DNA of 64,000 nt from Dinoroseobacter shibae DFL 12 = DSM 16493 (GTDB lineage Bacteria; Pseudomonadota; Alphaproteobacteria; Rhodobacterales; Rhodobacteraceae), in NCBI RefSeq assembly GCF_000018145.1, contig NC_009952.1, positions 1,364,001-1,428,000 of the forward strand. The letters run 5' to 3'. The notes beneath the pieces were generated by a model. It was not told the DNA's origin. It searched no databases and saw nothing but the letters and a program-made list of their open reading frames with translations. Both the position numbers and the translations under genes were made by a program. Below are positions 1-64,000 of the stretch, piece by piece. Every line of letters starts with the position of its first letter. The stretch's first letter is position 1.

Positions 1-631
1 GGACGATATCGACGGGCTTCTGACGGAAAACCGGATCTTCAAGCAGCGCAATTGCGACATTGGCGTGGTCACCGAGGAGGAGATCCTCGAATGGGGTTAT
101 TCCGGCGTGATGGTGCGCGGCTCGGGCCTGGCCTGGGATCTGCGCCGCGCGCAGCCCTATGAATGCTACGACGAGTTCGACTTCCAGATCCCCGTGGGCA
201 AGAACGGCGACTGCTACGATCGCTATCTCGTGCGGATGCAGGAGATGCGCGAGAGCCTCAAGATCATCCAGCAGGCCATCGTCAAGCTGCGCGAGACCAA
301 GGGCGACGTGCTGGCGCGCGGCAAGCTGACCCCACCGTCGCGGGCGGACATGAAGACCTCGATGGAGGCGCTGATCCATCACTTCAAGCTCTATACCGAG
401 GGGTTCCACGTGCCCGCGGGTGAGGTCTATGCCGCGGTCGAGGCGCCCAAGGGCGAGTTCGGCGTGTTCCTGAAATCCGATGGCACCAACAGGCCCTACC
501 GCGCCAAGATCCGCGCGCCCGGGTATCTGCACCTGCAATCGATGGACCATGTGGCCAAGGGTCACCAGCTGGCGGACGTGGCCGCGATCATCGGCACCAT
601 GGACGTGGTTTTCGGGGAGATCGATCGATGA
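1..631 (+). CDS. nuoD: NADH-quinone oxidoreductase subunit D, C-terminal part
   Basis: Quinone-site subunit of complex I (49 kDa family), located in the peripheral arm next to the membrane. The frame is open from the first bases and encodes about 209 C-terminal residues; the start lies outside the window. The family signatures [17 protein letters not shown] and the C-terminal segment ending in FGEIDR are readable. Its stop overlaps the ATG of the next small gene by 4 bases, so the two are probably translationally coupled. Identification is firm from the sequence and from the nuoE that follows. Confidence 0.97.
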
Positions 632-816
632 GCATGATGGTTGCACAGGTTGTGCTCGGCGTATCGCTGATCGGGATCTGCGTCGGGCTGGTCGTCGGTG
701 TGATGGGCGCGCTCAACCACCAGCGGGGCCGGCTGGTTCTGGGCGGCGCCCTGACCGTGATCGGCACCATCGCGCTGTTCGTCGCCATGGGCAGCTTCGG
801 GTCGGCGGCGGTGTGA
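628..816 (+). CDS. small two-helix membrane protein in nuo operon
   Basis: A 62-residue protein that starts at the ATGA overlap with the nuoD stop. It is almost entirely two hydrophobic helices (about residues 5-27 and 34-55) joined by a short NHQRGR loop, so it should be an integral inner-membrane protein. I do not recognise a family. Position and coupling between nuoD and nuoE suggest co-expression with complex I, perhaps as an accessory or assembly protein; that role is inference. Base composition matches its neighbours. Confidence 0.7.
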
Positions 817-842
817 CCGCACCCGCCCCGGGAAACGAGAGA

Positions 843-959
843 ATGAAAGAAACGACCATGTGCCTGCCTTCGATCACCGCCCCTGTCGGGCCCGCCGCCT
901 GCAAGGTGGGTGCGCAGCGCGCCCCGCGTGGGGCGCTGTGCCGGGGAGATCGCGGATGA
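843..959 (+). CDS. possible 38-residue peptide between nuoD and nuoE
   Basis: A short open frame starting [10 protein letters not shown] and ending RGDRG. Its stop codon forms an ATGA overlap with the start of the next membrane protein at 956, the same coupling device used elsewhere in this operon. The upstream region has only a weak purine stretch as ribosome site, and no family is recognisable. It contains three cysteines. It may be a real coupling peptide or chance; I rate it below even odds. Confidence 0.3.
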
Positions 960-1222
960 TGTGGATCGCGGTCGGGTTCGGGGCGGTTTTCGGTCTGTCC
1001 TTCTGGGCAAGTGCCGCGGCGGGGAAGGCATCACGTTCGTCCCTGCTGGGCATGATCGTCGGGCTGATCGCCCTTGCGGGCCTGTTGGTCGCCTATCTGG
1101 CCGGTTTGGCCATCTGGCTGCGCGCCGAGTTGCGCAGCTTTATCGAGACGTATTTACCGCAACTGGTCGAGCGGCTTCTGCTGATCCTCGAACAGGTTGC
1201 GCCACTGAGGGAAACGATCTGA
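956..1222 (+). CDS. small membrane protein with amphipathic tail
   Basis: An 88-residue protein starting at ATGATG (956, or 959 as alternative). Two hydrophobic segments (about 2-21 and 28-56) precede a C-terminal amphipathic stretch (about 57-85) rich in Leu, Glu and Arg. No family recognised. The stop shares its last base with the nuoE start (TGATG overlap), so it is co-translated with nuoE. The placement among complex I genes suggests a membrane accessory role, which is inference only. Confidence 0.65.
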
Positions 1223-2430
1223 TGCTGCGTCGTCTTCACGCCGAACAACCCGCGGATTTCGCGTTCACGCCCGAGAATGAGGCCTGGGCGCTGACGCAGA
1301 TGACCAAGTTTCCCGAGGGGCGACAGGCCAGCGCGATCATTCCGATCCTGTGGCGCGCGCAGGAACAGGAAGGCTGGCTCAGCAAACCCGCCATCGAATA
1401 CGTCGCGGACATGCTGGACATGCCCTATATCCGGGCGCTGGAAGTGGCGACATTCTACTTCATGTTCCAGCTGCAACCCGTTGGATCCGTGGCGCATATC
1501 CAGATTTGCGGCACGACCTCCTGCATGATCTGCGGGGCGGAGGACCTGGTCGCGGTCTGCAAGGAGAAGATCGCGCCGCGCGCCCATCAGCTGAGCGCCG
1601 ATGGCAAGTTCTCTTGGGAAGAGGTCGAGTGCCTCGGTTCCTGTGCCAACGCGCCCATGGCCCAGATCGGCAAGGATTATTACGAGGACCTGACGGTGGA
1701 GAGCTTCTCGGCTCTGCTGGACAGGATGGCTGCCGGCGAGGTGCCCGTGCCCGGCCCGCAAAACGGCCGCTACACCTCGGAGCCTGCGGGCGGGTTGACA
1801 AGCCTGACCGAGTACGAGGCCGGCAAGGATCCCTATAACGCCTCCGCGCGTCTGGCGGTGGACCTGGGCGATACGCTCAAGCGGATCGACGGCTCCGAAG
1901 TGCCGCTGACGGCACCCTGGCTCGGCAAGGACGCCGCGCTGCCCAAGCCCGCGAACCGCCAGGACGCCCCGGTGGCAGAAGCCAAATCCGTTGCGGCCGA
2001 GGCCGCGCCCGACCCGGCGGTCGCGCCCGCAGCGACCCCTGCCGAGGCGCCCAAGGTCACGCCGACCGCCGTTCTGCCGGGGCAGGCCGAGTTGGCCACG
2101 CGCAAGGGCAACTGGAAGTACGGGGCCGCCGCCCCGCAGCAGGGCGCCAAGCCCAAGATGCTGGAGAGTGCCCGCGCGGGCGGTGCGGACGATCTCAAGA
2201 AGATCAAGGGCGTGGGCCCCAAGCTCGAGACCTTGCTGAACAGCATGGGGATTTATCATTTCGACCAGATCGCGGCCTGGTCCGACGCTGAACTCGCCTG
2301 GGTCGACGAGAACCTCGAGGGGTTCAAGGGACGGGCGTCGCGGGACGAGTGGGTCGCACAGGCGAAAACCCTTGCGTCGGGAGGAGAGACAGAATTTTCT
2401 TCCCGCGTTACAAAGGGTGACGTTTACTGA
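1222..2430 (+). CDS. nuoE: NADH-quinone oxidoreductase subunit E with long C-terminal extension
   Basis: The 24 kDa [2Fe-2S] subunit of the NADH-oxidising module. Cluster N1a ligands are visible as C96, C101, C137 and C141. At 402 residues it is far longer than the usual 165-240. Residues 230-320 form an Ala/Pro-rich linker that carries the motif at 285-300 (L-P-G-Q-A-E-L-A, then RKGNWKY). Residues about 322-402 form a helix-hairpin-helix domain ([23 protein letters not shown]). This terminal domain is repeated almost verbatim in the next gene. The start at 1222 overlaps the previous stop. Core function is certain; the job of the extension is unknown. Confidence 0.95.
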
Positions 2431-2459
2431 AAGCGTCTTGATTTAGGGGGAGAACCGGT

Positions 2460-3179
2460 ATGGCAACACAACGCAAAGACATGACCTGCACGATCACGTG
2501 CTGGGGGATTGGTGTCCTGTTGGGCATCATGACCACGGTTGGTTTGATGGTCGTGGGGTGGTCGTTCCTGCAAGGGGCGTTCATGGGCGTGCTCGCGTGG
2601 CTGATCGTGGGCGGCGTGCTGGCGGTTGCCGTATGTGGCGAGACCGGTCGGCCCAAAGACAACGCCGAGCAGATCCGGGCCGAGATGGCTGCGGCGCGCG
2701 AACGCGTGCGGGGCGCAACGCCCGGGATCACGCCCAAGCCCGCCCCCTCCGTGCCGGCGGATGTGCGCTCCAAGGTGCAACCGAGTGCGGCGCTGGCCGG
2801 GGAGGCCGAGTTGGCCGGTCGCAAGGGCAGCTGGAGCTATGACAGCGGGGCAGGCCATGCCAGCGGTGCCGGGCATGACGCTGGCACGGACGCGGCCAAG
2901 CCTGCGACCCTGACGGCGGCGCGCGATGGCAAGGCGGACGACCTCAAGAAGATCAAGGGCGTCGGTCCCAAGCTCGAAGAAATGCTGCACTCGATGGGGT
3001 TCTACCATTTCGACCAGGTCGCCAGCTGGTCGGAGCAGGAGTTGGCCTGGGTCGACGAGAACCTCGAAGGTTTCAAGGGCCGGGCGTCGCGCGATGAATG
3101 GGTGGCGCAAGCCAAACTGCTCGCCCAGGGCGGCGAGACCGAGTTCTCCAAGCGGGTCGATGGGGGCGATGTCTATTGA
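2460..3179 (+). CDS. membrane-anchored helix-hairpin-helix protein, paralogous to NuoE tail
   Basis: A 239-residue protein with two membrane segments at about 11-33 and 36-58, a charged and Pro/Ala-rich linker, the motif LAGEAELAGRKGSWSY at 112-127, and a C-terminal helix-hairpin-helix domain at about 158-239. That domain matches the NuoE extension with few changes ([38 protein letters not shown], ending in GGDVY). A good ribosome site (AGGGGGAGA) precedes the ATG. It is effectively the NuoE tail moved onto a membrane anchor, so tail duplication is likely. Function unknown; an accessory role for complex I is inferred from context. Confidence 0.85.
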   Translation: MATQRKDMTCTITCWGIGVLLGIMTTVGLMVVGWSFLQGAFMGVLAWLIVGGVLAVAVCGETGRPKDNAEQIRAEMAAARERVRGATPGITPKPAPSVPADVRSKVQPSAALAGEAELAGRKGSWSYDSGAGHASGAGHDAGTDAAKPATLTAARDGKADDLKKIKGVGPKLEEMLHSMGFYHFDQVASWSEQELAWVDENLEGFKGRASRDEWVAQAKLLAQGGETEFSKRVDGGDVY

Positions 3180-3181
3180 CC

Positions 3182-3412
3182 ATGCCCCAGCGCCCCGATC
3201 CCCAGGAGCAGGCCCGCGTGATGCAGGCCCGCACCGCCGCCATCGTGGTGGCGGCGACGATGGTGTTGTGGCTCGGGGCGCAATTTGCAGGGGGACAGAT
3301 GGGCCTGCCGGTCCGTTACGTCTTCCTGTTCGATTTTGCCGCACTGGCAGCGTTCTTCTGGGCGCTGGTGGTGGGGTTCAGACTCTGGCGGGCACGCCAG
3401 GCGAAGGAGTGA
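3182..3412 (+). CDS. DUF5337-like small membrane protein
   Basis: A 76-residue protein starting MPQRPDPQEQ just after the previous stop, with two hydrophobic helices (about 20-40 and 46-68) and a short basic C-terminus. Size, layout and position between nuoE and nuoF agree with the DUF5337 family found in Rhodobacterales nuo operons; that assignment is from memory of the family, not a search. Four bases separate it from nuoF, indicating one transcript. Function unknown. Confidence 0.75.
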   Translation: MPQRPDPQEQARVMQARTAAIVVAATMVLWLGAQFAGGQMGLPVRYVFLFDFAALAAFFWALVVGFRLWRARQAKE

Positions 3413-3415
3413 GAG

Positions 3416-4717
3416 ATGCTGCAAGATCAGGACCGGATCTTTACCAATATCTACGGGATGCATGACCGCACTCTGGCCGGAGCCCGCAAGCGCGGGCACT
3501 GGGACGGGACCGACAAGCTGATCCAGATGGGCCGTGACGACATCGTCAAGATCATGAAGGACAGTGGTCTGCGCGGGCGGGGCGGCGCGGGCTTCCCCAC
3601 GGGGCTCAAGTGGTCCTTCATGCCCAAGGAAAGCGACGGGCGGCCCCATTACCTGGTGGTGAATGCCGACGAATCCGAGCCGGGCACCTGCAAGGACCGG
3701 GAGATCATGCGCCATGATCCCCACACGTTGATCGAGGGCTGCCTGATCGCGTCCTTCGCCATGGGGGCCCATGCCAGCTACATCTATATCCGCGGCGAGT
3801 ATATCCGCGAGCGCGAGGCGCTGCAGGCGGCGATCGACGAGGCCTACGAGGCGGGGCTTCTGGGCAAGAACGCCGCCGGCTCCGGCTGGGATTTCGACCT
3901 CTACCTGACCCACGGGGCGGGCGCCTATATCTGCGGCGAGGAAACCGCTCTGATCGAGAGCCTGGAGGGCAAGAAGGGCATGCCGCGCATGAAGCCGCCC
4001 TTCCCGGCGGGCGCGGGGCTCTATGGTTGCCCGACCACGGTCAACAACGTGGAATCCATCGCCGTGGTGCCGACGATCCTGCGGCGCGGGGCCGACTGGT
4101 TCGCGCAGTTCGGGCGCCCCAACAACGCGGGCACCAAGCTCTTCGCGATCTCGGGCCATGTGAACCAGCCCTGCGTGGTCGAGGAGGCCATGAGCATCTC
4201 CTTCGAGGAGTTGATCGACAAGCATTGCGGCGGCATTCGCGGCGGGTGGGACAACCTCAAGGCGGTGATCCCCGGCGGGTCGTCCGTGCCGTGTGTGCGC
4301 GGCGAGAACATGCGCGACGCGATCATGGATTTCGACTACCTGCGGGGCGAGCTGGGCTCCGGCCTCGGCACGGCGGCGGTGATCGTGATGGATCAGTCCA
4401 CCGACATCATCAAGGCGATCTGGCGGCTCTCGGCCTTCTACAAGCACGAAAGCTGCGGCCAGTGCACGCCCTGCCGCGAAGGCACCGGCTGGATGATGCG
4501 GGTGATGGACCGGCTGGTGCGCGGCGAGGCGGAGGTCGAAGAGATCGACATGCTGTTTGACGTCACCAAGCAGGTCGAGGGCCACACGATCTGCGCGCTC
4601 GGCGACGCGGCGGCCTGGCCGATCCAGGGCCTGATCCGCAACTTCCGCGACGAGATCGAGGACCGGATCAAGGCGCAGAAGACCGGGCGCGTCACGGCGG
4701 CCCTGGCAGCCGAGTGA
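3416..4717 (+). CDS. nuoF: NADH-quinone oxidoreductase subunit F
   Basis: The 51 kDa subunit that binds NADH and FMN and carries cluster N3. The FMN loop [10 protein letters not shown] is at 54-63, the second glycine-rich segment [10 protein letters not shown] at 167-176, and the [4Fe-4S] ligands are C347, C350, C353 and C393. Length of 433 residues is standard. It accepts hydride from NADH at the tip of the peripheral arm and passes electrons toward NuoG. The stop overlaps the GTG start of the next gene by 4 bases. Confidence 0.98.
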
Positions 4718-5106
4718 TCCGCGCGGCCGTCATATCGCTCCTCCTGGCTGGCCCCGCGTTCAGCCAGGAGTTGAGGCCCGCGCCGGACTACTATACCGAC
4801 GCGGTCTTTGCCGTGACCATGGCCGAGGCGCTGGCCACCGGCTGCGCCACCGTGGGCGTCGATATCGGCGCGGTGTCGGAGCAGATGACCCGGCTGGAGG
4901 CCCAGCTGTCCGAGGACGGGTTCGACACGGCCACGCCGTTCGAGCAGATGCTGGATCCCAGCGCGGTGTTCGATGCGATGGGGCGGGCGTTTCTGGCCAA
5001 GCACCCGATCGAGGGGCAGGGGACCGAGGCCGTTTGCAACGCCGCCAGCGCCGAGATCGCGGACGAGACCCTGATCGGGTCGCTGCTGCTGGAGGCGCCG
5101 CGATGA
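4714..5106 (+). CDS. exported DUF5333-like protein, first of a tandem pair
   Basis: A 130-residue protein with a GTG start in a GTGA overlap with nuoF. Residues 1-17 form a signal peptide ending in AFSQ. The mature part has [13 protein letters not shown] near its start and [17 protein letters not shown] near the end; both segments recur in the next gene. This fits the DUF5333 family of Rhodobacterales nuo operons (recollection, not a search). Two cysteines, one in each conserved block, could form a periplasmic disulfide. Function unknown. Confidence 0.75.
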
Positions 5107-5564
5107 GGGGCGCTGGTGCAGTTGCGGTGCTGGGGCTGTTGATGGGCTGCACGGCCCCAGTCTCCACGGGGATGCCCGTGGCACCGGCCACGGCGGAGAC
5201 CGAGACACCCAACCGGGCGGCGCTGCCGACAGAATTGCCGCCGGAGCTTTATGCCCTGGCCTTCGACCTGACCATGGCGCGGACCCTGGCGGCGGAATGC
5301 GGCGGCGGGGTTTCGGTGAACGAGGGGCTGACCGACACCATCCTGCAGGAAGCGACGCGCGATCTGTCGGTGCAGGGCTATACATCGGCGGATATCCAGC
5401 GCGTGCGCGAGACCCTGCCCGAGGCCCGGGTCGCCGCGGACCGCGCGGCCTATTACCAGAGCAACGCGATCACGCCGGACAACCCCGACAGCTTCTGCGC
5501 CGCCGCGCGGCGGGAGGCTTCGGCCCGCACCGGCATCGGCCGCTTCCTGGCGGTGGGCGCATGA
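5103..5564 (+). CDS. lipoprotein, second member of the DUF5333-like pair
   Basis: A 153-residue protein starting in an ATGA overlap. The N-terminus ends in a lipobox (LLMGC), so it should be a lipoprotein, unlike its neighbour, which has a plain signal peptide. The conserved blocks FDLTMARTLAAECG and SFCAAARREASARTGIG match the two blocks of the preceding protein in order and spacing, so I read the pair as a tandem duplication. Overlaps the following DUF3291 gene by 4 bases. Function unknown. Confidence 0.75.
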   Translation: MRGAGAVAVLGLLMGCTAPVSTGMPVAPATAETETPNRAALPTELPPELYALAFDLTMARTLAAECGGGVSVNEGLTDTILQEATRDLSVQGYTSADIQRVRETLPEARVAADRAAYYQSNAITPDNPDSFCAAARREASARTGIGRFLAVGA

Positions 5565-6079
5565 GCGCGGCGCAGACATACGCGGCCGCCGGGCATCACC
5601 TGGCGCAGCTCAATGTCGGGCGGTTGGTGGCCGAGACGGACGATCCGCGCGTGGCGGAGTTCATGGAGAATCTCGACCGCATCAACGGCCTGGGCAAGCG
5701 CATGCCCGGGTTCGTGTGGATGATGGAAGGCTCTGGCGCGCCGGACACCGGCAACACGGATGCCAAGATCGAGGGCGATCCGCGCTACGTGTCCAACCTG
5801 ACCGTCTGGGAGGACGTGGCGAGCCTGGAGACCTTCGTCTGGGGCACGATCCACAAGCAGTTCTATGCGCGTCGCGCCGAGTGGTTCGAGGCCCTTGGCG
5901 AGATGCATTTCGTGATGTGGTGGGTCCCCGCGGGCCACCGCCCGAGCCTCGACGAGGCTTTGGCGCGGCTTGCGCATCTCGAGACCCACGGAGACAGCGA
6001 CCACGCCTTCGGCTGGTCATATCTGAAAGAGGCGCGCCTGTGGAAGGACCACAGCTGCGCGCCCGTAGCGGCGGAGTAA
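5561..6079 (+). CDS. DUF3291 domain protein
   Basis: A 172-residue soluble protein. The sequence has the DUF3291 pattern: an N-terminal HHLAQLNVGRL strand, a central MPGFVWMMEG segment, LTVWEDVASLETFVWG, and MHFVMWWVPAGHRPSLDEA. Such proteins look like a dimeric alpha/beta barrel fold of the antibiotic-biosynthesis-monooxygenase type, but without an established reaction. The ATG overlaps the preceding stop and the gene lies 3 bases before nuoG, so it is part of the nuo transcript. Link to complex I unproven. Confidence 0.85.
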   Translation: MSAAQTYAAAGHHLAQLNVGRLVAETDDPRVAEFMENLDRINGLGKRMPGFVWMMEGSGAPDTGNTDAKIEGDPRYVSNLTVWEDVASLETFVWGTIHKQFYARRAEWFEALGEMHFVMWWVPAGHRPSLDEALARLAHLETHGDSDHAFGWSYLKEARLWKDHSCAPVAAE

Positions 6080-6082
6080 CCG

Positions 6083-8101
6083 ATGTCTGATCTGCGCAAA
6101 GTCGTCATCGACGGGATCGAAGTGGAAGTGGACGGGGCGATGACCCTGATCCAGGCCTGCGAGGAAGCGGGGATCGAAATCCCGCGGTTTTGCTATCACG
6201 AGCGGCTGAGCATCGCCGGCAACTGCCGGATGTGCCTGGTCGAGGTGGTGGGCGGGCCGCCCAAGCCCGCGGCCTCCTGCGCGATGCAGGTGCGCGATCT
6301 GCGGCCAGGGCCCGAGGGCCAGCCGCCGGTTGTGAAGACCAACTCGCCCATGGTCAAGAAGGCCCGCGAGGGGGTGATGGAGTTCCTTCTCATCAATCAC
6401 CCGCTGGATTGCCCGATCTGCGACCAGGGCGGCGAGTGCGACCTGCAGGACCAGGCGATGGCCTATGGCGTCGATTTCAGCCGCTTCCGCGAGCCCAAGC
6501 GCGCGGTCGAGGACCTCGACCTCGGGCCGCTGGTGGGCACGCATATGACGCGCTGCATCTCCTGCACCCGCTGCGTGCGCTTCACCACCGAGGTGGCGGG
6601 GATCACCCAGATGGGCCAGACCGGCCGGGGCGAGGATGCCGAGATCACGAGTTACCTCAACCAGACGCTCGACAGCAATTTGCAGGGCAATATCATAGAC
6701 TTGTGCCCGGTGGGTGCACTTGTCTCGAAACCCTACGCCTTCACCGCGCGCCCCTGGGAGCTGACCAAGACCGAGACCATCGACGTGATGGACGCGCTCG
6801 GCTCGAGCATCCGCGTGGACACCAAGGGGCGCGAAGTCATGCGCATCCTGCCGCGCAACCATGACGGCGTGAACGAGGAATGGATTTCCGACAAGACCCG
6901 CTTCATCTGGGACGGGTTGCGGCGGCAGCGGTTGGACAAGCCCTATATCCGCGAGAACGGCAAGCTGCGTCCCGCGTCCTGGCCAGAGGCGCTCTCGGCG
7001 GCGGCCACGGCCATGAGGGGCAAGGCGCTCGCCGGGATCGTGGGCGACCTGGCCCCGGTCGAGGCGGCCTATGCGCTCAGGCAGCTGATCGAAGGGCAGG
7101 GCGGTGTGGTCGAATGCCGGACCGATGGCGCCAGGCTACCCGCGGGCAACCGCTCCGGCTATGTCGGGACCGCTGCGATCGAGGAGATCGACACGGCCGA
7201 GATGATCCTGCTCGTGGGCACCAATCCCCGCGTCGAGGCGCCGGTGCTGAACGCGCGCATCCGCAAGGCCTGGGCGGGCGGCGCGGATGTGGGGCTGATC
7301 GGGCAAGCCGTCGATCTGACCTACGAGTACGCCCATATGGGCACGGATCGCGCGGCGCTGGCGGCCCTGGTCGACAAGGGGGTCTCCGACGAAACCCGCG
7401 AGAAGGACAGCCTGATCATCGTCGGGCAGGGCGCGTTGAACGAGGCCGATGGCGCCGCCGTTCTGGGCCATGTCATGGCCTTCGCCGAGGCGAGCAATTC
7501 GAAACTGCTGGTGCTGCACACCGCCGCCGGGCGCGTGGGCGCGATGGATGCGGGCTGCACCGCCGAGAACGGCATGGACGACGTGGCGAAGGCGGAGGTG
7601 GTCTACAACCTCGGCGCCGACGAGGTCGAGATCGCGCCGGGGCCCTTCGTGATCTACCAGGGCTCCCACGGGGATCGCGGCGCGCACCGGGCCGACGTGA
7701 TCCTGCCGGGGGCGGCCTATACCGAGGAACCGGGGCTCTTCGTGAACACCGAAGGGCGTCCGCAACTGGCGTTGCGCGCCAATTTCGCACCGGGCGAGGC
7801 CAAGGAGAACTGGGCGATCCTGCGCGCGCTGTCGGCGGAACTGGGTGCTACGCTGCCCTATGACAGCCTCGCGCAACTGCGCCAGGCGCTGGTCAAGGAT
7901 GTCCCGCACCTGGCAGAGGTGGACGCGGTGCCGCAAAACGAATGGCAGCCGCTGCCCAGGGGCACGCTCGGCAAGGCCGATTTCCGCGGCGTGATCGGCG
8001 ATTTCTACCTGACCAACCCGATCGCCCGCGCCAGTGCGCTGATGGGCGAGTTGAGTGCCGCCGCCAAGGCCCGCGGCAGCACGGCGATGGCCGCAGAATA
8101 A
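6083..8101 (+). CDS. nuoG: NADH-quinone oxidoreductase subunit G
   Basis: The 75 kDa electron-wiring subunit. The [2Fe-2S] ferredoxin domain has C37, C48, C51 and C66. The His/Cys cluster N5 site reads H106, C110, C113, C119. Cluster N4 ligands are C158, C161, C164 and C208. After about residue 225 comes the molybdopterin-oxidoreductase-like domain, which binds no cofactor in complex I. At 672 residues it is the shorter alphaproteobacterial/mitochondrial form. It is followed by the largest gap in the operon. Confidence 0.98.
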
Positions 8102-8105
8102 CAGC

Positions 8106-8130
8106 CGGGGCCGGGGAATTCCCGGCCCCG
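8106..8130 (+). promoter_or_regulatory. strong intraoperonic hairpin after nuoG
   Basis: A perfect 10-base stem (CGGGGCCGGG at 8106-8115 against CCCGGCCCCG at 8121-8130) with a 5-base loop containing part of GAATTC, starting 5 bases after the nuoG stop. There is no T tract after it, so it is not a classic intrinsic terminator. It may act as an mRNA processing or stability element that separates the nuoD-G and nuoH-N segments; that role is inference. Confidence 0.6.
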
Positions 8131-8374
8131 CGCCCTGCGGATTGCGTTTGTGATCACAGGGAAATCCCTCTCGGTTCGCATGTGCGCGACAAGAGCGCAC
8201 AACCCGCGGCTCGGAGGTGGCAAAGGCAGCCGGGATGCGGTTTACACCGGTATACCGGCGCCAGAGCGCGACACCGGATCGGACCACCACTTGACCGGCC
8301 CGATCCGCGAAAAAGACCAGGCATCAGGCGGGAGCCCCGACCCCGTCCGTACCAAGAGGGCGATGTGAGGAAAC
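8131..8374 (+). other. nuoG-nuoH intergenic stretch with a 12-base palindrome
   Basis: About 240 bases without a convincing gene, longer than any other gap in this operon. It holds a perfect 12-base palindrome, CCGGTATACCGG at 8247-8258, which could be an operator or part of an internal promoter. A 72-codon frame at 8150-8368 runs through it but lacks a ribosome site and recognisable sequence. The nuoH ribosome site (TGAGGAAAC) is at the end. Confidence 0.5.
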
Positions 8375-9412
8375 ATGGCTGATTTCTTTTCGACAGGACC
8401 GGGCATCGCCGTGCTCATCATCGCCCAATGCCTCGCGGTACTGGGGTTCGTGATGGTCTCGCTGCTGTTTCTCGTCTATGGCGACCGCAAGATCTGGGCG
8501 GCGGTGCAGATGCGCCGGGGCCCGAACGTCGTGGGCGCCTTCGGCCTGTTGCAGACCGTGGCGGATGCGCTGAAATACGTGGTCAAGGAAGTGGTCGTGC
8601 CCGCGGGGGCCGACAAGCCGGTCTTCATGCTGGCGCCCATGACCTCCTTCGTGCTGGCGATGATTGCCTGGGCGGTGATCCCGTTCAACGACGGCTGGGT
8701 TCTGGCCGATATCAACGTCGCGATCCTCTATGTCTTCGCCGTCTCCTCGCTGGAGGTCTACGGCGTGATCATGGGGGGCTGGGCGTCGAACTCCAAATAC
8801 CCGTTCCTCGGCTCCTTGCGCTCGGCCGCACAGATGATCTCCTACGAGGTGTCGATCGGCCTGATCATCATCGGCGTGATCCTGTCTACCGGGTCGATGA
8901 ATTTCAGCGCGATCGTGGCCGCCCAGGATGGCGATTTCGGCTTCTTCAGCTGGTACTGGCTGCCACACCTTCCCATGGTGTTCCTGTTCTTCATCTCGGC
9001 GCTGGCCGAGACGAACCGACCGCCCTTCGACCTGCCGGAGGCGGAATCCGAGCTCGTGGCGGGCTACCAGGTGGAATATTCCTCGACCCCCTTCCTGCTC
9101 TTCATGGCGGGCGAGTATATCGCCATCTTCCTGATGTGCGCGCTCATCACCCTGCTGTTCTTCGGTGGCTGGCTGTCGCCGATCCCGTTCCTGCCGGACG
9201 GCCCGATCTGGATGGTTGGCAAGATGGCGTTCTTCTTCTTCCTCTTCGCGATGGTCAAGGCCATCGTGCCCCGGTACCGCTACGACCAGCTCATGCGTCT
9301 GGGGTGGAAAGTGTTCCTCCCCTTCAGCCTGGCCTGGGTCGTGTTCGTGGCATTCGCCGCACAATTCGAACTCTTCGGCGGGGCCTATGCCCGCTGGGCA
9401 ATCGGAGGCTGA
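8375..9412 (+). CDS. nuoH: NADH-quinone oxidoreductase subunit H
   Basis: The ND1-type membrane subunit that forms the quinone tunnel with NuoB and NuoD. The protein has 345 residues with about eight membrane helices. Family signatures are visible: [15 protein letters not shown] near residue 37, EVSIGL, and the loop [23 protein letters not shown], whose acidic residues line the quinone/proton path. It starts a second block of the operon after a 273-base gap and is followed within 3 bases by nuoI. Confidence 0.98.
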
Positions 9413-9415
9413 CAC

Positions 9416-9910
9416 ATGGCACAGATGGACTACACCCGCGCGGCCAAGTACTTCCTGCTGTTCGACTTCTTTGCAGGCTTCAAGCTCGGTCTGAAGTACT
9501 TCTTCAAGCCCAAGGCAACCCTCGCCTATCCGCATGAAAAGGGCCCGCTCTCCCCGCGGTTCCGGGGCGAGCACGCCTTGCGGCGCTATCCCAACGGGGA
9601 AGAGCGCTGCATCGCCTGCAAGCTGTGCGAGGCGATCTGCCCGGCTCAGGCCATCACCATCGACGCAGAGCCGCGCGATGACGGCTCACGCCGGACCACG
9701 CGGTATGACATCGACATGACCAAGTGCATCTATTGCGGCTTCTGCCAGGAAGCCTGCCCGGTGGATGCCATCGTCGAGGGGCCGAATTTCGAATTCGCCA
9801 CCGAGACCCGCGAAGAGCTTTTCTACGACAAGGAGAAGCTGCTGGATAACGGCGAACGCTGGGAGGCCGAGATTGCCCGCAACCTCGAACTGGACGCGCC
9901 GTACAGATGA
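9416..9910 (+). CDS. nuoI: NADH-quinone oxidoreductase subunit I
   Basis: The 23 kDa ferredoxin-like subunit that binds clusters N6a and N6b. The two motifs are C65, C68, C71, C75 and C104, C107, C110, C114, with the fourth cysteine of each feeding the other cluster. An amphipathic N-terminus contacts the membrane. 164 residues is the usual alphaproteobacterial length. The stop overlaps the next start by 4 bases. Confidence 0.98.
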
Positions 9911-10320
9911 GTGATCAAAACGCCAACCCCTTCGCCATGCTGATGGAACAGAGCCAGGCCTGGGCGAAATCCATGAACCCCGCGCTGGAGCATTTCACCC
10001 CTAAGGGGTTCGAGAAGCTCTGGCCGACCGTGCCCGCTGAGGTCATGGAAGCCATGATGGGCCAGACCTTCAATCCCGGCGGGCTCGATGCCAAGACGCG
10101 GCTGCTGCTCACGCTCGGCGGGCTGACGGTGCACGGCGCGCAGGCCGAGGCGCAGATCCGCATGACCGTGCGCCATGCGGTCGAGGCGGGGGCGACGAAA
10201 CAGGAGATCGCCGAGACCATCGGCCAGATGGCCATGTTCAGCGGCATCCCCGCCATGACCAAGGCCATGGAACTGGCCACCGAGGTTCTCGAAGAGGCCG
10301 GCGAGGGGGAGAGCGAATGA
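9907..10320 (+). CDS. carboxymuconolactone decarboxylase family protein
   Basis: A 137-residue helical protein coupled to nuoI by an ATGA overlap. The central block ([20 protein letters not shown], then [18 protein letters not shown]) has the CMD/AhpD-like layout. The redox CxxC of AhpD-type members is absent, so alkylhydroperoxidase activity is unlikely. In a nuo operon it may be a scaffold or assembly protein, but nothing in the sequence proves that. The acidic tail ends GEGESE. Confidence 0.85.
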
Positions 10321-10342
10321 CAGTCGCAACGGAGGGGCGCAC

Positions 10343-10957
10343 ATGACAGTCGCCGACATCACCTTCTATCTTTTCGCGATCACCGTGGTGACGGCGGGGC
10401 TTTTCGTGACGCTGGCGCGCAACCCGGTCCATTCGGTGCTCTGGCTGATCCTGGCGTTCCTGTCCTCGGCGGGGCTCTTCGTGCTCCTGGGGGCGGAATT
10501 TGTCGCGATGCTGCTGATCATTGTCTATGTGGGGGCGGTCGCGGTGCTGTTCCTGTTCGTGGTGATGATGCTCGACGTGGATTTCGCCGAATTGAAGGCC
10601 GAAATGGCCAGCTATATCCCCATGGCCGCGCTGATCGGGATCGTCCTGCTGATGCAGCTGGCCATGGTGTTCGGCAACTGGACCTTCTCCGAGGAGGCGC
10701 TCGCCCAGCGTGGGGCGGTGACGCCGGATCTGAACGAGGTGCAGAACACCGCCGCCCTCGGGCTGCTGATCTATGACGATTACATCCTTCTCTTCCAGGC
10801 CTCCGGGCTGATCCTGCTGGTGGCGATGATCGGGGCGATCGTGCTGACCCTGCGCCACCGCGTGGGCATCAAGCGCCAGAACGTGGTCGCCCAGATGCAG
10901 CGCGACCCGGCCAAGGCGATGGAGTTGAAGGACGTGAAGCCGGGGCAGGGGCTCTAG
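10343..10957 (+). CDS. nuoJ: NADH-quinone oxidoreductase subunit J
   Basis: The ND6-type membrane subunit, 204 residues with five predicted helices. The conserved segment [25 protein letters not shown], here at roughly 50-75, contains the pi-bulge region characteristic of ND6. It has a strong ribosome site (GGAGGGG) and follows the CMD gene. It couples quinone reduction to the antiporter-like subunits. Confidence 0.97.
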
Positions 10958-11017
10958 CCCTGGCCTGATCGGGGCGCCGGTCCATGTCGGCGCTCCATGA
11001 AACGACCATAAAGAAGA

Positions 11018-11035
11018 CGGAGCCAAAAGGCTCCG
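11018..11035 (+). promoter_or_regulatory. hairpin abutting the ribosome site of a 29-residue gene
   Basis: CGGAGCC (11018-11024), AAAA loop, GGCTCCG (11029-11035): a 7-base stem with tetraloop. The stem ends at the first base of the GGAGGG ribosome site for the small gene at 11043. It could protect the nuoJ mRNA end or tune initiation at the small gene. There is no T tract, so it is not an intrinsic terminator. Confidence 0.5.
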
Positions 11036-11042
11036 GAGGGAC

Positions 11043-11132
11043 ATGATGGACGGTGACCTTGTTGCAATTCTGGTGGCGATTGCCGTCGGCGTGCTCGCGT
11101 CTTTCGGGTATTTCAACCGGAAGAAGCGCTGA
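11043..11132 (+). CDS. 29-residue single-helix membrane micropeptide
   Basis: ATGATG start with a near-ideal ribosome site (CCGGAGGGAC) 2-8 bases upstream. The product, MMDGDLVAIL then VAIAVGVLAS and FGYFNRKKR, is one membrane helix with a short acidic N-terminus and basic C-terminus, the positive-inside pattern of small bioenergetic micropeptides. It lies between nuoJ and nuoK. Too short for family assignment. Translation is supported by the ribosome site and by composition; a role as a complex I small subunit is speculation. Confidence 0.6.
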   Translation: MMDGDLVAILVAIAVGVLASFGYFNRKKR

Positions 11133-11138
11133 ACGCCT

Positions 11139-11633
11139 ATGACGCGCGTGTCGCAATACCTGACTTTGGCCGCTGGCTCGGCGGTTGTGCTGCTGGCTGC
11201 GGCGAAGTCGGCCGCTGCGCCGGAGCTGAACGCGTGCACGCGGACCACCCATATCTCCCATGGCGGAGAGGACGGGCATCGCGACCTGGGGGCGGGCCGG
11301 GTCATGTACCGGGTCTGGTGGTCCCAGGAGGGCACCTACAGCGACTATATCGTGGCCGAGTGCGCCGCGGGGCGCGCGCTGGTCACCCGCGCCGCGGAGG
11401 AACGCATGCGCGCGCGCCTGCCCTTCGACCGCACCCCGGCGGTCACCCGGGTGCTGGAGCGTCACGCGCAGCGCGATCCGATCTTCTTCGATCTCGACCG
11501 GCTGGCCGACGACCTCGCGCATACCGGGCGGGACACGCGGATCGAGATGCCGCAGGTCGAACCCTGCGCCTGTGCCGCGGTCTATCCGCAGGCCGGCGCC
11601 GCGTGGACCCCATATGCGGAGACCGCGCAATGA
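11139..11633 (+). CDS. exported hypothetical protein in nuo operon
   Basis: A 164-residue protein with a signal peptide (about 1-27, ending SAAA). The mature part has four cysteines (ELNACTR, VAECAAG, EPCACAA) and a charged middle. No family recognised. It starts 6 bases after the micropeptide stop and its own stop overlaps the next small frame by 4 bases. Periplasmic location is predicted; function unknown. Confidence 0.7.
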   Translation: MTRVSQYLTLAAGSAVVLLAAAKSAAAPELNACTRTTHISHGGEDGHRDLGAGRVMYRVWWSQEGTYSDYIVAECAAGRALVTRAAEERMRARLPFDRTPAVTRVLERHAQRDPIFFDLDRLADDLAHTGRDTRIEMPQVEPCACAAVYPQAGAAWTPYAETAQ

Positions 11634-11719
11634 GTTTTGAACACTGGATGCAGGCGGCCCGCGGGACGGGCCAGCGGACCGGGGCGCCAGCCGCCCGAGG
11701 GACGGGAGTAGGCACATGA
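11630..11719 (+). CDS. possible 29-residue peptide coupled to nuoK
   Basis: A frame starting [10 protein letters not shown] and ending GTGVGT that begins in an ATGA overlap with the previous gene and ends in another ATGA overlap with nuoK. It would bridge translation from 11139 into nuoK. The product is soluble, Gly/Ala/Arg-rich and unlike any family I know. The ribosome site of nuoK (GGGAGTAGGC) lies inside it. It may serve only as a coupling leader. Confidence 0.35.
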
Positions 11720-12021
11720 TCGGACTGGAACATTACCTGACGGTGGCCGCGGCGCTGTTCGTCATCGGCATCTTCGGGATTTTCCTGAACCGCAAGAACG
11801 TGATCGTCATCCTGATGTCGATCGAGCTGATGCTGCTTGCGGTGAACATCAACCTGGTGGCCTTCTCGGCCTTCCTCGGGGATCTGGTGGGGCAGGTCTT
11901 CACCCTTTTCGTGCTGACCGTCGCCGCCGCGGAGGCCGCCATCGGCCTCGCCATCCTCGTCTGCTTCTTCCGCAACCGCGGAACAATCGCGGTCGAAGAC
12001 GTCTCGAACATGAAGGGCTGA
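11716..12021 (+). CDS. nuoK: NADH-quinone oxidoreductase subunit K
   Basis: ND4L-type subunit, 101 residues with three membrane helices. Two buried glutamates of the proton channel lie in the second and third helices ([10 protein letters not shown] and [10 protein letters not shown]). It links the quinone module to the antiporter-like subunits. Followed within 4 bases by nuoL. Confidence 0.98.
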
Positions 12022-12025
12022 GACC

Positions 12026-14083
12026 ATGGAATCGATTATCCTCTTTGCCCCCCTGGTCGGCGCGCTGATCTGCGGCTTCGGCTGGAAGTTCATCGGCGAG
12101 AAGGCCGCGCTCTGGGTCTCGACGGGCTTCGTGTTCCTTGCGGCGATCCTGAGCTGGTTCGTCTTCCTGACCTTCGACGGCACGACCGAGCAGATCCAGG
12201 TCCTGCGCTGGATCGAGAGCGGGTCGCTCGCCGCCGACTGGGCGATCCGGATGGACCGGCTGACGGCGATCATGCTGATCGTGGTCAACACGGTCTCGGC
12301 GCTCGTGCATCTCTATTCCTTCGGCTACATGGACCACGACCCCCAGTGGCGCGAGGGCGAGACCTACAAGCCGCGTTTCTTCGCGTATCTGAGCTTCTTC
12401 ACCTTCGCGATGCTGATGCTCGTGACCTCCGACAACCTGGTGCAGATGTTCTTCGGTTGGGAAGGGGTGGGCGTGGCCTCGTATCTCCTGATCGGGTTCT
12501 ACTGGCGCAAGCCGTCGGCCGGGGCCGCGGCCATGAAGGCCTTCATCGTCAACCGGGTGGGGGATTTCGGCTTCCTTCTGGGCATCTTCGCCCTGTTCTA
12601 CCTGACCGACAGCGTGAATCTCACGGACATCTTCGCCGCCGCGCCCGAGCTGGCCGAGACCCAGATCAGCTTCCTGTGGACCGACTGGAACGCCGCGAAC
12701 CTGATCGCCTTCCTGCTCTTCATCGGGGCGATGGGAAAATCGGCGCAGCTTTTCCTGCACACCTGGCTGCCGGACGCGATGGAAGGCCCGACGCCCGTCT
12801 CGGCGCTGATCCACGCCGCGACCATGGTGACCGCGGGCGTGTTCCTCGTGTGCCGGATGTCCCCGGTGATGGAGTTCGCGCCCCAGGCCATGACCTTCGT
12901 GACCTTCGTGGGGGCCACCACCGCCTTTTTCGCCGCGACCGTGGGCCTGGTGCAGAACGACATCAAGCGCGTAATCGCCTATTCGACCTGTTCGCAGCTG
13001 GGCTACATGTTCGTGGCCGCGGGCGTGGGGGCCTATCCGGTGGCGATGTTCCACCTGTTCACCCACGCGTTCTTCAAGGCGATGCTGTTCCTGGGCGCGG
13101 GCTCGGTCATCCATGCCATGCACCACGAGCAGGACATGCGCAACTACGGCGGTCTGCGCAAGAAGATCCCCTATACCTTCTGGGCGATGATGATCGGCAC
13201 CCTTGCCATCACCGGCGTCGGCATCCCGCTGACGGGTTGGATCGGCTTCGCGGGCTTTGCCTCCAAGGACGCGGTGATCGAGAGCGCCTTTGCCGGGACG
13301 AACGCGGCGCATATGTACGCCTTCTGGATGCTGGTGATCGCCGCGCTGATGACCAGCTTCTACAGCTGGCGGCTGATGTTCATGACCTTCTACGGCACGC
13401 CGCGCGGCGACAAGCACACCCACGAGCACGCCCATGAAAGCCCCAAGGTCATGCTGATCCCGCTGGGCGTTCTGGCGCTTGGGTCGGTCTTTGCCGGGGC
13501 GATCTGGTATGGCAGCTTCTTCGGCCACACCGACGAGGTCGCGAAGTTCTACGGCATTCCCTATGCCGAGGAGCAGAGCGAGGAGGCCCATGCCGACGAC
13601 GGGCATCACTATGTCTATGCGGGCCAGCCCGGTGAGGGCGCGGTCTACATGGCGCCCGAGAACACGGTCATGGCCGATGCCCATGACGTGCCGAAATGGG
13701 TGAAGGTCAGCCCCTTCGTGGCGATGCTGATCGGGCTGGGCCTGAGCTACCTGTTCTACATCCGCAAGCCGAGCCTGCCGGGCACCTTCGCCGAGACGCT
13801 CTGGCCGGTCTACAATTTCATCTACAACAAGTGGTATTTCGACGAGATCTATGACGCGGTCTTCGTCAAGCCTTCCAAGGCGATCGGCCGGTTCCTCTGG
13901 ACCAAGGGGGACGGGGCGACCATCGACGGCGGCATCAACGGGCTCGCGATGGGGATCATTCCGTTCTTCACGCGGCTCGCGGGCCGGGCGCAGTCGGGCT
14001 ACCTCTTCCACTATGCCTTCGCCATGGTGCTGGGCATCACGATCCTGGTCACCTGGATGATGATCGGGGGCGGAGCAGAGTAA
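12026..14083 (+). CDS. nuoL: NADH-quinone oxidoreductase subunit L
   Basis: Distal antiporter-like proton pump (ND5), 685 residues. The conserved [19 protein letters not shown] near residue 145, the [27 protein letters not shown] block and the long C-terminal region that forms the lateral helix are all present. A His/Glu-rich hydrophilic loop ([13 protein letters not shown] and the segment [14 protein letters not shown]) stands out around 450-520. Its stop shares a base with the nuoM start. Confidence 0.98.
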
Positions 14084-15630
14084 TGGACAACCTCCTTTCC
14101 ATCATCACCTTCATTCCCGCGGTCGCGGCCCTGATCCTGGCGCTGTTCCTGCGCGGCGATGACGAGGCCGCGCGGCGCAACGCCAAGTGGCTGGCGCTGA
14201 TCGCGACCTCGGTGACCTTCATCCTGTCGCTCTTCCTGCTGGCCGGGTTCGACCCGCAGGACACCGGCTTCCAGTTCGTCGAGGAACGCCCCTGGGTGCT
14301 CGGGCTGACCTACAAGATGGGGGTGGACGGCATCTCGATCCTGTTCGTGATGCTGACCACCTTCCTGATGCCGATCACCATCGCGTCGTGCTGGACGGTG
14401 GAGACGCGGGTCAAGGAATACATGATCGCCTTCCTGGTGCTCGAGACGCTGATGATCGGCGTGTTCACCGCGCTCGACCTGGTGCTGTTCTACCTGTTCT
14501 TCGAGGCCGGGCTGATCCCGATGTTCCTGATCATCGGCATCTGGGGCGGGGCGAACCGGATCTATGCCAGCTTCAAGTTCTTCCTCTATACCTTCCTCGG
14601 CTCGGTCCTGATGCTGGTGGCGATGGTCGCGATGTATGTGGATGCGGGCACGACGGATATCCCGACGCTGCTGACCCACCAGTTCGGCACGACCACGATC
14701 GAGGTGCTGGGCATCCACATCCTCGGCGGGATGCAGGTGCTGCTGTGGCTGGCCTTCTTCGCCAGTTTCGCGGTGAAGATGCCCATGTGGCCGGTCCATA
14801 CCTGGCTGCCGGACGCCCACGTGCAGGCGCCGACCGCGGGCTCCGTGGTGCTGGCGGCGATCCTGCTGAAGATGGGGGGCTACGGTTTCCTGCGCTTCTC
14901 GCTGCCGATGTTCCCGGTGGCCTCCGACATCATGGCGCCGCTGGTGCTGTGGCTGTCGGCCATCGCAATCGTCTACACCTCGCTCGTGGCCCTGGTGCAG
15001 ACCGACATGAAGAAGCTGATCGCCTATTCCTCCGTCGCCCATATGGGCTTCGTGACCATGGGGATCTTCGCGGCGAACCAGCAGGGCGTCGACGGGGCGA
15101 TCTTCCAGATGATCAGCCACGGCTTCATCTCCGGCGCGCTGTTTCTCTGCGTCGGCGTGATCTACGACCGGATGCACACCCGCGAGATCGACGCCTATGG
15201 CGGCCTTGTGAACCGGATGCCGGCCTATGCGCTCGTGTTCATGCTCTTCACCATGGCCAATGTGGGCCTGCCGGGCACCTCGGGCTTCGTGGGCGAATTC
15301 CTGACCTTGGTGGGCGTCTTCCAGGTCAACACCTGGGTGGCCTTTGTCGCGGCCACCGGCGTCATCCTGTCGGCGGGCTATGCGCTCTGGCTCTACCGCC
15401 GGGTGGTGTTCGGCGACCTGATCAAGGAAAGCCTGAAGACGATCAACGACATGACCCTGCGGGAGCGGGCGATCTTCGCGCCGCTGATCGTGATGACGCT
15501 CCTGCTGGGCGTCTATCCGAGCCTTGTGACCGACATCATCGGCCCCTCCGTCGAGGGGATGCTGACCCAATACACCGCGCAGGTGGCGGCCTTCGTGCCC
15601 GACACCATGGTCGCCGGCACCGCGCACTGA
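14083..15630 (+). CDS. nuoM: NADH-quinone oxidoreductase subunit M
   Basis: ND4-type antiporter-like proton pump, 515 residues, about 14 helices. Visible signatures: [52 protein letters not shown] and [15 protein letters not shown]. The ATG overlaps the nuoL stop by one base (TAATG), so translation is coupled. Confidence 0.98.
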
Positions 15631-15640
15631 GGACTGAGCC

Positions 15641-17080
15641 ATGATTTCCCAAGATATCGCGATCGTGATGCCCGAAATTGCCCTGGCGATCTTCGCCATG
15701 GCCGGGCTGATGTACGGCGTCTACACGGGCAAGGACCGCACGGCGCCCCTGCTGGTCTGGCTGACCGCGGCCGTGTTCGTCGGGCTGGCCTTCTGGATCG
15801 GCATCTCGGCAGAGGGCGACCGCGTCGCCTTCGGGGGCATGTTCGTCGATGACAGTTTCGCGCGCTTCGCCAAGATCACGATCCTTCTGTCGGCCGCCGC
15901 GATCTTGGTGATGAGCCTCGATCACATGTCCAAGCTGGGCATCCTTAAATTCGAATACCCCATCCTGATCGCGCTCGCGGTGGTGGGCATGATGATGATG
16001 GTCTCCGCGGGCGACCTGATGGCGCTCTACATGGGGCTGGAGCTGCAATCGCTCGCCCTCTACGTGGTCGCCTCGATCCACCGCGACGACTCGCGCTCCA
16101 CCGAAGCCGGCCTGAAATACTTCGTCCTGGGCGCGCTCAGTTCGGGCATGCTGCTCTATGGTGCGTCGCTGACCTATGGCTACGCGGGCACGACGCTCTT
16201 CTCGGGGATCATCACCACGGCGACCGAGGGCGAGATCTCCATGGGTCTGCTCTTCGGTCTCGTCTTCCTGACCGCGGGCCTTGCGTTCAAGGTCTCCGCC
16301 GCGCCCTTCCACATGTGGACGCCGGATGTCTACGAAGGCTCGCCCACGCCGGTTACCGCACTCTTTGCCACCGCACCCAAGGTCGCGGCCATGGCGCTCT
16401 TTGCGCGCGTGGTCCATGACGCCTTCGGCAACGCGATCGGCGACTGGCAGCAGATCGTCGCCTTCCTCGCGGTGCTGTCGATGTTCCTGGGCTCCATCGC
16501 GGCGATCGGCCAGACCGACATCAAGCGGCTGATGGCCTACTCCTCCATCGCCCATATGGGTTTTGCGCTGATGGGGCTGGCCGCGGGCACGGTCGGGGGG
16601 GTGCAGGCGATGCTGATCTACATGGCGATCTACGTGACCATGAATATCGGCACCTTCGCCTTCATCCTGTCGATGGAGAAGGACGGGGTCGCCGTGACAG
16701 AGATCGCCTCGCTCAACCAGTTCGCCAGCCGGGAGCCGACCAAGGCCATGGCGCTGCTGCTGCTGATGTTCAGCCTGGCGGGCATCCCGCCGCTGCTGGG
16801 CTTTTTCGGCAAGTATACCGTGCTGCTGGCCGCGGTGGACGGGGGCCTGACCTGGCTTGCCATCGCCGGGGTCATGGCCTCGGTGATCGGGGCGTTCTAC
16901 TACCTGCGCATCGTCTACTACATGTATTTCGGCAAGGCCGACGACGCGCTCGAAGGCAGCATGCCGATGGTCCAATACGGCTTTCTCATGGCGTCCGCCG
17001 TGATCATGCTGGTGGGGATCGTCAATTTCTTCGGGGTCGAAGGCATGGCGCTGGCCGCGGCGGAATCGCTTGTCCGCTGA
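15641..17080 (+). CDS. nuoN: NADH-quinone oxidoreductase subunit N
   Basis: ND2-type antiporter-like proton pump, 479 residues, 14 helices. Signatures: [32 protein letters not shown] and [15 protein letters not shown]. Last nuo gene of the operon; its 3-prime end overlaps the TTG start of birA by 11 bases. Confidence 0.98.
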
Positions 17081-17825
17081 CCTGCGCTGGCCTGACGGGG
17101 TCGCGAAACGCGTCCTGGGGGAGGTCGACAGCACCAATGCCGAGGCCGCAAGGATCGCCGCCTCCCTGACCGGCCCGACCTGGATCCTCGGCCTGCGCCA
17201 GACGGCGGCCCGGGGCCGCCGGGGTCGCGCCTGGGCCAATCCCGAGGGCAATTTCGCCGCCACCCTCGTGATGCGCCCTTTCGAGACCACCGATCAGGTT
17301 GCGCTCCGGTCCTTCGTGGCCGCGCTTGCGCTGATGGATGCACTGATCCTCGCCACGGGACGGCCTGAATCCGTATCCCTGAAATGGCCCAATGACGTGT
17401 TGCTGAATGGCGGCAAGGTGGCGGGCATCCTGCTCGAATCCATGGGCACCCAAGGCAACCTTACCCTCGCCATCGGGATCGGCGTCAACCTGATCGCCGC
17501 CCCGCCCGCCGACAGCGTGGAGCCCGGCGCGCTGCCGCCTGTGTCTCTGGCGGGCGAGACCGGGATCGAGATCGGACCCGAAGGCTTCCTCGACTTGCTC
17601 GCCCCCGCCTATGCCCGGCGCGAGGCCAGCTTCACCACCTACGGCTTTGCCCCCATCCGCACCGCTTGGCTCGATGCGGCCGCCCATCTCGGCGCCCCGA
17701 TCCGCGCCCGCACCATGACCGAGGAGGTCCACGGCACCTTCGACGGGCTCGCCGAGGACGGCGCGCTGATCCTCACCACCGCCTCCGGCCGGCGCACCCT
17801 CCCGGCGGCAGACGTGTTTTTCTGA
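17070..17825 (+). CDS. birA: biotin--[acetyl-CoA-carboxylase] ligase
   Basis: Attaches biotin to the carboxyl carrier protein through biotinyl-AMP. The 251-residue protein has the ligase domain with STNAEA, the biotin/ATP loop [13 protein letters not shown] and [17 protein letters not shown], plus a C-terminal SH3-like domain. It lacks the N-terminal DNA-binding domain of E. coli BirA, so it is the monofunctional type. The chosen start is TTG at 17070 inside nuoN; no ATG gives a full domain. Nuo-birA-coaX-rnj in one direction suggests a shared transcript. Confidence 0.93.
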
Positions 17826-17845
17826 GAAACGAGAGGAGCAGCCCA

Positions 17846-18616
17846 ATGCTTCTGGCCATCGACTGCGGCAACACCAACACGGTCTTCGCGATCCATGACG
17901 GCACCGACTTCGTGGCGGTCTGGCGCACCGCGACCGAGCACCAGCGCACCGCCGACCAGTACTATGTCTGGCTGCAAAGCCTGATGCAGATGCAGAAGAT
18001 CGAGGTGGAGATCACCGAGGTCATAATCTCGTCGACCGTGCCGCGGGTGGTGTTCAACCTGCGCGTCCTGTGCGACCGCTACTTCAACTGCCGCCCGCTG
18101 GTGGTGGGCAAGCCCGGCTGTGCGCTGCCGGTGGATGTGCGCGTCGATGCGGGCACCCAGGTGGGCCCCGACCGGCTGGTCAACACCGTGGCCGGTTTCA
18201 CCCAGTTCGGCGGCGACCTGATCGTGGTGGATTTCGGCACCGCCACCACCTTCGACGTGGTCGATGTGGACGGTGCCTATGTCGGTGGGGTGATCGCGCC
18301 GGGCGTGAATCTCAGCCTGGAGGCGCTGCACAACGCCGCAGCCGCCTTGCCCCATGTGGATATCTCCATGCCCGACACGGTCGTGGGCACGAACACCGTG
18401 GCCTGCATGCAGTCGGGTGTCTTCTGGGGCTATGTGGGTCTCGTGCGCGAGATCTGCGCCCAGATCAAGGCCGAGCGCGCCCGCCCCATGCGCGTGATTG
18501 CCACCGGCGGACTGGCTCCATTGTTCTCCCAGGGCGCGGAACTGTTTGACGCGTGGGTGGATGATCTGACAATGCAGGGGCTCGTGACGATAAACAGTTA
18601 TAACAGAGAGGCATGA
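17846..18616 (+). CDS. coaX: type III pantothenate kinase
   Basis: First step of coenzyme A synthesis, pantothenate to 4-phosphopantothenate. The 256-residue protein starts MLLAIDCGNTNTVFAIHDG, carrying the phosphate-1 motif of the ASKHA fold; GPDRLVNTV and DFGTATTFDVVD are the other hallmark segments of CoaX. A good GAGAGGAGCA ribosome site precedes the ATG. The stop overlaps the next start. Confidence 0.95.
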   Translation: MLLAIDCGNTNTVFAIHDGTDFVAVWRTATEHQRTADQYYVWLQSLMQMQKIEVEITEVIISSTVPRVVFNLRVLCDRYFNCRPLVVGKPGCALPVDVRVDAGTQVGPDRLVNTVAGFTQFGGDLIVVDFGTATTFDVVDVDGAYVGGVIAPGVNLSLEALHNAAAALPHVDISMPDTVVGTNTVACMQSGVFWGYVGLVREICAQIKAERARPMRVIATGGLAPLFSQGAELFDAWVDDLTMQGLVTINSYNREA

Positions 18617-20286
18617 TGGCAGAGCGGTTGATCTATCTTCCCCTGGGCGGCGCGGGGGAGATTGGCATGAATGCCTATGTCTACGGCTACGGTCCCGAGG
18701 GGCGCGAGCGGTATATCCTCGTCGATCTCGGCGTGGCGTTTCCGGACATGGACACCACCCCGGGCGTGGACCTGATCACGGCGGATGTGTCGTGGCTGGC
18801 CGAGCGCGCCGACCGGCTGGAGGCGATCTTCGTCACCCACGCCCACGAGGACCATGTGGGCGGCGTGAGCCTGCTGCATGGGCGGCTCAAGGCGCCGGTC
18901 TATGCGCGCGCCTTTACCGGCAACATCGCGCGCCGGAAGATGGAGGAAAAGGGCCTCGATCCCGACGAGGTGCGTATCGTCGGCGCCTGGCCGGAGGTGG
19001 TCGAGGCGGGACCCTTCAAGGTCTCCTACCTGCCGGTCTCCCATTCGATCCCCGAGGCCGCGGGCCTCGTGATCGACAGCCCGGCGGGCCGGGTGATCCA
19101 TACCGGCGATTTCAAGCTCGACCCGACGCCCATCGTGGGCGAGCCCTTCGATCCCGACCTGTGGCGCGAGGTGTCGAAGGACGGGGTGCTGGCCCTGGTC
19201 TGCGACAGCACCAATGTCTTCTCGCCCAAGCCCGGCCGGTCCGAGGCCGATGTGGCACCCGAGCTGAAACCGCTGGTGGCCGAGGCCAAGGGCATGGTGG
19301 TGGCCACGACCTTCGCGTCGAACATCGCCCGCCTGCGCTCTCTGGCCGAGGCGGGCCGGGAGGCCGGGCGCTCCGTCGTCCTGCTGGGCCGCGCGATGAA
19401 GCGCATGGTCACCGCCGGGGTCGAAAGCGGCGTGCTGACGGATTTCCCGCCCACGATCCCGCCCGAGGCCGCGGGTGACATCCCGCGCGACAACCTGATG
19501 CTGATCGTCACCGGCAGCCAGGGGGAACGCCGCGCCGCCTCCGCGCAATTGGCGCGCGGCAAGTATCTCGGCTTCGAGCTGACCGAAGGCGATCTCTTCG
19601 TCTTTTCCTCCAAGACCATTCCCGGCAATGAAAAGGGCGTCGCCCGGATCATGAACGCGCTCAGCGAGAAGGGCGTGGACCTCGTGGATGACGAGGGCGG
19701 GCGCTACCATGTCTCGGGCCATGCCAACCGGCCCGACCTGCTGGAAATCCACAAGCTGGTGAACCCGAAGATGGTCGTGCCCATGCATGGCGAACACCGG
19801 CACCTGCGCGCCCATGCGCGCCTGGCCGAGGCCCAGGGCCGGCGCGGCATTCTCGCGCCCAATGGCGCCATGGTCGTGCTCAGTGGCAACAAGCCCGGCG
19901 TGGTGGAGCATGTCGAGACGGGCCGCACCTATCTCGACGGCTCGCTGCTGGTGGGGGCGTTCGACGGCGTGGTGCGCGACCGGATCAAGATGGCGCTCAA
20001 CGGCCATGTGGTCGTGGCGGTGATCATCGACGAGGGCGACGACCCGATCGAAGACGCCTGGGCCGAACTGCGCGGCCTGCCCGAGATCGGCCAGAGCAAG
20101 GCCGATATGCAGGAGCTGGTGGAATACGAGGTGGGCCAGGTGTTGACCCGTGCCAACCGCAAGACGCTCGACGATGACGGGCGGCTGGAAGAGGCCGTGA
20201 CCCGCGCCGTGCGCCAGGTCTGCGTGACCGAACTGGGCCGCCGACCGGAAGTCAGCGTCCTGATCTCACGTCTGATGGCCGAGTAG
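18613..20286 (+). CDS. rnj: ribonuclease J
   Basis: Metallo-beta-lactamase/beta-CASP ribonuclease with 5-prime exo- and endonuclease activity in RNA maturation and decay. 557 residues. The zinc motif HAHEDH is at 76-81, with further motifs PVSHSIPEAAG, HTGDFKLDPTP, the beta-CASP DSTN segment and SGHANRPDL near 375. The start is ATG at 18613 (or 18616), coupled to coaX. RNase J is usual in Rhodobacterales. Confidence 0.95.
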   Translation: MMAERLIYLPLGGAGEIGMNAYVYGYGPEGRERYILVDLGVAFPDMDTTPGVDLITADVSWLAERADRLEAIFVTHAHEDHVGGVSLLHGRLKAPVYARAFTGNIARRKMEEKGLDPDEVRIVGAWPEVVEAGPFKVSYLPVSHSIPEAAGLVIDSPAGRVIHTGDFKLDPTPIVGEPFDPDLWREVSKDGVLALVCDSTNVFSPKPGRSEADVAPELKPLVAEAKGMVVATTFASNIARLRSLAEAGREAGRSVVLLGRAMKRMVTAGVESGVLTDFPPTIPPEAAGDIPRDNLMLIVTGSQGERRAASAQLARGKYLGFELTEGDLFVFSSKTIPGNEKGVARIMNALSEKGVDLVDDEGGRYHVSGHANRPDLLEIHKLVNPKMVVPMHGEHRHLRAHARLAEAQGRRGILAPNGAMVVLSGNKPGVVEHVETGRTYLDGSLLVGAFDGVVRDRIKMALNGHVVVAVIIDEGDDPIEDAWAELRGLPEIGQSKADMQELVEYEVGQVLTRANRKTLDDDGRLEEAVTRAVRQVCVTELGRRPEVSVLISRLMAE

Positions 20287-20292
20287 GGGCAG

Positions 20293-20334
20293 GGGCGGTT
20301 TGGCCGCCCGTCCGCGCCGGGGTCGATCCCCGGC
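20293..20334. terminator. tandem hairpins between convergent genes
   Basis: Two stems lie between the convergent RNase J and helicase genes: GGGCGG/CCGCCC (20293-20298 with 20304-20309) and GCCGGGG/CCCCGGC (20316-20322 with 20328-20334, loop TCGAT). Neither has a T tract. Their position fits a bidirectional transcription end for both genes. Confidence 0.5.
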
Positions 20335-20374
20335 GGGGACGGCGCCCCGTCTCGGGGCGACCGTCGCGCGGGGC

Positions 20375-21856
20375 TCAGGTCGTGGAGCGTTCCGAGAAGC
20401 TGCGCAGCAGGAAATCGGGCACGTGATCGCCCAGGCCCACCTGTTTGGGCCCGGTGTCGCGCGCGCGCCCCTTGCGTCCGCGCTGCGGCGTCTCGGTCTT
20501 GCGGGCCGCGGGCAGCACCGCGTCCGGGATCGGTGCCTCCTCGGCCTCCGCCACGGCGGTCTCCGCCTGGGCCGCCACGGGGGCCTGCGCGGGCGCGTTG
20601 GCCTTCGCGGGCTCCGGCTTGGTCCGCCTGCGGCTGCGCCGCTCCCGCTTCTCGGGCTCCGGGCGCTCTTCGTCCTTGGACCGGCCGCCCTGCGGGGCCG
20701 AAATCCCCGGCGCCTCGATCCGCGGGATCTCCAGCTTCACCAGGTCCTCGATCGCCGCCAGCAGCTTGTCATCCGCCGGCACCGCCAGCATCAGCGTTGT
20801 GCCCTTGCGCCCGGCGCGCCCCGTGCGCCCGATCCGGTGGACATAATCCTCCGCGTGGCTGGGCACGTCGAAATTGAACACATGGCTCACGTTCGGAATA
20901 TCCAGCCCGCGCGCCGCCACGTCCGAGGCCACAAGGAATTTCAGCGTCCCGTCGCGGAACTGGTCCAGGGTCTTGGTCCGCTGGCTCTGCTCCAGGTCGC
21001 CATGGATCGGGGCGGCGTCATAGCCATGCTTGATCAGCGACTTCGCCACCACGTCCACATCCATCTTGCGGTTGCAGAAGATGATCGCGTTCCGGCACCC
21101 ATCGCCCTCCCGCTCGATCAGCGCCCGCAGCATCTCGCGCTTCTCCTTGAAGGCGGTCGCCCGGTCCCGGCGGGACGGTTTGAACTGCACCAGACCCTGG
21201 GTGATCGTCTCCGAGGTCGTGGATTGCCGCGCCACCTCGACCCGCGCGGGGTTGCTGAGGAAGGTGTTGGTGATCCGCTCGATCTCCGGCGCCATGGTGG
21301 CCGAGAAGAACAGAGTCTGGCGGGTGAACGGCGTCAGCTGAAAGATCTTCTCGATATCGGGGATGAACCCCATGTCCAGCATCCGGTCGGCCTCGTCGAC
21401 CACCATCACCTTCACATCCGTCAGGATCAGCTTGCCGCGCTCGAAATGATCCAGCAGCCGACCCGGCGTGGCGATCAGAACATCGACCCCCTTGTCGATC
21501 AGCAGGTCCTGTTCCTTGAACGACACGCCGCCGATCAGCAGCGCCTTGGTCAGCTTGGTGTGCTTGGCATAGATGTCGAAATTCTCTGCCACCTGCGCGG
21601 CCAGTTCGCGCGTAGGCGCCAGAACCAGGCTCCGCGGCATCCGCGCCCGGGCGCGGCCCTTGCGCAGCATCGTGATCATCGGCAGCGTGAAGCTCGCCGT
21701 CTTGCCGGTCCCGGTCTGGGCGATCCCCAGAACGTCGCGGCCTTCCAGGGCGGGCGGGATCGCCTCGGCCTGGATCGGGGTGGGGGTGTCGTACCCGGCT
21801 TCGGATATGGCTTTGAGAACCTTCGGATCGAGGTTCAGGTCGGAAAATTTTGTCAT
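20375..21856 (-). CDS. DEAD-box RNA helicase, RhlE type
   Basis: ATP-dependent RNA helicase of 493 residues. Visible motifs in order: Q motif (TPTPIQAEA), Walker A AQTGTGKT at 46-53, PTRELAAQV, TPGRLLDHF, the DEAD box VDEADRMLDMGF, SAT, and HRIGRTGRAGRKG. The last 120 residues are a low-complexity Arg/Lys/Ala/Pro-rich tail (KRERRSRRRTKPEP), typical for RNA binding. RhlE is the closest E. coli type; CsdA/SrmB are less similar in layout. It may be monocistronic. Confidence 0.92.
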   Translation of the reverse strand: MTKFSDLNLDPKVLKAISEAGYDTPTPIQAEAIPPALEGRDVLGIAQTGTGKTASFTLPMITMLRKGRARARMPRSLVLAPTRELAAQVAENFDIYAKHTKLTKALLIGGVSFKEQDLLIDKGVDVLIATPGRLLDHFERGKLILTDVKVMVVDEADRMLDMGFIPDIEKIFQLTPFTRQTLFFSATMAPEIERITNTFLSNPARVEVARQSTTSETITQGLVQFKPSRRDRATAFKEKREMLRALIEREGDGCRNAIIFCNRKMDVDVVAKSLIKHGYDAAPIHGDLEQSQRTKTLDQFRDGTLKFLVASDVAARGLDIPNVSHVFNFDVPSHAEDYVHRIGRTGRAGRKGTTLMLAVPADDKLLAAIEDLVKLEIPRIEAPGISAPQGGRSKDEERPEPEKRERRSRRRTKPEPAKANAPAQAPVAAQAETAVAEAEEAPIPDAVLPAARKTETPQRGRKGRARDTGPKQVGLGDHVPDFLLRSFSERSTT

Positions 21857-22186
21857 GTACGTCCATTGGTTACGGCATCGGGCCGTAGGGTGTTAGGACG
21901 CGTGCTCTGTGCGTCCTGCGAGCGGTTATCCACAAGGATATCCGCGTCATACCCGAATTAGATATTCCGGTCAAACGCTGCGCCGCCGCGGTCGCGGATA
22001 GCGCGGGTATGGCACGGGTGCTGCGCAAGTCTCCGGGTCAGTAACCCGAACGTCAGAAGCTGATGGAGTTCTCGATCGATTTTACGACCGAACCGACAAC
22101 GCAGACCGGCTTGCCGTCAGACTAGCCTGCCGCCCGCGACCTTCTTCATGTTCACGCCACCGGCCAGGTCCGATGGCCTTCAGAGG
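21857..22186. other. helicase upstream region, no gene seen
   Basis: 330 bases between the helicase start and the end of the TPR gene. I see no coding sequence. It should hold the helicase promoter. One perfect 9-base DnaA-box-like sequence (TTATCCACA, 21926-21934) and a GGATATCC palindrome (21936-21943) are present, but a single copy of each can occur by chance. Confidence 0.4.
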
Positions 22187-23743
22187 TCATTCCGCGAGCA
22201 GCTTCCGAGCATCTTCTGCTCCCCTGAATTCAGCATCAAGTGCAAGAGCTTTTTGGATGAGGATGCGGCCTGCTTCGGCCTCTTCGGCTTCAATCAGAAC
22301 CTGCCCGTGCCGGAAGAGTTGGATCGGATCATCGGAAGCTTCTGGCGTCAGAGAGTCGTAGAGCGCGAGGGCGGCCTCGGTGTTGCCGGCGGAAAATTCT
22401 GCCCAGGCGAGTGTCCTGTTTACCGAGATGTTTTCGGACGCTGTCCGATGAGCCAGCCGTGCAAGCTCCAATGCCCTGTCTGGGGCACGGTCAAACAAAA
22501 GGTTTGCCAGATTGTTGGCGGCAAGCCAGTTTGTTGGATCAAGCTCCAGTGCAGTATCATACGAGGTGATCGCGCTATCGACCCGCTCGAGCCTCTCGAG
22601 GACGAGTGCATGCCAGATGTGGTCGACGGCAGAGGCGCCGGGCTGGCTTGAAAGCACTCTTGCAGCGGACAGGGCCGCATCAAAATCATTCAGGCGATAA
22701 GAGGCCCTGAGGAGTCCAGAGTGGAATCCCATGATATCAGGCCACCTTTCGGCGCCTGCCTCGAACACTTCGGCAGCCCGGGCGTAGTCGCGCGTGACTC
22801 CGTACAGACTGGCGAGTTCAAAGGGCACTTGCGGATCATCCGGAAAGATCTCACGCGCGCCGCGCAATGTTTCTTCTGCCGCTGCAAACTCGGTTGCATT
22901 CAGCTGGGCGCGTGCCTTTAGCAGATACTGGGTCGAATTCTCGGGCGCGATGCGGATCGCCTGATCGAAATAGGCCGTCGCGGCTTCATTGTTTCCAGAA
23001 AGGAATTCAACTCGCCCGAGTGCAATTTTGACCTGGGAGTTTTCGGGATTTGAGGCCTCGAACCTCTTTAGGGTCTCCCGTGCGGCGGAAAGATCGTCCA
23101 GTGCCACCTGGAGGCGCGCGGTATTCAACGCGAAGGCGATATCCGAAGGGTTCGTTGCAAGAGCAGATTGATAGACGGTGATCGCTTCGTCCGCTTTGCC
23201 CCCAGCCTCTAACATCGCACCAAGCCCCTCGACCCCGCGCAGATCGTCCGGATTAATCTCGACGGCGCGACGATAAGCGGCCTCGGCATCGTCAAACCGA
23301 CCCAGCCCGCGCAGCACATCTCCCTTGATGACCAAAGGGTCCGAGTTGTTCTTGTAACGCGCTGCCGCGGCGTCTAGGGCGTGAAGCGCACCGGAAGTGG
23401 ACCCGTTTTTCACGCGGGCCATTCCCAACATGTGCCAGCCTTGTGGCGCGTCTGGTGCCTTTTCTGTCAGGCTGAGGGCTGCGGCCTCTGCGTCCTCGTA
23501 CCGCTCCTCCCGCAAGGCGCTGGAGGCGTCTTTGAAAAGTTGGAGAAGCTCCGGATCCTTGAAGGCGTCAAGTTGCAGACTGCGCAGGATGCTACTCTGT
23601 TCCCGCTCCCTGGTCAGATCGTCAATCTGTAATGACCGGGCAAAGGCATCCTGCAATGAAAGCCCACCAATCAGCGTGCAGATCGTTATAGGAAACAATA
23701 CCTTTGAAAGCCAGGAACCGAACATCTTGAGAGGCCTCGACAA
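22187..23743 (-). CDS. tetratricopeptide-repeat protein with N-terminal membrane anchor
   Basis: A 518-residue protein with an N-terminal signal or anchor (about 8-34) followed by roughly ten TPR-like 34-residue repeats, e.g. GRFDDAEAAYRRAVEINPDD and AITSYDTALELDPTN. It is likely periplasmic or membrane-attached and scaffolds protein contacts. It lies head-to-head with a CTERM-tailed exported protein, and large TPR proteins (PrsT) accompany PEP-CTERM/exosortase systems, so a link is possible. The region is poorer in GC and uses rarer codons than its neighbours, suggesting transfer. Confidence 0.85.
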   Translation of the reverse strand: MSRPLKMFGSWLSKVLFPITICTLIGGLSLQDAFARSLQIDDLTREREQSSILRSLQLDAFKDPELLQLFKDASSALREERYEDAEAAALSLTEKAPDAPQGWHMLGMARVKNGSTSGALHALDAAAARYKNNSDPLVIKGDVLRGLGRFDDAEAAYRRAVEINPDDLRGVEGLGAMLEAGGKADEAITVYQSALATNPSDIAFALNTARLQVALDDLSAARETLKRFEASNPENSQVKIALGRVEFLSGNNEAATAYFDQAIRIAPENSTQYLLKARAQLNATEFAAAEETLRGAREIFPDDPQVPFELASLYGVTRDYARAAEVFEAGAERWPDIMGFHSGLLRASYRLNDFDAALSAARVLSSQPGASAVDHIWHALVLERLERVDSAITSYDTALELDPTNWLAANNLANLLFDRAPDRALELARLAHRTASENISVNRTLAWAEFSAGNTEAALALYDSLTPEASDDPIQLFRHGQVLIEAEEAEAGRILIQKALALDAEFRGAEDARKLLAE

Positions 23744-24055
23744 CTACAAAATTTGCCTGCCATTCTAGGTTCATCGCTGTGTCGCGTCCATGTCTGTTTT
23801 CCAAGGTTTTTCTCTATTCTTGCCGCTCAACGCTGGCTCCTGCGAGGGTGTTCGGAGACGGTCGAGCGCCGTTAATAAAGGTAAAAACTCTTTTAACTAA
23901 AGAGAAGTTGATGCATTGTGATCTTGGCGTCGATGTTGGTCGCCGGAGTGATGTGGGTAAATTTGATGTACTTTATTGAGCTTCGGACTCGGCTGAGGCG
24001 CATTACGTAACTACCGGTAGTATCTGGTCCTGTACCTTCTTTAGGAGGAAATCTT
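23744..24055. promoter_or_regulatory. AT-rich divergent promoter region with palindromes
   Basis: 312 bases between the divergent TPR and vWA genes, clearly AT-richer than the genome around it. A perfect palindrome ACTACCGGTAGT lies at 24010-24021, directly after TTACGTAA (24003-24010), 35 bases before the vWA start. A small stem CTCTTT/AAAGAG is at 23888-23904. The vWA ribosome site TAGGAGGAAA is ideal. The palindrome is a plausible operator for one or both genes; the regulator is unknown. No convincing gene is seen. Confidence 0.5.
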
Positions 24056-25207
24056 ATGACTTTTCAACGCACTTGGCTGATGTCAGCCGGTATCGGTGCA
24101 GTCACAATTTGCCTCGGATCTGTCGCCATGGCCGACAGCATTGATCCGGCGACCTTCAGCGCCGAGCTGGCCGTGGGCGAGTCGGTAACCATTCGCAAAA
24201 CCGTGACTGTGTCTAACGCCCCGCCGACAGCCGCAAAAATTGACGTTCACTTTCTTTTTGACACGTCCGGCAGCATGGGCGACGAAATCGTCGCAGCGCA
24301 AGCCGCAGCCGATGATCTGCTTGCCGAACTCGCAGCCTTCGGCGATGTGGCCTCCAGCGTCGGCGTCTATGCCGAGAATGCACGCCTCGCTCCGGCAGGC
24401 GCCGTGCCCGGTCGTGTGATCAACTCCGCGCTGACCACCGACGTGGTGGCTGGCTCTGCGGCAATTAATGCCGTCACGCTGAACGATCCGGATTTCGGTG
24501 ACGATTTCCCAGAAAACGGCACGACAGCTGCGGAGCTCGTGGCGGAAAACGTCGAGTGGCGCGATGGCTCCACCCGCTTCGTCTTCATGTTCGGCGATGC
24601 AGGCTTCAAGACCAGCGATGCGGGCGAAGTCGATTTCGGAATGGACTTCGACGATTTCGACAATTTTGATGGCAACCCGATCTCGACCGTTGCCGACGCG
24701 GTGAGCGCGCTGGACGCCGAAGGCATCGAGCTTTTCGGTCTGTCCTATAGCAGCAGCTTCACCGCGGCCATCGAGGCCCTCGGCGGCGAAGCCTTCGCAA
24801 GCACGCTCGACCCGGCCGACATCGTGGACGACATCACGTCCGGGATCATTGCGGGCTTCTCCGAGTACGGCACGGTGACCGTCGATGATCTGGGCGGTGG
24901 CGATCCGCTGATCTCTGTCAGCACCGTCTGTGTGTCCGCAGATAGCGGCGCGTGCGTCGGGTCCGACGCCGTTGGTATGTTCGACCGTTCGGTCGAGCGC
25001 TCCTTCGAATTCGACGTGACCTTCACCCGCGATGCCGAAGGCCTTGCCGAGTTCGAAACCTTCGCTCTGGTCGACGGTGGCATTGTGGCAACGGAGAAGG
25101 ACACCTTCACCGAGCCGAGCGCGATTCCGCTGCCTGCCGGTGCATGGCTGATGCTGGCCGGTCTGGGTGGCCTTGCCGCCACGCGCCGCCGCAAGAAAGC
25201 TGCCTGA
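24056..25207 (+). CDS. exported von Willebrand factor A protein with VPLPA-type CTERM tail
   Basis: A 383-residue protein: signal peptide (1-26, ending AMA), a vWA domain with the metal-ion-dependent adhesion motif D69-T-S71-G-S73, and a C-terminal sorting tail starting about residue 356: IPLPAGAWL, a hydrophobic stretch and a basic RRRKK end. This tail fits the VPLPA-CTERM class that exosortases process in Rhodobacterales (known biology); no exosortase is in this window. Likely a surface or secreted adhesion/metal-binding protein. A strong terminator follows, so it is a single-gene unit. Confidence 0.88.
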   Translation: MTFQRTWLMSAGIGAVTICLGSVAMADSIDPATFSAELAVGESVTIRKTVTVSNAPPTAAKIDVHFLFDTSGSMGDEIVAAQAAADDLLAELAAFGDVASSVGVYAENARLAPAGAVPGRVINSALTTDVVAGSAAINAVTLNDPDFGDDFPENGTTAAELVAENVEWRDGSTRFVFMFGDAGFKTSDAGEVDFGMDFDDFDNFDGNPISTVADAVSALDAEGIELFGLSYSSSFTAAIEALGGEAFASTLDPADIVDDITSGIIAGFSEYGTVTVDDLGGGDPLISVSTVCVSADSGACVGSDAVGMFDRSVERSFEFDVTFTRDAEGLAEFETFALVDGGIVATEKDTFTEPSAIPLPAGAWLMLAGLGGLAATRRRKKAA

Positions 25208-25232
25208 GCGCAGCACGGACTGTGGAAACAGG

Positions 25233-25262
25233 AAAGAGCCGCGGCAACGCGGCTCTTTTTTT
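25233..25262 (+). terminator. intrinsic terminator of the vWA gene
   Basis: AAGAGCCGCG (25234-25243), GCAA loop, CGCGGCTCTT (25248-25257), followed by an unbroken T run to 25262. This is a perfect 10-base stem with tetraloop and T tract, 26 bases after the vWA stop. Confidence 0.92.
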
Positions 25263-25300
25263 GCGCGGTGTGATGCGCGCGCCAGAGGCCGGCGTCAGGC

Positions 25301-26908
25301 TCACACCATCATTTCCTTCGTCGCGGTCAGGCTCAGGTCCGGATAATCCCGCTCCACCCGGTCGATGTCCCATTGCAGCCGCGTCAGGAAGACCGGGTCG
25401 CCGTCGTGGTCATGGGCGATGTGCTGCTTGTTCGACGCCTCCAGCTTGTCCAGCGCGATCTTTTCGCCGGTGATCCAGCGCGCGGAGGTGAATTGCGACG
25501 GCTCGAACCGCACCGGCAGGCCGTATTCCAGCTCGATCCGGCTGGCCAGCACCTCGAACTGCAACTGACCCACCACGCCCACGATGAACCCCGAGCCGAT
25601 GGCGGGCTTGAACACCTTCGCCGCGCCTTCCTCGGCGAACTGCATCAGCGCCTTTTCGAGGTGCTTTGCCTTCATCGGGTCGCCCGCCCGCGCGCTCTGC
25701 AACAACTCCGGCGCAAAGGACGGGATGCCGCTGATCCGGATCGACTCGCCCTCGGTCAGCGCATCGCCGATCCGCAGCTGCCCGTGGTTCGGAATGCCGA
25801 TGATGTCGCCCGCCCAGGCCTCTTCGGCCAACTCCCGGTCCGAGGCGAGAAACAGCACCGGGTTGGTGATCGACATCGCCTTTTTCGACCGCACATGGGT
25901 CAGCTTCATGCCGCGCTTGAAATGCCCCGACACCATGCGCACGAAGGCCACCCGATCCCGGTGCTTGGGGTCCATGTTGGCCTGCACCTTGAACACGAAG
26001 CCCGTCACCGCCTTCTCGTCGGGGGACACCTGCCGCGGCTCGGCCGGCTGCACCTGCGGCTCGGGCCCGTATTCCCCGATCCCGTCCATCAACTCCTTGA
26101 CCCCGAAGGAATTGATCGCCGAGCCGAACCAGATCGGCGTCAGCGTCCCGTCGCGCAAGGCCTGCTGGTCCAGCGGCGGCAAGAGCTCGCGCGCCATCTC
26201 CACCTCTTCGAGCAGCTTTTCCAGCAGATGCGCGGGCACATGCTCGGCCAGTTTCGGATCGTCCAGACCGTTGATCTCGATGCTTTCGGCGACCTTGTTC
26301 CGGTCGGCGCGGTCCATCAGCTCCAGCCGGTCATGGATCAGGTCGTAACACCCCAGAAAATCGCGCCCGACCCCGATGGGCCAGCTTGCGGGGGTGACGT
26401 CGATCGCCAGGTTCTCCTGGATCTCGTCGATGATGTCGAACGTGTCGCGGCTCTCGCGGTCCATCTTGTTGCAGAAGGTCAGGATCGGCAGGTCGCGCAA
26501 CCGGCACACCTCGAACAGCTTCTGCGTCTGGCTCTCCACCCCCTTGGCACCGTCGATCACCATCACCGCCGCATCCACCGCCGTCAGCGTCCGGTAGGTG
26601 TCTTCGGAGAAATCCGAGTGGCCGGGCGTGTCCACCAGGTTGAACCGGTAGTCCTTGTAATCGAACGACATGGCCGAGGCCGACACGGAAATCCCCCGGT
26701 CCTTCTCCATCGCCAGGAAGTCCGAGCGCGTGCGCCGCGCCTCGCCCTTGGCGCGCACCTGTCCCGCCATCTGGATCGCCCCGCCATAGAGCAGGAACTT
26801 CTCCGTCAGGGTCGTCTTGCCCGCATCCGGGTGCGAGATGATCGCGAAGGTGCGGCGCCGCGCGATCTCGGGCGGCAGGTCGGGGGCGTTATGGGTGCGG
26901 TCCAGCAT
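25301..26908 (-). CDS. prfC: peptide chain release factor 3
   Basis: Translational GTPase that recycles release factors 1 and 2 from the ribosome. 535 residues. G1 HPDAGKTTLTEK, DTPGHSDFSED and NKMDRESRD are the GTP-binding motifs; the C-terminal QLQFEVLASRIELEYG is typical of RF3. It is longer than and distinct from EF-G. Transcribed toward the vWA terminator. Confidence 0.96.
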   Translation of the reverse strand: MLDRTHNAPDLPPEIARRRTFAIISHPDAGKTTLTEKFLLYGGAIQMAGQVRAKGEARRTRSDFLAMEKDRGISVSASAMSFDYKDYRFNLVDTPGHSDFSEDTYRTLTAVDAAVMVIDGAKGVESQTQKLFEVCRLRDLPILTFCNKMDRESRDTFDIIDEIQENLAIDVTPASWPIGVGRDFLGCYDLIHDRLELMDRADRNKVAESIEINGLDDPKLAEHVPAHLLEKLLEEVEMARELLPPLDQQALRDGTLTPIWFGSAINSFGVKELMDGIGEYGPEPQVQPAEPRQVSPDEKAVTGFVFKVQANMDPKHRDRVAFVRMVSGHFKRGMKLTHVRSKKAMSITNPVLFLASDRELAEEAWAGDIIGIPNHGQLRIGDALTEGESIRISGIPSFAPELLQSARAGDPMKAKHLEKALMQFAEEGAAKVFKPAIGSGFIVGVVGQLQFEVLASRIELEYGLPVRFEPSQFTSARWITGEKIALDKLEASNKQHIAHDHDGDPVFLTRLQWDIDRVERDYPDLSLTATKEMMV

Positions 26909-27021
26909 GGGCCGGATATAGCCATGCGCCGCCGGGAAGGGAAGGTGCCGATGCGGCGGCTTGACGGAAACCGGGGCCTGCGCCAGTCTTGGAACATTGA
27001 TAGAACAAAAGGGAGGGTGAC

Positions 27022-27393
27022 ATGGATCTCAAAGAGATCGCGCTGGCGGTGAAAAAAGCCAACGCGGACAACACCACGGGCCAGTTGCTCGACACGCTCT
27101 ATGCCGAGGACTGCGTCTCGGTGGAGGCGGCCTGCATGCCCGGCAATGACAGCGCCGAGACGGTCGGCCTCGACGGCATCCGCGCCAAGCACGCCTGGTG
27201 GGAAGCGGAGATGGAGTTCCTCTCCGGCAGCATCGAAGGCCCGCACCTGCACAGCGACGACCGGTTCGCCCTGGTCTTCAAGTCGCTCATCCGCGAGAAG
27301 GCCAGCGGCACCGAGATCCCCATGGAAGAGGTCGCGATCTACACCGTGCGCGACGGCAAGATCGCGCGGGAGGAGTTCTTCTACACCATGTGA
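27022..27393 (+). CDS. SnoaL-like / NTF2-fold protein
   Basis: A 123-residue single-domain protein. The layout (N-terminal helix, LYAEDCVSVEA, a Trp/Glu-rich helix, HSDDRFALVFKS, EEVAIYTVRDGKIAREEFFY) is that of the NTF2-like/SnoaL superfamily, small cone-shaped enzymes or ligand binders. No catalytic assignment possible. It has a good AGGGAGGGTGAC ribosome site and its own short transcription unit ended by the hairpin at 27420. Confidence 0.85.
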   Translation: MDLKEIALAVKKANADNTTGQLLDTLYAEDCVSVEAACMPGNDSAETVGLDGIRAKHAWWEAEMEFLSGSIEGPHLHSDDRFALVFKSLIREKASGTEIPMEEVAIYTVRDGKIAREEFFYTM

Positions 27394-27419
27394 CCCCGCG
27401 TGACATGCACCTGCCGTAG

Positions 27420-27440
27420 GCCGGGGATTTTCCCCGGCTT
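27420..27440. terminator. bidirectional hairpin between convergent genes
   Basis: GCCGGGGA (27420-27427), TTT, TCCCCGGC (27431-27438): perfect 8-base stem with 3-base loop, flanked by short T and A runs. It lies between the convergent SnoaL-like and universal stress genes and can end transcription in both directions. Confidence 0.6.
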
Positions 27441-27460
27441 GCCCGGCGCCCCCGGTGCGA

Positions 27461-28303
27461 TCACCGCGCGCCCGGCGCGATCAGCAGGTCACAGGGCGGT
27501 TTGCGGATCAACTCGGCGGTGAAGCTGCCGAGCAACCGGTCCAGAAACCCCTGCTTCGTATGCGCCCCGAGGCAGATCAGGTCACCGCCCTTTTCCGCCC
27601 GCACCGTGCCCAGCAATTGCGGCAGGGCCCGCGGCTCGGCGACCGGTGGCGTCAGACCCAGAAGCCCCGGCTCTTCGGCAAGCCAGGCCTCGGCGCGGGT
27701 CTTGGCATCCTCGATGAACGGGGTCGGATCGGCCATGGGGCTGACATCGCCCACCGCCCCCGGGGCCGCGACGATGGTTTGGTAGGGCACGCCCACCGAA
27801 TGAAGAAGGTGGATCGCAGCCGCCGGGGCGAAGGTCCGCGCCGCCCGCACCGCCGCCGCACAGGCGGGTGAGAAATCGACCGGCGCGATCACGCTGGCAT
27901 AGTCGTGATCCACCGGATCCGTGACCAGCAGGACAGGCGTCGGCGCCGCCTTGACCAGTTTTTCCAGCGTCGTCTGCCGCAACGAATCGAGCATCCCTGC
28001 CTGGTGATGGGGCCCCACCACCATCAGATCCGCCTTGGCATGAAGGGCCGCATGGTGGATCTGCTCCGACGGCTCGCCACTGGCGACGATGATCTCCGTC
28101 TCCAGACCTGCGCTGTCGGGCAGGTTCGCGACCAGCGCCTCCAGCGTGGCGCGACGCGCGCTCATCTCCGCGTCCCGCGCCGCATCCGGCACCACCGACA
28201 CCACGCAGAGCCGCGCGCCGTGGATTCGCGCCAGCCGCGCGGCCCTCGCCATGGCGCGATCCGTATCCCCATGCAGGTCCGTTGCAATGCAGATAGATGT
28301 CAT
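27461..28303 (-). CDS. universal stress protein, two tandem domains
   Basis: 280 residues with two UspA-like domains: the first runs from TSICIATDLHGD to TPVLLVTDPV and the second from YASVIAPVDFSP to CDLLIAPGAR. The nucleotide-binding style motif VVGPHHQAGMLDS is in domain one and CLGAHTKQGFLDRLLGS in domain two. I choose the ATG at 28303 because GGAGGT lies 5 bases before it; an upstream TTG is possible but has no ribosome site. Expected cytoplasmic stress protein. Confidence 0.9.
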   Translation of the reverse strand: MTSICIATDLHGDTDRAMARAARLARIHGARLCVVSVVPDAARDAEMSARRATLEALVANLPDSAGLETEIIVASGEPSEQIHHAALHAKADLMVVGPHHQAGMLDSLRQTTLEKLVKAAPTPVLLVTDPVDHDYASVIAPVDFSPACAAAVRAARTFAPAAAIHLLHSVGVPYQTIVAAPGAVGDVSPMADPTPFIEDAKTRAEAWLAEEPGLLGLTPPVAEPRALPQLLGTVRAEKGGDLICLGAHTKQGFLDRLLGSFTAELIRKPPCDLLIAPGAR

Positions 28304-28437
28304 CGTGACCTCCAACTCCCACTTTCCTGGCGCAGCTTACCCCGTCCGGCGGCGCGCTTCGTTGACCCGGATCAAGTCGGGTCTTGGCCTTGCCGGGGTC
28401 CGGCGCTAGGTCTGGGGCGCAACGAGGGAGAATACCG

Positions 28438-29217
28438 ATGGATCTTGGGATCAAGGGCAAGCGCGCGCTGGTCTGCGCGGCATCGAAAGGGTTGGGGCGC
28501 GGCTGTGCCGAGGCGCTGGCCGAGGCCGGCGTGGACCTGGTGATCAACGCCCGCGGCGCCGAGGCGCTGGAGCAAACCGCCACCGCGATCCGCGATCGCC
28601 ACGGGGTTGCGGTCACGGCGGTCGCCGCCGACATCACGTCCCAAGACGGCCGCGCCGCGGTGCTCGAGGCCGCGGGCGCGGTCGACATCCTGGTGACCAA
28701 CGCGGGCGGGCCGCCCCCGGGCTTGTGGTCCGACTGGGACCGGGATGATTTCATCGCCGCCCTCGACGGCAACATGCTGACCCCCATCGCGCTGATGAAA
28801 GCCTGCCTGCCGGGGATGATCGACGCGGGCTGGGGCCGGGTGGTCAACATCACCTCCGGCTCGGTCAAGGCGCCGATCCCGCAACTGGGCCTGTCCAATG
28901 CCGCGCGCGCGGGGCTGACGGGCTATGTCGCCGGAACCGCGCGGCAGGTGGCCCCCCACGGGGTGACGATCAACAACCTGCTGCCGGGCATCCACGCCAC
29001 GGACCGCGCGATCATGCTCGATACCGGGGTCTCCAAAGCCCAGGGCTGCACCCTCGACGAGGCCCGCGCCCAACGGCAGGCCACGATCCCCGCGCGCCGC
29101 TACGGCACCGCGGCCGAGTTCGGCGCGACCTGCGCGTTTCTCTGCTCGCAGCACGCAGGCTTCATCGTGGCCCAGAACATCCTGGCCGATGGCGGCGCGA
29201 TCAACGCCACGCTCTGA
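28438..29217 (+). CDS. short-chain dehydrogenase-like protein lacking YxxxK
   Basis: 259-residue SDR-fold protein. The cofactor loop ASKGLGRG (15-22) and NAGG (88-91) are clear, and S140 is in the catalytic serine position. Where Tyr and Lys are expected thirteen and seventeen residues later, the sequence has S153 and R157 (SNAAR). It is therefore an atypical SDR; whether it is still a dehydrogenase is uncertain. The C-terminus GGAIN is family-like. Start at 28438 follows GGGAGAATACC. Confidence 0.88.
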   Translation: MDLGIKGKRALVCAASKGLGRGCAEALAEAGVDLVINARGAEALEQTATAIRDRHGVAVTAVAADITSQDGRAAVLEAAGAVDILVTNAGGPPPGLWSDWDRDDFIAALDGNMLTPIALMKACLPGMIDAGWGRVVNITSGSVKAPIPQLGLSNAARAGLTGYVAGTARQVAPHGVTINNLLPGIHATDRAIMLDTGVSKAQGCTLDEARAQRQATIPARRYGTAAEFGATCAFLCSQHAGFIVAQNILADGGAINATL

Positions 29218-29331
29218 GCGCGGGCTTCACGCCGCCTCACTTTCCTGTGGACGGGCCCCATGACGCTTTTGTCGCGCCCGTCCGGCTGCTAGCCCTTGGC
29301 AACCGCACGCCGATGACGAGGATCCCCGGCC

Positions 29332-30720
29332 ATGATGACGATCTATGTGGCGCTCGCCTTCCTTGTGGTGGCCTTGGCCAGCGTGGCCGTGGCCCCGCGC
29401 CGCGCCTCGGTCGAGGGGTTCTTCGGCGGCGCCAGCGCCACGGGCGCGGCCCCGGGTCTCTGGACCCTCGTGCTGAGCCAGGTGACCACCTGGATCTTCG
29501 CGCGCTCGCTGATGAACGCGGCGATCCTGGGCTATTTCTACGGGATGGCGGGCACGCTGGCCTATGCGGCCTATTATGGCTCGTTCCTGACGGGCGGGTT
29601 CATCGTGGCGCGCATCCGGGCCCGCGGCGGGCGGTCGGTGCAGGACTGGCTCGGCGCGCAGTTCGGGCGCACGGGGCAGGGCAGCTACAACGTGGTGATC
29701 GCCCTGCGCCTGCTTTCGGAGGTGTTCGCCAACCTGCTGGTGGTCGGCCTGATCTTCAACGCGCTCCTGCCCGAGAGCGGCGCGGGCACGATCGCGGTGC
29801 TGGCCGTGGCGGTCCTGGGCCTCGCCTATTCCGCCTGGGGCGGGCTCTCGGCGGCCTTGCGCACGGATGTGGTGCAGATGCTGCTGTTCCTCGTGGTCTT
29901 CGGCATCGCCTTCGCCGCCCTGGTGACCGGCCCCGACTTCTCCCTCGCCGCGGTGCTGACCGCCGAGGGCACCGCCGGCGCGCGGCAGGGCTGGATCCTG
30001 CTGGCGGTCGCGGCGCTGCAGGTCTACTCCTACCCCGCCCATGACCCGGTGATGATGGATCGCGGCTTTCTCGCGGACGCGAAAACCACCCGCCGGTCGT
30101 TCCTGCATGCCTTCTGGATCTCGGTTCTGTGCATTCTCGGCTTCGGCATGTTCGGCATCCAGGCGAGCCTCGTGGGCGCCGAATACGAGGAGGAGCTTCT
30201 GGGGACATGGGCGGTGATGTTCCCGCCCTGGATCTGGGCCGCGCTGATGCTGTCGCTGCTGATCTCGGCGCTCAGCACGCTCGATTCGGCCCTGTCTTCG
30301 GCCGCGCGCGTCACGGTCGAGGAATTGCGCCTGCTGCCGCGCAGCCTGACGGGCGGGCGCATCGCCATGGTGGGGTTCATGACGCTCGGCGCGGGGCTGA
30401 CGCTCTGGGGCAACGCGTCCCTGTTCGATGCGGTCGCCGTCAGCGGCACGGCCTCGATGTTCCTCACCCCGGTGCTGGTCGTGGGGCTGGTGATGGGCCG
30501 GCCCATCCCGCTCTGGTCCTATCTCGTGGCCTTCGGCGCCGCGATCCTCGGGGCGGCGGCCTATTTTCTGCGCGCCAACGGGATCGTCGCGGCCCTGCTG
30601 CCCGACGCCCATAAATACGACCAGCTTCTGGTGATCTGCATCGCGGTGCTCGCCGTGGGCTTCGCGGCCGTGATCGCCGGGGCCCGCGGACGCCGTCTTG
30701 CAGCAGCCGGGCAACGCTGA
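29332..30720 (+). CDS. sodium:solute symporter family transporter
   Basis: 462 residues with about 13 membrane helices in the LeuT-like SSS layout: helix 1 QVTTWIFARSLMNAA, a long RIRARGGRSVQDWLGAQFG segment after helix 3, and the helix-8-like LISALSTLDSALSSAARVTVEE, which usually carries sodium-site serines. Substrate unknown. Transcribed ahead of the ABC ATPase with a 45-base gap. Confidence 0.85.
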   Translation: MMTIYVALAFLVVALASVAVAPRRASVEGFFGGASATGAAPGLWTLVLSQVTTWIFARSLMNAAILGYFYGMAGTLAYAAYYGSFLTGGFIVARIRARGGRSVQDWLGAQFGRTGQGSYNVVIALRLLSEVFANLLVVGLIFNALLPESGAGTIAVLAVAVLGLAYSAWGGLSAALRTDVVQMLLFLVVFGIAFAALVTGPDFSLAAVLTAEGTAGARQGWILLAVAALQVYSYPAHDPVMMDRGFLADAKTTRRSFLHAFWISVLCILGFGMFGIQASLVGAEYEEELLGTWAVMFPPWIWAALMLSLLISALSTLDSALSSAARVTVEELRLLPRSLTGGRIAMVGFMTLGAGLTLWGNASLFDAVAVSGTASMFLTPVLVVGLVMGRPIPLWSYLVAFGAAILGAAAYFLRANGIVAALLPDAHKYDQLLVICIAVLAVGFAAVIAGARGRRLAAAGQR

Positions 30721-30765
30721 TACCCCTCATTTCCGATAAAAACCTTCGGGATTGAGGCGGCCCTC

Positions 30766-31854
30766 TTGAAACATCAACCGATTCCCCGGCTGGAAGTCTC
30801 CCACCTGGTGCGGGATTTCCAGGGGCAGCGCGTGGTGGACGATGTCTCGATCCGGGTGATGCCGGGGCAGGTCACCTGCCTTCTGGGGCCCTCGGGCTGC
30901 GGCAAATCCACCACCCTGCGGATCATCGCGGGCGTGGACCGGCAGGACTCCGGAACGCTCACCGTCGATGGCGAGGTCGTGTCCTCCGACGACATCCACC
31001 TGCCGCCCGAGGCCCGCTCCGTCGGGCTGATGTTTCAGGATTTCGCGCTCTTTCCCCATCTCTGCGTCGCTGACAACGTGGGCTTCGGCCTCTCCGGCAG
31101 CCGCAAGGAGAAACGCGCGCGCGCCCATGAGCTGCTCGACCGCGTGGGCCTTCTGGGCGACGCCGGGAAATTCCCCCACCAGCTGTCGGGCGGGGAGCAG
31201 CAGCGCGTGGCCCTGGCCCGCGCCATCGCCCCGCGCCCGCGCGTGATGCTGATGGACGAGCCTTTCTCGGGCCTCGACAACCGCCTGCGCGACGGCATCC
31301 GCGACGAGACGCTCGAAGTGCTCAAGGACGAGGGCACCGCCGTCCTGCTCGTGACCCACGAGCCCGAGGAGGCCATGCGCATGGCCGACAACATCGCGCT
31401 GATGCGCGGCGGCAAGATCGTCCAGCAGGGCGCGCCCTACAACGTCTACAACTCCCCCGTGGACAAGGCGGCGGCGGCGTTTTTCAGCGATATCAACGTG
31501 ATCGAGAGCACCGTGCAGGGTGCGCTCACCGAAACCCCCTTCGGCCAGTTCCTCGCCCCCGGCGTGCCCAATGGCGGCCGGGTCGAGATCGTCATCCGGC
31601 CCCAGCACCTGCGCATCGATTTCGACCGGAACGGGCAGGGGCCGCTGCCCACCCCCCAGGACGGCACGCCCGCGCGCGGTACGGTGCAGCGCGCGCGCTT
31701 CATGGGCGCCGAAAGCCTCGTGGAATTCCGCATGGATTTCGACGACGTGATCCTGCGCGCCAAGGTTCCCGGCGTCTTCATGCCCAAACCGGGCACCGTG
31801 CTGTGGCTGTCCATGCGGCGCGACCGCTGTTTCGTCTTCCCCGCCCGCGACTGA
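30766..31854 (+). CDS. ABC transporter ATPase, iron(III)-type, without permease
   Basis: 362-residue ATPase: Walker [10 protein letters not shown] at 41-49, Q loop FQDFALFPH, signature LSGGEQQR at 140-147, Walker B MLMDEP, H loop VTHEPEEA, and a C-terminal TOBE-like regulatory region. This matches FbpC/PotA-type ATPases for iron or polyamines. No permease or binding protein is nearby, so it is an orphan subunit. The apparent start is TTG at 30766, because the frame has no suitable ATG and upstream ribosome-site quality is poor. Confidence 0.87.
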   Translation: MKHQPIPRLEVSHLVRDFQGQRVVDDVSIRVMPGQVTCLLGPSGCGKSTTLRIIAGVDRQDSGTLTVDGEVVSSDDIHLPPEARSVGLMFQDFALFPHLCVADNVGFGLSGSRKEKRARAHELLDRVGLLGDAGKFPHQLSGGEQQRVALARAIAPRPRVMLMDEPFSGLDNRLRDGIRDETLEVLKDEGTAVLLVTHEPEEAMRMADNIALMRGGKIVQQGAPYNVYNSPVDKAAAAFFSDINVIESTVQGALTETPFGQFLAPGVPNGGRVEIVIRPQHLRIDFDRNGQGPLPTPQDGTPARGTVQRARFMGAESLVEFRMDFDDVILRAKVPGVFMPKPGTVLWLSMRRDRCFVFPARD

Positions 31855-31857
31855 CGC

Positions 31858-32517
31858 TCAGACCGCCGCGTGGTAAGCCGCCAGATCCCGCCCGGGCTCG
31901 TCCACGAACAGCGCCGACAGGAGCCGGTGATCTCTGATCTCGTCCAGCCGCACCCGGTGGAACGCCCCGCACCCCTCGCACCAGCCGCCGCAGATCCACA
32001 GCCGCCCGTGATACTCCAGCGCCAGCAGCCGCATCTGGTGCTCGGACCCGTCGCGCAGGCGCAGGGCGATCTTCTGGCGGGCCCGCAACGCCGCCCGCAG
32101 GGTCGGCAGGAAGCGCAGGTATTCCGCCGCCGTCCCCGTGGGCGTCGGCGTGAAGCCCCAGCGCGCCCCGGCGGTGCCCGCATCCTCCGACAGCGCCCCG
32201 TCGATCCGCGCCGACAGGGAGGCCGCCGCCGCCGCCAGCCCCGCATCCCCCGCTTCGCCGACAATCGACAACCCCAGGTGCAGCGCTTCCAACTCCCGCG
32301 CCGACAGGGCCAGCGGCGGCAGGGCGAACGCCGCCGTCAGCCGGTAGCCCTGGCCCGGCGTGCCCGCCAGCGGCACCCCCTCGGCCCGCAGCCGGTCCAT
32401 GTCGCGGTAGATCGTCCGCTCGGTCACGCCGAACCGCGCCGCCAACTCCGCCGCCGTGCGCGCGGGGCCGGTGCCCAGGGACTGGATCAGCGCCTTGAGA
32501 CGTTCTGGACGGGACAT
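31858..32517 (-). CDS. YafY-type HTH/WYL transcriptional regulator
   Basis: 219 residues. The N-terminal HTH_11 domain (RTAAELAARFGVTERTIYRDMDRLRAEG, about 17-45) is followed by a WYL-type ligand domain (QMRLLALEYHGRLWICGGWCEG). The ATG at 32517 is chosen because GGAG lies 6 bases before it; the in-frame ATG at 32529 has its ribosome site too close. A 20-base inverted repeat begins 17 bases upstream, suggesting autoregulation. Convergent with the ABC ATPase, divergent from tatA. Confidence 0.88.
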   Translation of the reverse strand: MSRPERLKALIQSLGTGPARTAAELAARFGVTERTIYRDMDRLRAEGVPLAGTPGQGYRLTAAFALPPLALSARELEALHLGLSIVGEAGDAGLAAAAASLSARIDGALSEDAGTAGARWGFTPTPTGTAAEYLRFLPTLRAALRARQKIALRLRDGSEHQMRLLALEYHGRLWICGGWCEGCGAFHRVRLDEIRDHRLLSALFVDEPGRDLAAYHAAV

Positions 32518-32533
32518 GCGGGGCTCCATTGCT

Positions 32534-32553
32534 CCTGACACTAACCTGTCAGG
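32534..32553. promoter_or_regulatory. inverted-repeat operator upstream of YafY-type regulator
   Basis: CCTGACA (32534-32540), 6-base spacer, TGTCAGG (32547-32553): perfect 7-base arms. Located just upstream of the regulator start on the minus strand, where it would overlap its promoter. YafY/DeoR-like regulators commonly bind TGACA-type inverted repeats in their own promoters, so this is a likely autoregulatory site. Confidence 0.65.
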
Positions 32554-32710
32554 GGCACGGCAGCAATCCCGCCCCGACCTGGCAAATCGCCAGGGGACAC
32601 GGGCAAAATGCCCGCGCCGGGCAAATCGCACTTTTCATCCCCCCCGCCCTTGCGTAGCTCTGGTGCCAACAGCGCCCCGGCGACCGGGCGCGCACCCAGG
32701 AGATACAGAC

Positions 32711-32935
32711 ATGCTCAACAATATCGGACTTCCCGGCCTTCTTCTCATCGCCATCGTGGTGCTCGTGCTCTTCGGGCGCGGCAAGATCAGCTCGCTCATG
32801 GGCGAGGTCGGCAAAGGGATCACCGCCTTCAAGAAGGGCGTGAACGAGAGCAAGGAAGAACTGGAGGATTCCGCCGAGGTCGCCCGGGACGTGACCCCCG
32901 AAAACACCCCCGAGACCGACAAAGACAAAGTCTGA
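32711..32935 (+). CDS. tatA: Sec-independent protein translocase TatA
   Basis: 74 residues: N-terminal membrane helix (about 3-21), the FGRGK hinge, an amphipathic helix (ISSLMGEVGKGITAFKKG) and an acidic tail. TatA oligomers form the twin-arginine translocation pore. First gene of tatABC; starts MLNNIGLPG after the ribosome site AGGAGATAC. Confidence 0.96.
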   Translation: MLNNIGLPGLLLIAIVVLVLFGRGKISSLMGEVGKGITAFKKGVNESKEELEDSAEVARDVTPENTPETDKDKV

Positions 32936-32953
32936 TCCGGATCGGATCGCAGG

Positions 32954-33421
32954 ATGTTTGATCTCGGCTGGACCGAACTTCTGGTGGTCGGCATTGTCGC
33001 GCTGATCGTCGTGGGGCCCAAGGATTTGCCCAAGCTGTTCCGCACCCTCGGGCGGTTCACGGGCAAGATGCGCGGCATGGCCCGCGAGTTCAGCCGCGCC
33101 ATGGACGACGCGGCCAACGAGTCGGGCGTCAAGGACATGGCCAAGGATTTCAAGGACGCGGCCAACCCCAAGAAGATGGGCATCGACCGGCTGGAAGACG
33201 CCGCCAAATCCTTCGAGAAATGGCAACCCGGGACCGAAACCGACCGTCTGTCCAAGGACCGCGCCGAGGCCGCCAAAAAGATCCACGAGGTCAGCGCGAA
33301 AAAGGCGCAGGCCCGCCTGGATGCCGAGAAGGCCGCCAAGGCCGCCGAGGCCGCGCCCAAGACGGACCGCCCCGACGAGACGCCCACACCCCCGGCCGCG
33401 CCGCAAGCTGACAAGGCCTGA
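32954..33421 (+). CDS. tatB: Sec-independent protein translocase TatB
   Basis: 155 residues: MFDLGWTELLVVGIVALIVVGPKDLP is the typical TatB membrane helix with the G-P hinge, followed by a long amphipathic helix and an Ala/Lys/Pro-rich C-terminus. TatB joins TatC to receive twin-arginine signal peptides. Confidence 0.95.
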   Translation: MFDLGWTELLVVGIVALIVVGPKDLPKLFRTLGRFTGKMRGMAREFSRAMDDAANESGVKDMAKDFKDAANPKKMGIDRLEDAAKSFEKWQPGTETDRLSKDRAEAAKKIHEVSAKKAQARLDAEKAAKAAEAAPKTDRPDETPTPPAAPQADKA

Positions 33422-33429
33422 CGCCCCCC

Positions 33430-34470
33430 ATGTCCAAACCCGACGAAATAGAAGACAGCAGCGCCCCGCTGATCGAGCATCTGGCAGAGCTGCGCACCCG
33501 GCTGATCCGCTCGGTGCTGGCCTTCATCGTGGGCATCGTGCTGGCCTTCACCGTGGCCGAGCCGATCCTGCAATTCCTGCTGGTGCCGATCGAGGAAACC
33601 CTGCGCGAGCTGGGCGACCCGTCGCCGACGCTGCAATACACCTCGCCCCAGGAATACCTCTTCACGCTGTTCCGCATCTCCATGGTGTTCGGCTTCGCGC
33701 TGTCCTTCCCGGTGATCGCGCACCAGCTCTGGCGCTTCGTGGCGCCGGGCCTCTACCGCACGGAAAAGGCGGCGTTTCTGCCCTTCATCATCGCCTCGCC
33801 CTTCATGTTCCTGCTGGGCGCGAGCTTCGCGCATTTCGTGGTGACACCGCTCGCCATGGCGTTCTTTCTGGGCTTCGCCGATGTCAGCTCGATCTTCGCC
33901 AACCTGCTGTCGGGGGCCGCGCCCGATGTGCCCGACGGGGTGATCCTCGTGCCGCCCGAGACCGGCCCGCCGGTCATCTCTCCGGATGTCGATGGCCTGA
34001 GCAACATGCCGATCATCGTGCCGGAAACCGAGGAGGGCGTGCGCATCACCTTCTTCGGCAAGGTGAACGAAAGCCTCGACATCACCCTGAAATTCATCAT
34101 GGCTTTCGGGCTGTGTTTCCAGCTGCCTGTTCTGCTGACGCTGATGGGCAAGGCGGGGCTGGTCTCGGCCGAGGGGCTGGGGACCGTGCGCAAATACGCC
34201 ATGGTGGGCATCCTGCTGCTGGCGGCACTGGTGACCCCGCCCGACGTGGTCACGCAGCTGATCCTCTTCGTGGTGGTCTACGGGCTCTACGAGGTGTCGA
34301 TCTTCCTCGTGCGCCGCGTCGAGAAGAAGCGCGAGAAGGAGCTGCGCGCGCAAGGTTTGTGGGATGAAGACGACGACGCCCCCGACCTTGAGGACGACCC
34401 GCTTTACGACGAGTTCCGCGACGACGACGATCCGGCGGCCAAGCCGGGCCCGGGAGGCAACAAGATTTGA
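33430..34470 (+). CDS. tatC: Sec-independent protein translocase TatC with enlarged periplasmic loop
   Basis: Six-helix receptor for twin-arginine signal peptides. Signatures: LIEHLAELRTRL at 14-25, FRISMVFGFALSFPV at 81-95 and the FGLCFQLPV block at 226-234. At 346 residues it is about 90 longer than E. coli TatC: residues roughly 152-215, between helices 3 and 4, hold a Pro/Val/Asp-rich insertion (VPPETGPP, VPETEEG), and the C-terminus has an acidic tail. Couples to the next gene by a TTGA overlap. Confidence 0.95.
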   Translation: MSKPDEIEDSSAPLIEHLAELRTRLIRSVLAFIVGIVLAFTVAEPILQFLLVPIEETLRELGDPSPTLQYTSPQEYLFTLFRISMVFGFALSFPVIAHQLWRFVAPGLYRTEKAAFLPFIIASPFMFLLGASFAHFVVTPLAMAFFLGFADVSSIFANLLSGAAPDVPDGVILVPPETGPPVISPDVDGLSNMPIIVPETEEGVRITFFGKVNESLDITLKFIMAFGLCFQLPVLLTLMGKAGLVSAEGLGTVRKYAMVGILLLAALVTPPDVVTQLILFVVVYGLYEVSIFLVRRVEKKREKELRAQGLWDEDDDAPDLEDDPLYDEFRDDDDPAAKPGPGGNKI

Positions 34471-35318
34471 CCGAAGACGTGATGGTACGGATCGCCGAGG
34501 CGCTGGAGCGTCTCGCGCCGCCGCCCTTGGCCGCCCCGGATTTCACCCGCGCCGACGCCTTCCTGTGGCAAGAACGGCCCGAGGCGGTGCTGCCGGTGCG
34601 CGACGTCAACCGGATCGACATCGCCCTGCTGGTGGGCATTACCCGGGCGCGCGACACCTTGCTGGAGAACACCCTGCAGTTCGCCCGCGGTCTGCCCGCG
34701 AACAACGCGCTCCTCTGGGGCGCGCGGGGGATGGGGAAATCGTCGCTGGTCAAGGCGGTCCATGCCGAAGTGCTACGCCAGGGGCACGAGTTGAAGCTGG
34801 TGGAGGTGCCGCGCGAGGATCTCGCCAGCATCGGGCGGCTGCTCGACCATCTGCGCGCCGCGCCCGGCCATCGCTTCGTGCTCTATTGCGACGATCTGAG
34901 CTTTTCCCATGACGACCAGCACTACAAATCGCTCAAGGCGGTGCTGGATGGCGGCATCGCCGGGCGGCCGGACAACGTGGTGTTCTACGCCACCTCGAAC
35001 CGCCGCCACCTGATGCCCCGCGACATGATCGAGAACGAGCGATCGTCCGCGATCAACCCCTCCGAGGCGGTGGAGGAAAAGGTGTCGCTCTCGGACCGGT
35101 TCGGGCTCTGGCTGGGCTTTCATGCCTGTGGGCAGGACGAGTATCTCGCGATGATCGACGGCTACTGCGCGGCCTACGGGCTGCAGGTCGCGCCCGAGGT
35201 GCTGCGCGCCGAGGCGATCGAGTGGCAGGCGACCCGTGGCGGGCGCTCGGGCCGGGTCGCGTGGCAGTTCTTCACCGATCTCGCCGGGCGGCATGGCGTG
35301 ACGCTCAACGCGCCGTAA
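34467..35318 (+). CDS. DUF815-type AAA ATPase
   Basis: 283-residue ATP-binding protein. Walker A GARGMGKSS at 85-93, Walker B region VLYCDDLSF, sensor-like YATSNRRHLMPRDM and the family segment EEKVSLSDRFGLWLGFH fit DUF815. Apparent start is TTG at 34467, overlapping the tatC stop; ATG at 34482 is an alternative. Role unknown. Coupling with tatC suggests co-expression with the Tat system, but a functional link is not shown. Confidence 0.88.
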   Translation: MTEDVMVRIAEALERLAPPPLAAPDFTRADAFLWQERPEAVLPVRDVNRIDIALLVGITRARDTLLENTLQFARGLPANNALLWGARGMGKSSLVKAVHAEVLRQGHELKLVEVPREDLASIGRLLDHLRAAPGHRFVLYCDDLSFSHDDQHYKSLKAVLDGGIAGRPDNVVFYATSNRRHLMPRDMIENERSSAINPSEAVEEKVSLSDRFGLWLGFHACGQDEYLAMIDGYCAAYGLQVAPEVLRAEAIEWQATRGGRSGRVAWQFFTDLAGRHGVTLNAP

Positions 35319-35415
35319 ATACTGGGAAAACCGGATTGTCAGGCAATTTGCCCGACACTTGCCATACACATGCCCGACACAAAGCCGACGCTGCGCCGAC
35401 CGGTGCCCGCAGGGC

Positions 35416-36000
35416 TCAGACGCCCCGTTCGAGGATCAGGCGGCCTTCGTTGATCTCGATCCGGTCGAAGCTGTTGAGATAGCTCATCCCCAGAAGGGAC
35501 CGGTGCATCTCTCCGCCATTGACCACCGCGCGCACGTTCTCGTCCGAAATCCCACCCAGGCGCACTTCCTTCAAGCGCACCGGCGCGGTTTCCACCCGCC
35601 CGTTCGCGGTCATGGCCAGCCCCGAAAACATCAGGTTTTCCGGGTTGATCCCGGCCCGTGCGGCGTCCTGCAGGCTCAGCACCATGTCGCTCGCGCCGGT
35701 ATCCACGATGAATTCGATAGGCGCGCCGTTCACGTCCAGGACCACGTGGTAATGCCCGTCCATGGCGCGGGGGATTTCCACCCGGCCGGTTTCGGCAAAG
35801 ACCGACTGCCGGGGCAGGGGCGAGCGCTGGTCGCTGAACACGCCGTAACCGATCACCACCAGCGCAAACAGCAGCGCCCAGGACGTCGCCGTGCGCACCA
35901 AAGCGCCCAGCTGGCCACGAAATGCCATCAGGGTGCCGCCGCCGATGAACAGAAGCAGCAAAATCAGGTAGATCAGGTTGGGGACGGATATCTCGCTCAT
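35416..36000 (-). CDS. retropepsin-like aspartic protease, membrane-anchored
   Basis: 194 residues: two membrane helices (about 9-26 and 39-55), then a retropepsin-like domain with the active-site triad D100-T-G, the flap-like segment LKEVRLGGI and the terminal block LLGMSYLNSFDRIEINEGRL. This matches the clan AA family TIGR02281 (from recollection). Active as a homodimer if real retropepsin. Periplasmic domain predicted. Substrate unknown. Confidence 0.88.
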   Translation of the reverse strand: MSEISVPNLIYLILLLLFIGGGTLMAFRGQLGALVRTATSWALLFALVVIGYGVFSDQRSPLPRQSVFAETGRVEIPRAMDGHYHVVLDVNGAPIEFIVDTGASDMVLSLQDAARAGINPENLMFSGLAMTANGRVETAPVRLKEVRLGGISDENVRAVVNGGEMHRSLLGMSYLNSFDRIEINEGRLILERGV

Positions 36001-36044
36001 GCCCTTCTATATAGGACGTTCCGCCGCAGGGGGGAGAGGGGATG

Positions 36045-36671
36045 TCACAAAACCCCCAGATCGATCATCCCGTCGAGCACGAATTGCACCGACAGCGCCG
36101 CAAGGAGCATGCCCAACAGGCGCGTGATGACGTTGATGCCCACCTGGCCCAAGAGCCGCTCCAACATCCCGGCTAGCAAAAACAGGGCCAGAACGCAGAT
36201 CAGCACCACCAGCATCACCCCGTGGACAGAGGCCACATGCAGCCAGTTGCCCTGGGCCTCGCCGGTCAGCAGGATCATCGTCGCAATGGCCCCGGGCCCG
36301 GCGATCAGCGGCGTGGCCAGCGGGAAGACCGAAGGGTCCTCCGGGTGGCCCTCATCGGCAGTGGCGGCCTGGTCCTCGCGCCGTTTCGTGCGCCGCTCGA
36401 ACAGCATGTCGAGGGCGGTCAGGAACAACAGGATCCCGCCCGCGATCCGAAAGGCGGGCATCGAGATGCCGAGAAACCCCAGCACCGCTTCGCCCGCCAC
36501 CCCGAACAGCGTCAGAAGCCCGAGTGCCACGCCGCAGGAGCGCAGGGCAATCGCCCGCCGCGCCCGTGCATCCATGCCCTGGGTCAGCGCCACGAAAAGC
36601 GGCGCGAGCCCGATCGGGTCGATCACGACGAACAGTGCGACAAAGGCGGTGATGGCTTCGGGGCTGGTCAT
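36045..36671 (-). CDS. MarC family integral membrane protein
   Basis: 208 residues with six membrane helices and the family segments VVIDPIGLAPLFVALTQG and PLATPLIAGPGAIATMILL. MarC/UPF0056 proteins have no proven transport function despite the name. Lies 44 bases downstream of the aspartic protease on the same strand. Confidence 0.92.
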   Translation of the reverse strand: MTSPEAITAFVALFVVIDPIGLAPLFVALTQGMDARARRAIALRSCGVALGLLTLFGVAGEAVLGFLGISMPAFRIAGGILLFLTALDMLFERRTKRREDQAATADEGHPEDPSVFPLATPLIAGPGAIATMILLTGEAQGNWLHVASVHGVMLVVLICVLALFLLAGMLERLLGQVGINVITRLLGMLLAALSVQFVLDGMIDLGVL

Positions 36672-36717
36672 GGCCCCGCTTTAGGCGGGCCGGGTCGGTC
36701 TGGCAAGCCCGGGCGGC

Positions 36718-38574
36718 TCAGGCGGCCTTTTCGGCCTTCTCCAGCTTCTCGAGCGCGGCCATCCACATCGCCTCCGCCCGGTCGAGCCCGTCCATCACCT
36801 CGGCATATTTGCGGTTCCAGGTTTCCAGCTCACCCGCCTTGGCGTCCTCGTAAAGCGCGGGGTCGGCGAGCTTTTTCGACAGCTTTTCCTGCATCTCGGT
36901 GATCTTCTTCACCCGTTCCTCGCATTTGCGGGCCTCGGCGCGCAGGGCCAGGATCGCATCGCGCGAGGGGCGTTTGGGCGCGGTCTCGGGGGCGGCCTTG
37001 GGCTTGCGCGGCTTGTCGGGCGTCAGCAGCATCTGGCGGTAGGCCTCGAGATCATCCTCGTAAGGCGCCACATGGCCGTCCTTGACCAGCCACAGCCGGT
37101 CGGCCACCAGGCTCAGCAGGTGCATGTCGTGGCTCACCAGGATCACAGCCCCCGTATAGGCGGTCAGGGCCTCGACCAGCGCCTCACGGCTTTCGATATC
37201 CAGGTGGTTCGTCGGCTCGTCCAGGATCAGCAGATGCGGCGCGTCCAGCGTCGCCAGCAGCAGTGACAGCCGCGCCTTCTGCCCGCCCGACAGGCGTCCG
37301 ACCTCGGTCTCGGCTTGTGCGGCCATCAGCCCGAAGCCCGCCAGCCGCGCGCGCAGCCTGGCCTGGCCTTCATCGGGACGCACGCGCAGCAGGTGCTGCA
37401 GCGGGGTTTCCTCGACCCGCAACTCGTCCACCTGGTGCTGGGCGAAGAACCCGATGCGCAGCTTGTTCGACGCGGTCAGCGTGCCGTCCATCGCCTCCAG
37501 CCGCCCGGCGAGCAGCTTGGACAGGGTCGACTTGCCCTCGCCATTGCGGCCCAGCAGCGCGATCCGGTCGTCCTGGTCGATCCGCAGGGACAGCCCGCGC
37601 AAAACGGCCGTCCCGTCGTAGCCGACCGAGGCCCCCTCGGTCGCCACGATGGGTGGGCTGAGTTCCTCGGGGGTGGGGAAGGTGAAGACCGTGCGCGCGG
37701 CATCCTCGGGGACGCGGATCGTCTCCATCTTTTCCAGCATCTTGACCCGGCTCTGGGCCTGCTTGGCCTTCGACGCCTTGGCCTTGAACCGGTTCACGAA
37801 GCTCTCGAGATGGGCGCGCTTGGCGTCCTGTTTGCGCGCCGCGGCGGCTTGCAGCGCGCGTTTCTCGGCGCGCTGGCGGGCGAACTGGTCATAGGGGCCG
37901 GTATAGAAGGTGAGCTTGCGGTCCTCGAGATGCAGGATCCCGCCCACGGCGCGGTTCAGCAGCCCCCGGTCGTGGGAGACGATCAGCACCGTGTGCGGAT
38001 AGCGGGCGAGATACGCCTCCAGCCAGAGCGCCCCTTCGAGGTCGAGATAGTTGGTCGGCTCGTCCAGCAGCAGCAGGTCGGGTTGCGAGAACAGCACCGC
38101 CGCCAGCGCCACCCGCATCCGCCAGCCGCCCGAGAAGGCCGAGCACGGCTGGTGCGTCTCGGGCTCGGTGAAGCCCAGACCGCGCAGGATGGACGACGCG
38201 CGCGCCTCGGCCGACCAGGCGTCGATATCCGCGAGCCGCGTCTGGATCTCGGCGATCCGGCCCGGGTCGGTGGCGGTCTCGGCCTCCGCCATCAGGCCCG
38301 CGCGTTCGGTGTCGGCGGCCAGCACCGTGTTCAGCAGCGACACCTCGTTGCCCGGCACCTCCTGGCTGACCCCGCCGATCCGCGCGCCGCGGGGCAGGGT
38401 GATCTCGCCCGTATCGAGCGTCAGCTCGCCCCGGATCAGCCGGAAAAGCGTGGTCTTGCCGGTCCCGTTGCGCCCCACCAGGCCGACCTTGTGACCACTG
38501 GGGATCACCGCGGAGGCATGTTCGAGCAGCGGGCGCCCCTCGACCGAATAGGAGATGTCATCGATGCGTAGCAT
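36718..38574 (-). CDS. ABC-F family ATPase
   Basis: 618-residue soluble protein with two ABC domains: Walker A GRNGTGKTT and GRNGEGKST, signatures FSGGWRMR and LSGGQKARL, and an intervening arm and linker (about 235-300). The C-terminal 100 residues form a Lys/Glu coiled coil. No membrane segments. ABC-F proteins act on the ribosomal E site; this one resembles the Uup/YheS type, YheS more closely by layout. Single transcription unit, divergent from ndk. Confidence 0.92.
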   Translation of the reverse strand: MLRIDDISYSVEGRPLLEHASAVIPSGHKVGLVGRNGTGKTTLFRLIRGELTLDTGEITLPRGARIGGVSQEVPGNEVSLLNTVLAADTERAGLMAEAETATDPGRIAEIQTRLADIDAWSAEARASSILRGLGFTEPETHQPCSAFSGGWRMRVALAAVLFSQPDLLLLDEPTNYLDLEGALWLEAYLARYPHTVLIVSHDRGLLNRAVGGILHLEDRKLTFYTGPYDQFARQRAEKRALQAAAARKQDAKRAHLESFVNRFKAKASKAKQAQSRVKMLEKMETIRVPEDAARTVFTFPTPEELSPPIVATEGASVGYDGTAVLRGLSLRIDQDDRIALLGRNGEGKSTLSKLLAGRLEAMDGTLTASNKLRIGFFAQHQVDELRVEETPLQHLLRVRPDEGQARLRARLAGFGLMAAQAETEVGRLSGGQKARLSLLLATLDAPHLLILDEPTNHLDIESREALVEALTAYTGAVILVSHDMHLLSLVADRLWLVKDGHVAPYEDDLEAYRQMLLTPDKPRKPKAAPETAPKRPSRDAILALRAEARKCEERVKKITEMQEKLSKKLADPALYEDAKAGELETWNRKYAEVMDGLDRAEAMWMAALEKLEKAEKAA

Positions 38575-38712
38575 GGGGGCGATGTGGCCCTGTTTGCGGC
38601 CCCTGTCAACGGGGCGCTCCGATCACGTCTTTTCATGCGGCACGGCCCGTGTTAGGCGGCGCCCGAGGATTTCGCGGGCACTCCGCCCGCCCCAGACGCA
38701 GGAGCGAGACAC

Positions 38713-39135
38713 ATGGCCATCGAGCGTACACTGTCCATCATCAAACCGGACGCCACCAAGCGCAACCTGACCGGCAAGATCAACGCCAAGTTCGAGGATG
38801 CCGGCCTGCGCATCGTCGCGCAGAAGCGGATCCACCTGACCAAGGCGCAGGCCGGCGTGTTCTATGCAGTGCATGCCGAGCGGCCGTTTTATGACGAGCT
38901 GTGCGAATTCATGGCCTCCGAGCCCGTGGTCGTGCAGGTGCTCGAAGGCGAGGGCGCCATTGCCAAGAACCGCGAAGTGATGGGTGCGACCAACCCCGCC
39001 GATGCCGCCCCCGGCACCATCCGCGCCGAGTTCGCCGAGAGCGTGGGCGAGAACTCCGTCCACGGATCCGACGCGCCGGAGACCGCGGCGGTGGAGATCG
39101 CCTATTTCTTCTCCGGGCTCGAACTGGTCGGCTGA
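38713..39135 (+). CDS. ndk: nucleoside diphosphate kinase
   Basis: Transfers gamma-phosphate between NTPs and NDPs through a phosphohistidine. 140 residues. Active-site histidine H117 in [21 protein letters not shown] at the start. Housekeeping enzyme; followed by an intrinsic terminator. Confidence 0.98.
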
Positions 39136-39160
39136 ACCTGCCGCCAGGAGGGATCGTCAG

Positions 39161-39182
39161 AAGCCGCCCTGGGGCGGCTTTT
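39161..39182 (+). terminator. intrinsic terminator of ndk
   Basis: AAGCCGCC (39161-39168), CTGG loop, GGCGGCTT (39173-39180), then TT to 39182: 8-base stem with a four-T run starting inside the stem, 25 bases after the ndk stop. Confidence 0.85.
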
Positions 39183-39284
39183 GCATGTCTGGTCTCGAGA
39201 GATGGAAACAAAGATGGCCGCGTCGGCCTCATTTGTGCCTGTTTTTCCGTTCAAGGTGCCGCCCAAACGGACCGGAGACCTGCC

Positions 39285-39677
39285 ATGCCCGCCCTTGACT
39301 CCTTCTGCGCGTTGCGACCGATCGCTGCCCTTGGTTTGGCGGCGCTGCTGAGCGCCTGCGGCAGCCCGACCCAGGTCTCGACGCAATCGGTGCCGCTGGA
39401 CAATTACCTGCGCATTCAGGCCGAAGAGGCGATGCGCGGCACGATTTCAGAGCCGCTGTCGTCCTTTTACCGGATGTCCGCCGCCTACCTGACGCCCGAA
39501 GGCGACTACGTGGTCTGCGGCGAGGTGAACGCCAAGAAGCGCGGCGGCGGCTATGCCGGGTTCACGCCCTTTGCCGTGCGGTTCGACATCCGAGGCAGTC
39601 GTGTGCGGACGAAATCCGTGCTGCTCGACCGGTTCACGGCGCCGGCGGAATGTGCGCGGCGGGCCCAGGGGCGCTAG
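39285..39677 (+). CDS. small lipoprotein, hypothetical
   Basis: 130 residues with a signal sequence ending in LLSAC, a lipobox. The mature part has PLSSFYRMSAAYLTPEGDYVVCGEVNAKKRGGGYAGFTPF, with the look of a small periplasmic beta protein. No family named. It ends at a GCTAGC palindrome that supplies stop codons for this gene and for the convergent TfoX-like gene. Confidence 0.8.
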   Translation: MPALDSFCALRPIAALGLAALLSACGSPTQVSTQSVPLDNYLRIQAEEAMRGTISEPLSSFYRMSAAYLTPEGDYVVCGEVNAKKRGGGYAGFTPFAVRFDIRGSRVRTKSVLLDRFTAPAECARRAQGR

Positions 39678-40003
39678 CGCGCGGGCCTGACCCCGATCTC
39701 ATCCAGGAGACGTTCGAAGGCGGTGTCGGTTGTGGGGCTGGCATCGGCCTTGAGCCTGTCGAAGCGGACTCGCAAGGCGGCCTTCTCTGCCCCCTTGGCA
39801 TCGTTCCAGGGCCGCCCTTGCAGCCCCATCACCATGGCGTAATAGGCGATGAAATGGGGACGTGCGCCGTGGTTCAGCAGCCGCAGGTAGGCCGCATCCG
39901 CGCCCATCGCTACGAGCGCCTCGGCACTGCCCACGCCAGCTAGGCGAAGGGCGTCGGCCATGGCCGGGCCGATGTTGCGCACGGTTTCCAGCGGGGTTGT
40001 CAT
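39674..40003 (-). CDS. TfoX C-terminal domain protein
   Basis: 109 residues matching the C-terminal half of the competence regulator TfoX: LETVRNIGPAMADALRLAGV is a helix-hairpin-helix, then AEALVAMGADAAYLRLLNHGARPHFIAYYAMVMGLQGRPW. The N-terminal TfoX domain is absent. Start MTTPLET at 40003. Longer upstream extension to 40252 is low-complexity and covers another small gene. Function unknown; competence link is by family only. Confidence 0.85.
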   Translation of the reverse strand: MTTPLETVRNIGPAMADALRLAGVGSAEALVAMGADAAYLRLLNHGARPHFIAYYAMVMGLQGRPWNDAKGAEKAALRVRFDRLKADASPTTDTAFERLLDEIGVRPAR

Positions 40004-40085
40004 GACCCCAGCCCTTGCGGCCACAGCCGCCGCGAAAGGCCCCGGAGGGCGCTGGCTCCGACGCGCCGAAGCGGGCGCGCGACGC

Positions 40086-40205
40086 TCAGATCGAGGCCCA
40101 GTCCGTGAACCGGGGGGGCGACTGGTCCGTCCCGGGACCGCTGGTCTGCCCGGAGGATTGCGCCGGGGGAGGGGGCGGGGATTGAGGCTGTGTCTTGTCT
40201 TGCAT
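40086..40205 (-). CDS. 39-residue proline-rich peptide
   Basis: Minus-strand frame starting MQDKTQPQSP, with a run of five prolines, and ending PPRFTDWASI before TGA. A ribosome site GTGGAG lies 9 bases before the ATG. The C-terminal FTDWASI end looks deliberate rather than random, and no longer gene overlaps it plausibly. It precedes the TfoX-like gene on the same strand by 82 bases. No family known to me. Confidence 0.5.
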   Translation of the reverse strand: MQDKTQPQSPPPPPAQSSGQTSGPGTDQSPPRFTDWASI

Positions 40206-40597
40206 GGTCTTACTCCACTCAAACACGCGAGCTTTACGGCAGCTGCTCGCAAAAAAATGTTACCACAGGATGCCTCTAATCTTTATGAAAATTTCGTTTG
40301 ACCCTACGTAAGCCATGTTTTTCAGCGGGCGGACGGGCTGTGTTCGGTGTGGGTGCCGCGGCGCGGATCGCCTGCCCGATATCCAAAAAACCCCTTGCCC
40401 AAAACGGTTTGGGCGCACAAACTATCGCTCAGGAGGCGTGTTTGAGAGCGGGGAGCGGGGCCGTTATTACTGGTCCAAGGCGCGAGGTCTGTGACGTTTT
40501 TGAAACGGATCTTGAGCATCCAATCGGTATTTTGACCGGGAATTGTTCTCCGAAATCAGCTGCGTCTTGGGACAAAACCGATCCATGGGAGGATGAT
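40206..40597. promoter_or_regulatory. upstream region of sugar ABC operon with LacI-like palindrome
   Basis: 392 bases without a gene, AT-richer than the surroundings. An 18-base near-perfect palindrome with a central CG, GCCCAAAACGGTTTGGGC at 40397-40414, has the shape of a LacI-family operator. A second smaller one, CGTTTTTGAAACG, is at 40495-40507. No regulator gene is adjacent. The ribosome site GGGAGGA before the TTG start of the binding protein closes the region. Confidence 0.5.
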
Positions 40598-41959
40598 TTG
40601 ACCTATCACGCGACGACCCGCACCGGGCACCTGATGCTCGGCGCCGCAATCGCCATGGCCCTGACCGCAGGGGCCGTCAGCGCCGACACGATCCGCTTCT
40701 GGACCACCGAGGAGCAGCCCGAGCGCCTGGCCAAGCAGCAGGAAATGGCCGCGCAATTCGAGGCGGAGACCGGCACCGCCGTGGAGGTGATCCCGGTCAC
40801 CGAGAGCGACCTGGGCACCCGGGCCACGGCGGCCTTCGCGGCGGGCGATCTGCCGGACGTGATCTATCACACCCTGCAATACGCGCTGCCCTGGGCGGAG
40901 GCTGGCATTCTGGACACCGATGCCGCCACCGAGGTGGTCGAGGATCTAGGCGAGGATACCTTTGCGCCCGGGGCCTTGCAGATGGCCTCCACCGGCGATG
41001 GCGTGGCCTCGGTGCCGGTGGATGGCTGGACCCAGATGATCGTCTATCGCAAGGACAAGTTCGAGGAGATGGGGCTGGAGCCGCCGACCTCCTTTGCCAA
41101 TGTGACTGCCGCGCTGGAGGCGCTGCACAATCCGCCGGAGATGTACGGCTTCGTGGCCGCCACCAAGGTGGACGAGAACTTCATGTCCCAGGTTCTGGAG
41201 CATGTGTTCCTGGCCAACGGCGTCAGCCCGGTGGACGACGATGGCTTCGCGCCGCTCGACGAGGCCGCCACCACCGAAGTGCTGGAGTTCTACAGGGCGA
41301 TCGCCGAGGCCTCGCCCCCGGGCGAGCTTTACTGGAAGCAGTCGCGCGAGCTCTATTTCGCGGGACAGGCCGCGATGATCATCTGGTCGCCCTTCATTCT
41401 CGACGAGTTGGCCGGTCTGCGCGACAGCGCGCCGCCCACCATCAACGACGACCCGACCAGCGCGGAATTGGCCAGCCTGACCGGCATCGTGACCAACTTC
41501 TCCGGCCCGTCGAACCCCGAAGGTGCTGCCTGGGGCGATATCCGGTATTTCGGCATCACCACGGACGCGGACACAGACGCGGCGATGGAGTTCGTGAAGT
41601 TCTCGATGGACGAGGGCTATACCCAAACCCTCAGCATCGCGCCGGAGGGCAAGTTCCCGGTCCGCAAGGGCACGGCCGAGGATCCGCAGAAGTTCACCGA
41701 GGCCTGGTCGCAGCTGCCCGTGGGCGTGGATCGCAAGGCGCCGTTGGGCGATCTTTATGACGCGGCGATGATCGACGAGATCGTCGGCGGGCTCGATGTG
41801 GCGCAGCGCTGGGGCGTGGCGGAGGGGCAGTTGTCGCTGGCCTCCAAGATGATCAACAGCCAGGCGATCAACCGTATCGTGCGTCAGTATATCGATGGCG
41901 AGGTCGATGCCGCTGCCGCCGTGGCCGCGATGAACGACGCGCTGTCGCAGATCGACTGA
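40598..41959 (+). CDS. sugar ABC transporter substrate-binding protein
   Basis: 453 residues. The chosen start is TTG at 40598, 5 bases after GGGAGGA, which gives a signal peptide (TGHLMLGAAIAMALTAGAVSA) at the N-terminus; upstream codons in frame give a long tail without a signal. The mature part, IRFWTTEEQPERLAKQQ with TAAFAAGDLPDVIYH and PVDGWTQMIVYRKDKFEEMG, is a family 1 solute-binding protein. First gene of a six-gene import operon; substrate likely a glycoside. Confidence 0.9.
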   Translation: MTYHATTRTGHLMLGAAIAMALTAGAVSADTIRFWTTEEQPERLAKQQEMAAQFEAETGTAVEVIPVTESDLGTRATAAFAAGDLPDVIYHTLQYALPWAEAGILDTDAATEVVEDLGEDTFAPGALQMASTGDGVASVPVDGWTQMIVYRKDKFEEMGLEPPTSFANVTAALEALHNPPEMYGFVAATKVDENFMSQVLEHVFLANGVSPVDDDGFAPLDEAATTEVLEFYRAIAEASPPGELYWKQSRELYFAGQAAMIIWSPFILDELAGLRDSAPPTINDDPTSAELASLTGIVTNFSGPSNPEGAAWGDIRYFGITTDADTDAAMEFVKFSMDEGYTQTLSIAPEGKFPVRKGTAEDPQKFTEAWSQLPVGVDRKAPLGDLYDAAMIDEIVGGLDVAQRWGVAEGQLSLASKMINSQAINRIVRQYIDGEVDAAAAVAAMNDALSQID

Positions 41960-41974
41960 TCTGGGCCGATGCGG

Positions 41975-41992
41975 TGCCCCAGCCGTGGGGCA
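41975..41992 (+). promoter_or_regulatory. intercistronic hairpin after the binding-protein gene
   Basis: TGCCCC (41975-41980), AGCCGT, GGGGCA (41987-41992), between the binding protein stop and the first permease. No T tract. In import operons such stems stabilise the binding-protein mRNA so that it is made in excess over the permeases; that role is assumed here. Confidence 0.45.
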
Positions 41993-42020
41993 TCGTGACC
42001 CTGCCGCGGAGCGACCTCGC

Positions 42021-43271
42021 ATGACCGACACACCCACGCCCACGCCGCCCACCGGGCGCGGCGCTCTGCATCGGCGCGAGGCGCGGCTGGCCTGGGGCTT
42101 GCTGCTGCCCACTGTGATCAGCGTGTCGCTGGTGGTGATCCTGCCGCTGCTGGCGATTTTCTGGATCAGCTTCAAGCCTGTGGGGTTGGCGGACCTGCGC
42201 CCCACGGCGCCCGTGGTGCGCGAGAGCCTGCGCGGCTCGGGCGAGGACCTGCGGATCGAGTACCGGCTGCGCAACTCGTCTCAGGACAAGGAGATCCGCG
42301 GCGTCACCCTGACCGACACCCTGCCGGACACGGTCGTGGTGGGCGAGGGGCTGCCGGAGTTCTGCACCCTCTCGGGGCGGGCTTTGCGCTGCGACTACGG
42401 CGATATCTCGGGCGGGTTCAACGAACGCTTCGCCCTGCCGATCACGCTCGCCCCCGGGGCGGATGAAGACGCGGTGGAGGATGTCGTCGAGGGCAGCCTG
42501 CCCAGGATCACCGGCGAAGGCGATAGCATCCTGACCAATGCCGAGTTCACCCTGGAGAATTTCGCGCGCATCTTCGACGCCGACGAGTTCTGGGGCGTGC
42601 TCGGGGTGACGATGTTCTACACGGTGTTCGGCACGCTCGGCGCACTTCTGTTCGGGCTTTTCGCGGCGCTTTTGCTGAACAAGTCGTTCCGGGGGCAGGG
42701 GATCCTGCGGGGGCTGTACCTGTTCCCCTATGTCGCGCCGGTCATCGCGGTGGCCTTCACCTGGGTGACCCTGTTCGATCCGTTCTCGGGCTCGGCCAAT
42801 GCGCTGCTGATCCAGATGGGGGTGACCAACGAGGCGATCAATTTCTTCGGCCAGCGCCCGCTTGCGCTGATCATGGTGACGGTGTTCGAGATCTGGCGGT
42901 ACTTCCCGCTGTCCTTTCTGTTCATTTTGGCCCGGATGCAGAGCATCGACACCGATATGTACGAGGCCGCGGACATGGACGGTGCCTCGCCGTTCCAGAA
43001 GTTCTGGTATCTCAGCCTGCCGATGCTGGTGGGGATCCTGTCGGTGCTGTTCCTGCTGCGCTTCATCTGGACCTTCAACAAGTTCGACGACATCTTCCTG
43101 CTGACGGGCGGGAATGCGGGGACACGGACGCTGACGGTGAATGTTTACGAGCAGGCCTTCGCGGTCAGCAATATCGGCGCGGGGGCGGCGGTGGCCGTGG
43201 TGATCTTCGGCTGTCTGCTGCTGTTCTCGGTGCTGTTTTTCCGCTTCATCAGCCGAGAGGAAGGGTTGTGA
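42021..43271 (+). CDS. MalF-type ABC permease with DUF11-like periplasmic domain
   Basis: 416 residues. Helix 1 is at about 27-50, then a large periplasmic insert (about 53-190), then the core of the MalF-like permease with the coupling EAA loop (EAADMDGASPFQKFWYLSLP). The insert carries a domain (about 70-145) with the DUF11 signature: VTLTDTLPD, then C115 and C124 as CTLSGRALRCDYG, then a GGFNERFALPITL strand. In E. coli MalF the equivalent P2 loop is also Ig-like and touches the binding protein. Start MTDTPTPT at 42021. Confidence 0.9.
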   Translation: MTDTPTPTPPTGRGALHRREARLAWGLLLPTVISVSLVVILPLLAIFWISFKPVGLADLRPTAPVVRESLRGSGEDLRIEYRLRNSSQDKEIRGVTLTDTLPDTVVVGEGLPEFCTLSGRALRCDYGDISGGFNERFALPITLAPGADEDAVEDVVEGSLPRITGEGDSILTNAEFTLENFARIFDADEFWGVLGVTMFYTVFGTLGALLFGLFAALLLNKSFRGQGILRGLYLFPYVAPVIAVAFTWVTLFDPFSGSANALLIQMGVTNEAINFFGQRPLALIMVTVFEIWRYFPLSFLFILARMQSIDTDMYEAADMDGASPFQKFWYLSLPMLVGILSVLFLLRFIWTFNKFDDIFLLTGGNAGTRTLTVNVYEQAFAVSNIGAGAAVAVVIFGCLLLFSVLFFRFISREEGL

Positions 43272-43458
43272 CCGGCGTGCTGCTGCATGCAGGACGCCGT
43301 GTGCGCGGCAGCGATGGACGCAGTCCGTCGCGTGTGCACTCCGTTGCAGGTCTGGGCGCAGCCTCCGACGCCCGGCAAGGATTTTGCAAAATCCTTGGAC
43401 GCGGCTGCGCCGCATGCCTCCGGCGGGCGTATTTGGGCAAAGATGAAAGGGGCGGGCG
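43272..43458. repeat. intergenic repeat: 22-base palindrome plus Rhodobacteraceae-type element
   Basis: The 187 bases between the two permease genes hold a perfect 22-base palindrome at 43376-43397 (centre TTTTGCAAAA) and, at 43416-43450, an element reading CCTCCGGCGGGCGTATTTGG then GCAAAGATGAAAGG. A related element occurs at 57665-57698. I recall the same pattern as common between genes in Rhodobacteraceae genomes. It interrupts an otherwise tightly packed operon. Confidence 0.7.
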
Positions 43459-44673
43459 GTGAAGCTGTTCTGGCATGGGCTTGTGACCGGCCCGGTTCTG
43501 GGCGCGCTGTGGATGGTGGTGCTGTCGACCACGGTGGCGGTGACCATGTCCTTTGCCACCGGCGATCCGTTCCGTCCTGCGATCTGGATGTCGCTCTTGT
43601 GGGGCGGGGTATTGGGGGCGTTGCTGCCCCTGCGCCCGGGCAAGCGGAGCGTGCAGGCGGGGGCCGGATTGCTGGTGTTCGGGATGGTGCTGATCGGGGT
43701 CGGTCCCATGGTGCTGGGGCCTGAGGTGGCGCTCCTGTCGCGCTGGATCGCGGCGGGGGGATTGGCGGTGGTCTTTGTCTGGTCTCTGGCGCGGATCCTG
43801 CACGAGATGCCTGCGGGGCGGCTGAACCGGCACGAGTTCGAGGCGGCGGTGATCCGGTTTCTGACGGGCTTTGGCTACATCTTCTTCACCGCGGTCGTAC
43901 TGATCCCGTTCTACGTCATGGTGATGACCAGCCTGAAATCCCAGCAGGCGTTGTTGCAGAACCCGCTCGATTTCTCGCTGGATCTGAGCCAGGGCTGGGG
44001 GCTGTTCCGCTCCTATGCGGAGCTTTTCGGGCAGTTCAATTTCGGCACTTATCTGTGGACCTCGTTTTTCGTGTCGGTTCTGACGGTGCTGATCACGCTC
44101 GCGTTTTCGATCCCCGGGGCCTATGCGGTGGCGCGGTTGCGCTTTGCCGGGCGGGCGGCGTTTTCGCGGTCGATCCTTCTGATCTACATGGTGCCGATGA
44201 TCGTGCTGGCCCTGCCGATCTACATCGCGTTTTCGGTCACGGGGCTGCGCAACACGCTGTTCGGGATCGTGCTGATCTATCCGGTCACCACGATCCCCGT
44301 GGCGCTTTATATGTTGCAGGGTTATTTCCGAGGCTTGCCGGCCGAGGTCGAGGAGGCGGGGCTGATGGATGGGCTCAACCGGTTGCAAGTGATCTGGAAG
44401 ATCACGCTGCCGCTGGCGCTGCCGGCGCTGGCCTCGGTGAGCCTCTATGTTTTCATGATCGCCTGGAACGAGTTCCTGTTGGCCTTCATGCTGCTGGACG
44501 ATCCGTCGAAATTCACGCTCACGCGCGGCATCGCCAGCCTGAACAGCTCGGAGATCCCGCGCCAGCACCTGATGGCCGGAGCGGTGATCGCGACGGTGCC
44601 GATCATGGCGATCTTTCTGGGGCTGGAGCGGTTCATGACCAAGGGCCTGACGGCCGGATCGGTGAAGGGATGA
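43459..44673 (+). CDS. MalG-type ABC permease
   Basis: 404 residues, GTG start after GGGGCGGGC. Four extra N-terminal helices (about 5-120) precede the standard MalG core: FYVMVMTSLKSQ, the EAA loop EEAGLMDGLNRLQVIWKITLPLALP, and the C-terminal [32 protein letters not shown], the hallmark MalG end. The added N-terminal membrane region is unusual for this family. Partner of the preceding permease. Confidence 0.92.
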   Translation: MKLFWHGLVTGPVLGALWMVVLSTTVAVTMSFATGDPFRPAIWMSLLWGGVLGALLPLRPGKRSVQAGAGLLVFGMVLIGVGPMVLGPEVALLSRWIAAGGLAVVFVWSLARILHEMPAGRLNRHEFEAAVIRFLTGFGYIFFTAVVLIPFYVMVMTSLKSQQALLQNPLDFSLDLSQGWGLFRSYAELFGQFNFGTYLWTSFFVSVLTVLITLAFSIPGAYAVARLRFAGRAAFSRSILLIYMVPMIVLALPIYIAFSVTGLRNTLFGIVLIYPVTTIPVALYMLQGYFRGLPAEVEEAGLMDGLNRLQVIWKITLPLALPALASVSLYVFMIAWNEFLLAFMLLDDPSKFTLTRGIASLNSSEIPRQHLMAGAVIATVPIMAIFLGLERFMTKGLTAGSVKG

Positions 44674-45931
44674 AGGATATTCTGGACGCAAGCGCCCTGG
44701 ATGTGGAGGCTCGGCGCATCCTGGAGATGAACGACCGCGGCGGGTATTCGGTGCCCACGGCGGGGCTCTACCCGTACCAGTGGAACTGGGACAGCGCCTT
44801 CGCCGCGCTTGGCTATGCCATGTTCGATCTGGCGCGGGGTTGGAAAGAACTTGAGGTGCTGATGGCGGGTCAGTGGGACGATGGCATGGTCCCGCACATC
44901 CAGTTCCACAAGGTCGACCCAAGCTATTTCCCTGGCCCCGATATCTGGGGCGGGGTTGGCCCGGTGCCGTCCTCGGGGATCAGTCAGCCGCCGATAGCCG
45001 CCACCATGGCGCGGCTGATTTATGAATTGGACCCGGAGGCAGGGGCGACACCCATGCGCGCGCTCTATCCGTCGTTTGTCGCCTGGCATCGGTGGTTCAT
45101 GGACTGGCGGCTGGACTCGGGCGCGGTGTGCCTGACCCATCCCTGGGAGGCCGGGCGCGACAACGCGCCGGACTGGGACGGGTCGCTCGCGCGGATCGAT
45201 CCGGTGGGCATCGACCCGTATGAGCGGCGCGACACCGGGCATGTGGACCCGAGCATGCGGCCGAGGAAATCCGACTACGACCGCTACCTGTGGCTGGTCA
45301 AGCAGGGCCATGACTGCGGCTGGGACCAGGCGCGGCTGCTGGAGATCAACCCGTTCCGCATGGCCGACCCGACCATGCATTTCACGCTCCTGCGGGCGCA
45401 CCGGGACCTCGCGTGGCTCGGGCGGGAGCTGGGTCTCGACACCGCGTCGCTGCCCGACTGGATCGCGCAGTTGGAGGCCGGGGCGGAAACCTTGTGGAAC
45501 GCGGCCCTTGGCGCCTACGATGTGCGTGACACCGCCAGTGGGGCCTGGGCGCAGGCGGTCAGCAACGCGGCCTTCCTGTGCTGGTACGCATGCGTCGATC
45601 CCAAGGACAGCCTGGCGACCTACGCACGCGTGCAGGCCCCGGTGCGCTTCGGCGTGGCCAGCCACGATCCCGAAAGCCCAGCCTTCGAGCCCAAGCGATA
45701 CTGGCGCGGGCCGAGCTGGGCGATGATGAACATGCTGATCGCCATGGGGTTCGACGAGGCGGGCCTGCCCGAAGGCGCCGCCTTGCGCGACAGCACCGCG
45801 CGGCTGATCGCCGAGAACGGGTTCGCGGAATATTTCGACCCCCTGACCGGCGCGCCGGCGGGGGGCCGCGACTTCACCTGGACCGCCGCCGTGTGGCTCG
45901 CCTGGTGCAGTCCGAATGTGGGGAGGGGACG

Positions 45932-45944
<13 letters not shown>
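44670..45944 (+). CDS. GH63-type glycoside hydrolase, mannosylglycerate/glucosylglycerate hydrolase-like
   Basis: 424 residues, start in an ATGA overlap. (alpha/alpha)6-barrel signatures: [11 protein letters not shown] at 34-44, [14 protein letters not shown] at 157-170 and YWRGPSW. By analogy to GH63/GH37, D164 is the likely acid and E387 (in FAEYFDP) the likely base. No signal peptide, so it acts on the imported glycoside in the cytoplasm. MGH1-like enzymes of this type split mannosylglycerate or glucosylglycerate; the exact substrate is not provable here. Confidence 0.85.
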
Positions 45945-46981
<1,037 letters not shown>

Positions 46982-46983
46982 GC

Positions 46984-47760
46984 ATGCAGGAGGTCGTGCA
47001 AGCCGCCCTGTTCAAGCGCCTCTTCGGGCTCGAGGGCAAGCGCGCGCTGATCACCGGCGCGTCCAGCGGGATCGGCGCGCATCTGGCGCTCACCCTGGGC
47101 CAGGCGGGGGCGGAGGTGATCCTGGCCGCGCGCCGGGCGGACCGGCTGGAGGCCGTTGCCGAGACGTTGCGCGCCGAGGGGATCGTGGCGCAGACCGCGG
47201 CGCTGGATGTGACCGATGCGGCGTCGGTGGCCGCGGCAGTCACCACCGTTGGACCACTCGATATTCTGATCAACAATTCCGGGGTTTCGGGTCAGGACAT
47301 GGTGATCGACACCACCGAGGCGGATTGGGACCGTGTGCTGGACACGAACCTCAAGGGGGCCTGGCGTGTCTCGCGGGCCTTCGCGCCGGGGCTGATCGCG
47401 CGGCAGGGCACGATCCTGAACGTGGCGTCGATCCTGGGCATCGGGGTGCTCAAGACCGTGGGGCCTTATGCGGCGTCGAAGGCCGGGCTGATCCAGCTGA
47501 CGCGCGCCATGGCGCTGGAGCTGGCGCGCGACGGGGTGCGCGTGAATGCGCTGGCGCCGGGCTATATCGAGACGCCGATCAACACCGAGTTCTTCGCCAG
47601 CGAGGCGGGGCAGAAGATGCTGCGCGGCGTGCCCCAGCGCCGTCTGGGCCAGCCCGGGGATCTCGATGCGGCGGTGCTGATGCTGCTGGGGCCGGGGGCG
47701 GGCTTTGTGACGGGCGCGACCGTGGTGGTCGATGGCGGACATACACTCGCGCTCAGCTGA
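46984..47760 (+). CDS. short-chain dehydrogenase/reductase, canonical
   Basis: 258 residues with TGASSGIG, NNSG, catalytic serine in VAS, and the full YxxxK motif (VGPYAASKAG). C-terminus VVDGGHTLALS. Starts 2 bases after the ATPase stop, last gene of the sugar operon, so it probably oxidises a product of the hydrolysed glycoside; gluconate-5-dehydrogenase-like enzymes share this type. Substrate unknown. Confidence 0.9.
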   Translation: MQEVVQAALFKRLFGLEGKRALITGASSGIGAHLALTLGQAGAEVILAARRADRLEAVAETLRAEGIVAQTAALDVTDAASVAAAVTTVGPLDILINNSGVSGQDMVIDTTEADWDRVLDTNLKGAWRVSRAFAPGLIARQGTILNVASILGIGVLKTVGPYAASKAGLIQLTRAMALELARDGVRVNALAPGYIETPINTEFFASEAGQKMLRGVPQRRLGQPGDLDAAVLMLLGPGAGFVTGATVVVDGGHTLALS

Positions 47761-47843
47761 GCGCCTGCGTTAACTTGTTGCACCCGAGCGAAAGGCGCTT
47801 CGCAAACGCAGCCGACCGGCGCTAGCATTGCGGGTGGGAAAAT

Positions 47844-47860
47844 GCCCGGCCCCGCCGGGC
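47844..47860 (+). terminator. possible end hairpin of sugar operon
   Basis: GCCCGGC (47844-47850), CCC, GCCGGGC (47854-47860): perfect 7-base stem, 3-base loop, no T tract. It lies between the operon and the next gene, so it could end or stabilise the transcript. Confidence 0.4.
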
Positions 47861-47908
47861 TGCAGGGAGCGATCCGAACCAGCGCCGTGACGCGGCCGCG
47901 GAGATGCT

Positions 47909-48286
47909 ATGAGCTTTGACTTCCTGTCCCACCCGGACCGCCCCTTTCATGATGGCCTGGCCGCGGGGCGCTTCATGATCCAGACTTGCCTTGATTGCGG
48001 AAAAAGCTGGTCGCCGGCCACCGGTCGCTGCGGGGCTTGTGGCGAAACCCAGTTGCAATGGCGCGCGGCCAGCGGGATAGGCACCCTGCAACGGACTATC
48101 CCCCTGGGTGACGAGTCGGCCTTCGGCGATGATCCGGACGCCACGCGGGCCATTGGGGCGGTGCGCCTGGCCGAAGGCCCGACCGTCAGCGTCCGGATTG
48201 CGGGCCCCGTGCCGGATGTTGGCGCCCTTGTCGCGATCGAGGTCCTGGGCGGCGCCCTGATCGCCCGTGCGCCCTCAGGGGTGTGA
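47909..48286 (+). CDS. Zn-ribbon/OB-fold (DUF35) protein
   Basis: 125 residues. Zinc ribbon cysteines C27, C30, C41, C44 precede an OB-fold (IGTLQRTIPLGDES, then the Val-rich strands). Family members usually accompany a thiolase or hydroxymethylglutaryl-CoA synthase-type partner and help bind acyl-CoA. No thiolase is in this window, so it is a lone copy. Its end overlaps the convergent gene by 12 bases. Confidence 0.85.
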   Translation: MSFDFLSHPDRPFHDGLAAGRFMIQTCLDCGKSWSPATGRCGACGETQLQWRAASGIGTLQRTIPLGDESAFGDDPDATRAIGAVRLAEGPTVSVRIAGPVPDVGALVAIEVLGGALIARAPSGV

Positions 48287-49312
48287 GATCCGGCGCAGCT
48301 GCCGGTTCCGTTCCAGCACGTCGAGGCCCTGCATCTTCAGGTAATGCAGCAGGTCGATGAACACCCAGTTCTCGGCCAGCTTGTCGCCCGCGCGGCGATA
48401 GATATCGACCACCCGCATGTCGGCAGGTGTGCCGGACCCGGGCAGGCCCAGAAACCCGCCCTTGGAGGTATTGGTGAGGTTCGGCCAGCCGAAGAACGCG
48501 CCGTAATTTCCCTCGGCCAGCCGTGCGACATGGCCGTTGAAGGTCTTGTCCCCCAGGCTCAGCCGGAAGGGGAATGTGTGTTGGTCCTGGTATCGCGGCA
48601 AGGTGTGGGTGGCCCCGATGCCGAAGGGGCCGTACCAGGTCATGTCGTCATGCCAGGACGCGCGCAGCATCTCGATCCCGGCGCGGTCGTTGCCGGATCG
48701 GTTCAGCGCAGACAGGTCCGCCACCATCCGCTCGACCAGCGCCAGTGTCGCGGCCCCCTCGGCCGGATCATGGGGGCCGGTCAGTAGCCCGTCATGGGTG
48801 CGCGGGCCGGGATAGATCGCCATCGCGCCCGTGGCGGGGGGCAGCGGATAGACCCCCGCCTGGTGCATCAGGGCCAAAAGGTCCACGAAGAGTGCGGTCT
48901 CGACGATGCGCCCGTCCGAGACCCGGTGAAACTCGGCATGGCGCAGCCAGGTGAGCTTGCCCGTGGCCGGAATATCGAGGAAATCGCGGTCGAAAAGCCC
49001 GGTCAGGTGCCCCATGGCGCAAACCCACACCTGCGGCGTGGCCCCCAGCGTGCTCTGGCCCGCGAAAAACACGTCTTCGCGGCGGTGCAGGCTGGTGAAA
49101 CTCTCGGCCAGGGGGGTCCAGAACGCGCGGGCCACCGCGTCGGGCCCGGTTTGCTCGTGAAACGGGTGCATCCCGCGCCAGTGCCAGTCCGGCGCGACGT
49201 GATCGGCCAGCGCCGCCGCCTTGTCAGCGGCCATGGCCCCCTCGAGCGCGGCATTCAGCGCGCGCACCCGAGCCTTGGCCTCTTGCAACTCAGCGGTGGT
49301 CTGGTCTGTCAT
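48275..49312 (-). CDS. two-domain SnoaL-like / ester-cyclase-type protein
   Basis: 345 residues with two NTF2/SnoaL-like halves: DWHWRGMHPFHEQTG with FHRVSDGRIVETALFVDLLALM in the first and SWHDDMTWYGPFGIG with VDIYRRAGDKLAENWVFIDLLHYL in the second. This is the layout of polyketide-cyclase-like proteins fused in tandem. Reaction unknown. Start MTDQTTAEL at 49312; upstream frame is a shadow. Divergent from the FAD oxidase. Confidence 0.8.
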   Translation of the reverse strand: MTDQTTAELQEAKARVRALNAALEGAMAADKAAALADHVAPDWHWRGMHPFHEQTGPDAVARAFWTPLAESFTSLHRREDVFFAGQSTLGATPQVWVCAMGHLTGLFDRDFLDIPATGKLTWLRHAEFHRVSDGRIVETALFVDLLALMHQAGVYPLPPATGAMAIYPGPRTHDGLLTGPHDPAEGAATLALVERMVADLSALNRSGNDRAGIEMLRASWHDDMTWYGPFGIGATHTLPRYQDQHTFPFRLSLGDKTFNGHVARLAEGNYGAFFGWPNLTNTSKGGFLGLPGSGTPADMRVVDIYRRAGDKLAENWVFIDLLHYLKMQGLDVLERNRQLRRISHP

Positions 49313-49418
49313 CCTGGGTGCGAGAGTGTCCCCGCGCGCCGCCCGTCGCAAGGCCAAAGCGTGCGCCATTGCCAGGGTCCGATGTTGACGGCATTCTGGC
49401 CGCAAAGGGGAGGCGGCC

Positions 49419-50825
49419 ATGACCGATCAGACACCGCTGCGGCGCAACGCGGCCGGGATTGCCACGGCACTCGACGTGCTGCGCCAGAAATTCGGGGCGC
49501 GGCTGCAGACCGGGGCCGCCCTGCGCGAACAGCACGGCCACACCACCACATGGCTGCCGAACCAGCCGCCCGATGCGGTGTTTCTCCCGCGTGAGACGGC
49601 CGAGGTGCAGGATGTGCTGCGGATCTGCACCGCCTACGGGATGCCGCTGGTCCCGTTCGGCACCGGCACCTCGCTGGAGGGGCATGTGAATGCGCCGCTC
49701 GGGGGGCTGTCGCTGGATTTCGCCGAGATGAACCAGGTGCTCGCCATCCACCCCGAGGACATGGATTGTGTGGTCCAGCCGGGTATCACCCGCAAGGCGC
49801 TGAACGAAGAGTTGCGCGCGACGGGCCTGTTCTTCCCGGTCGATCCGGGGGCGGATGCGTCGCTGGGCGGGATGGCCGCGACCCGGGCCTCGGGCACCAA
49901 TGCGGTACGCTACGGCACCATGCGCGACGTGGTGCTGGCGCTGGAGGCGGTGACCGCCGATGGCCGCGTGATCCGCACGGCGAAGCGAGCGCGCAAGACC
50001 TCCGCCGGATACGACCTGACGCGGTTGCTGGTGGGCTCCGAAGGCACGCTGGGCGTGATCACCGAACTGACCCTGAAGCTCAGCGGTATTCCCGAGGCGG
50101 TTGCGGGGGCGACCTGCAGCTTTGCATCGGTGGAGGCGGCCTGTGCCGCGGTGATCGCGACCATCCAGTACGGTGTGCCCGTGGCCCGGATCGAGTTTCT
50201 TGACGCGCTGTCGGTGCGCAGCATCAACGCCTATTCCAAGCTGTCCCTGCCCGAAGCGCCGCTCTTGTTGCTGGAGTTCCACGGCTCGGAAGCGGGCGTG
50301 GCCGAGCAATCCGAAACCTTCGGCGAGATTGCGGCGGATCATGGAGCGCTGGCCTTCGATTGGACATCCGATGCCGAGGCGCGCGCGAAGATGTGGCAGG
50401 CCCGGCACGACGCCTATTGGGCCATGCGCGCCCTGCGCCCGGGCTTCGATGCCTTCGTGACCGATGTCTGCGTGCCGGTCTCGCGTCTGGCCGAAGCCGT
50501 CAGCGCCGCCGCCGAACGGGCCGAGGCGGACGGGATCATCGCGCCGACCCTGGGCCATGTGGGTGACGGGAACTTCCATGTCGCGCTGCTGATCGATCCG
50601 GACGATCCCGGCGGGCGAGCGCGGGCCGAAAGCTATATCGGGTGGCTTAACGATCTGGCGATATCGCTCGACGGAACCTGCACGGGCGAGCACGGCATCG
50701 GGCAGGGCAAGGTGAAATACCTCGCCCGCGAGCTGGGTGCGAACACGGTCGATGTGATGGCCGCGCTGAAATCCGCCATGGACCCGGACAATATCCTGAA
50801 CCCGGGAAAGCTGTTTCAGGGCTGA
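49419..50825 (+). CDS. FAD-linked oxidase, GlcD / D-lactate dehydrogenase type
   Basis: 468 residues. N-terminal FAD_binding_4 domain (PFGTGTSLEGH, GADASLGGMAATRASGTNAVRYGTMRD) and C-terminal FAD-oxidase domain with GHVGDGNFH and CTGEHGIGQGK. Oxidises a 2-hydroxyacid such as D-lactate or glycolate and feeds electrons to the chain. Which acid cannot be read from sequence; D-glycerate from the nearby glycoside operon is an option. Start 106 bases from the divergent SnoaL gene. Confidence 0.92.
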   Translation: MTDQTPLRRNAAGIATALDVLRQKFGARLQTGAALREQHGHTTTWLPNQPPDAVFLPRETAEVQDVLRICTAYGMPLVPFGTGTSLEGHVNAPLGGLSLDFAEMNQVLAIHPEDMDCVVQPGITRKALNEELRATGLFFPVDPGADASLGGMAATRASGTNAVRYGTMRDVVLALEAVTADGRVIRTAKRARKTSAGYDLTRLLVGSEGTLGVITELTLKLSGIPEAVAGATCSFASVEAACAAVIATIQYGVPVARIEFLDALSVRSINAYSKLSLPEAPLLLLEFHGSEAGVAEQSETFGEIAADHGALAFDWTSDAEARAKMWQARHDAYWAMRALRPGFDAFVTDVCVPVSRLAEAVSAAAERAEADGIIAPTLGHVGDGNFHVALLIDPDDPGGRARAESYIGWLNDLAISLDGTCTGEHGIGQGKVKYLARELGANTVDVMAALKSAMDPDNILNPGKLFQG

Positions 50826-50917
50826 GCCTTGCGCAAAGGACGCTGAAAACCTGTGGAATGTGCACGGATTTGTGGCAGAATTCCGCGAAAGGGGCCAAAT
50901 TGGGTCCGTGCAAAATT

Positions 50918-50932
50918 TACCAGTTGATAAAA
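50918..50932. promoter_or_regulatory. shared upstream motif of pyrimidine genes (copy 1)
   Basis: TACCAGTTGATAAAA, 52 bases before preT. It matches 12 of 15 positions of GACCGTTTGATAAAA at 54944-54958 upstream of the aminotransferase. Both promoters serve the same pathway and a RutR-like regulator is encoded between them, so this is a candidate binding site or a shared core promoter element. Confidence 0.45.
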
Positions 50933-50984
50933 TTACGGTCCTGTGTAGCGTTTCATGGGACGGAACATCGAGATGGAGACTGCA

Positions 50985-52322
50985 ATGTCTACCTCCCAGC
51001 ATACGCCAGGAGTGGTCCCGGGAAGGTTATCCGAGACAGAGCTTGAGACCAATTTTTCGGACCTGCATGCGCCTTATGACGCCCATGAGGCCCTGGTCGC
51101 GGCCGACAGGTGCTATTTCTGTCACGACGCGCCCTGCATCACGGCCTGCCCAACGGCGATCGACATCCCGCTCTTCATTCGGCAGATCGCGACCGGCACG
51201 CCCGAGGCGGCGGCCAAAACGATCTTCGACCAGAACATCCTCGGGGGCATGTGCGCCCGGGTCTGCCCGACAGAGACCCTGTGCGAGCAAGCCTGCGTGC
51301 GCGAAGTGGCCGAGGGCAAGCCGGTGGAGATCGGGCGCCTGCAACGCTACGCCACCGACACGGTGATGGCTGCCGGGGTGCACCCCTATGCGCGTGCACC
51401 GGAGACGGGCAAGAAGATCGCCGTGGTGGGCGCGGGGCCGGCGGGCCTGGCCTGCGCGCACAGGCTGGCGATGAAGGGGCACGGCGTCGATCTGTTCGAC
51501 GCGAAACCCAAGCCGGGCGGCCTGAACGAGTACGGTATTGCCACTTACAAGACCGTCGACGACTTTGCCCAGGCAGAGGTCGACTGGTTGATGAAGATCG
51601 GCGGTATCACCCTGCAGTCCGGAAAGGCGCTGGGGCGCGACCTGACGCTCGGCGAGTTGTCGGAAGATTACGACGCGGTTTTCCTGTCCATCGGGCTGGC
51701 GGGCGTGAATGCACTCGGTGTCGCGGGCTCTGAGATGAAAAACGTCATGGATGCCGTTGATTTCATTTCTAATCTGCGCCAAGCCAAGGATAAGCGCGAG
51801 GTCCCCGTGGGCCGCCGCGTCGTCGTTATCGGGGGCGGCATGACTGCGGTCGATGCGGCGGTGCAATCGCGGCTTCTGGGGGCCGAGGACGTGACCATTG
51901 CCTATCGCCGCGACAAGGCCGCCATGAGTGCGAGCGAGTTCGAGCAGAAGCTCGCCACCGCCAAGGGGGTGCGCATTCTCTACAACGCGCAACCCCAGCG
52001 CATTGTCGGCAACGGGGCGTGCGAGGCCGTGGAATTCGCCTATACCGAGACCACGCCGGACGGGCTGCGCACCACCGGCGAGACGCGGACCCTGCCGGCC
52101 GATCAGGTGCTCACCGCCATTGGCCAGACCTTGACCGGGACACCGGATGGCCTCGCGCTGGAGCATGGCAAGATCGCCGTGACCGGCGCGGGGCGGACCA
52201 GCTTGCCGGGTGTGTGGGCCGGAGGCGACTGCGCCCTGGGCGGCGAGGACCTGACCGTGACCGCCGTGGCCGAGGGACGTGATGCGGCCGAAGACATTCA
52301 TGCAAGCCTGATGGGCGTCTAG
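50985..52322 (+). CDS. preT: NAD-dependent dihydropyrimidine dehydrogenase, flavin subunit
   Basis: 445 residues. N-terminal Fe-S domain with C43, C46, C51, C55 and C90, C94, C100, C104, then an FAD-binding VVGAGPAGLACAHR (147-160), and a second nucleotide loop VIGGGMTAVDAA. It takes electrons from NAD(P)H for PreA, or the reverse. ATG at 50985 chosen for its GGAG ribosome site. Start of the pyrimidine cluster. Confidence 0.93.
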   Translation: MSTSQHTPGVVPGRLSETELETNFSDLHAPYDAHEALVAADRCYFCHDAPCITACPTAIDIPLFIRQIATGTPEAAAKTIFDQNILGGMCARVCPTETLCEQACVREVAEGKPVEIGRLQRYATDTVMAAGVHPYARAPETGKKIAVVGAGPAGLACAHRLAMKGHGVDLFDAKPKPGGLNEYGIATYKTVDDFAQAEVDWLMKIGGITLQSGKALGRDLTLGELSEDYDAVFLSIGLAGVNALGVAGSEMKNVMDAVDFISNLRQAKDKREVPVGRRVVVIGGGMTAVDAAVQSRLLGAEDVTIAYRRDKAAMSASEFEQKLATAKGVRILYNAQPQRIVGNGACEAVEFAYTETTPDGLRTTGETRTLPADQVLTAIGQTLTGTPDGLALEHGKIAVTGAGRTSLPGVWAGGDCALGGEDLTVTAVAEGRDAAEDIHASLMGV

Positions 52323-52349
52323 GGGGTTCCCCCGGAAAGGAGCAAGAAC

Positions 52350-53648
52350 ATGGCAGACCTGCGTTCGGACTTCGTCGGTGTGAAATCCCCCAACCCTTTC
52401 TGGCTGGCCTCCGCGCCGCCGACGGACAAGGAGTACAACGTGCGCCGCGCCTTCGAGGCCGGGTGGGGCGGGGTGGTATGGAAAACCCTCGGCTTCGACC
52501 CCCACGTGGTCAACGTGAACGGCCCGCGTTATGGCGCGGTCTGGGGCGCGGACCGGCGGCTTCTGGGCCTGAACAATATCGAGCTGATCACCGACCGGCC
52601 GCTGGAGGTGAACCTGCGCGAGATAAAGCAGGTCAAGCGCGACTATCCGGACCGGGCCATGGTCGTGTCGCTCATGGTGCCTTGCGAGGAGGATCCCTGG
52701 AAGAAGATCCTGCCCCTGGTCGAAGAGACCGGCGCCGACGCGGTGGAGCTGAACTTCGGCTGCCCCCACGGGATGAGCGAGCGGGGCATGGGATCGGCCG
52801 TGGGCCAGGTGCCCGAATACATCGAAATGGTCGCGCGCTGGTGCAAGCAGCACACGCGCATGCCGGTCATCGTGAAGCTGACCCCGAACATCACCGATAT
52901 CCGCTACCCGGCGCGGGCGGCCCATGCGGGCGGCGCGGACGCGGTCAGCCTGATCAACACGATCAGCTCGATCACCTCGGTCAACCTCGACAGTTTCAGC
53001 CCCGAGCCGAGCATCGATGGCAAGGGTTCCCACGGGGGCTATTGCGGGCCCGCGGTCAAGCCGATCGCGCTGAACATGGTGGCCGAGATCGCGCGGGATG
53101 CGGAAACCGCCGGGATGCCGATCTCGGGGATCGGCGGAGTGACGACCTGGCGCGACGCGGCGGAATTCCTGGCCCTCGGGGCAGGCAACGTGCAGGTCTG
53201 CACCGCTGCGATGACCTATGGCTTCAAGGTGGTACAGGAGATGATTTCGGGCCTGTCCCAGTATCTCGACGAGAAGGACATGACCCTCGACGACCTGATC
53301 GGACGGGCGACCCCGAACGTCACCGACTGGCAGTATCTGAACCTGAACTACGTCACCAAGGCCCGCATCGACCAGGACAGCTGCATCAAGTGCGGGCGCT
53401 GCTATGCCGCCTGCGAGGATACCTCGCACCAGGCGATTTCCATGAGTGCGGACCGTGTCTTCGAGGTGATCGATGCGGAATGCGTGGCCTGCAACCTGTG
53501 TGTGAATGTCTGCCCGGTGGAGGACTGCATCACCATGGTCGAAATGCAGCCGGGCGAGGTCGATCCGCGCACCGGCAAGGTGGTCGAGAAGGACTACGCG
53601 AACTGGACCACGCATCCGAACAATCCGGCGTCGCAAGCCGCCGAGTGA
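52350..53648 (+). CDS. preA: dihydropyrimidine dehydrogenase, catalytic subunit
   Basis: 432 residues. FMN-barrel of the dihydroorotate/dihydropyrimidine dehydrogenase class with active-site LNFGCPHGMSERG, followed by two ferredoxin [4Fe-4S] motifs CIKCGRCYAAC and CVACNLCVNVCP near the end. Reduces uracil and thymine to their 5,6-dihydro forms. Operonic with preT, 27-base gap. Confidence 0.95.
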   Translation: MADLRSDFVGVKSPNPFWLASAPPTDKEYNVRRAFEAGWGGVVWKTLGFDPHVVNVNGPRYGAVWGADRRLLGLNNIELITDRPLEVNLREIKQVKRDYPDRAMVVSLMVPCEEDPWKKILPLVEETGADAVELNFGCPHGMSERGMGSAVGQVPEYIEMVARWCKQHTRMPVIVKLTPNITDIRYPARAAHAGGADAVSLINTISSITSVNLDSFSPEPSIDGKGSHGGYCGPAVKPIALNMVAEIARDAETAGMPISGIGGVTTWRDAAEFLALGAGNVQVCTAAMTYGFKVVQEMISGLSQYLDEKDMTLDDLIGRATPNVTDWQYLNLNYVTKARIDQDSCIKCGRCYAACEDTSHQAISMSADRVFEVIDAECVACNLCVNVCPVEDCITMVEMQPGEVDPRTGKVVEKDYANWTTHPNNPASQAAE

Positions 53649-53661
53649 TGCGGGAGGAGGG

Positions 53662-54054
53662 CTATTCGCCCTCCACCATGCCCTGGGGCAGGACCCTTGG
53701 GACCACGGCCTTGTCCGGTTCCGAGTTCATCAGCGCCGTCGCCAGTGCCTCGGCATTCAATCGGGGCAGGGTCGGTTCCTTGTAGGTCGGATCACCCGGA
53801 GAAGCCTCTTTCGCCGTCGCCTCGCCTTGGTCGGCGGTGGCCTTGGCCTCCCGATCTGCCTTCTGCTTGGCTTCCGTGATCGGCGCGGCCTCGCCCGCCT
53901 GTCTGGCGTGGGAGGGCGGCGCGCCGCTGGTCTTTGCAACTTTCGCCACGGTATCTGGCACACGTTGAGAGGACGGCGGCGGAGACTGCTGTGGACCCAT
54001 GGGCGCAACCCCGGGGCCGGTATCGAAATATGGTCTGTGCCCTTCGATCTTCAT
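53662..54054 (-). CDS. hypothetical Ala/Pro-rich protein
   Basis: 130 residues starting MKIEGHRPYFDTGPG. Mostly disordered, rich in Ala, Pro, Lys, Glu, with PPPSSQRVPDTVAKV and a charged middle, ending LPQGMVEGE. No domain recognised. It lies between preA (convergent) and the regulator gene on the same strand. Likely real from its ordered start and base composition, but function unknown. Confidence 0.6.
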   Translation of the reverse strand: MKIEGHRPYFDTGPGVAPMGPQQSPPPSSQRVPDTVAKVAKTSGAPPSHARQAGEAAPITEAKQKADREAKATADQGEATAKEASPGDPTYKEPTLPRLNAEALATALMNSEPDKAVVPRVLPQGMVEGE

Positions 54055-54131
54055 GACACACCTCGTTGTTATGCCACCCACCGTTCGGAACATAACATGA
54101 AAGTCTTACCCGCATCTTAATGCGGACCTGT

Positions 54132-54767
54132 TCAGGTGTCGGGGTTCAGCATCCGTGTGAACATGTGGTCGAGAAAGTGCTGGGCGTCCGGGAATGGGTC
54201 TTCGCCCGTGCCCAGAACGAGGTCGATCTGGGTGCGGAAATCGGCGTAATGCTGCGTGGTCGCCCAGATCATGAAGATCAGGTGCTTGGGGTGCACATCG
54301 GCGATCTTGCCCTCGGCGGCCCAGCCCGCGATCACTTGACCGTTCTTCTCCACCAGATCGCGCAACGCGCCGCTCAGAAGGGACTTTATCTGTGGCGCAC
54401 CTTGCAGGATTTCCGTTGCAAACAAACGACTTTCGCGTGGATATTCACGTGCCATCTCAAGTTTGCGGCGCACATATCCCCGTATTTCCTCCAGTGGCTC
54501 CCCGGCCGGGTCCATGTTCAACATCGGGTCCAGCCAGGTTTCCAGGATCTGGGCAAGAACCTGGGTGTAAATCGCCTCCTTGCCCTCGAAATAGTAAAGC
54601 ACGTTCGGTTTGGACAGGCCGGCGCCCGCCGCGATCATGTCCAGCGTCGCGCCGCGGAACCCGTGCTGCGAGAAGACGTCGAGCGCAGCATCGAAAATTG
54701 CTTCGCGCTTGGCCTTCTGAATACGAGTCTGCGGGGCTGGACGGGCGCTGGTACTGGAACGGGCCAT
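54132..54767 (-). CDS. TetR-family regulator, RutR-like
   Basis: 211 residues. HTH at about 41-63 (TLDMIAAGAGLSKPNVLYYF) and a RutR-type C-terminal domain with ILETWLDPMLNMDPAGEP and FMIWATTQHYADF. RutR binds uracil and controls pyrimidine use in E. coli. Placed divergently from the aminotransferase and beside preTA, it most likely represses this cluster. Start MARSSTS at 54767. Confidence 0.88.
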   Translation of the reverse strand: MARSSTSARPAPQTRIQKAKREAIFDAALDVFSQHGFRGATLDMIAAGAGLSKPNVLYYFEGKEAIYTQVLAQILETWLDPMLNMDPAGEPLEEIRGYVRRKLEMAREYPRESRLFATEILQGAPQIKSLLSGALRDLVEKNGQVIAGWAAEGKIADVHPKHLIFMIWATTQHYADFRTQIDLVLGTGEDPFPDAQHFLDHMFTRMLNPDT

Positions 54768-54832
54768 GGTGCATGCCTTTTGCAAATTGCACTTCGGAAA
54801 TCGGGAACTTGCGATACACTCACTACACGTCA

Positions 54833-54851
54833 CTTGTGCATGAATCACAAG
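54833..54851. promoter_or_regulatory. inverted repeat in regulator/aminotransferase promoter region
   Basis: CTTGTG (54833-54838), 7-base spacer, CACAAG (54846-54851): perfect 6-base arms, between the divergent TetR gene and the aminotransferase. Candidate operator for the TetR-type regulator, closer to its own start. Confidence 0.45.
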
Positions 54852-54943
54852 CACAACGCGCGCAGCGGGCTGATTTCTCGGCAGGAGCCGAGTGTTGCGC
54901 GTGGCTGTGCTTGACGCAGACCTGCACTTTGGTACCGTCACTT

Positions 54944-54958
54944 GACCGTTTGATAAAA
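54944..54958. promoter_or_regulatory. shared upstream motif of pyrimidine genes (copy 2)
   Basis: GACCGTTTGATAAAA, 28 bases before the aminotransferase start; partner of the copy at 50918-50932 with ACC, TTGATAAAA in common. The left part CTTGACC resembles half of the E. coli RutR box TTGACCA, but the full inverted repeat is not present. Confidence 0.45.
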
Positions 54959-54986
54959 AACGGCTGCCGCAGAGAGGGAAACGACC

Positions 54987-56312
54987 ATGGCACTGGATGC
55001 GAAGTCCCGTCCGAATGACCTGAGTGCATTCTGGATGCCGTTCACCGCCAATCGGCAGTTCAAGTCAAATCCCCGGATGTTCGTCGCCGCCGACGGCATG
55101 TATTACACGACCGCCGAAGGGCGACAGGTGCTCGACGGCACGGCGGGGCTGTGGTGCTGCAATGCGGGCCACAAGCGGCCCAGGATCGTCGAGGCGATCC
55201 AGGCCCAGGCGGCGGAGCTTGACTATGCGCCGGCCTTCCAGATGGGGCACCCCAGAGCGTTCGAGCTGGCCAATCGCCTTGTCGAGATCGCGCCTGACGG
55301 AATGGACCATGTTTTCTACACGAATTCCGGATCCGAGGCGGTTGAATCGGCTTTGAAAATTGCCCTTGCCTATCATCGCGCGCGGGGTGAGGCGGGGCGC
55401 ACGCGCCTGATCGGACGCGAGCGTGGGTATCACGGCGTCAATTTCGGCGGCATTTCTGTCGGCGGCATCGTCAACAATCGCAAGCATTTCGGCACCTTGC
55501 TGACCGGGGTGGATCACCTGCCGCACACCCATATCCCGGAGAACCAGTGGTCCAGGGGGATGCCGGAGCTTGGGGCGCACCTGGCCGATGACCTCGAACG
55601 GATCATCGCGCTGCATGGGGCCGAGACCATCGCCGCCGTGATCGTGGAGCCGATGGCGGGTTCGACGGGGGTTCTGCTGCCGCCCAAGGGATACTTACAG
55701 AGGTTGAGGAAGATCACGCAAGATCACGGAATCGTTCTGATATTCGACGAGGTAATCACCGGGTTCGGCCGGGTCGGTGCGGCGTTCGGTGCGCAGCGCT
55801 TCGGCGTCACGCCGGACATGATCACCTGCGCCAAGGGGCTGACCAACGGGGTCATTCCCATGGGCGCGGTGCTCTGCGGCAGCCATATCCATGACGCTTT
55901 CATGCAAGGGCCCGAGAACCTGATCGAGCTTTTCCACGGCTACACCTATTCCGGCAACCCGATCGCCTCCGCCGCCGGTCTCGCCACGCTGGAAACCTAC
56001 CGCGAAGACGATCTTTTCGCCCGTGCGCTGGACCTGGAGCCCTATTGGCAAGAGGCGCTGCATTCTCTCAAGGGCGCGCGCCATGTGATCGACATCCGCA
56101 ATCTCGGCCTGATCGGCGCGATCGAGCTGGAGCCGATTTCGGGGCACCCGACCAAGCGCGCTTTCCAGGCTTTCCTGGATGCCTATGACAAGGGCGTGTT
56201 GATCCGCACCACCGGGGACATCATCGCGCTCTCGCCTCCGCTGATCATCGAGACAGCGCAGATCGACCGGATCGTCGAGACGCTGGGCGAGGTGCTCGCC
56301 GCGCTCGATTGA
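54987..56312 (+). CDS. omega-amino acid--pyruvate aminotransferase (beta-alanine type)
   Basis: 441-residue class III PLP aminotransferase. PLP lysine K283 in ITCAKGLTNG, phosphate contact NSGSEAVES, and FDEVITGFGRVG. Within this cluster it would convert beta-alanine or 3-aminoisobutyrate to the semialdehyde using pyruvate. Start after AGAGAGGGAAACGACC. Divergent from the TetR gene. Confidence 0.92.
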   Translation: MALDAKSRPNDLSAFWMPFTANRQFKSNPRMFVAADGMYYTTAEGRQVLDGTAGLWCCNAGHKRPRIVEAIQAQAAELDYAPAFQMGHPRAFELANRLVEIAPDGMDHVFYTNSGSEAVESALKIALAYHRARGEAGRTRLIGRERGYHGVNFGGISVGGIVNNRKHFGTLLTGVDHLPHTHIPENQWSRGMPELGAHLADDLERIIALHGAETIAAVIVEPMAGSTGVLLPPKGYLQRLRKITQDHGIVLIFDEVITGFGRVGAAFGAQRFGVTPDMITCAKGLTNGVIPMGAVLCGSHIHDAFMQGPENLIELFHGYTYSGNPIASAAGLATLETYREDDLFARALDLEPYWQEALHSLKGARHVIDIRNLGLIGAIELEPISGHPTKRAFQAFLDAYDKGVLIRTTGDIIALSPPLIIETAQIDRIVETLGEVLAALD

Positions 56313-56346
56313 TCACAGGCCAGCCGAAACTACCAAGGAGACCTTG

Positions 56347-57621
56347 ATGCCAGCCGACACCGTTACCGCCCCGAATGCGCCGGGAGAAAACCTGAAGATC
56401 AATGGCGACCGTCTGTGGGACAGCCTGATGGAGATGGCGCGGATCGGGCCGGGCGTGGCGGGCGGCAACAATCGCCAGACCCTGACCGATGCCGATGCCG
56501 AGGGGCGCGCGCTCTTCCGGCGCTGGTGCGAAGAGGCGGGCTGCACCATGGGGCTCGACACCATGGGCAACATGTTCGCCCGGCGCGAGGGCACCGACCC
56601 GGATGCCCTGCCGGTCTATGTCGGCTCGCACCTCGACACCCAGCCCACGGGGGGCAAGTATGACGGTGTGCTCGGCGTGCTCGGCGGGCTGGAGATCATC
56701 CGCTCGCTCAACGATCTCGGGATCAAGACAAAGCATCCCATCGTCGTGACCAACTGGACCAACGAGGAGGGCACCCGGTTCGCGCCGGCCATGCTGGCCT
56801 CGGGCGTCTTTGCGGGCAAGCACAGCCAGGATTGGGCTTACGCCCGCGTCGATGCGGAGGGCAAGCGGTTCGGCGATGAGCTCAAGCGGATCGGCTATGT
56901 GGGCGACGAGCCCGTGGGGGACCGCAAGATGCACGCGTTCTTCGAGTTGCATATCGAGCAGGGCCCGATCCTGGAAGCCGAAGGCAAGGAGATCGGGGTC
57001 GTCACCCATGGCCAGGGCCTGCGCTGGATCGAGTGCACGGTGACCGGCAAGGAAAGCCACACCGGCTCCACCCCGATGAACATGCGCAGGAACGCCGGCC
57101 GCGGGCTCGCACGGATTACTGAACTTGTCCACGAGATTGCCATGAAGAACCAGCCCAACGCCGTAGGTGCCATTGGGCATATCGACGTCTATCCGAACTC
57201 GCGCAACATCATCCCCGGCAAGGTGGTCTTCACGGTTGATATGCGGACGCATCTGCTGGACAAACTCAACGCTATGGTTGCCGAGTTCGACGAGAAAGCG
57301 CCGAAGCTCTGTGAAGAGATCGGGGTGGAATTCTCGTCCGAGATCGTGGGCCAGTTCGACCCGCCCGCCTTCGACGAGGGCTGTGTGGGGGCCGTGCGCA
57401 GCGCGGCGCAACGGTTGGGGTATTCGCACATGGATATCGTGTCGGGCGCGGGGCATGACGCCTGCTGGATCAACGACCTCTATCCCACGGCGATGGTGAT
57501 GTGCCCCTGCGTGGATGGGCTGAGCCATAACGAGGCTGAAGAAATCAGCCCCGAATGGGCGGCGGCGGGTGCGAATGTGCTGTTTCACGCCGTTGTGGAA
57601 ACCTCGGAAATCGTGCGCTAG
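56347..57621 (+). CDS. N-carbamoyl-beta-alanine amidohydrolase type enzyme (M20 family)
   Basis: 424 residues. Zinc ligands readable in order: H95 in GSHLDTQ, D106, E141 in NWTNEEG, a His in FFELHIEQGP and a His in GAGHDACW. Closest known types are beta-ureidopropionase and L-carbamoylase; in a reductive pyrimidine cluster the former fits, releasing CO2, NH3 and a beta-amino acid. ATG at 56347 chosen because AAGGAG lies 7 bases before it. Follows the aminotransferase by 34 bases. Confidence 0.92.
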   Translation: MPADTVTAPNAPGENLKINGDRLWDSLMEMARIGPGVAGGNNRQTLTDADAEGRALFRRWCEEAGCTMGLDTMGNMFARREGTDPDALPVYVGSHLDTQPTGGKYDGVLGVLGGLEIIRSLNDLGIKTKHPIVVTNWTNEEGTRFAPAMLASGVFAGKHSQDWAYARVDAEGKRFGDELKRIGYVGDEPVGDRKMHAFFELHIEQGPILEAEGKEIGVVTHGQGLRWIECTVTGKESHTGSTPMNMRRNAGRGLARITELVHEIAMKNQPNAVGAIGHIDVYPNSRNIIPGKVVFTVDMRTHLLDKLNAMVAEFDEKAPKLCEEIGVEFSSEIVGQFDPPAFDEGCVGAVRSAAQRLGYSHMDIVSGAGHDACWINDLYPTAMVMCPCVDGLSHNEAEEISPEWAAAGANVLFHAVVETSEIVR

Positions 57622-57627
57622 GGATCG

Positions 57628-57702
57628 GACCGGGCAGGGGGCGTTGCCCCCATGCGCGATGCGCGCCCCCCGGAGTATTTTGACACAGATGAAGAAGAGC
57701 AG
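57628..57702. repeat. intergenic repeat, second copy of Rhodobacteraceae-type element
   Basis: Contains a stem GGGGGC GTT GCCCCC and, at 57665-57698, GCCCCCCGGAGTATTTTGAC then ACAGATGAAGAAG. It shares the GTATTT(T/G)G..(C/A)A.AGATGAA pattern with 43416-43450. Lies between two genes of the pyrimidine cluster, directly before a lipoprotein start. Confidence 0.65.
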
Positions 57703-57708
57703 GCCGTG

Positions 57709-57951
57709 ATGAAGAGATTTCTGGTGGTGGGTTTGGTTTTGGCGGGGTGTGAGCCGCTGACCGACGAGGCGGGCGTGCCGCTTTTGGAGGATATCTCGCC
57801 GCGGGCCCTGGCGGCCTTGCCCGAAGGCGTGCCGCCCTCGCTGCTGATCCGGGATGGCAACGGCTGTTACGGGATCGCCATCGAGGCGACGGAGCCGCAA
57901 ACCGGTGCGCCGCTGATGGATGAGAACCAGCAGCTGATTTGCGACCCTTGA
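57709..57951 (+). CDS. small lipoprotein in pyrimidine cluster
   Basis: 80 residues. The first 14 form a lipoprotein signal with LVLAGC as lipobox, then LTDEAGVPLLEDISPRALAALPEG. The rest has two cysteines (NGCYGI, QLICDP) that could pair. No family recognised. It sits after the repeat and before the aldolase-like gene, in the same direction; whether it belongs to the pathway is unclear. Confidence 0.7.
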   Translation: MKRFLVVGLVLAGCEPLTDEAGVPLLEDISPRALAALPEGVPPSLLIRDGNGCYGIAIEATEPQTGAPLMDENQQLICDP

Positions 57952-57967
57952 GAGTTCGGAGCACAAG

Positions 57968-58711
57968 ATGAACACACAGTCCCGGATCGAAGAGACCCAG
58001 ATCCGCATCGACCTCGCGGCGGCGCTGCGCCTATCCTGCCGCGAAGGCTGGCACGAGGGGGTGGCGAACCATTTCTCGGCCGCCGTGTCGGCGGATGGGC
58101 GGCGGTTCGTGGTCAACCCGCGCTGGATGCATTGGAGCCGGGTGCGGGCCTCGGACCTGGTGCTGTGCGATGCGGATGATCCGACCACCATGGACCGCCC
58201 GGACGCGCCGGACCCCTCGGCCTGGTCGATCCACTCGGCCCTGCACCGGGAATTGCCCCAAGCCCGGGTCGCGCTGCACCTGCATCCGCCCCATGCCACG
58301 GCCCTGGCGGCCTTGAAGGACCCCACCATCCACCCGATCGACCAGGTCACCGCGCGCTGGTACAAGCGTCTGGCCTATGATCTGTCCTTCGGCGGCATCG
58401 CCACAGAAGAGGCCGAAGGCGCGCGCATCGCGGCCTCGGTCGGGGACAAGCCCGCGGTGATGATGCAGAACCACGGCGTGACCACCTTCGGCGCCACCGT
58501 GGCCGAAGCCTGGGACGCGATGTATCACCTGGAACGCGCCGCACGGACCATGGTTCTGGCCTATTCCACGGGCCAGCCGCTCGCCATCATGCCCGACGCG
58601 CTGGCCGAGGACACCGCCGCCGAATGGCAGACCTACAAGCAGGCCGAGTTCGCCCATTTCGCGGAAATGAAGCGCCTGCTCGACCGCGAGGCACCGGATT
58701 ACAAGGACTAG
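57968..58711 (+). CDS. class II aldolase/adducin family protein
   Basis: 247 residues. Metal-binding histidines in ALHLHPPHATAL and the terminal MMQNHGVTTFG block are visible, with an N-terminal RLSCREGWHEGVANHFSAAV stretch. Enzymes of this fold cleave or epimerise sugar phosphates, but some act on other carbonyls. The role within pyrimidine breakdown is not established; it may act on a semialdehyde side product. Starts 16 bases after the lipoprotein. Confidence 0.88.
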   Translation: MNTQSRIEETQIRIDLAAALRLSCREGWHEGVANHFSAAVSADGRRFVVNPRWMHWSRVRASDLVLCDADDPTTMDRPDAPDPSAWSIHSALHRELPQARVALHLHPPHATALAALKDPTIHPIDQVTARWYKRLAYDLSFGGIATEEAEGARIAASVGDKPAVMMQNHGVTTFGATVAEAWDAMYHLERAARTMVLAYSTGQPLAIMPDALAEDTAAEWQTYKQAEFAHFAEMKRLLDREAPDYKD

Positions 58712-58757
58712 CCCACCCAAAGAAGGGCCAAAACCAGAACAAGACGGGGAGACCATC

Positions 58758-60209
58758 ATGTCGACAGTCATCAAGAACGGAACCGTGGTCACCGCCGACC
58801 TGACCTACGAAGCGGAAGTGCGCGTCGAGGGGGGCAAGATCACCGAGATCGGGCAGGGCCTGTCCGGGGACACGGTGCTGGACGCGACGGGCTGCTACGT
58901 GATGCCCGGCGGGATCGACCCGCACACCCATCTGGAGATGCCCTTCATGGGCACGTACTCGTCGGACGATTTCGAGAGTGGCACGCGCGCGGCGCTCTCG
59001 GGGGGTACCACGATGGTCGTGGATTTCGCCCTGCCGAGCCCGGGGCAGGGGCTGCTCGATGCGATCCAGATGTGGGACAACAAGTCGACCCGGGCCAATT
59101 GCGACTACTCGTTCCACATGGCGATCACCTGGTGGGGGGAACAGGTCTTCAACGAGATGGAGGCGGTCACGAAGCGCGGCATCAACACGTTCAAGCATTT
59201 CATGGCCTACAAGGGCGCCCTGATGGTTAACGATGACGAGATGTTCGCCTCGTTCCGGCGCTGCGCCGAGTTGGGGGCGCTGCCGCTGGTGCATGCGGAG
59301 AACGGCGATGTGGTCGCGGATCTGCAGCAGAAATTTTTGGCCGAGGGCAATACCGGGCCCGAAGCGCACGCCTATTCCCGCCCCCCGGCGGTGGAGGGCG
59401 AGGCGACCAACCGGGCCATCATGATCGCCGACATGGCAGGCGTGCCGGTCTATATCGTGCACACCTCCTGCGAAGAGGCGCACGAGGCGATCCGGCGGGC
59501 GCGGATGCAGGGCAAGCGGGTCTATGGCGAGCCGCTGATCCAGCACCTGACCCTGGACGAGAGCGAATATGCCCATCCCGACTGGGACCATGCGGCCCGC
59601 CGGGTGATGTCGCCCCCCTTCCGCAACAAGCAGCACCAGGACTCCTTATGGAACGGTCTGGCCTCCGGCTCGCTGTCGGTGGTGGCGACGGATCACTGCG
59701 CCTTCACCACCGCGCAGAAACGCACGGGCGTTGGCGATTTCACCCAGATCCCCAATGGCACCGGCGGGCTTGAGGATCGGATGCCGATGCTCTGGACCCA
59801 CGGGGTGAATACCGGGCGGCTGACCCCGAACGAGTTCGTGGCCGTCACCTCGACCAACATCGCCAAGATCCTCAACTGCTATCCGACCAAGGGGGCGATC
59901 CTTGTCGGCGCGGATGCCGATATCGTGGTCTGGGATCCGGAGAAGGAGAAGACCATCTCTGCAGACAGCCAGCAATCCGCCATTGATTACAACGTCTTCG
60001 AGGGCAAGCATGTGAAGGGCCTGCCGCGCTACACGCTGACCCGGGGCCATGTGGCGGTGATGGATGGCGAGATTCGGACCCAGGAGGGCCACGGCAAGTT
60101 CGTCGAACGCCCGCCGGTCACCCCGGTGTCCAAGGCGCTCAGCACCTGGAAGGAGCTGACCGCCCCGCGCAAGGTGGAGCGGACCGGCATCCCCGCGAGC
60201 GGAGTGTAA
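58758..60209 (+). CDS. hydA: dihydropyrimidinase
   Basis: 483 residues, amidohydrolase superfamily. Metal ligands H56 and H58 (in PHTHLEM) and the bridging carbamylated lysine K152 (in FMAYKG). Opens 5,6-dihydrouracil/dihydrothymine to the N-carbamoyl-beta-amino acid; D-hydantoins are alternative substrates. Preceded by a GGGGAGACC ribosome site. Ends 9 bases before the ABC ATPase. Confidence 0.95.
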   Translation: MSTVIKNGTVVTADLTYEAEVRVEGGKITEIGQGLSGDTVLDATGCYVMPGGIDPHTHLEMPFMGTYSSDDFESGTRAALSGGTTMVVDFALPSPGQGLLDAIQMWDNKSTRANCDYSFHMAITWWGEQVFNEMEAVTKRGINTFKHFMAYKGALMVNDDEMFASFRRCAELGALPLVHAENGDVVADLQQKFLAEGNTGPEAHAYSRPPAVEGEATNRAIMIADMAGVPVYIVHTSCEEAHEAIRRARMQGKRVYGEPLIQHLTLDESEYAHPDWDHAARRVMSPPFRNKQHQDSLWNGLASGSLSVVATDHCAFTTAQKRTGVGDFTQIPNGTGGLEDRMPMLWTHGVNTGRLTPNEFVAVTSTNIAKILNCYPTKGAILVGADADIVVWDPEKEKTISADSQQSAIDYNVFEGKHVKGLPRYTLTRGHVAVMDGEIRTQEGHGKFVERPPVTPVSKALSTWKELTAPRKVERTGIPASGV

Positions 60210-60218
60210 TCGGCGCCG

Positions 60219-61220
60219 ATGCTCAGTCGCGAAGAAATCGACGGGTTCGACCACAGCCCAGAGCCACCGAAACCCGCGCCCGCACGCGCGCCGAAGGTCA
60301 CCCCGTCGCAGCCCCTTGCGGGGGAGGCGGACCTGGCCAGCCGCAAGGGCAATTGGCGCTACCTCGCGCCGGAGGCCGCGGCGCCCCAGGCCGACGCCGA
60401 GGCACCGGCCGCGGCGCCCGAGCCGACGCGCGCGACGGATGCGCCTGCGACCGTGATCTCGGCGCGGGATCTGGACCTGGTGTTCCAGACCAACGATGGT
60501 CCGGTTCATGCGCTGTCGGGCGTCAATCTTGAGATCGGCAAGGGCGAGTTCGTCAGCTTTATCGGCCCCTCGGGCTGCGGCAAGACCACCTTCCTGCGCG
60601 CGGTCGCAGGGCTGGAGCATCCCACGGGCGGCTCGCTCACGGTCAATGGCATGACCCCGGACGAGGCCCGGCAGGCCCGCGCCTATGGCTACGTCTTCCA
60701 GGCGGCGGGGCTTTATCCGTGGCGCACCATCGCCAAGAATATCTCCCTGCCGCTTCAGATCATGGGCTATTCCAAGGCCGATCAGGAGGCGCGCGTTGCC
60801 CGCGTGCTGGAGTTGGTGGAGTTGTCGGGCTTTGCCAAGAAATACCCCTGGCAGCTGTCGGGGGGCATGCAGCAACGCGCGTCCATCGCGCGGGCGCTGT
60901 CCTTCGATGCCGATATCCTGCTGATGGACGAACCCTTCGGAGCGTTGGACGAGATCGTGCGCGACCACCTCAACGAGCAGTTGCTCGCCCTGTGGAAGCG
61001 CACCGAGAAGACCATCGGCTTCGTCACCCATTCGATCCCCGAGGCGGTCTATCTCAGCACCAAGATCGTGGTGATGTCCCCGCGCCCGGGCCGGATCACG
61101 GATGTGATCGACAGCCCGCTCCCCCTCGACCGCCCGCTCGACATCCGCGACACGCCGGAATTCATCGAGATTGCCCACCGCGTCCGCGAGGGCCTTCGGG
61201 CGGGGCATCTGGATGAGTAG
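60219..61220 (+). CDS. ABC transporter ATPase, TauB/SsuB type, with unusual N-terminal extension
   Basis: 333 residues. The ABC domain starts near 79: Walker A GPSGCGKTT at 116-124, signature LSGGMQQR at 213-220, Walker B DILLMDEPFG, H loop VTHSIPEAV. The first 78 residues are an extension with a Pro/Ala-rich linker and the motif LAGEADLASRKGNWRY at 33-48. That motif matches two proteins of the nuo operon. Powers the two permeases downstream; substrate probably a pyrimidine or its degradation intermediate. Confidence 0.92.
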   Translation: MLSREEIDGFDHSPEPPKPAPARAPKVTPSQPLAGEADLASRKGNWRYLAPEAAAPQADAEAPAAAPEPTRATDAPATVISARDLDLVFQTNDGPVHALSGVNLEIGKGEFVSFIGPSGCGKTTFLRAVAGLEHPTGGSLTVNGMTPDEARQARAYGYVFQAAGLYPWRTIAKNISLPLQIMGYSKADQEARVARVLELVELSGFAKKYPWQLSGGMQQRASIARALSFDADILLMDEPFGALDEIVRDHLNEQLLALWKRTEKTIGFVTHSIPEAVYLSTKIVVMSPRPGRITDVIDSPLPLDRPLDIRDTPEFIEIAHRVREGLRAGHLDE

Positions 61221-61232
61221 GAGCAACCAGCA

Positions 61233-62150
61233 ATGCGCCTGATCCTGCCGGTCCTGACGGTGGTCGCGGCCCTCGTGGCGCTCTGGTATATCGCGGCGGT
61301 GCCGATGAACATCAAGGGCGTGCTGGTGGAGGCCGAGCGTGCCGGGGCCGAGGTCACGCCCCCGGGCGCGGCAGAGCGGCGGGACATGAGGAGCTTTGCC
61401 CTCGTGGCGCAAAACGGGTTTGCCATCCCGGCCACCTGGGCGCAGGAGCGGCCCCGTCTGCCTGCGCCGCACCAGGTCGCGGTCGAGCTTTGGGAGACCA
61501 CGGTCGAGAAGCGCATCACCTCGAAACGCAGCCTGATCTATCACGCCTGGATCACGCTCAGCGCCACGCTGCTGGGCTTTGCCATCGGCTCGGCGGCGGG
61601 CGTGCTGCTGGCGGTGGGGATCCTCTACAACCGGGCGATGGACATGAGCGTCATGCCCTGGGCCATCGCCTCCCAGACCATCCCGATTCTCGCCATCGCG
61701 CCCATGATCATCGTGGTTCTGAATTCCGTCGGGGTGCAGGGGCTGCTGCCCAAGGCGATGATCTCGGCCTATCTCAGTTTCTTCCCGGTGGTCGTCGGCA
61801 TGGTCAAGGGGCTGCGCAGCCCCGATGCGATGCAGCTGGACCTGCTGCGGACCTATAATGCCAGCCCGTCACAGGGCTTCTGGCTGCTGCGGCTGCCGGC
61901 CTCGATGCCCTATTTCTTCACCTCGCTGAAGATCGCCGCGGCCGCGAGCCTGGTGGGGGCCATCGTGGGCGAGCTGCCCACGGGGGCGGTGGCGGGTCTG
62001 GGCGCACGGTTGCTGGCGGGGAGCTATTACGGCCAGACCATCCAGATCTGGTCGGCCCTCTTCGGGGCGGCGATTCTCGCGGCGGTTCTGGTCGGGATCA
62101 TCGGCCTGATCCAGCGCATCACCCTCAAGCGGATGGGGCTGTCGCAATGA
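61233..62150 (+). CDS. ABC transporter permease, TauC/SsuC type (first of pair)
   Basis: 305 residues. Helix 1 at about 2-21, then a soluble, presumably periplasmic segment (about 25-95) that the second permease lacks, then the core with EAA loop LLRTYNASPSQGFWLLRLPAS. The typical SSU permease core is visible from IYHAWITLSATLLG onward. Its stop overlaps the next start by 4 bases. Confidence 0.92.
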   Translation: MRLILPVLTVVAALVALWYIAAVPMNIKGVLVEAERAGAEVTPPGAAERRDMRSFALVAQNGFAIPATWAQERPRLPAPHQVAVELWETTVEKRITSKRSLIYHAWITLSATLLGFAIGSAAGVLLAVGILYNRAMDMSVMPWAIASQTIPILAIAPMIIVVLNSVGVQGLLPKAMISAYLSFFPVVVGMVKGLRSPDAMQLDLLRTYNASPSQGFWLLRLPASMPYFFTSLKIAAAASLVGAIVGELPTGAVAGLGARLLAGSYYGQTIQIWSALFGAAILAAVLVGIIGLIQRITLKRMGLSQ

Positions 62151-63058
62151 CGGCGCTTCTGTCGCCGAAGGCCGGTCTCTGGCCGTTTGTCGCGGTGCCG
62201 TTGATCGCGGCGGTGCTGGACTGGCGGCTGGGGGTGATCCTTGCCATCTGGGCCGCGGCCTGGGCACTGAACATCCGCCTGTCGCAATCGGCCAGCCCGA
62301 CGGCAAGGACGCTGGTGCCGGTGATCTTCGGGGTCACGATCCTGGTGCTGTGGGAGGTGACCGTGCGGCTCTATGCGGTGCCCGGTGTCATCCTGCCGCC
62401 GCCCTCGGTGATCGGGGTGCGCATCGCGAACAGCCTGCCGATCCTGTGGGAGGATTTCGTGCAGACCTTCGTGAAGGGGGCGCTGTCGGGGTATGCGATG
62501 GGCGCGGTCGCGGCCTTTGCGGTCGCCATTCTGGTGGACCGCTACGATTTCCTGCGCCGGGGGCTGCTGCCGGTGGGGAATTTCATGGCGGCGCTGCCGA
62601 TCATCGGCACCGCACCCATCCTGGTGATGTGGTTCGGCTTCGATTGGGAATCCAAGGCGGCGGTGGTCGTGGTGATGGTGTTCTTCCCGATCCTGGTGAA
62701 CACGGTCGAGGGTCTGCGCAGCGCCGACCGGATGCAGCGCGACCTGATGGAGACCTATGCCGCGACCAACTGGCAAAGCCTGCTCTATCTGCGCCTGCCT
62801 GCGGCCATGCCGTTCATCTTCAACGGGTTGAAGATCGCCACGACACTTGCGCTGATCGGCGCCATCGTGGCGGAGTTCTTCGGCTCCCCGATCCGGGGCA
62901 TGGGGTTCCGGATCTCGACCTCCGTGGGACAATTGGCGCTCGATATGGTCTGGGCGCAGATCACCGTAGCCGCCCTCGCCGGGTCCGCCTTTTACGGGGC
63001 GGTGGCCCTCATCGAACGGCGCGTGACCTTCTGGCACCCGTCCGTGCGCGGGCGCTGA
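62147..63058 (+). CDS. ABC transporter permease, TauC/SsuC type (second of pair)
   Basis: 303 residues. Coupling loop DLMETYAATNWQSLLYLRLPAAMPF and six or more helices. Paralogous to the preceding permease, so the transporter is probably a heterodimer. ATGA overlap with the first permease. Confidence 0.93.
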   Translation: MTALLSPKAGLWPFVAVPLIAAVLDWRLGVILAIWAAAWALNIRLSQSASPTARTLVPVIFGVTILVLWEVTVRLYAVPGVILPPPSVIGVRIANSLPILWEDFVQTFVKGALSGYAMGAVAAFAVAILVDRYDFLRRGLLPVGNFMAALPIIGTAPILVMWFGFDWESKAAVVVVMVFFPILVNTVEGLRSADRMQRDLMETYAATNWQSLLYLRLPAAMPFIFNGLKIATTLALIGAIVAEFFGSPIRGMGFRISTSVGQLALDMVWAQITVAALAGSAFYGAVALIERRVTFWHPSVRGR

Positions 63059-63331
63059 AGCGCAACGCCGAAGGCCCCCGACACAGACGCGCAGCCGGGG
63101 AGACCCGCAGCCTGTGCGCGCCTGTCCGGGGCTGGGCAGGAGGCGCGCGCTCGACGGATGCAAAAGTCGCGCTCGGTGCGGTCAATCCATGCCCACCCCA
63201 GGCGCGATTATCGAATTTTCATCCGATCGCGTGCGGCTCTGCTGGCCTTTCTTGTCCCCATGGTCAGAATATCCCCGGAGCCCGCAGCATAGCGGGACGG
63301 GAAACCACGAATCACAACGGGAGTTACCAGT
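63059..63331 (+). other. permease to binding-protein gap
   Basis: 273 bases without a convincing gene. A short stem CCCGC/GCGGG is at 63281-63285 and 63292-63296, just before a CGGGAG ribosome site for the binding protein. The gap could hold a separate promoter for the binding-protein gene. Confidence 0.4.
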
Positions 63332-64000
63332 ATGAAATCGACGATGATCGGATTGGGGATCGCCGCCCTTGTGGGGGCAGGCGCCGCGCAAGCCGCGGAC
63401 GAGGTGAAGCTGCAACTGAAATGGGTCACCCAGGCCCAGTTCGCAGGCTATTACGTGGCGCTCGACAAGGGGTTCTACGAGGAGGAGAACCTCGACGTGA
63501 CGATCCTGCCGGGCGGGCCGGACATCGCGCCGACACAGGTGCTCGCCGGGGGCGGCGCGGATGTCACCGTCGAGTGGATGCCTGCCGCGCTCGCCGCCCG
63601 GGAAAAGGGCCTGCCGCTGGTCAATATCGCCCAGCCGTTCAAATCGTCGGGCATGATGCTGACCTGCTGGAAGGATGCCGGGATCGAGACGCCCGCCGAC
63701 CTGTCCAACCGGACCCTGGGCGTGTGGTTCTTTGGCAACGAGTTTCCGTTCATGTCCTGGATGAGCCAGCTCGGCATCTCCACCGAGGGCAAGTCCGAAA
63801 CCGGGGTCGAGGTGCTCAAGCAGGGCTTCAATGTCGACCCGCTCCTGCAACGGCAGGCGGACTGTATCTCCACCATGACCTATAACGAATACTGGCAGGT
63901 GATCGATGCGGGCGTGGACCCGGACGAACTGGTCACCTTCAAGTACGAGGACCAGGGCGTCGCGACGCTGGAAGACGGGCTCTACGTGCTGGAAGAGAAT
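63332..64000 (+). CDS. ABC transporter substrate-binding protein, NMT1/THI5-like, cut by window end
   Basis: The first 223 residues are in the window. Signal peptide (1-21, ending AQA), then VKLQLKWVTQAQFAGYYVALDKGFYEEENLDV and GGPDIAPTQVLAGGGADVTVEW, the NMT1/SsuA-like pattern for pyrimidine precursors, hydantoins or sulfonates. The stop is beyond 64000. Completes the importer with the ATPase and permeases before it. Confidence 0.93.
   Translation, partial: MKSTMIGLGIAALVGAGAAQAADEVKLQLKWVTQAQFAGYYVALDKGFYEEENLDVTILPGGPDIAPTQVLAGGGADVTVEWMPAALAAREKGLPLVNIAQPFKSSGMMLTCWKDAGIETPADLSNRTLGVWFFGNEFPFMSWMSQLGISTEGKSETGVEVLKQGFNVDPLLQRQADCISTMTYNEYWQVIDAGVDPDELVTFKYEDQGVATLEDGLYVLEEN

Follow-up and report, generated by a model that had tools for sequence, protein, structure and literature searches.

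Recent work by LC-MS/MS and cryo-EM identified a new subunit, protein-O, in the RC-LH1 complex of Dinoroseobacter shibae DFL 12 (PDB 8yy9, 8yz2, 9jpb and 9km0; ABV93056.1; PMC12079452). According to the main text of that paper, residues 8–59 of protein-O were traced between the reaction centre and the LH1 ring, a long flexible loop joins this hairpin to a C-terminal domain, the latter (residues 159–239 compared) resembles the C-terminus of NuoE, and the protein-O gene sits between the genes for NuoE and NuoF, while the function of protein-O is stated by its authors to be unknown. The sequence module described below falls in the stretch of the flexible loop, and neither 'RKG' nor 'linker' occurs in the main text of PMC12079452.

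The same protein is encoded in the window analysed here, by which we mean the whole stretch of 64,000 nucleotides of the D. shibae DFL 12 = DSM 16493 genome (NC_009952.1, positions 1,364,001 to 1,428,000). ORF 2460 (2460–3179, plus strand, 239 aa), which a first-pass annotation of this DNA had described as a membrane protein of the nuo operon, is identical to chain O of PDB 8yy9 (239/239 residues, E 3.3e-159) and has thus already been published as the RC-LH1 subunit protein-O; the M chain of the same entry matches all 330 residues of the genome's own reaction-centre M chain (E 3.7e-230). Two further PDB entries, 9lts and 9ltv, hold a 'Protein LRC' (76 residues) that matches protein-O residues 7–87 with a five-residue gap and may represent a second structure tracing more of this protein; no paper on these entries was found in the open PubMed Central set.

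A gene for a reaction-centre subunit hence lies inside the complex I operon. Upstream of it, nuoE (1222–2430, plus strand, ATG at 1222) encodes a 402-residue protein matching NF009040 over its full length (residues 1–400) with 639.9 bits, above the curated cut-off of 514, and is composed of a [2Fe-2S] thioredoxin-like domain, a Pro/Ala linker with the module and a C-terminal HHH-like domain (2173–2382, about residues 318–387, borders approximate). Protein-O has a two-TM hairpin (2481–2636, residues 8–59, supported by hydropathy and by the tracing in the RC-LH1 map of PMC12079452), a linker with the module and likewise a C-terminal HHH-like (helix-hairpin-helix) domain (2922–3131, about residues 155–224, borders approximate). 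Because the C-terminal domain is common to both, NuoE and ORF 2460 do not count as independent carriers of the module. HHH_5 (PF14520) matched with 17.4 and 20.3 bits, under its gathering cut-off of 27, so that the domain is not assigned to this family, and it is related to the tails of the NCBIfam L21, S2 and PhaH models, with scores below their whole-protein cut-offs; the same tail is seen on models of the ribosomal proteins L21 and S2 and of the phasin PhaH. The interval is bounded downstream by nuoF (3416–4717, plus strand). Just before nuoF, a small two-TM protein is encoded at 3098–3412, with relatives in most of the nuoE–nuoF intervals listed, irrespective of whether these contain X, as we call any small membrane protein of the protein-O family encoded between nuoE and nuoF.

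A 22-residue module in three proteins of D. shibae

The first-pass annotation had reported the motif LxGxAxLAxRKGxWxY in NuoE, in ORF 2460 and in a distant ABC ATPase. Translation and a DNA pattern confirmed all three copies where it had placed them, and the core had been recognised correctly, but the motif as given is too short: the module comprises 22 residues starting at [VI]KPS, with the consensus [VI]KPSxxLxGxx[DE]LAx[RK]KGxWxY. By DNA pattern and profile searches there are exactly three copies in the 4.42 Mb genome, all on the plus strand of the window, located in NuoE (2047–2127, residues 276–302; core RKGNWKY at 2101–2121, R294 to Y300), in protein-O (2766–2846, residues 103–129; core RKGSWSY at 2820–2840, R121 to Y127) and at the N-terminus of the ABC ATPase (60288–60368, residues 24–50; core RKGNWRY at 60342–60362, R42 to Y48). 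The KVTP said to precede the motif in both NuoE and the ATPase is indeed shared by them, as part of APKVTP, and is replaced by KVQP in ORF 2460.

The pattern occurs far above the random frequency that the first-pass annotation had named as a refutation. A DNA pattern for RKGxWxY matched the 4,417,868-base genome (6 contigs) three times, each time at one of the three copies, and its reversed version, used as a control on the same genome, gave 0 matches. A held-out profile made of 12 copies from other genomes, from which the window's three were excluded, was searched against the six-frame translation of the window (E-values scaled to the genome), and recovered ORF 2460 (E 5.3e-12), the ATPase (1.5e-11) and NuoE (3.5e-10), the next match reaching only E 39. 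We regard this as the fair test, given that the profile used on the whole genome (E 1.3e-15 to 7.0e-15 for the three copies, 0.24 for the next match) itself contained the three copies. Chance resemblance is ruled out by the held-out profile in the window together with the genome-wide DNA pattern.

The module has sharp edges. In the 85 distinct instances that a genome-wide DNA scan yielded once six chance loci had been removed, several positions that the search pattern had left free are nearly fixed (G in 85/85, L in 84/85, an initial V or I in 76/85 and S in 65/85), and both flanks of the 22 residues are varied and Ala-rich. It is also all-or-none in the 112 nuo loci scored, where NuoE tails and X proteins gave at most 3.6 bits in motif-negative loci and at least 24.0 bits in motif-positive ones; degenerate copies exist as well (L101, L104 and L107). 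An AlphaFold2 model of protein-O contains a short helix at residues 115–121 in a block of mean pLDDT 71, preceded by linker blocks of 60–62 and followed by 55 for the block holding the RKGSWSY half, while the NuoE model, built from 10 sequences with a mean pLDDT of 52.7, was too poor for use.

Pfam and NCBIfam scans of the carriers showed no family confined to the module, and a profile search of the PDB with the module returned protein-O alone below E 0.3. Fragments of the MLK3 SH3 domain, aligned over 11 residues in that search at E 0.30–0.88, are not significant, and we rejected this resemblance. No description of the module was found among the open PubMed Central papers listed. We propose that the RKGxWxY module serves as a short linear docking motif, displayed mainly on complex I and bound by one soluble partner in trans, a reading that on the sequence data has about an even chance of being correct.

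Distribution on NuoE and X

A profile search (E 0.01 or better) of 394 genomes of Rhodobacteraceae, a set with roughly one genome for each genus and with no more than 21 candidates scored in each, yielded a module match in 81 genomes; given that only 81/394 genomes of the family match, its function would be an optional one. From 78 of the 81 we fetched 80 loci, the other three genomes being the window's own, G078, in which the match adjoins nuoF by coordinates, and G266, in which a weak match (14 residues, 19.5 bits) lies on a contig other than that of nuoF. NuoE or X is the carrier in 77 of the 80 fetched loci. The first-pass annotation had ascribed the three D. shibae carriers to different systems, which holds for the ATPase, but NuoE and ORF 2460 are encoded in one and the same operon, to which the module is for the most part linked.

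Counting every ORF with a score over 20 bits as a carrier, the 80 loci contain 90: 60 X proteins with the HHH-like domain, 14 X proteins without it, 13 NuoE proteins (one without it), one ABC ATPase and two further non-nuo proteins. By locus, the module is found in X only in 66 cases (including two non-nuo proteins), in NuoE and X in 10, in NuoE only in three and in the ATPase in one. These counts follow the ORF classification because the architecture script, from whose table 9 of 121 loci were dropped as incomplete (three of them non-nuo), missed X in four positive loci and mislabelled L163. Forty nuo intervals from genomes without a match served for comparison; 37 were scorable, 20 of which have an X with the HHH-like domain but without the module and 17 no X (16 by script, plus L163, where another small protein had been taken for X).

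Since either NuoE or X can carry the module, complex I would be its main site of display. In L032, L070 and L096 only NuoE carries it and the nuoE–nuoF gap of about 250–290 bases is too short for X, which links the module to complex I itself. In a DNA scan of one genome per species (84,980 species), the 80 loci listed of 117 stretches hold 91 instances, comprising 84 that are nuo-linked, 6 chance matches in unrelated bacteria and 1 hairpin protein, with some records named only as Alphaproteobacteria and their family unchecked.

This concentration could also mean that the module acts as an internal clamp, binding the surface of complex I (NuoF, NuoG or another core subunit) and tying down the NuoE tail and X, with the ATPase copy being incidental. 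Both the nuo-linked share of 92% in the species scan and the three loci with the module in NuoE and no room for X would fit. On the other side, no NuoE-core residue tracks the module, the best of 258 such coevolution tests failing Bonferroni correction; tandem copies (two in 5 X proteins, three in 1) and the presence of the module on both NuoE and X in 10/80 loci would lead to competition for a single site; and it is also present on a membrane protein of a photosynthesis cluster and on two ABC ATPases. We therefore consider a clamp unlikely.

The position of the module is relevant to a second alternative, a turnover or assembly handle, by which an adaptor, protease or chaperone would recognise the module, be it within a linker or at a C-terminus, and set the amount or the assembly of its carrier. 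Degrons often sit at C-termini, and 13 of the 14 HHH-less X proteins end 0–5 residues past the module, the 14th being cut by the contig end; tandem copies would, moreover, raise the affinity of such a handle. In most carriers, however, the module is internal and followed by the HHH-like domain (in 60 X and 12 NuoE proteins among the 90 ORFs), and we know of no degron resembling it, so that this explanation appears improbable. Packing of the module onto the HHH domain is unlikely as a general role, because the HHH-less X proteins keep the module, as do two nuo loci, L045 and L049, in which BLAST detects no such domain in 8 kb.

The occurrence of the module was compared with that of the photosynthetic reaction centre. 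PufL/M are present in 37 of the 81 motif-positive versus 129 of the 313 motif-negative genomes (Fisher p = 0.53), and a genome-level link of the module to photosynthesis was rejected on these grounds. Put the other way round, 37 of 166 genomes with PufL/M and 44 of 228 without have the module, and as it is about equally common in both, its main role is probably not photosynthesis, which also suggests a wider role of protein-O with complex I. X is found in genomes without detected PufL/M and should therefore have a non-photosynthetic role.

The first-pass annotation had made its case dependent on presence of the motif in orthologues. For NuoE and its operon neighbour this is borne out in many genera, but not for the ATPase, of whose 332 orthologue-bearing genomes two were seen to have the module, nor evenly within the genus: an exact DNA pattern run on five same-genus genomes, two of them 81–83% complete, found the module in the nuo genes of G002 only. 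In a class-wide sample of 210 genomes there were three matches, two of them within the family (the window's own and G238) and a third, in G495, that is partial (model positions 3–17, E 0.009), and no convincing match outside Rhodobacteraceae; among 140 genomes sampled from the order, the 32 with a match all (32/32) belong to this family. On a tree of 111 NuoE cores the module label requires 29 changes versus a shuffled mean of 31.7, i.e. its distribution is patchy, and gains are indistinguishable from losses on this tree because it is poorly resolved (5/108 branches starred), over-samples motif-positive genomes and carries two wrongly labelled positive loci.

Carriers outside the operon and origin of the copies

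The third D. shibae copy belongs to a 333-residue ABC ATPase of a NitT/TauT-like transporter (60219–61220, plus strand; Pfam and NCBIfam scans), whose gene adjoins that of a dihydropyrimidinase (58758–60209, plus strand; TIGR02033, 594.8 bits, cut-off 393.25). The module lies in an N-terminal extension (60219–60446, plus strand). An orthologue is present in 332/394 genomes (E 1e-90), and most of these, among the matches listed, align only from about residue 50–79 on, past the module; of 31 N-termini compared, the module is absent from 29 and present in that of the window and in that of G404 (L102), a second pyrimidine-cluster ATPase from another genus that has different flanks. Among the carriers classified from a motif search of the 394 genomes, there was no third ATPase. 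Because the orthologues almost all lack the module, the ATPase copy is, judging from these alignments, a graft that is either recent or rare, two cases having been seen in the 332 orthologue-bearing genomes.

The ATPase (60219–60248) and the same-genus proteins of L196 and L117 begin with MLS[QR][DE]EIDGF, a start that resembles, as we take it, the EIDAL-type start of FliM that binds CheY. Within the genus, the ATPases of G001 and G003 start with MLSQDEIDGF and lack the module, both features are missing from G002 and G004, and no match was obtained in G005; since its start is shared with relatives, the N-terminus of the window's ATPase would be translated. A plasmid search with a 27-residue ATPase peptide, a short and hence weak query, gave no match, and a contig search with a 49-residue peptide returned 593 stretches, none of which was confirmed.

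Small membrane proteins form the other group of non-nuo carriers. In G358, which also has two copies in the X protein of its nuo locus (L047), a 134-residue membrane protein in the photosynthesis cluster (L141, 6959–7360, minus strand) ends just past the module. Its gene lies beside bchP (TIGR02023, 538.6 bits, cut-off 343.3), on a contig that also holds a reaction-centre gene about 25 kb away; the protein has no Pfam or NCBIfam family match and looks hairpin-like by eye, with one segment only passing the hydropathy cut-off, and it could be an RC-LH1 subunit. The 148-residue protein of L142 (G204) has a TM segment at its C-terminus and carries a degenerate copy, LANRTLDWKY, and in L224 the module sits on a hairpin protein elsewhere in a Rhodobacteraceae genome. 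Four genomes of the 394-genome set have non-nuo carriers, and G000, G358 and G404, but not G204, also have a nuo copy; leaving out G000, which was chosen for its module, this co-occurrence amounts to 2/3, which at a background of 81/394 has a probability of about 0.11 and is not significant, the weak G266 match being uncounted.

The module copies of NuoE and the ATPase are identical in 18 of 27 residues. Taking the codon usage of eight window genes as a basis for the expectation, identical residues use identical codons in 11/18 cases for NuoE and the ATPase (9.5 expected), in 9/16 for protein-O and the ATPase (8.4) and in 12/15 for NuoE and protein-O (8.1). The agreement between NuoE and the ATPase is little above expectation, which speaks for selection on the peptide rather than for a recent copying of DNA, while the excess between NuoE and protein-O might be what is expected of neighbours with a common tail. 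NuoE and the ATPase also share an N before the W that is not among the six commonest residues at this position in the fetched loci, a hint, from the sequences, that these two copies may share an origin or a local partner.

Could the copies simply reflect duplication, whereby the C-terminal part of NuoE (linker, module and HHH domain) was copied onto a TM hairpin to give rise to X, which would make two of the three copies paralogous, and the ATPase copy is a functionless fusion? The HHH-like domain common to NuoE and protein-O, the agreement of their module codons above the codon-usage prediction and the near-constant lack of the extension in ATPase orthologues would all be accounted for. Yet module and HHH domain assort independently, and a near-fixed module between varied flanks, together with a second ATPase from another genus with different flanks (L102), is hard to square with an absence of function, leaving this scenario very doubtful. 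Rickettsia palindromic elements are mobile in-frame DNA elements that insert peptides into genes, and a similar element, suggested here by a short in-frame unit that occurs in unrelated proteins and is wholly present or absent in the scored loci, is mostly refuted and highly improbable, as the six frames of the genome hold no further convincing copy, repeated DNA copies were thus not found and codon identity is little above the codon-usage expectation save for the neighbours NuoE and protein-O.

Proposed docking-motif reading and comparison with known systems

We return to our preferred reading of the module as a docking motif. The module as such, its carriers, its all-or-none behaviour in the scored loci and its independence from the HHH domain are established here. 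A docking motif fits because a near-fixed peptide is found between varied flanks, is repeated in tandem, is independent of the neighbouring domain and occasionally appears elsewhere. A conserved short core in an unconserved linker was found, and, as far as occurrence is concerned, so were unrelated carriers and independence from the domain next to it. NuoE, X, the ABC ATPases (window and L102) and the proteins of L141, L142 and L224 are otherwise unlike one another; since most copies lie in one operon, the statement that there are many unrelated carriers draws on the two ATPases and three small membrane proteins. The docking peptide suggested in the first-pass annotation is thus supported in its anatomy (a short, sharp-edged module in linkers, with tandem copies, HHH independence and other membrane-linked carriers), whereas its partner is putative.

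In this docking model, the module of about 22 residues would lie in Pro/Ala linkers that we infer to be disordered in the cell and exposed on the cytoplasmic side, and would putatively bind one soluble partner in trans. It would mainly serve as a docking site for respiratory complex I, provided either by the NuoE tail or by X, the latter presumably being part of the complex. In phototrophs, X could in addition enter RC-LH1 as protein-O and thereby place the same docking site on a photosynthetic complex, and occasional grafting would have brought it onto other membrane-associated proteins, including the pyrimidine-cluster ABC ATPase of D. shibae. The strongest form, in which one and the same partner recognises the cytoplasmic peptide on complex I (NuoE or X) and on RC-LH1 (protein-O) and the ATPase is recruited to the same place, seems to us rather unlikely; if true, the partner would physically couple or co-localise two quinone-linked electron-transfer complexes in aerobic anoxygenic phototrophs. 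Should a common partner exist, bacteria would have a novel means of linking membrane energy complexes to one another or to a scaffold, and if the module instead controlled turnover, this type of handle would likewise be new. In either case, the 22 residues offer a concrete handle, in the form of a bait peptide, on the recently solved protein-O.

How does the module relate to described systems? PDB 9wqv contains, alongside a reaction-centre M chain, a relative of protein-O, its chain a (229 aa, named 'NADH:ubiquinone oxidoreductase 41 kd complex i subunit'). Unlike protein-O, this relative has no RKGxWxY at the aligned place, so a protein of this kind can occur in a reaction-centre entry without the module. 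Protein-O also matches, below the cut-off, positions 242–396 of NCBIfam NF009040, the model of NuoE with a C-terminal extension, which consequently spans the module region; NF009040 is a model of the whole NuoE protein, however, and the module is absent from most of the family genomes searched. As a class, short linear motifs are short, reside in linkers, occur in tandem and are portable between proteins, and the RKGxWxY module is likewise short, located in linkers, repeated in tandem and carried by several proteins.
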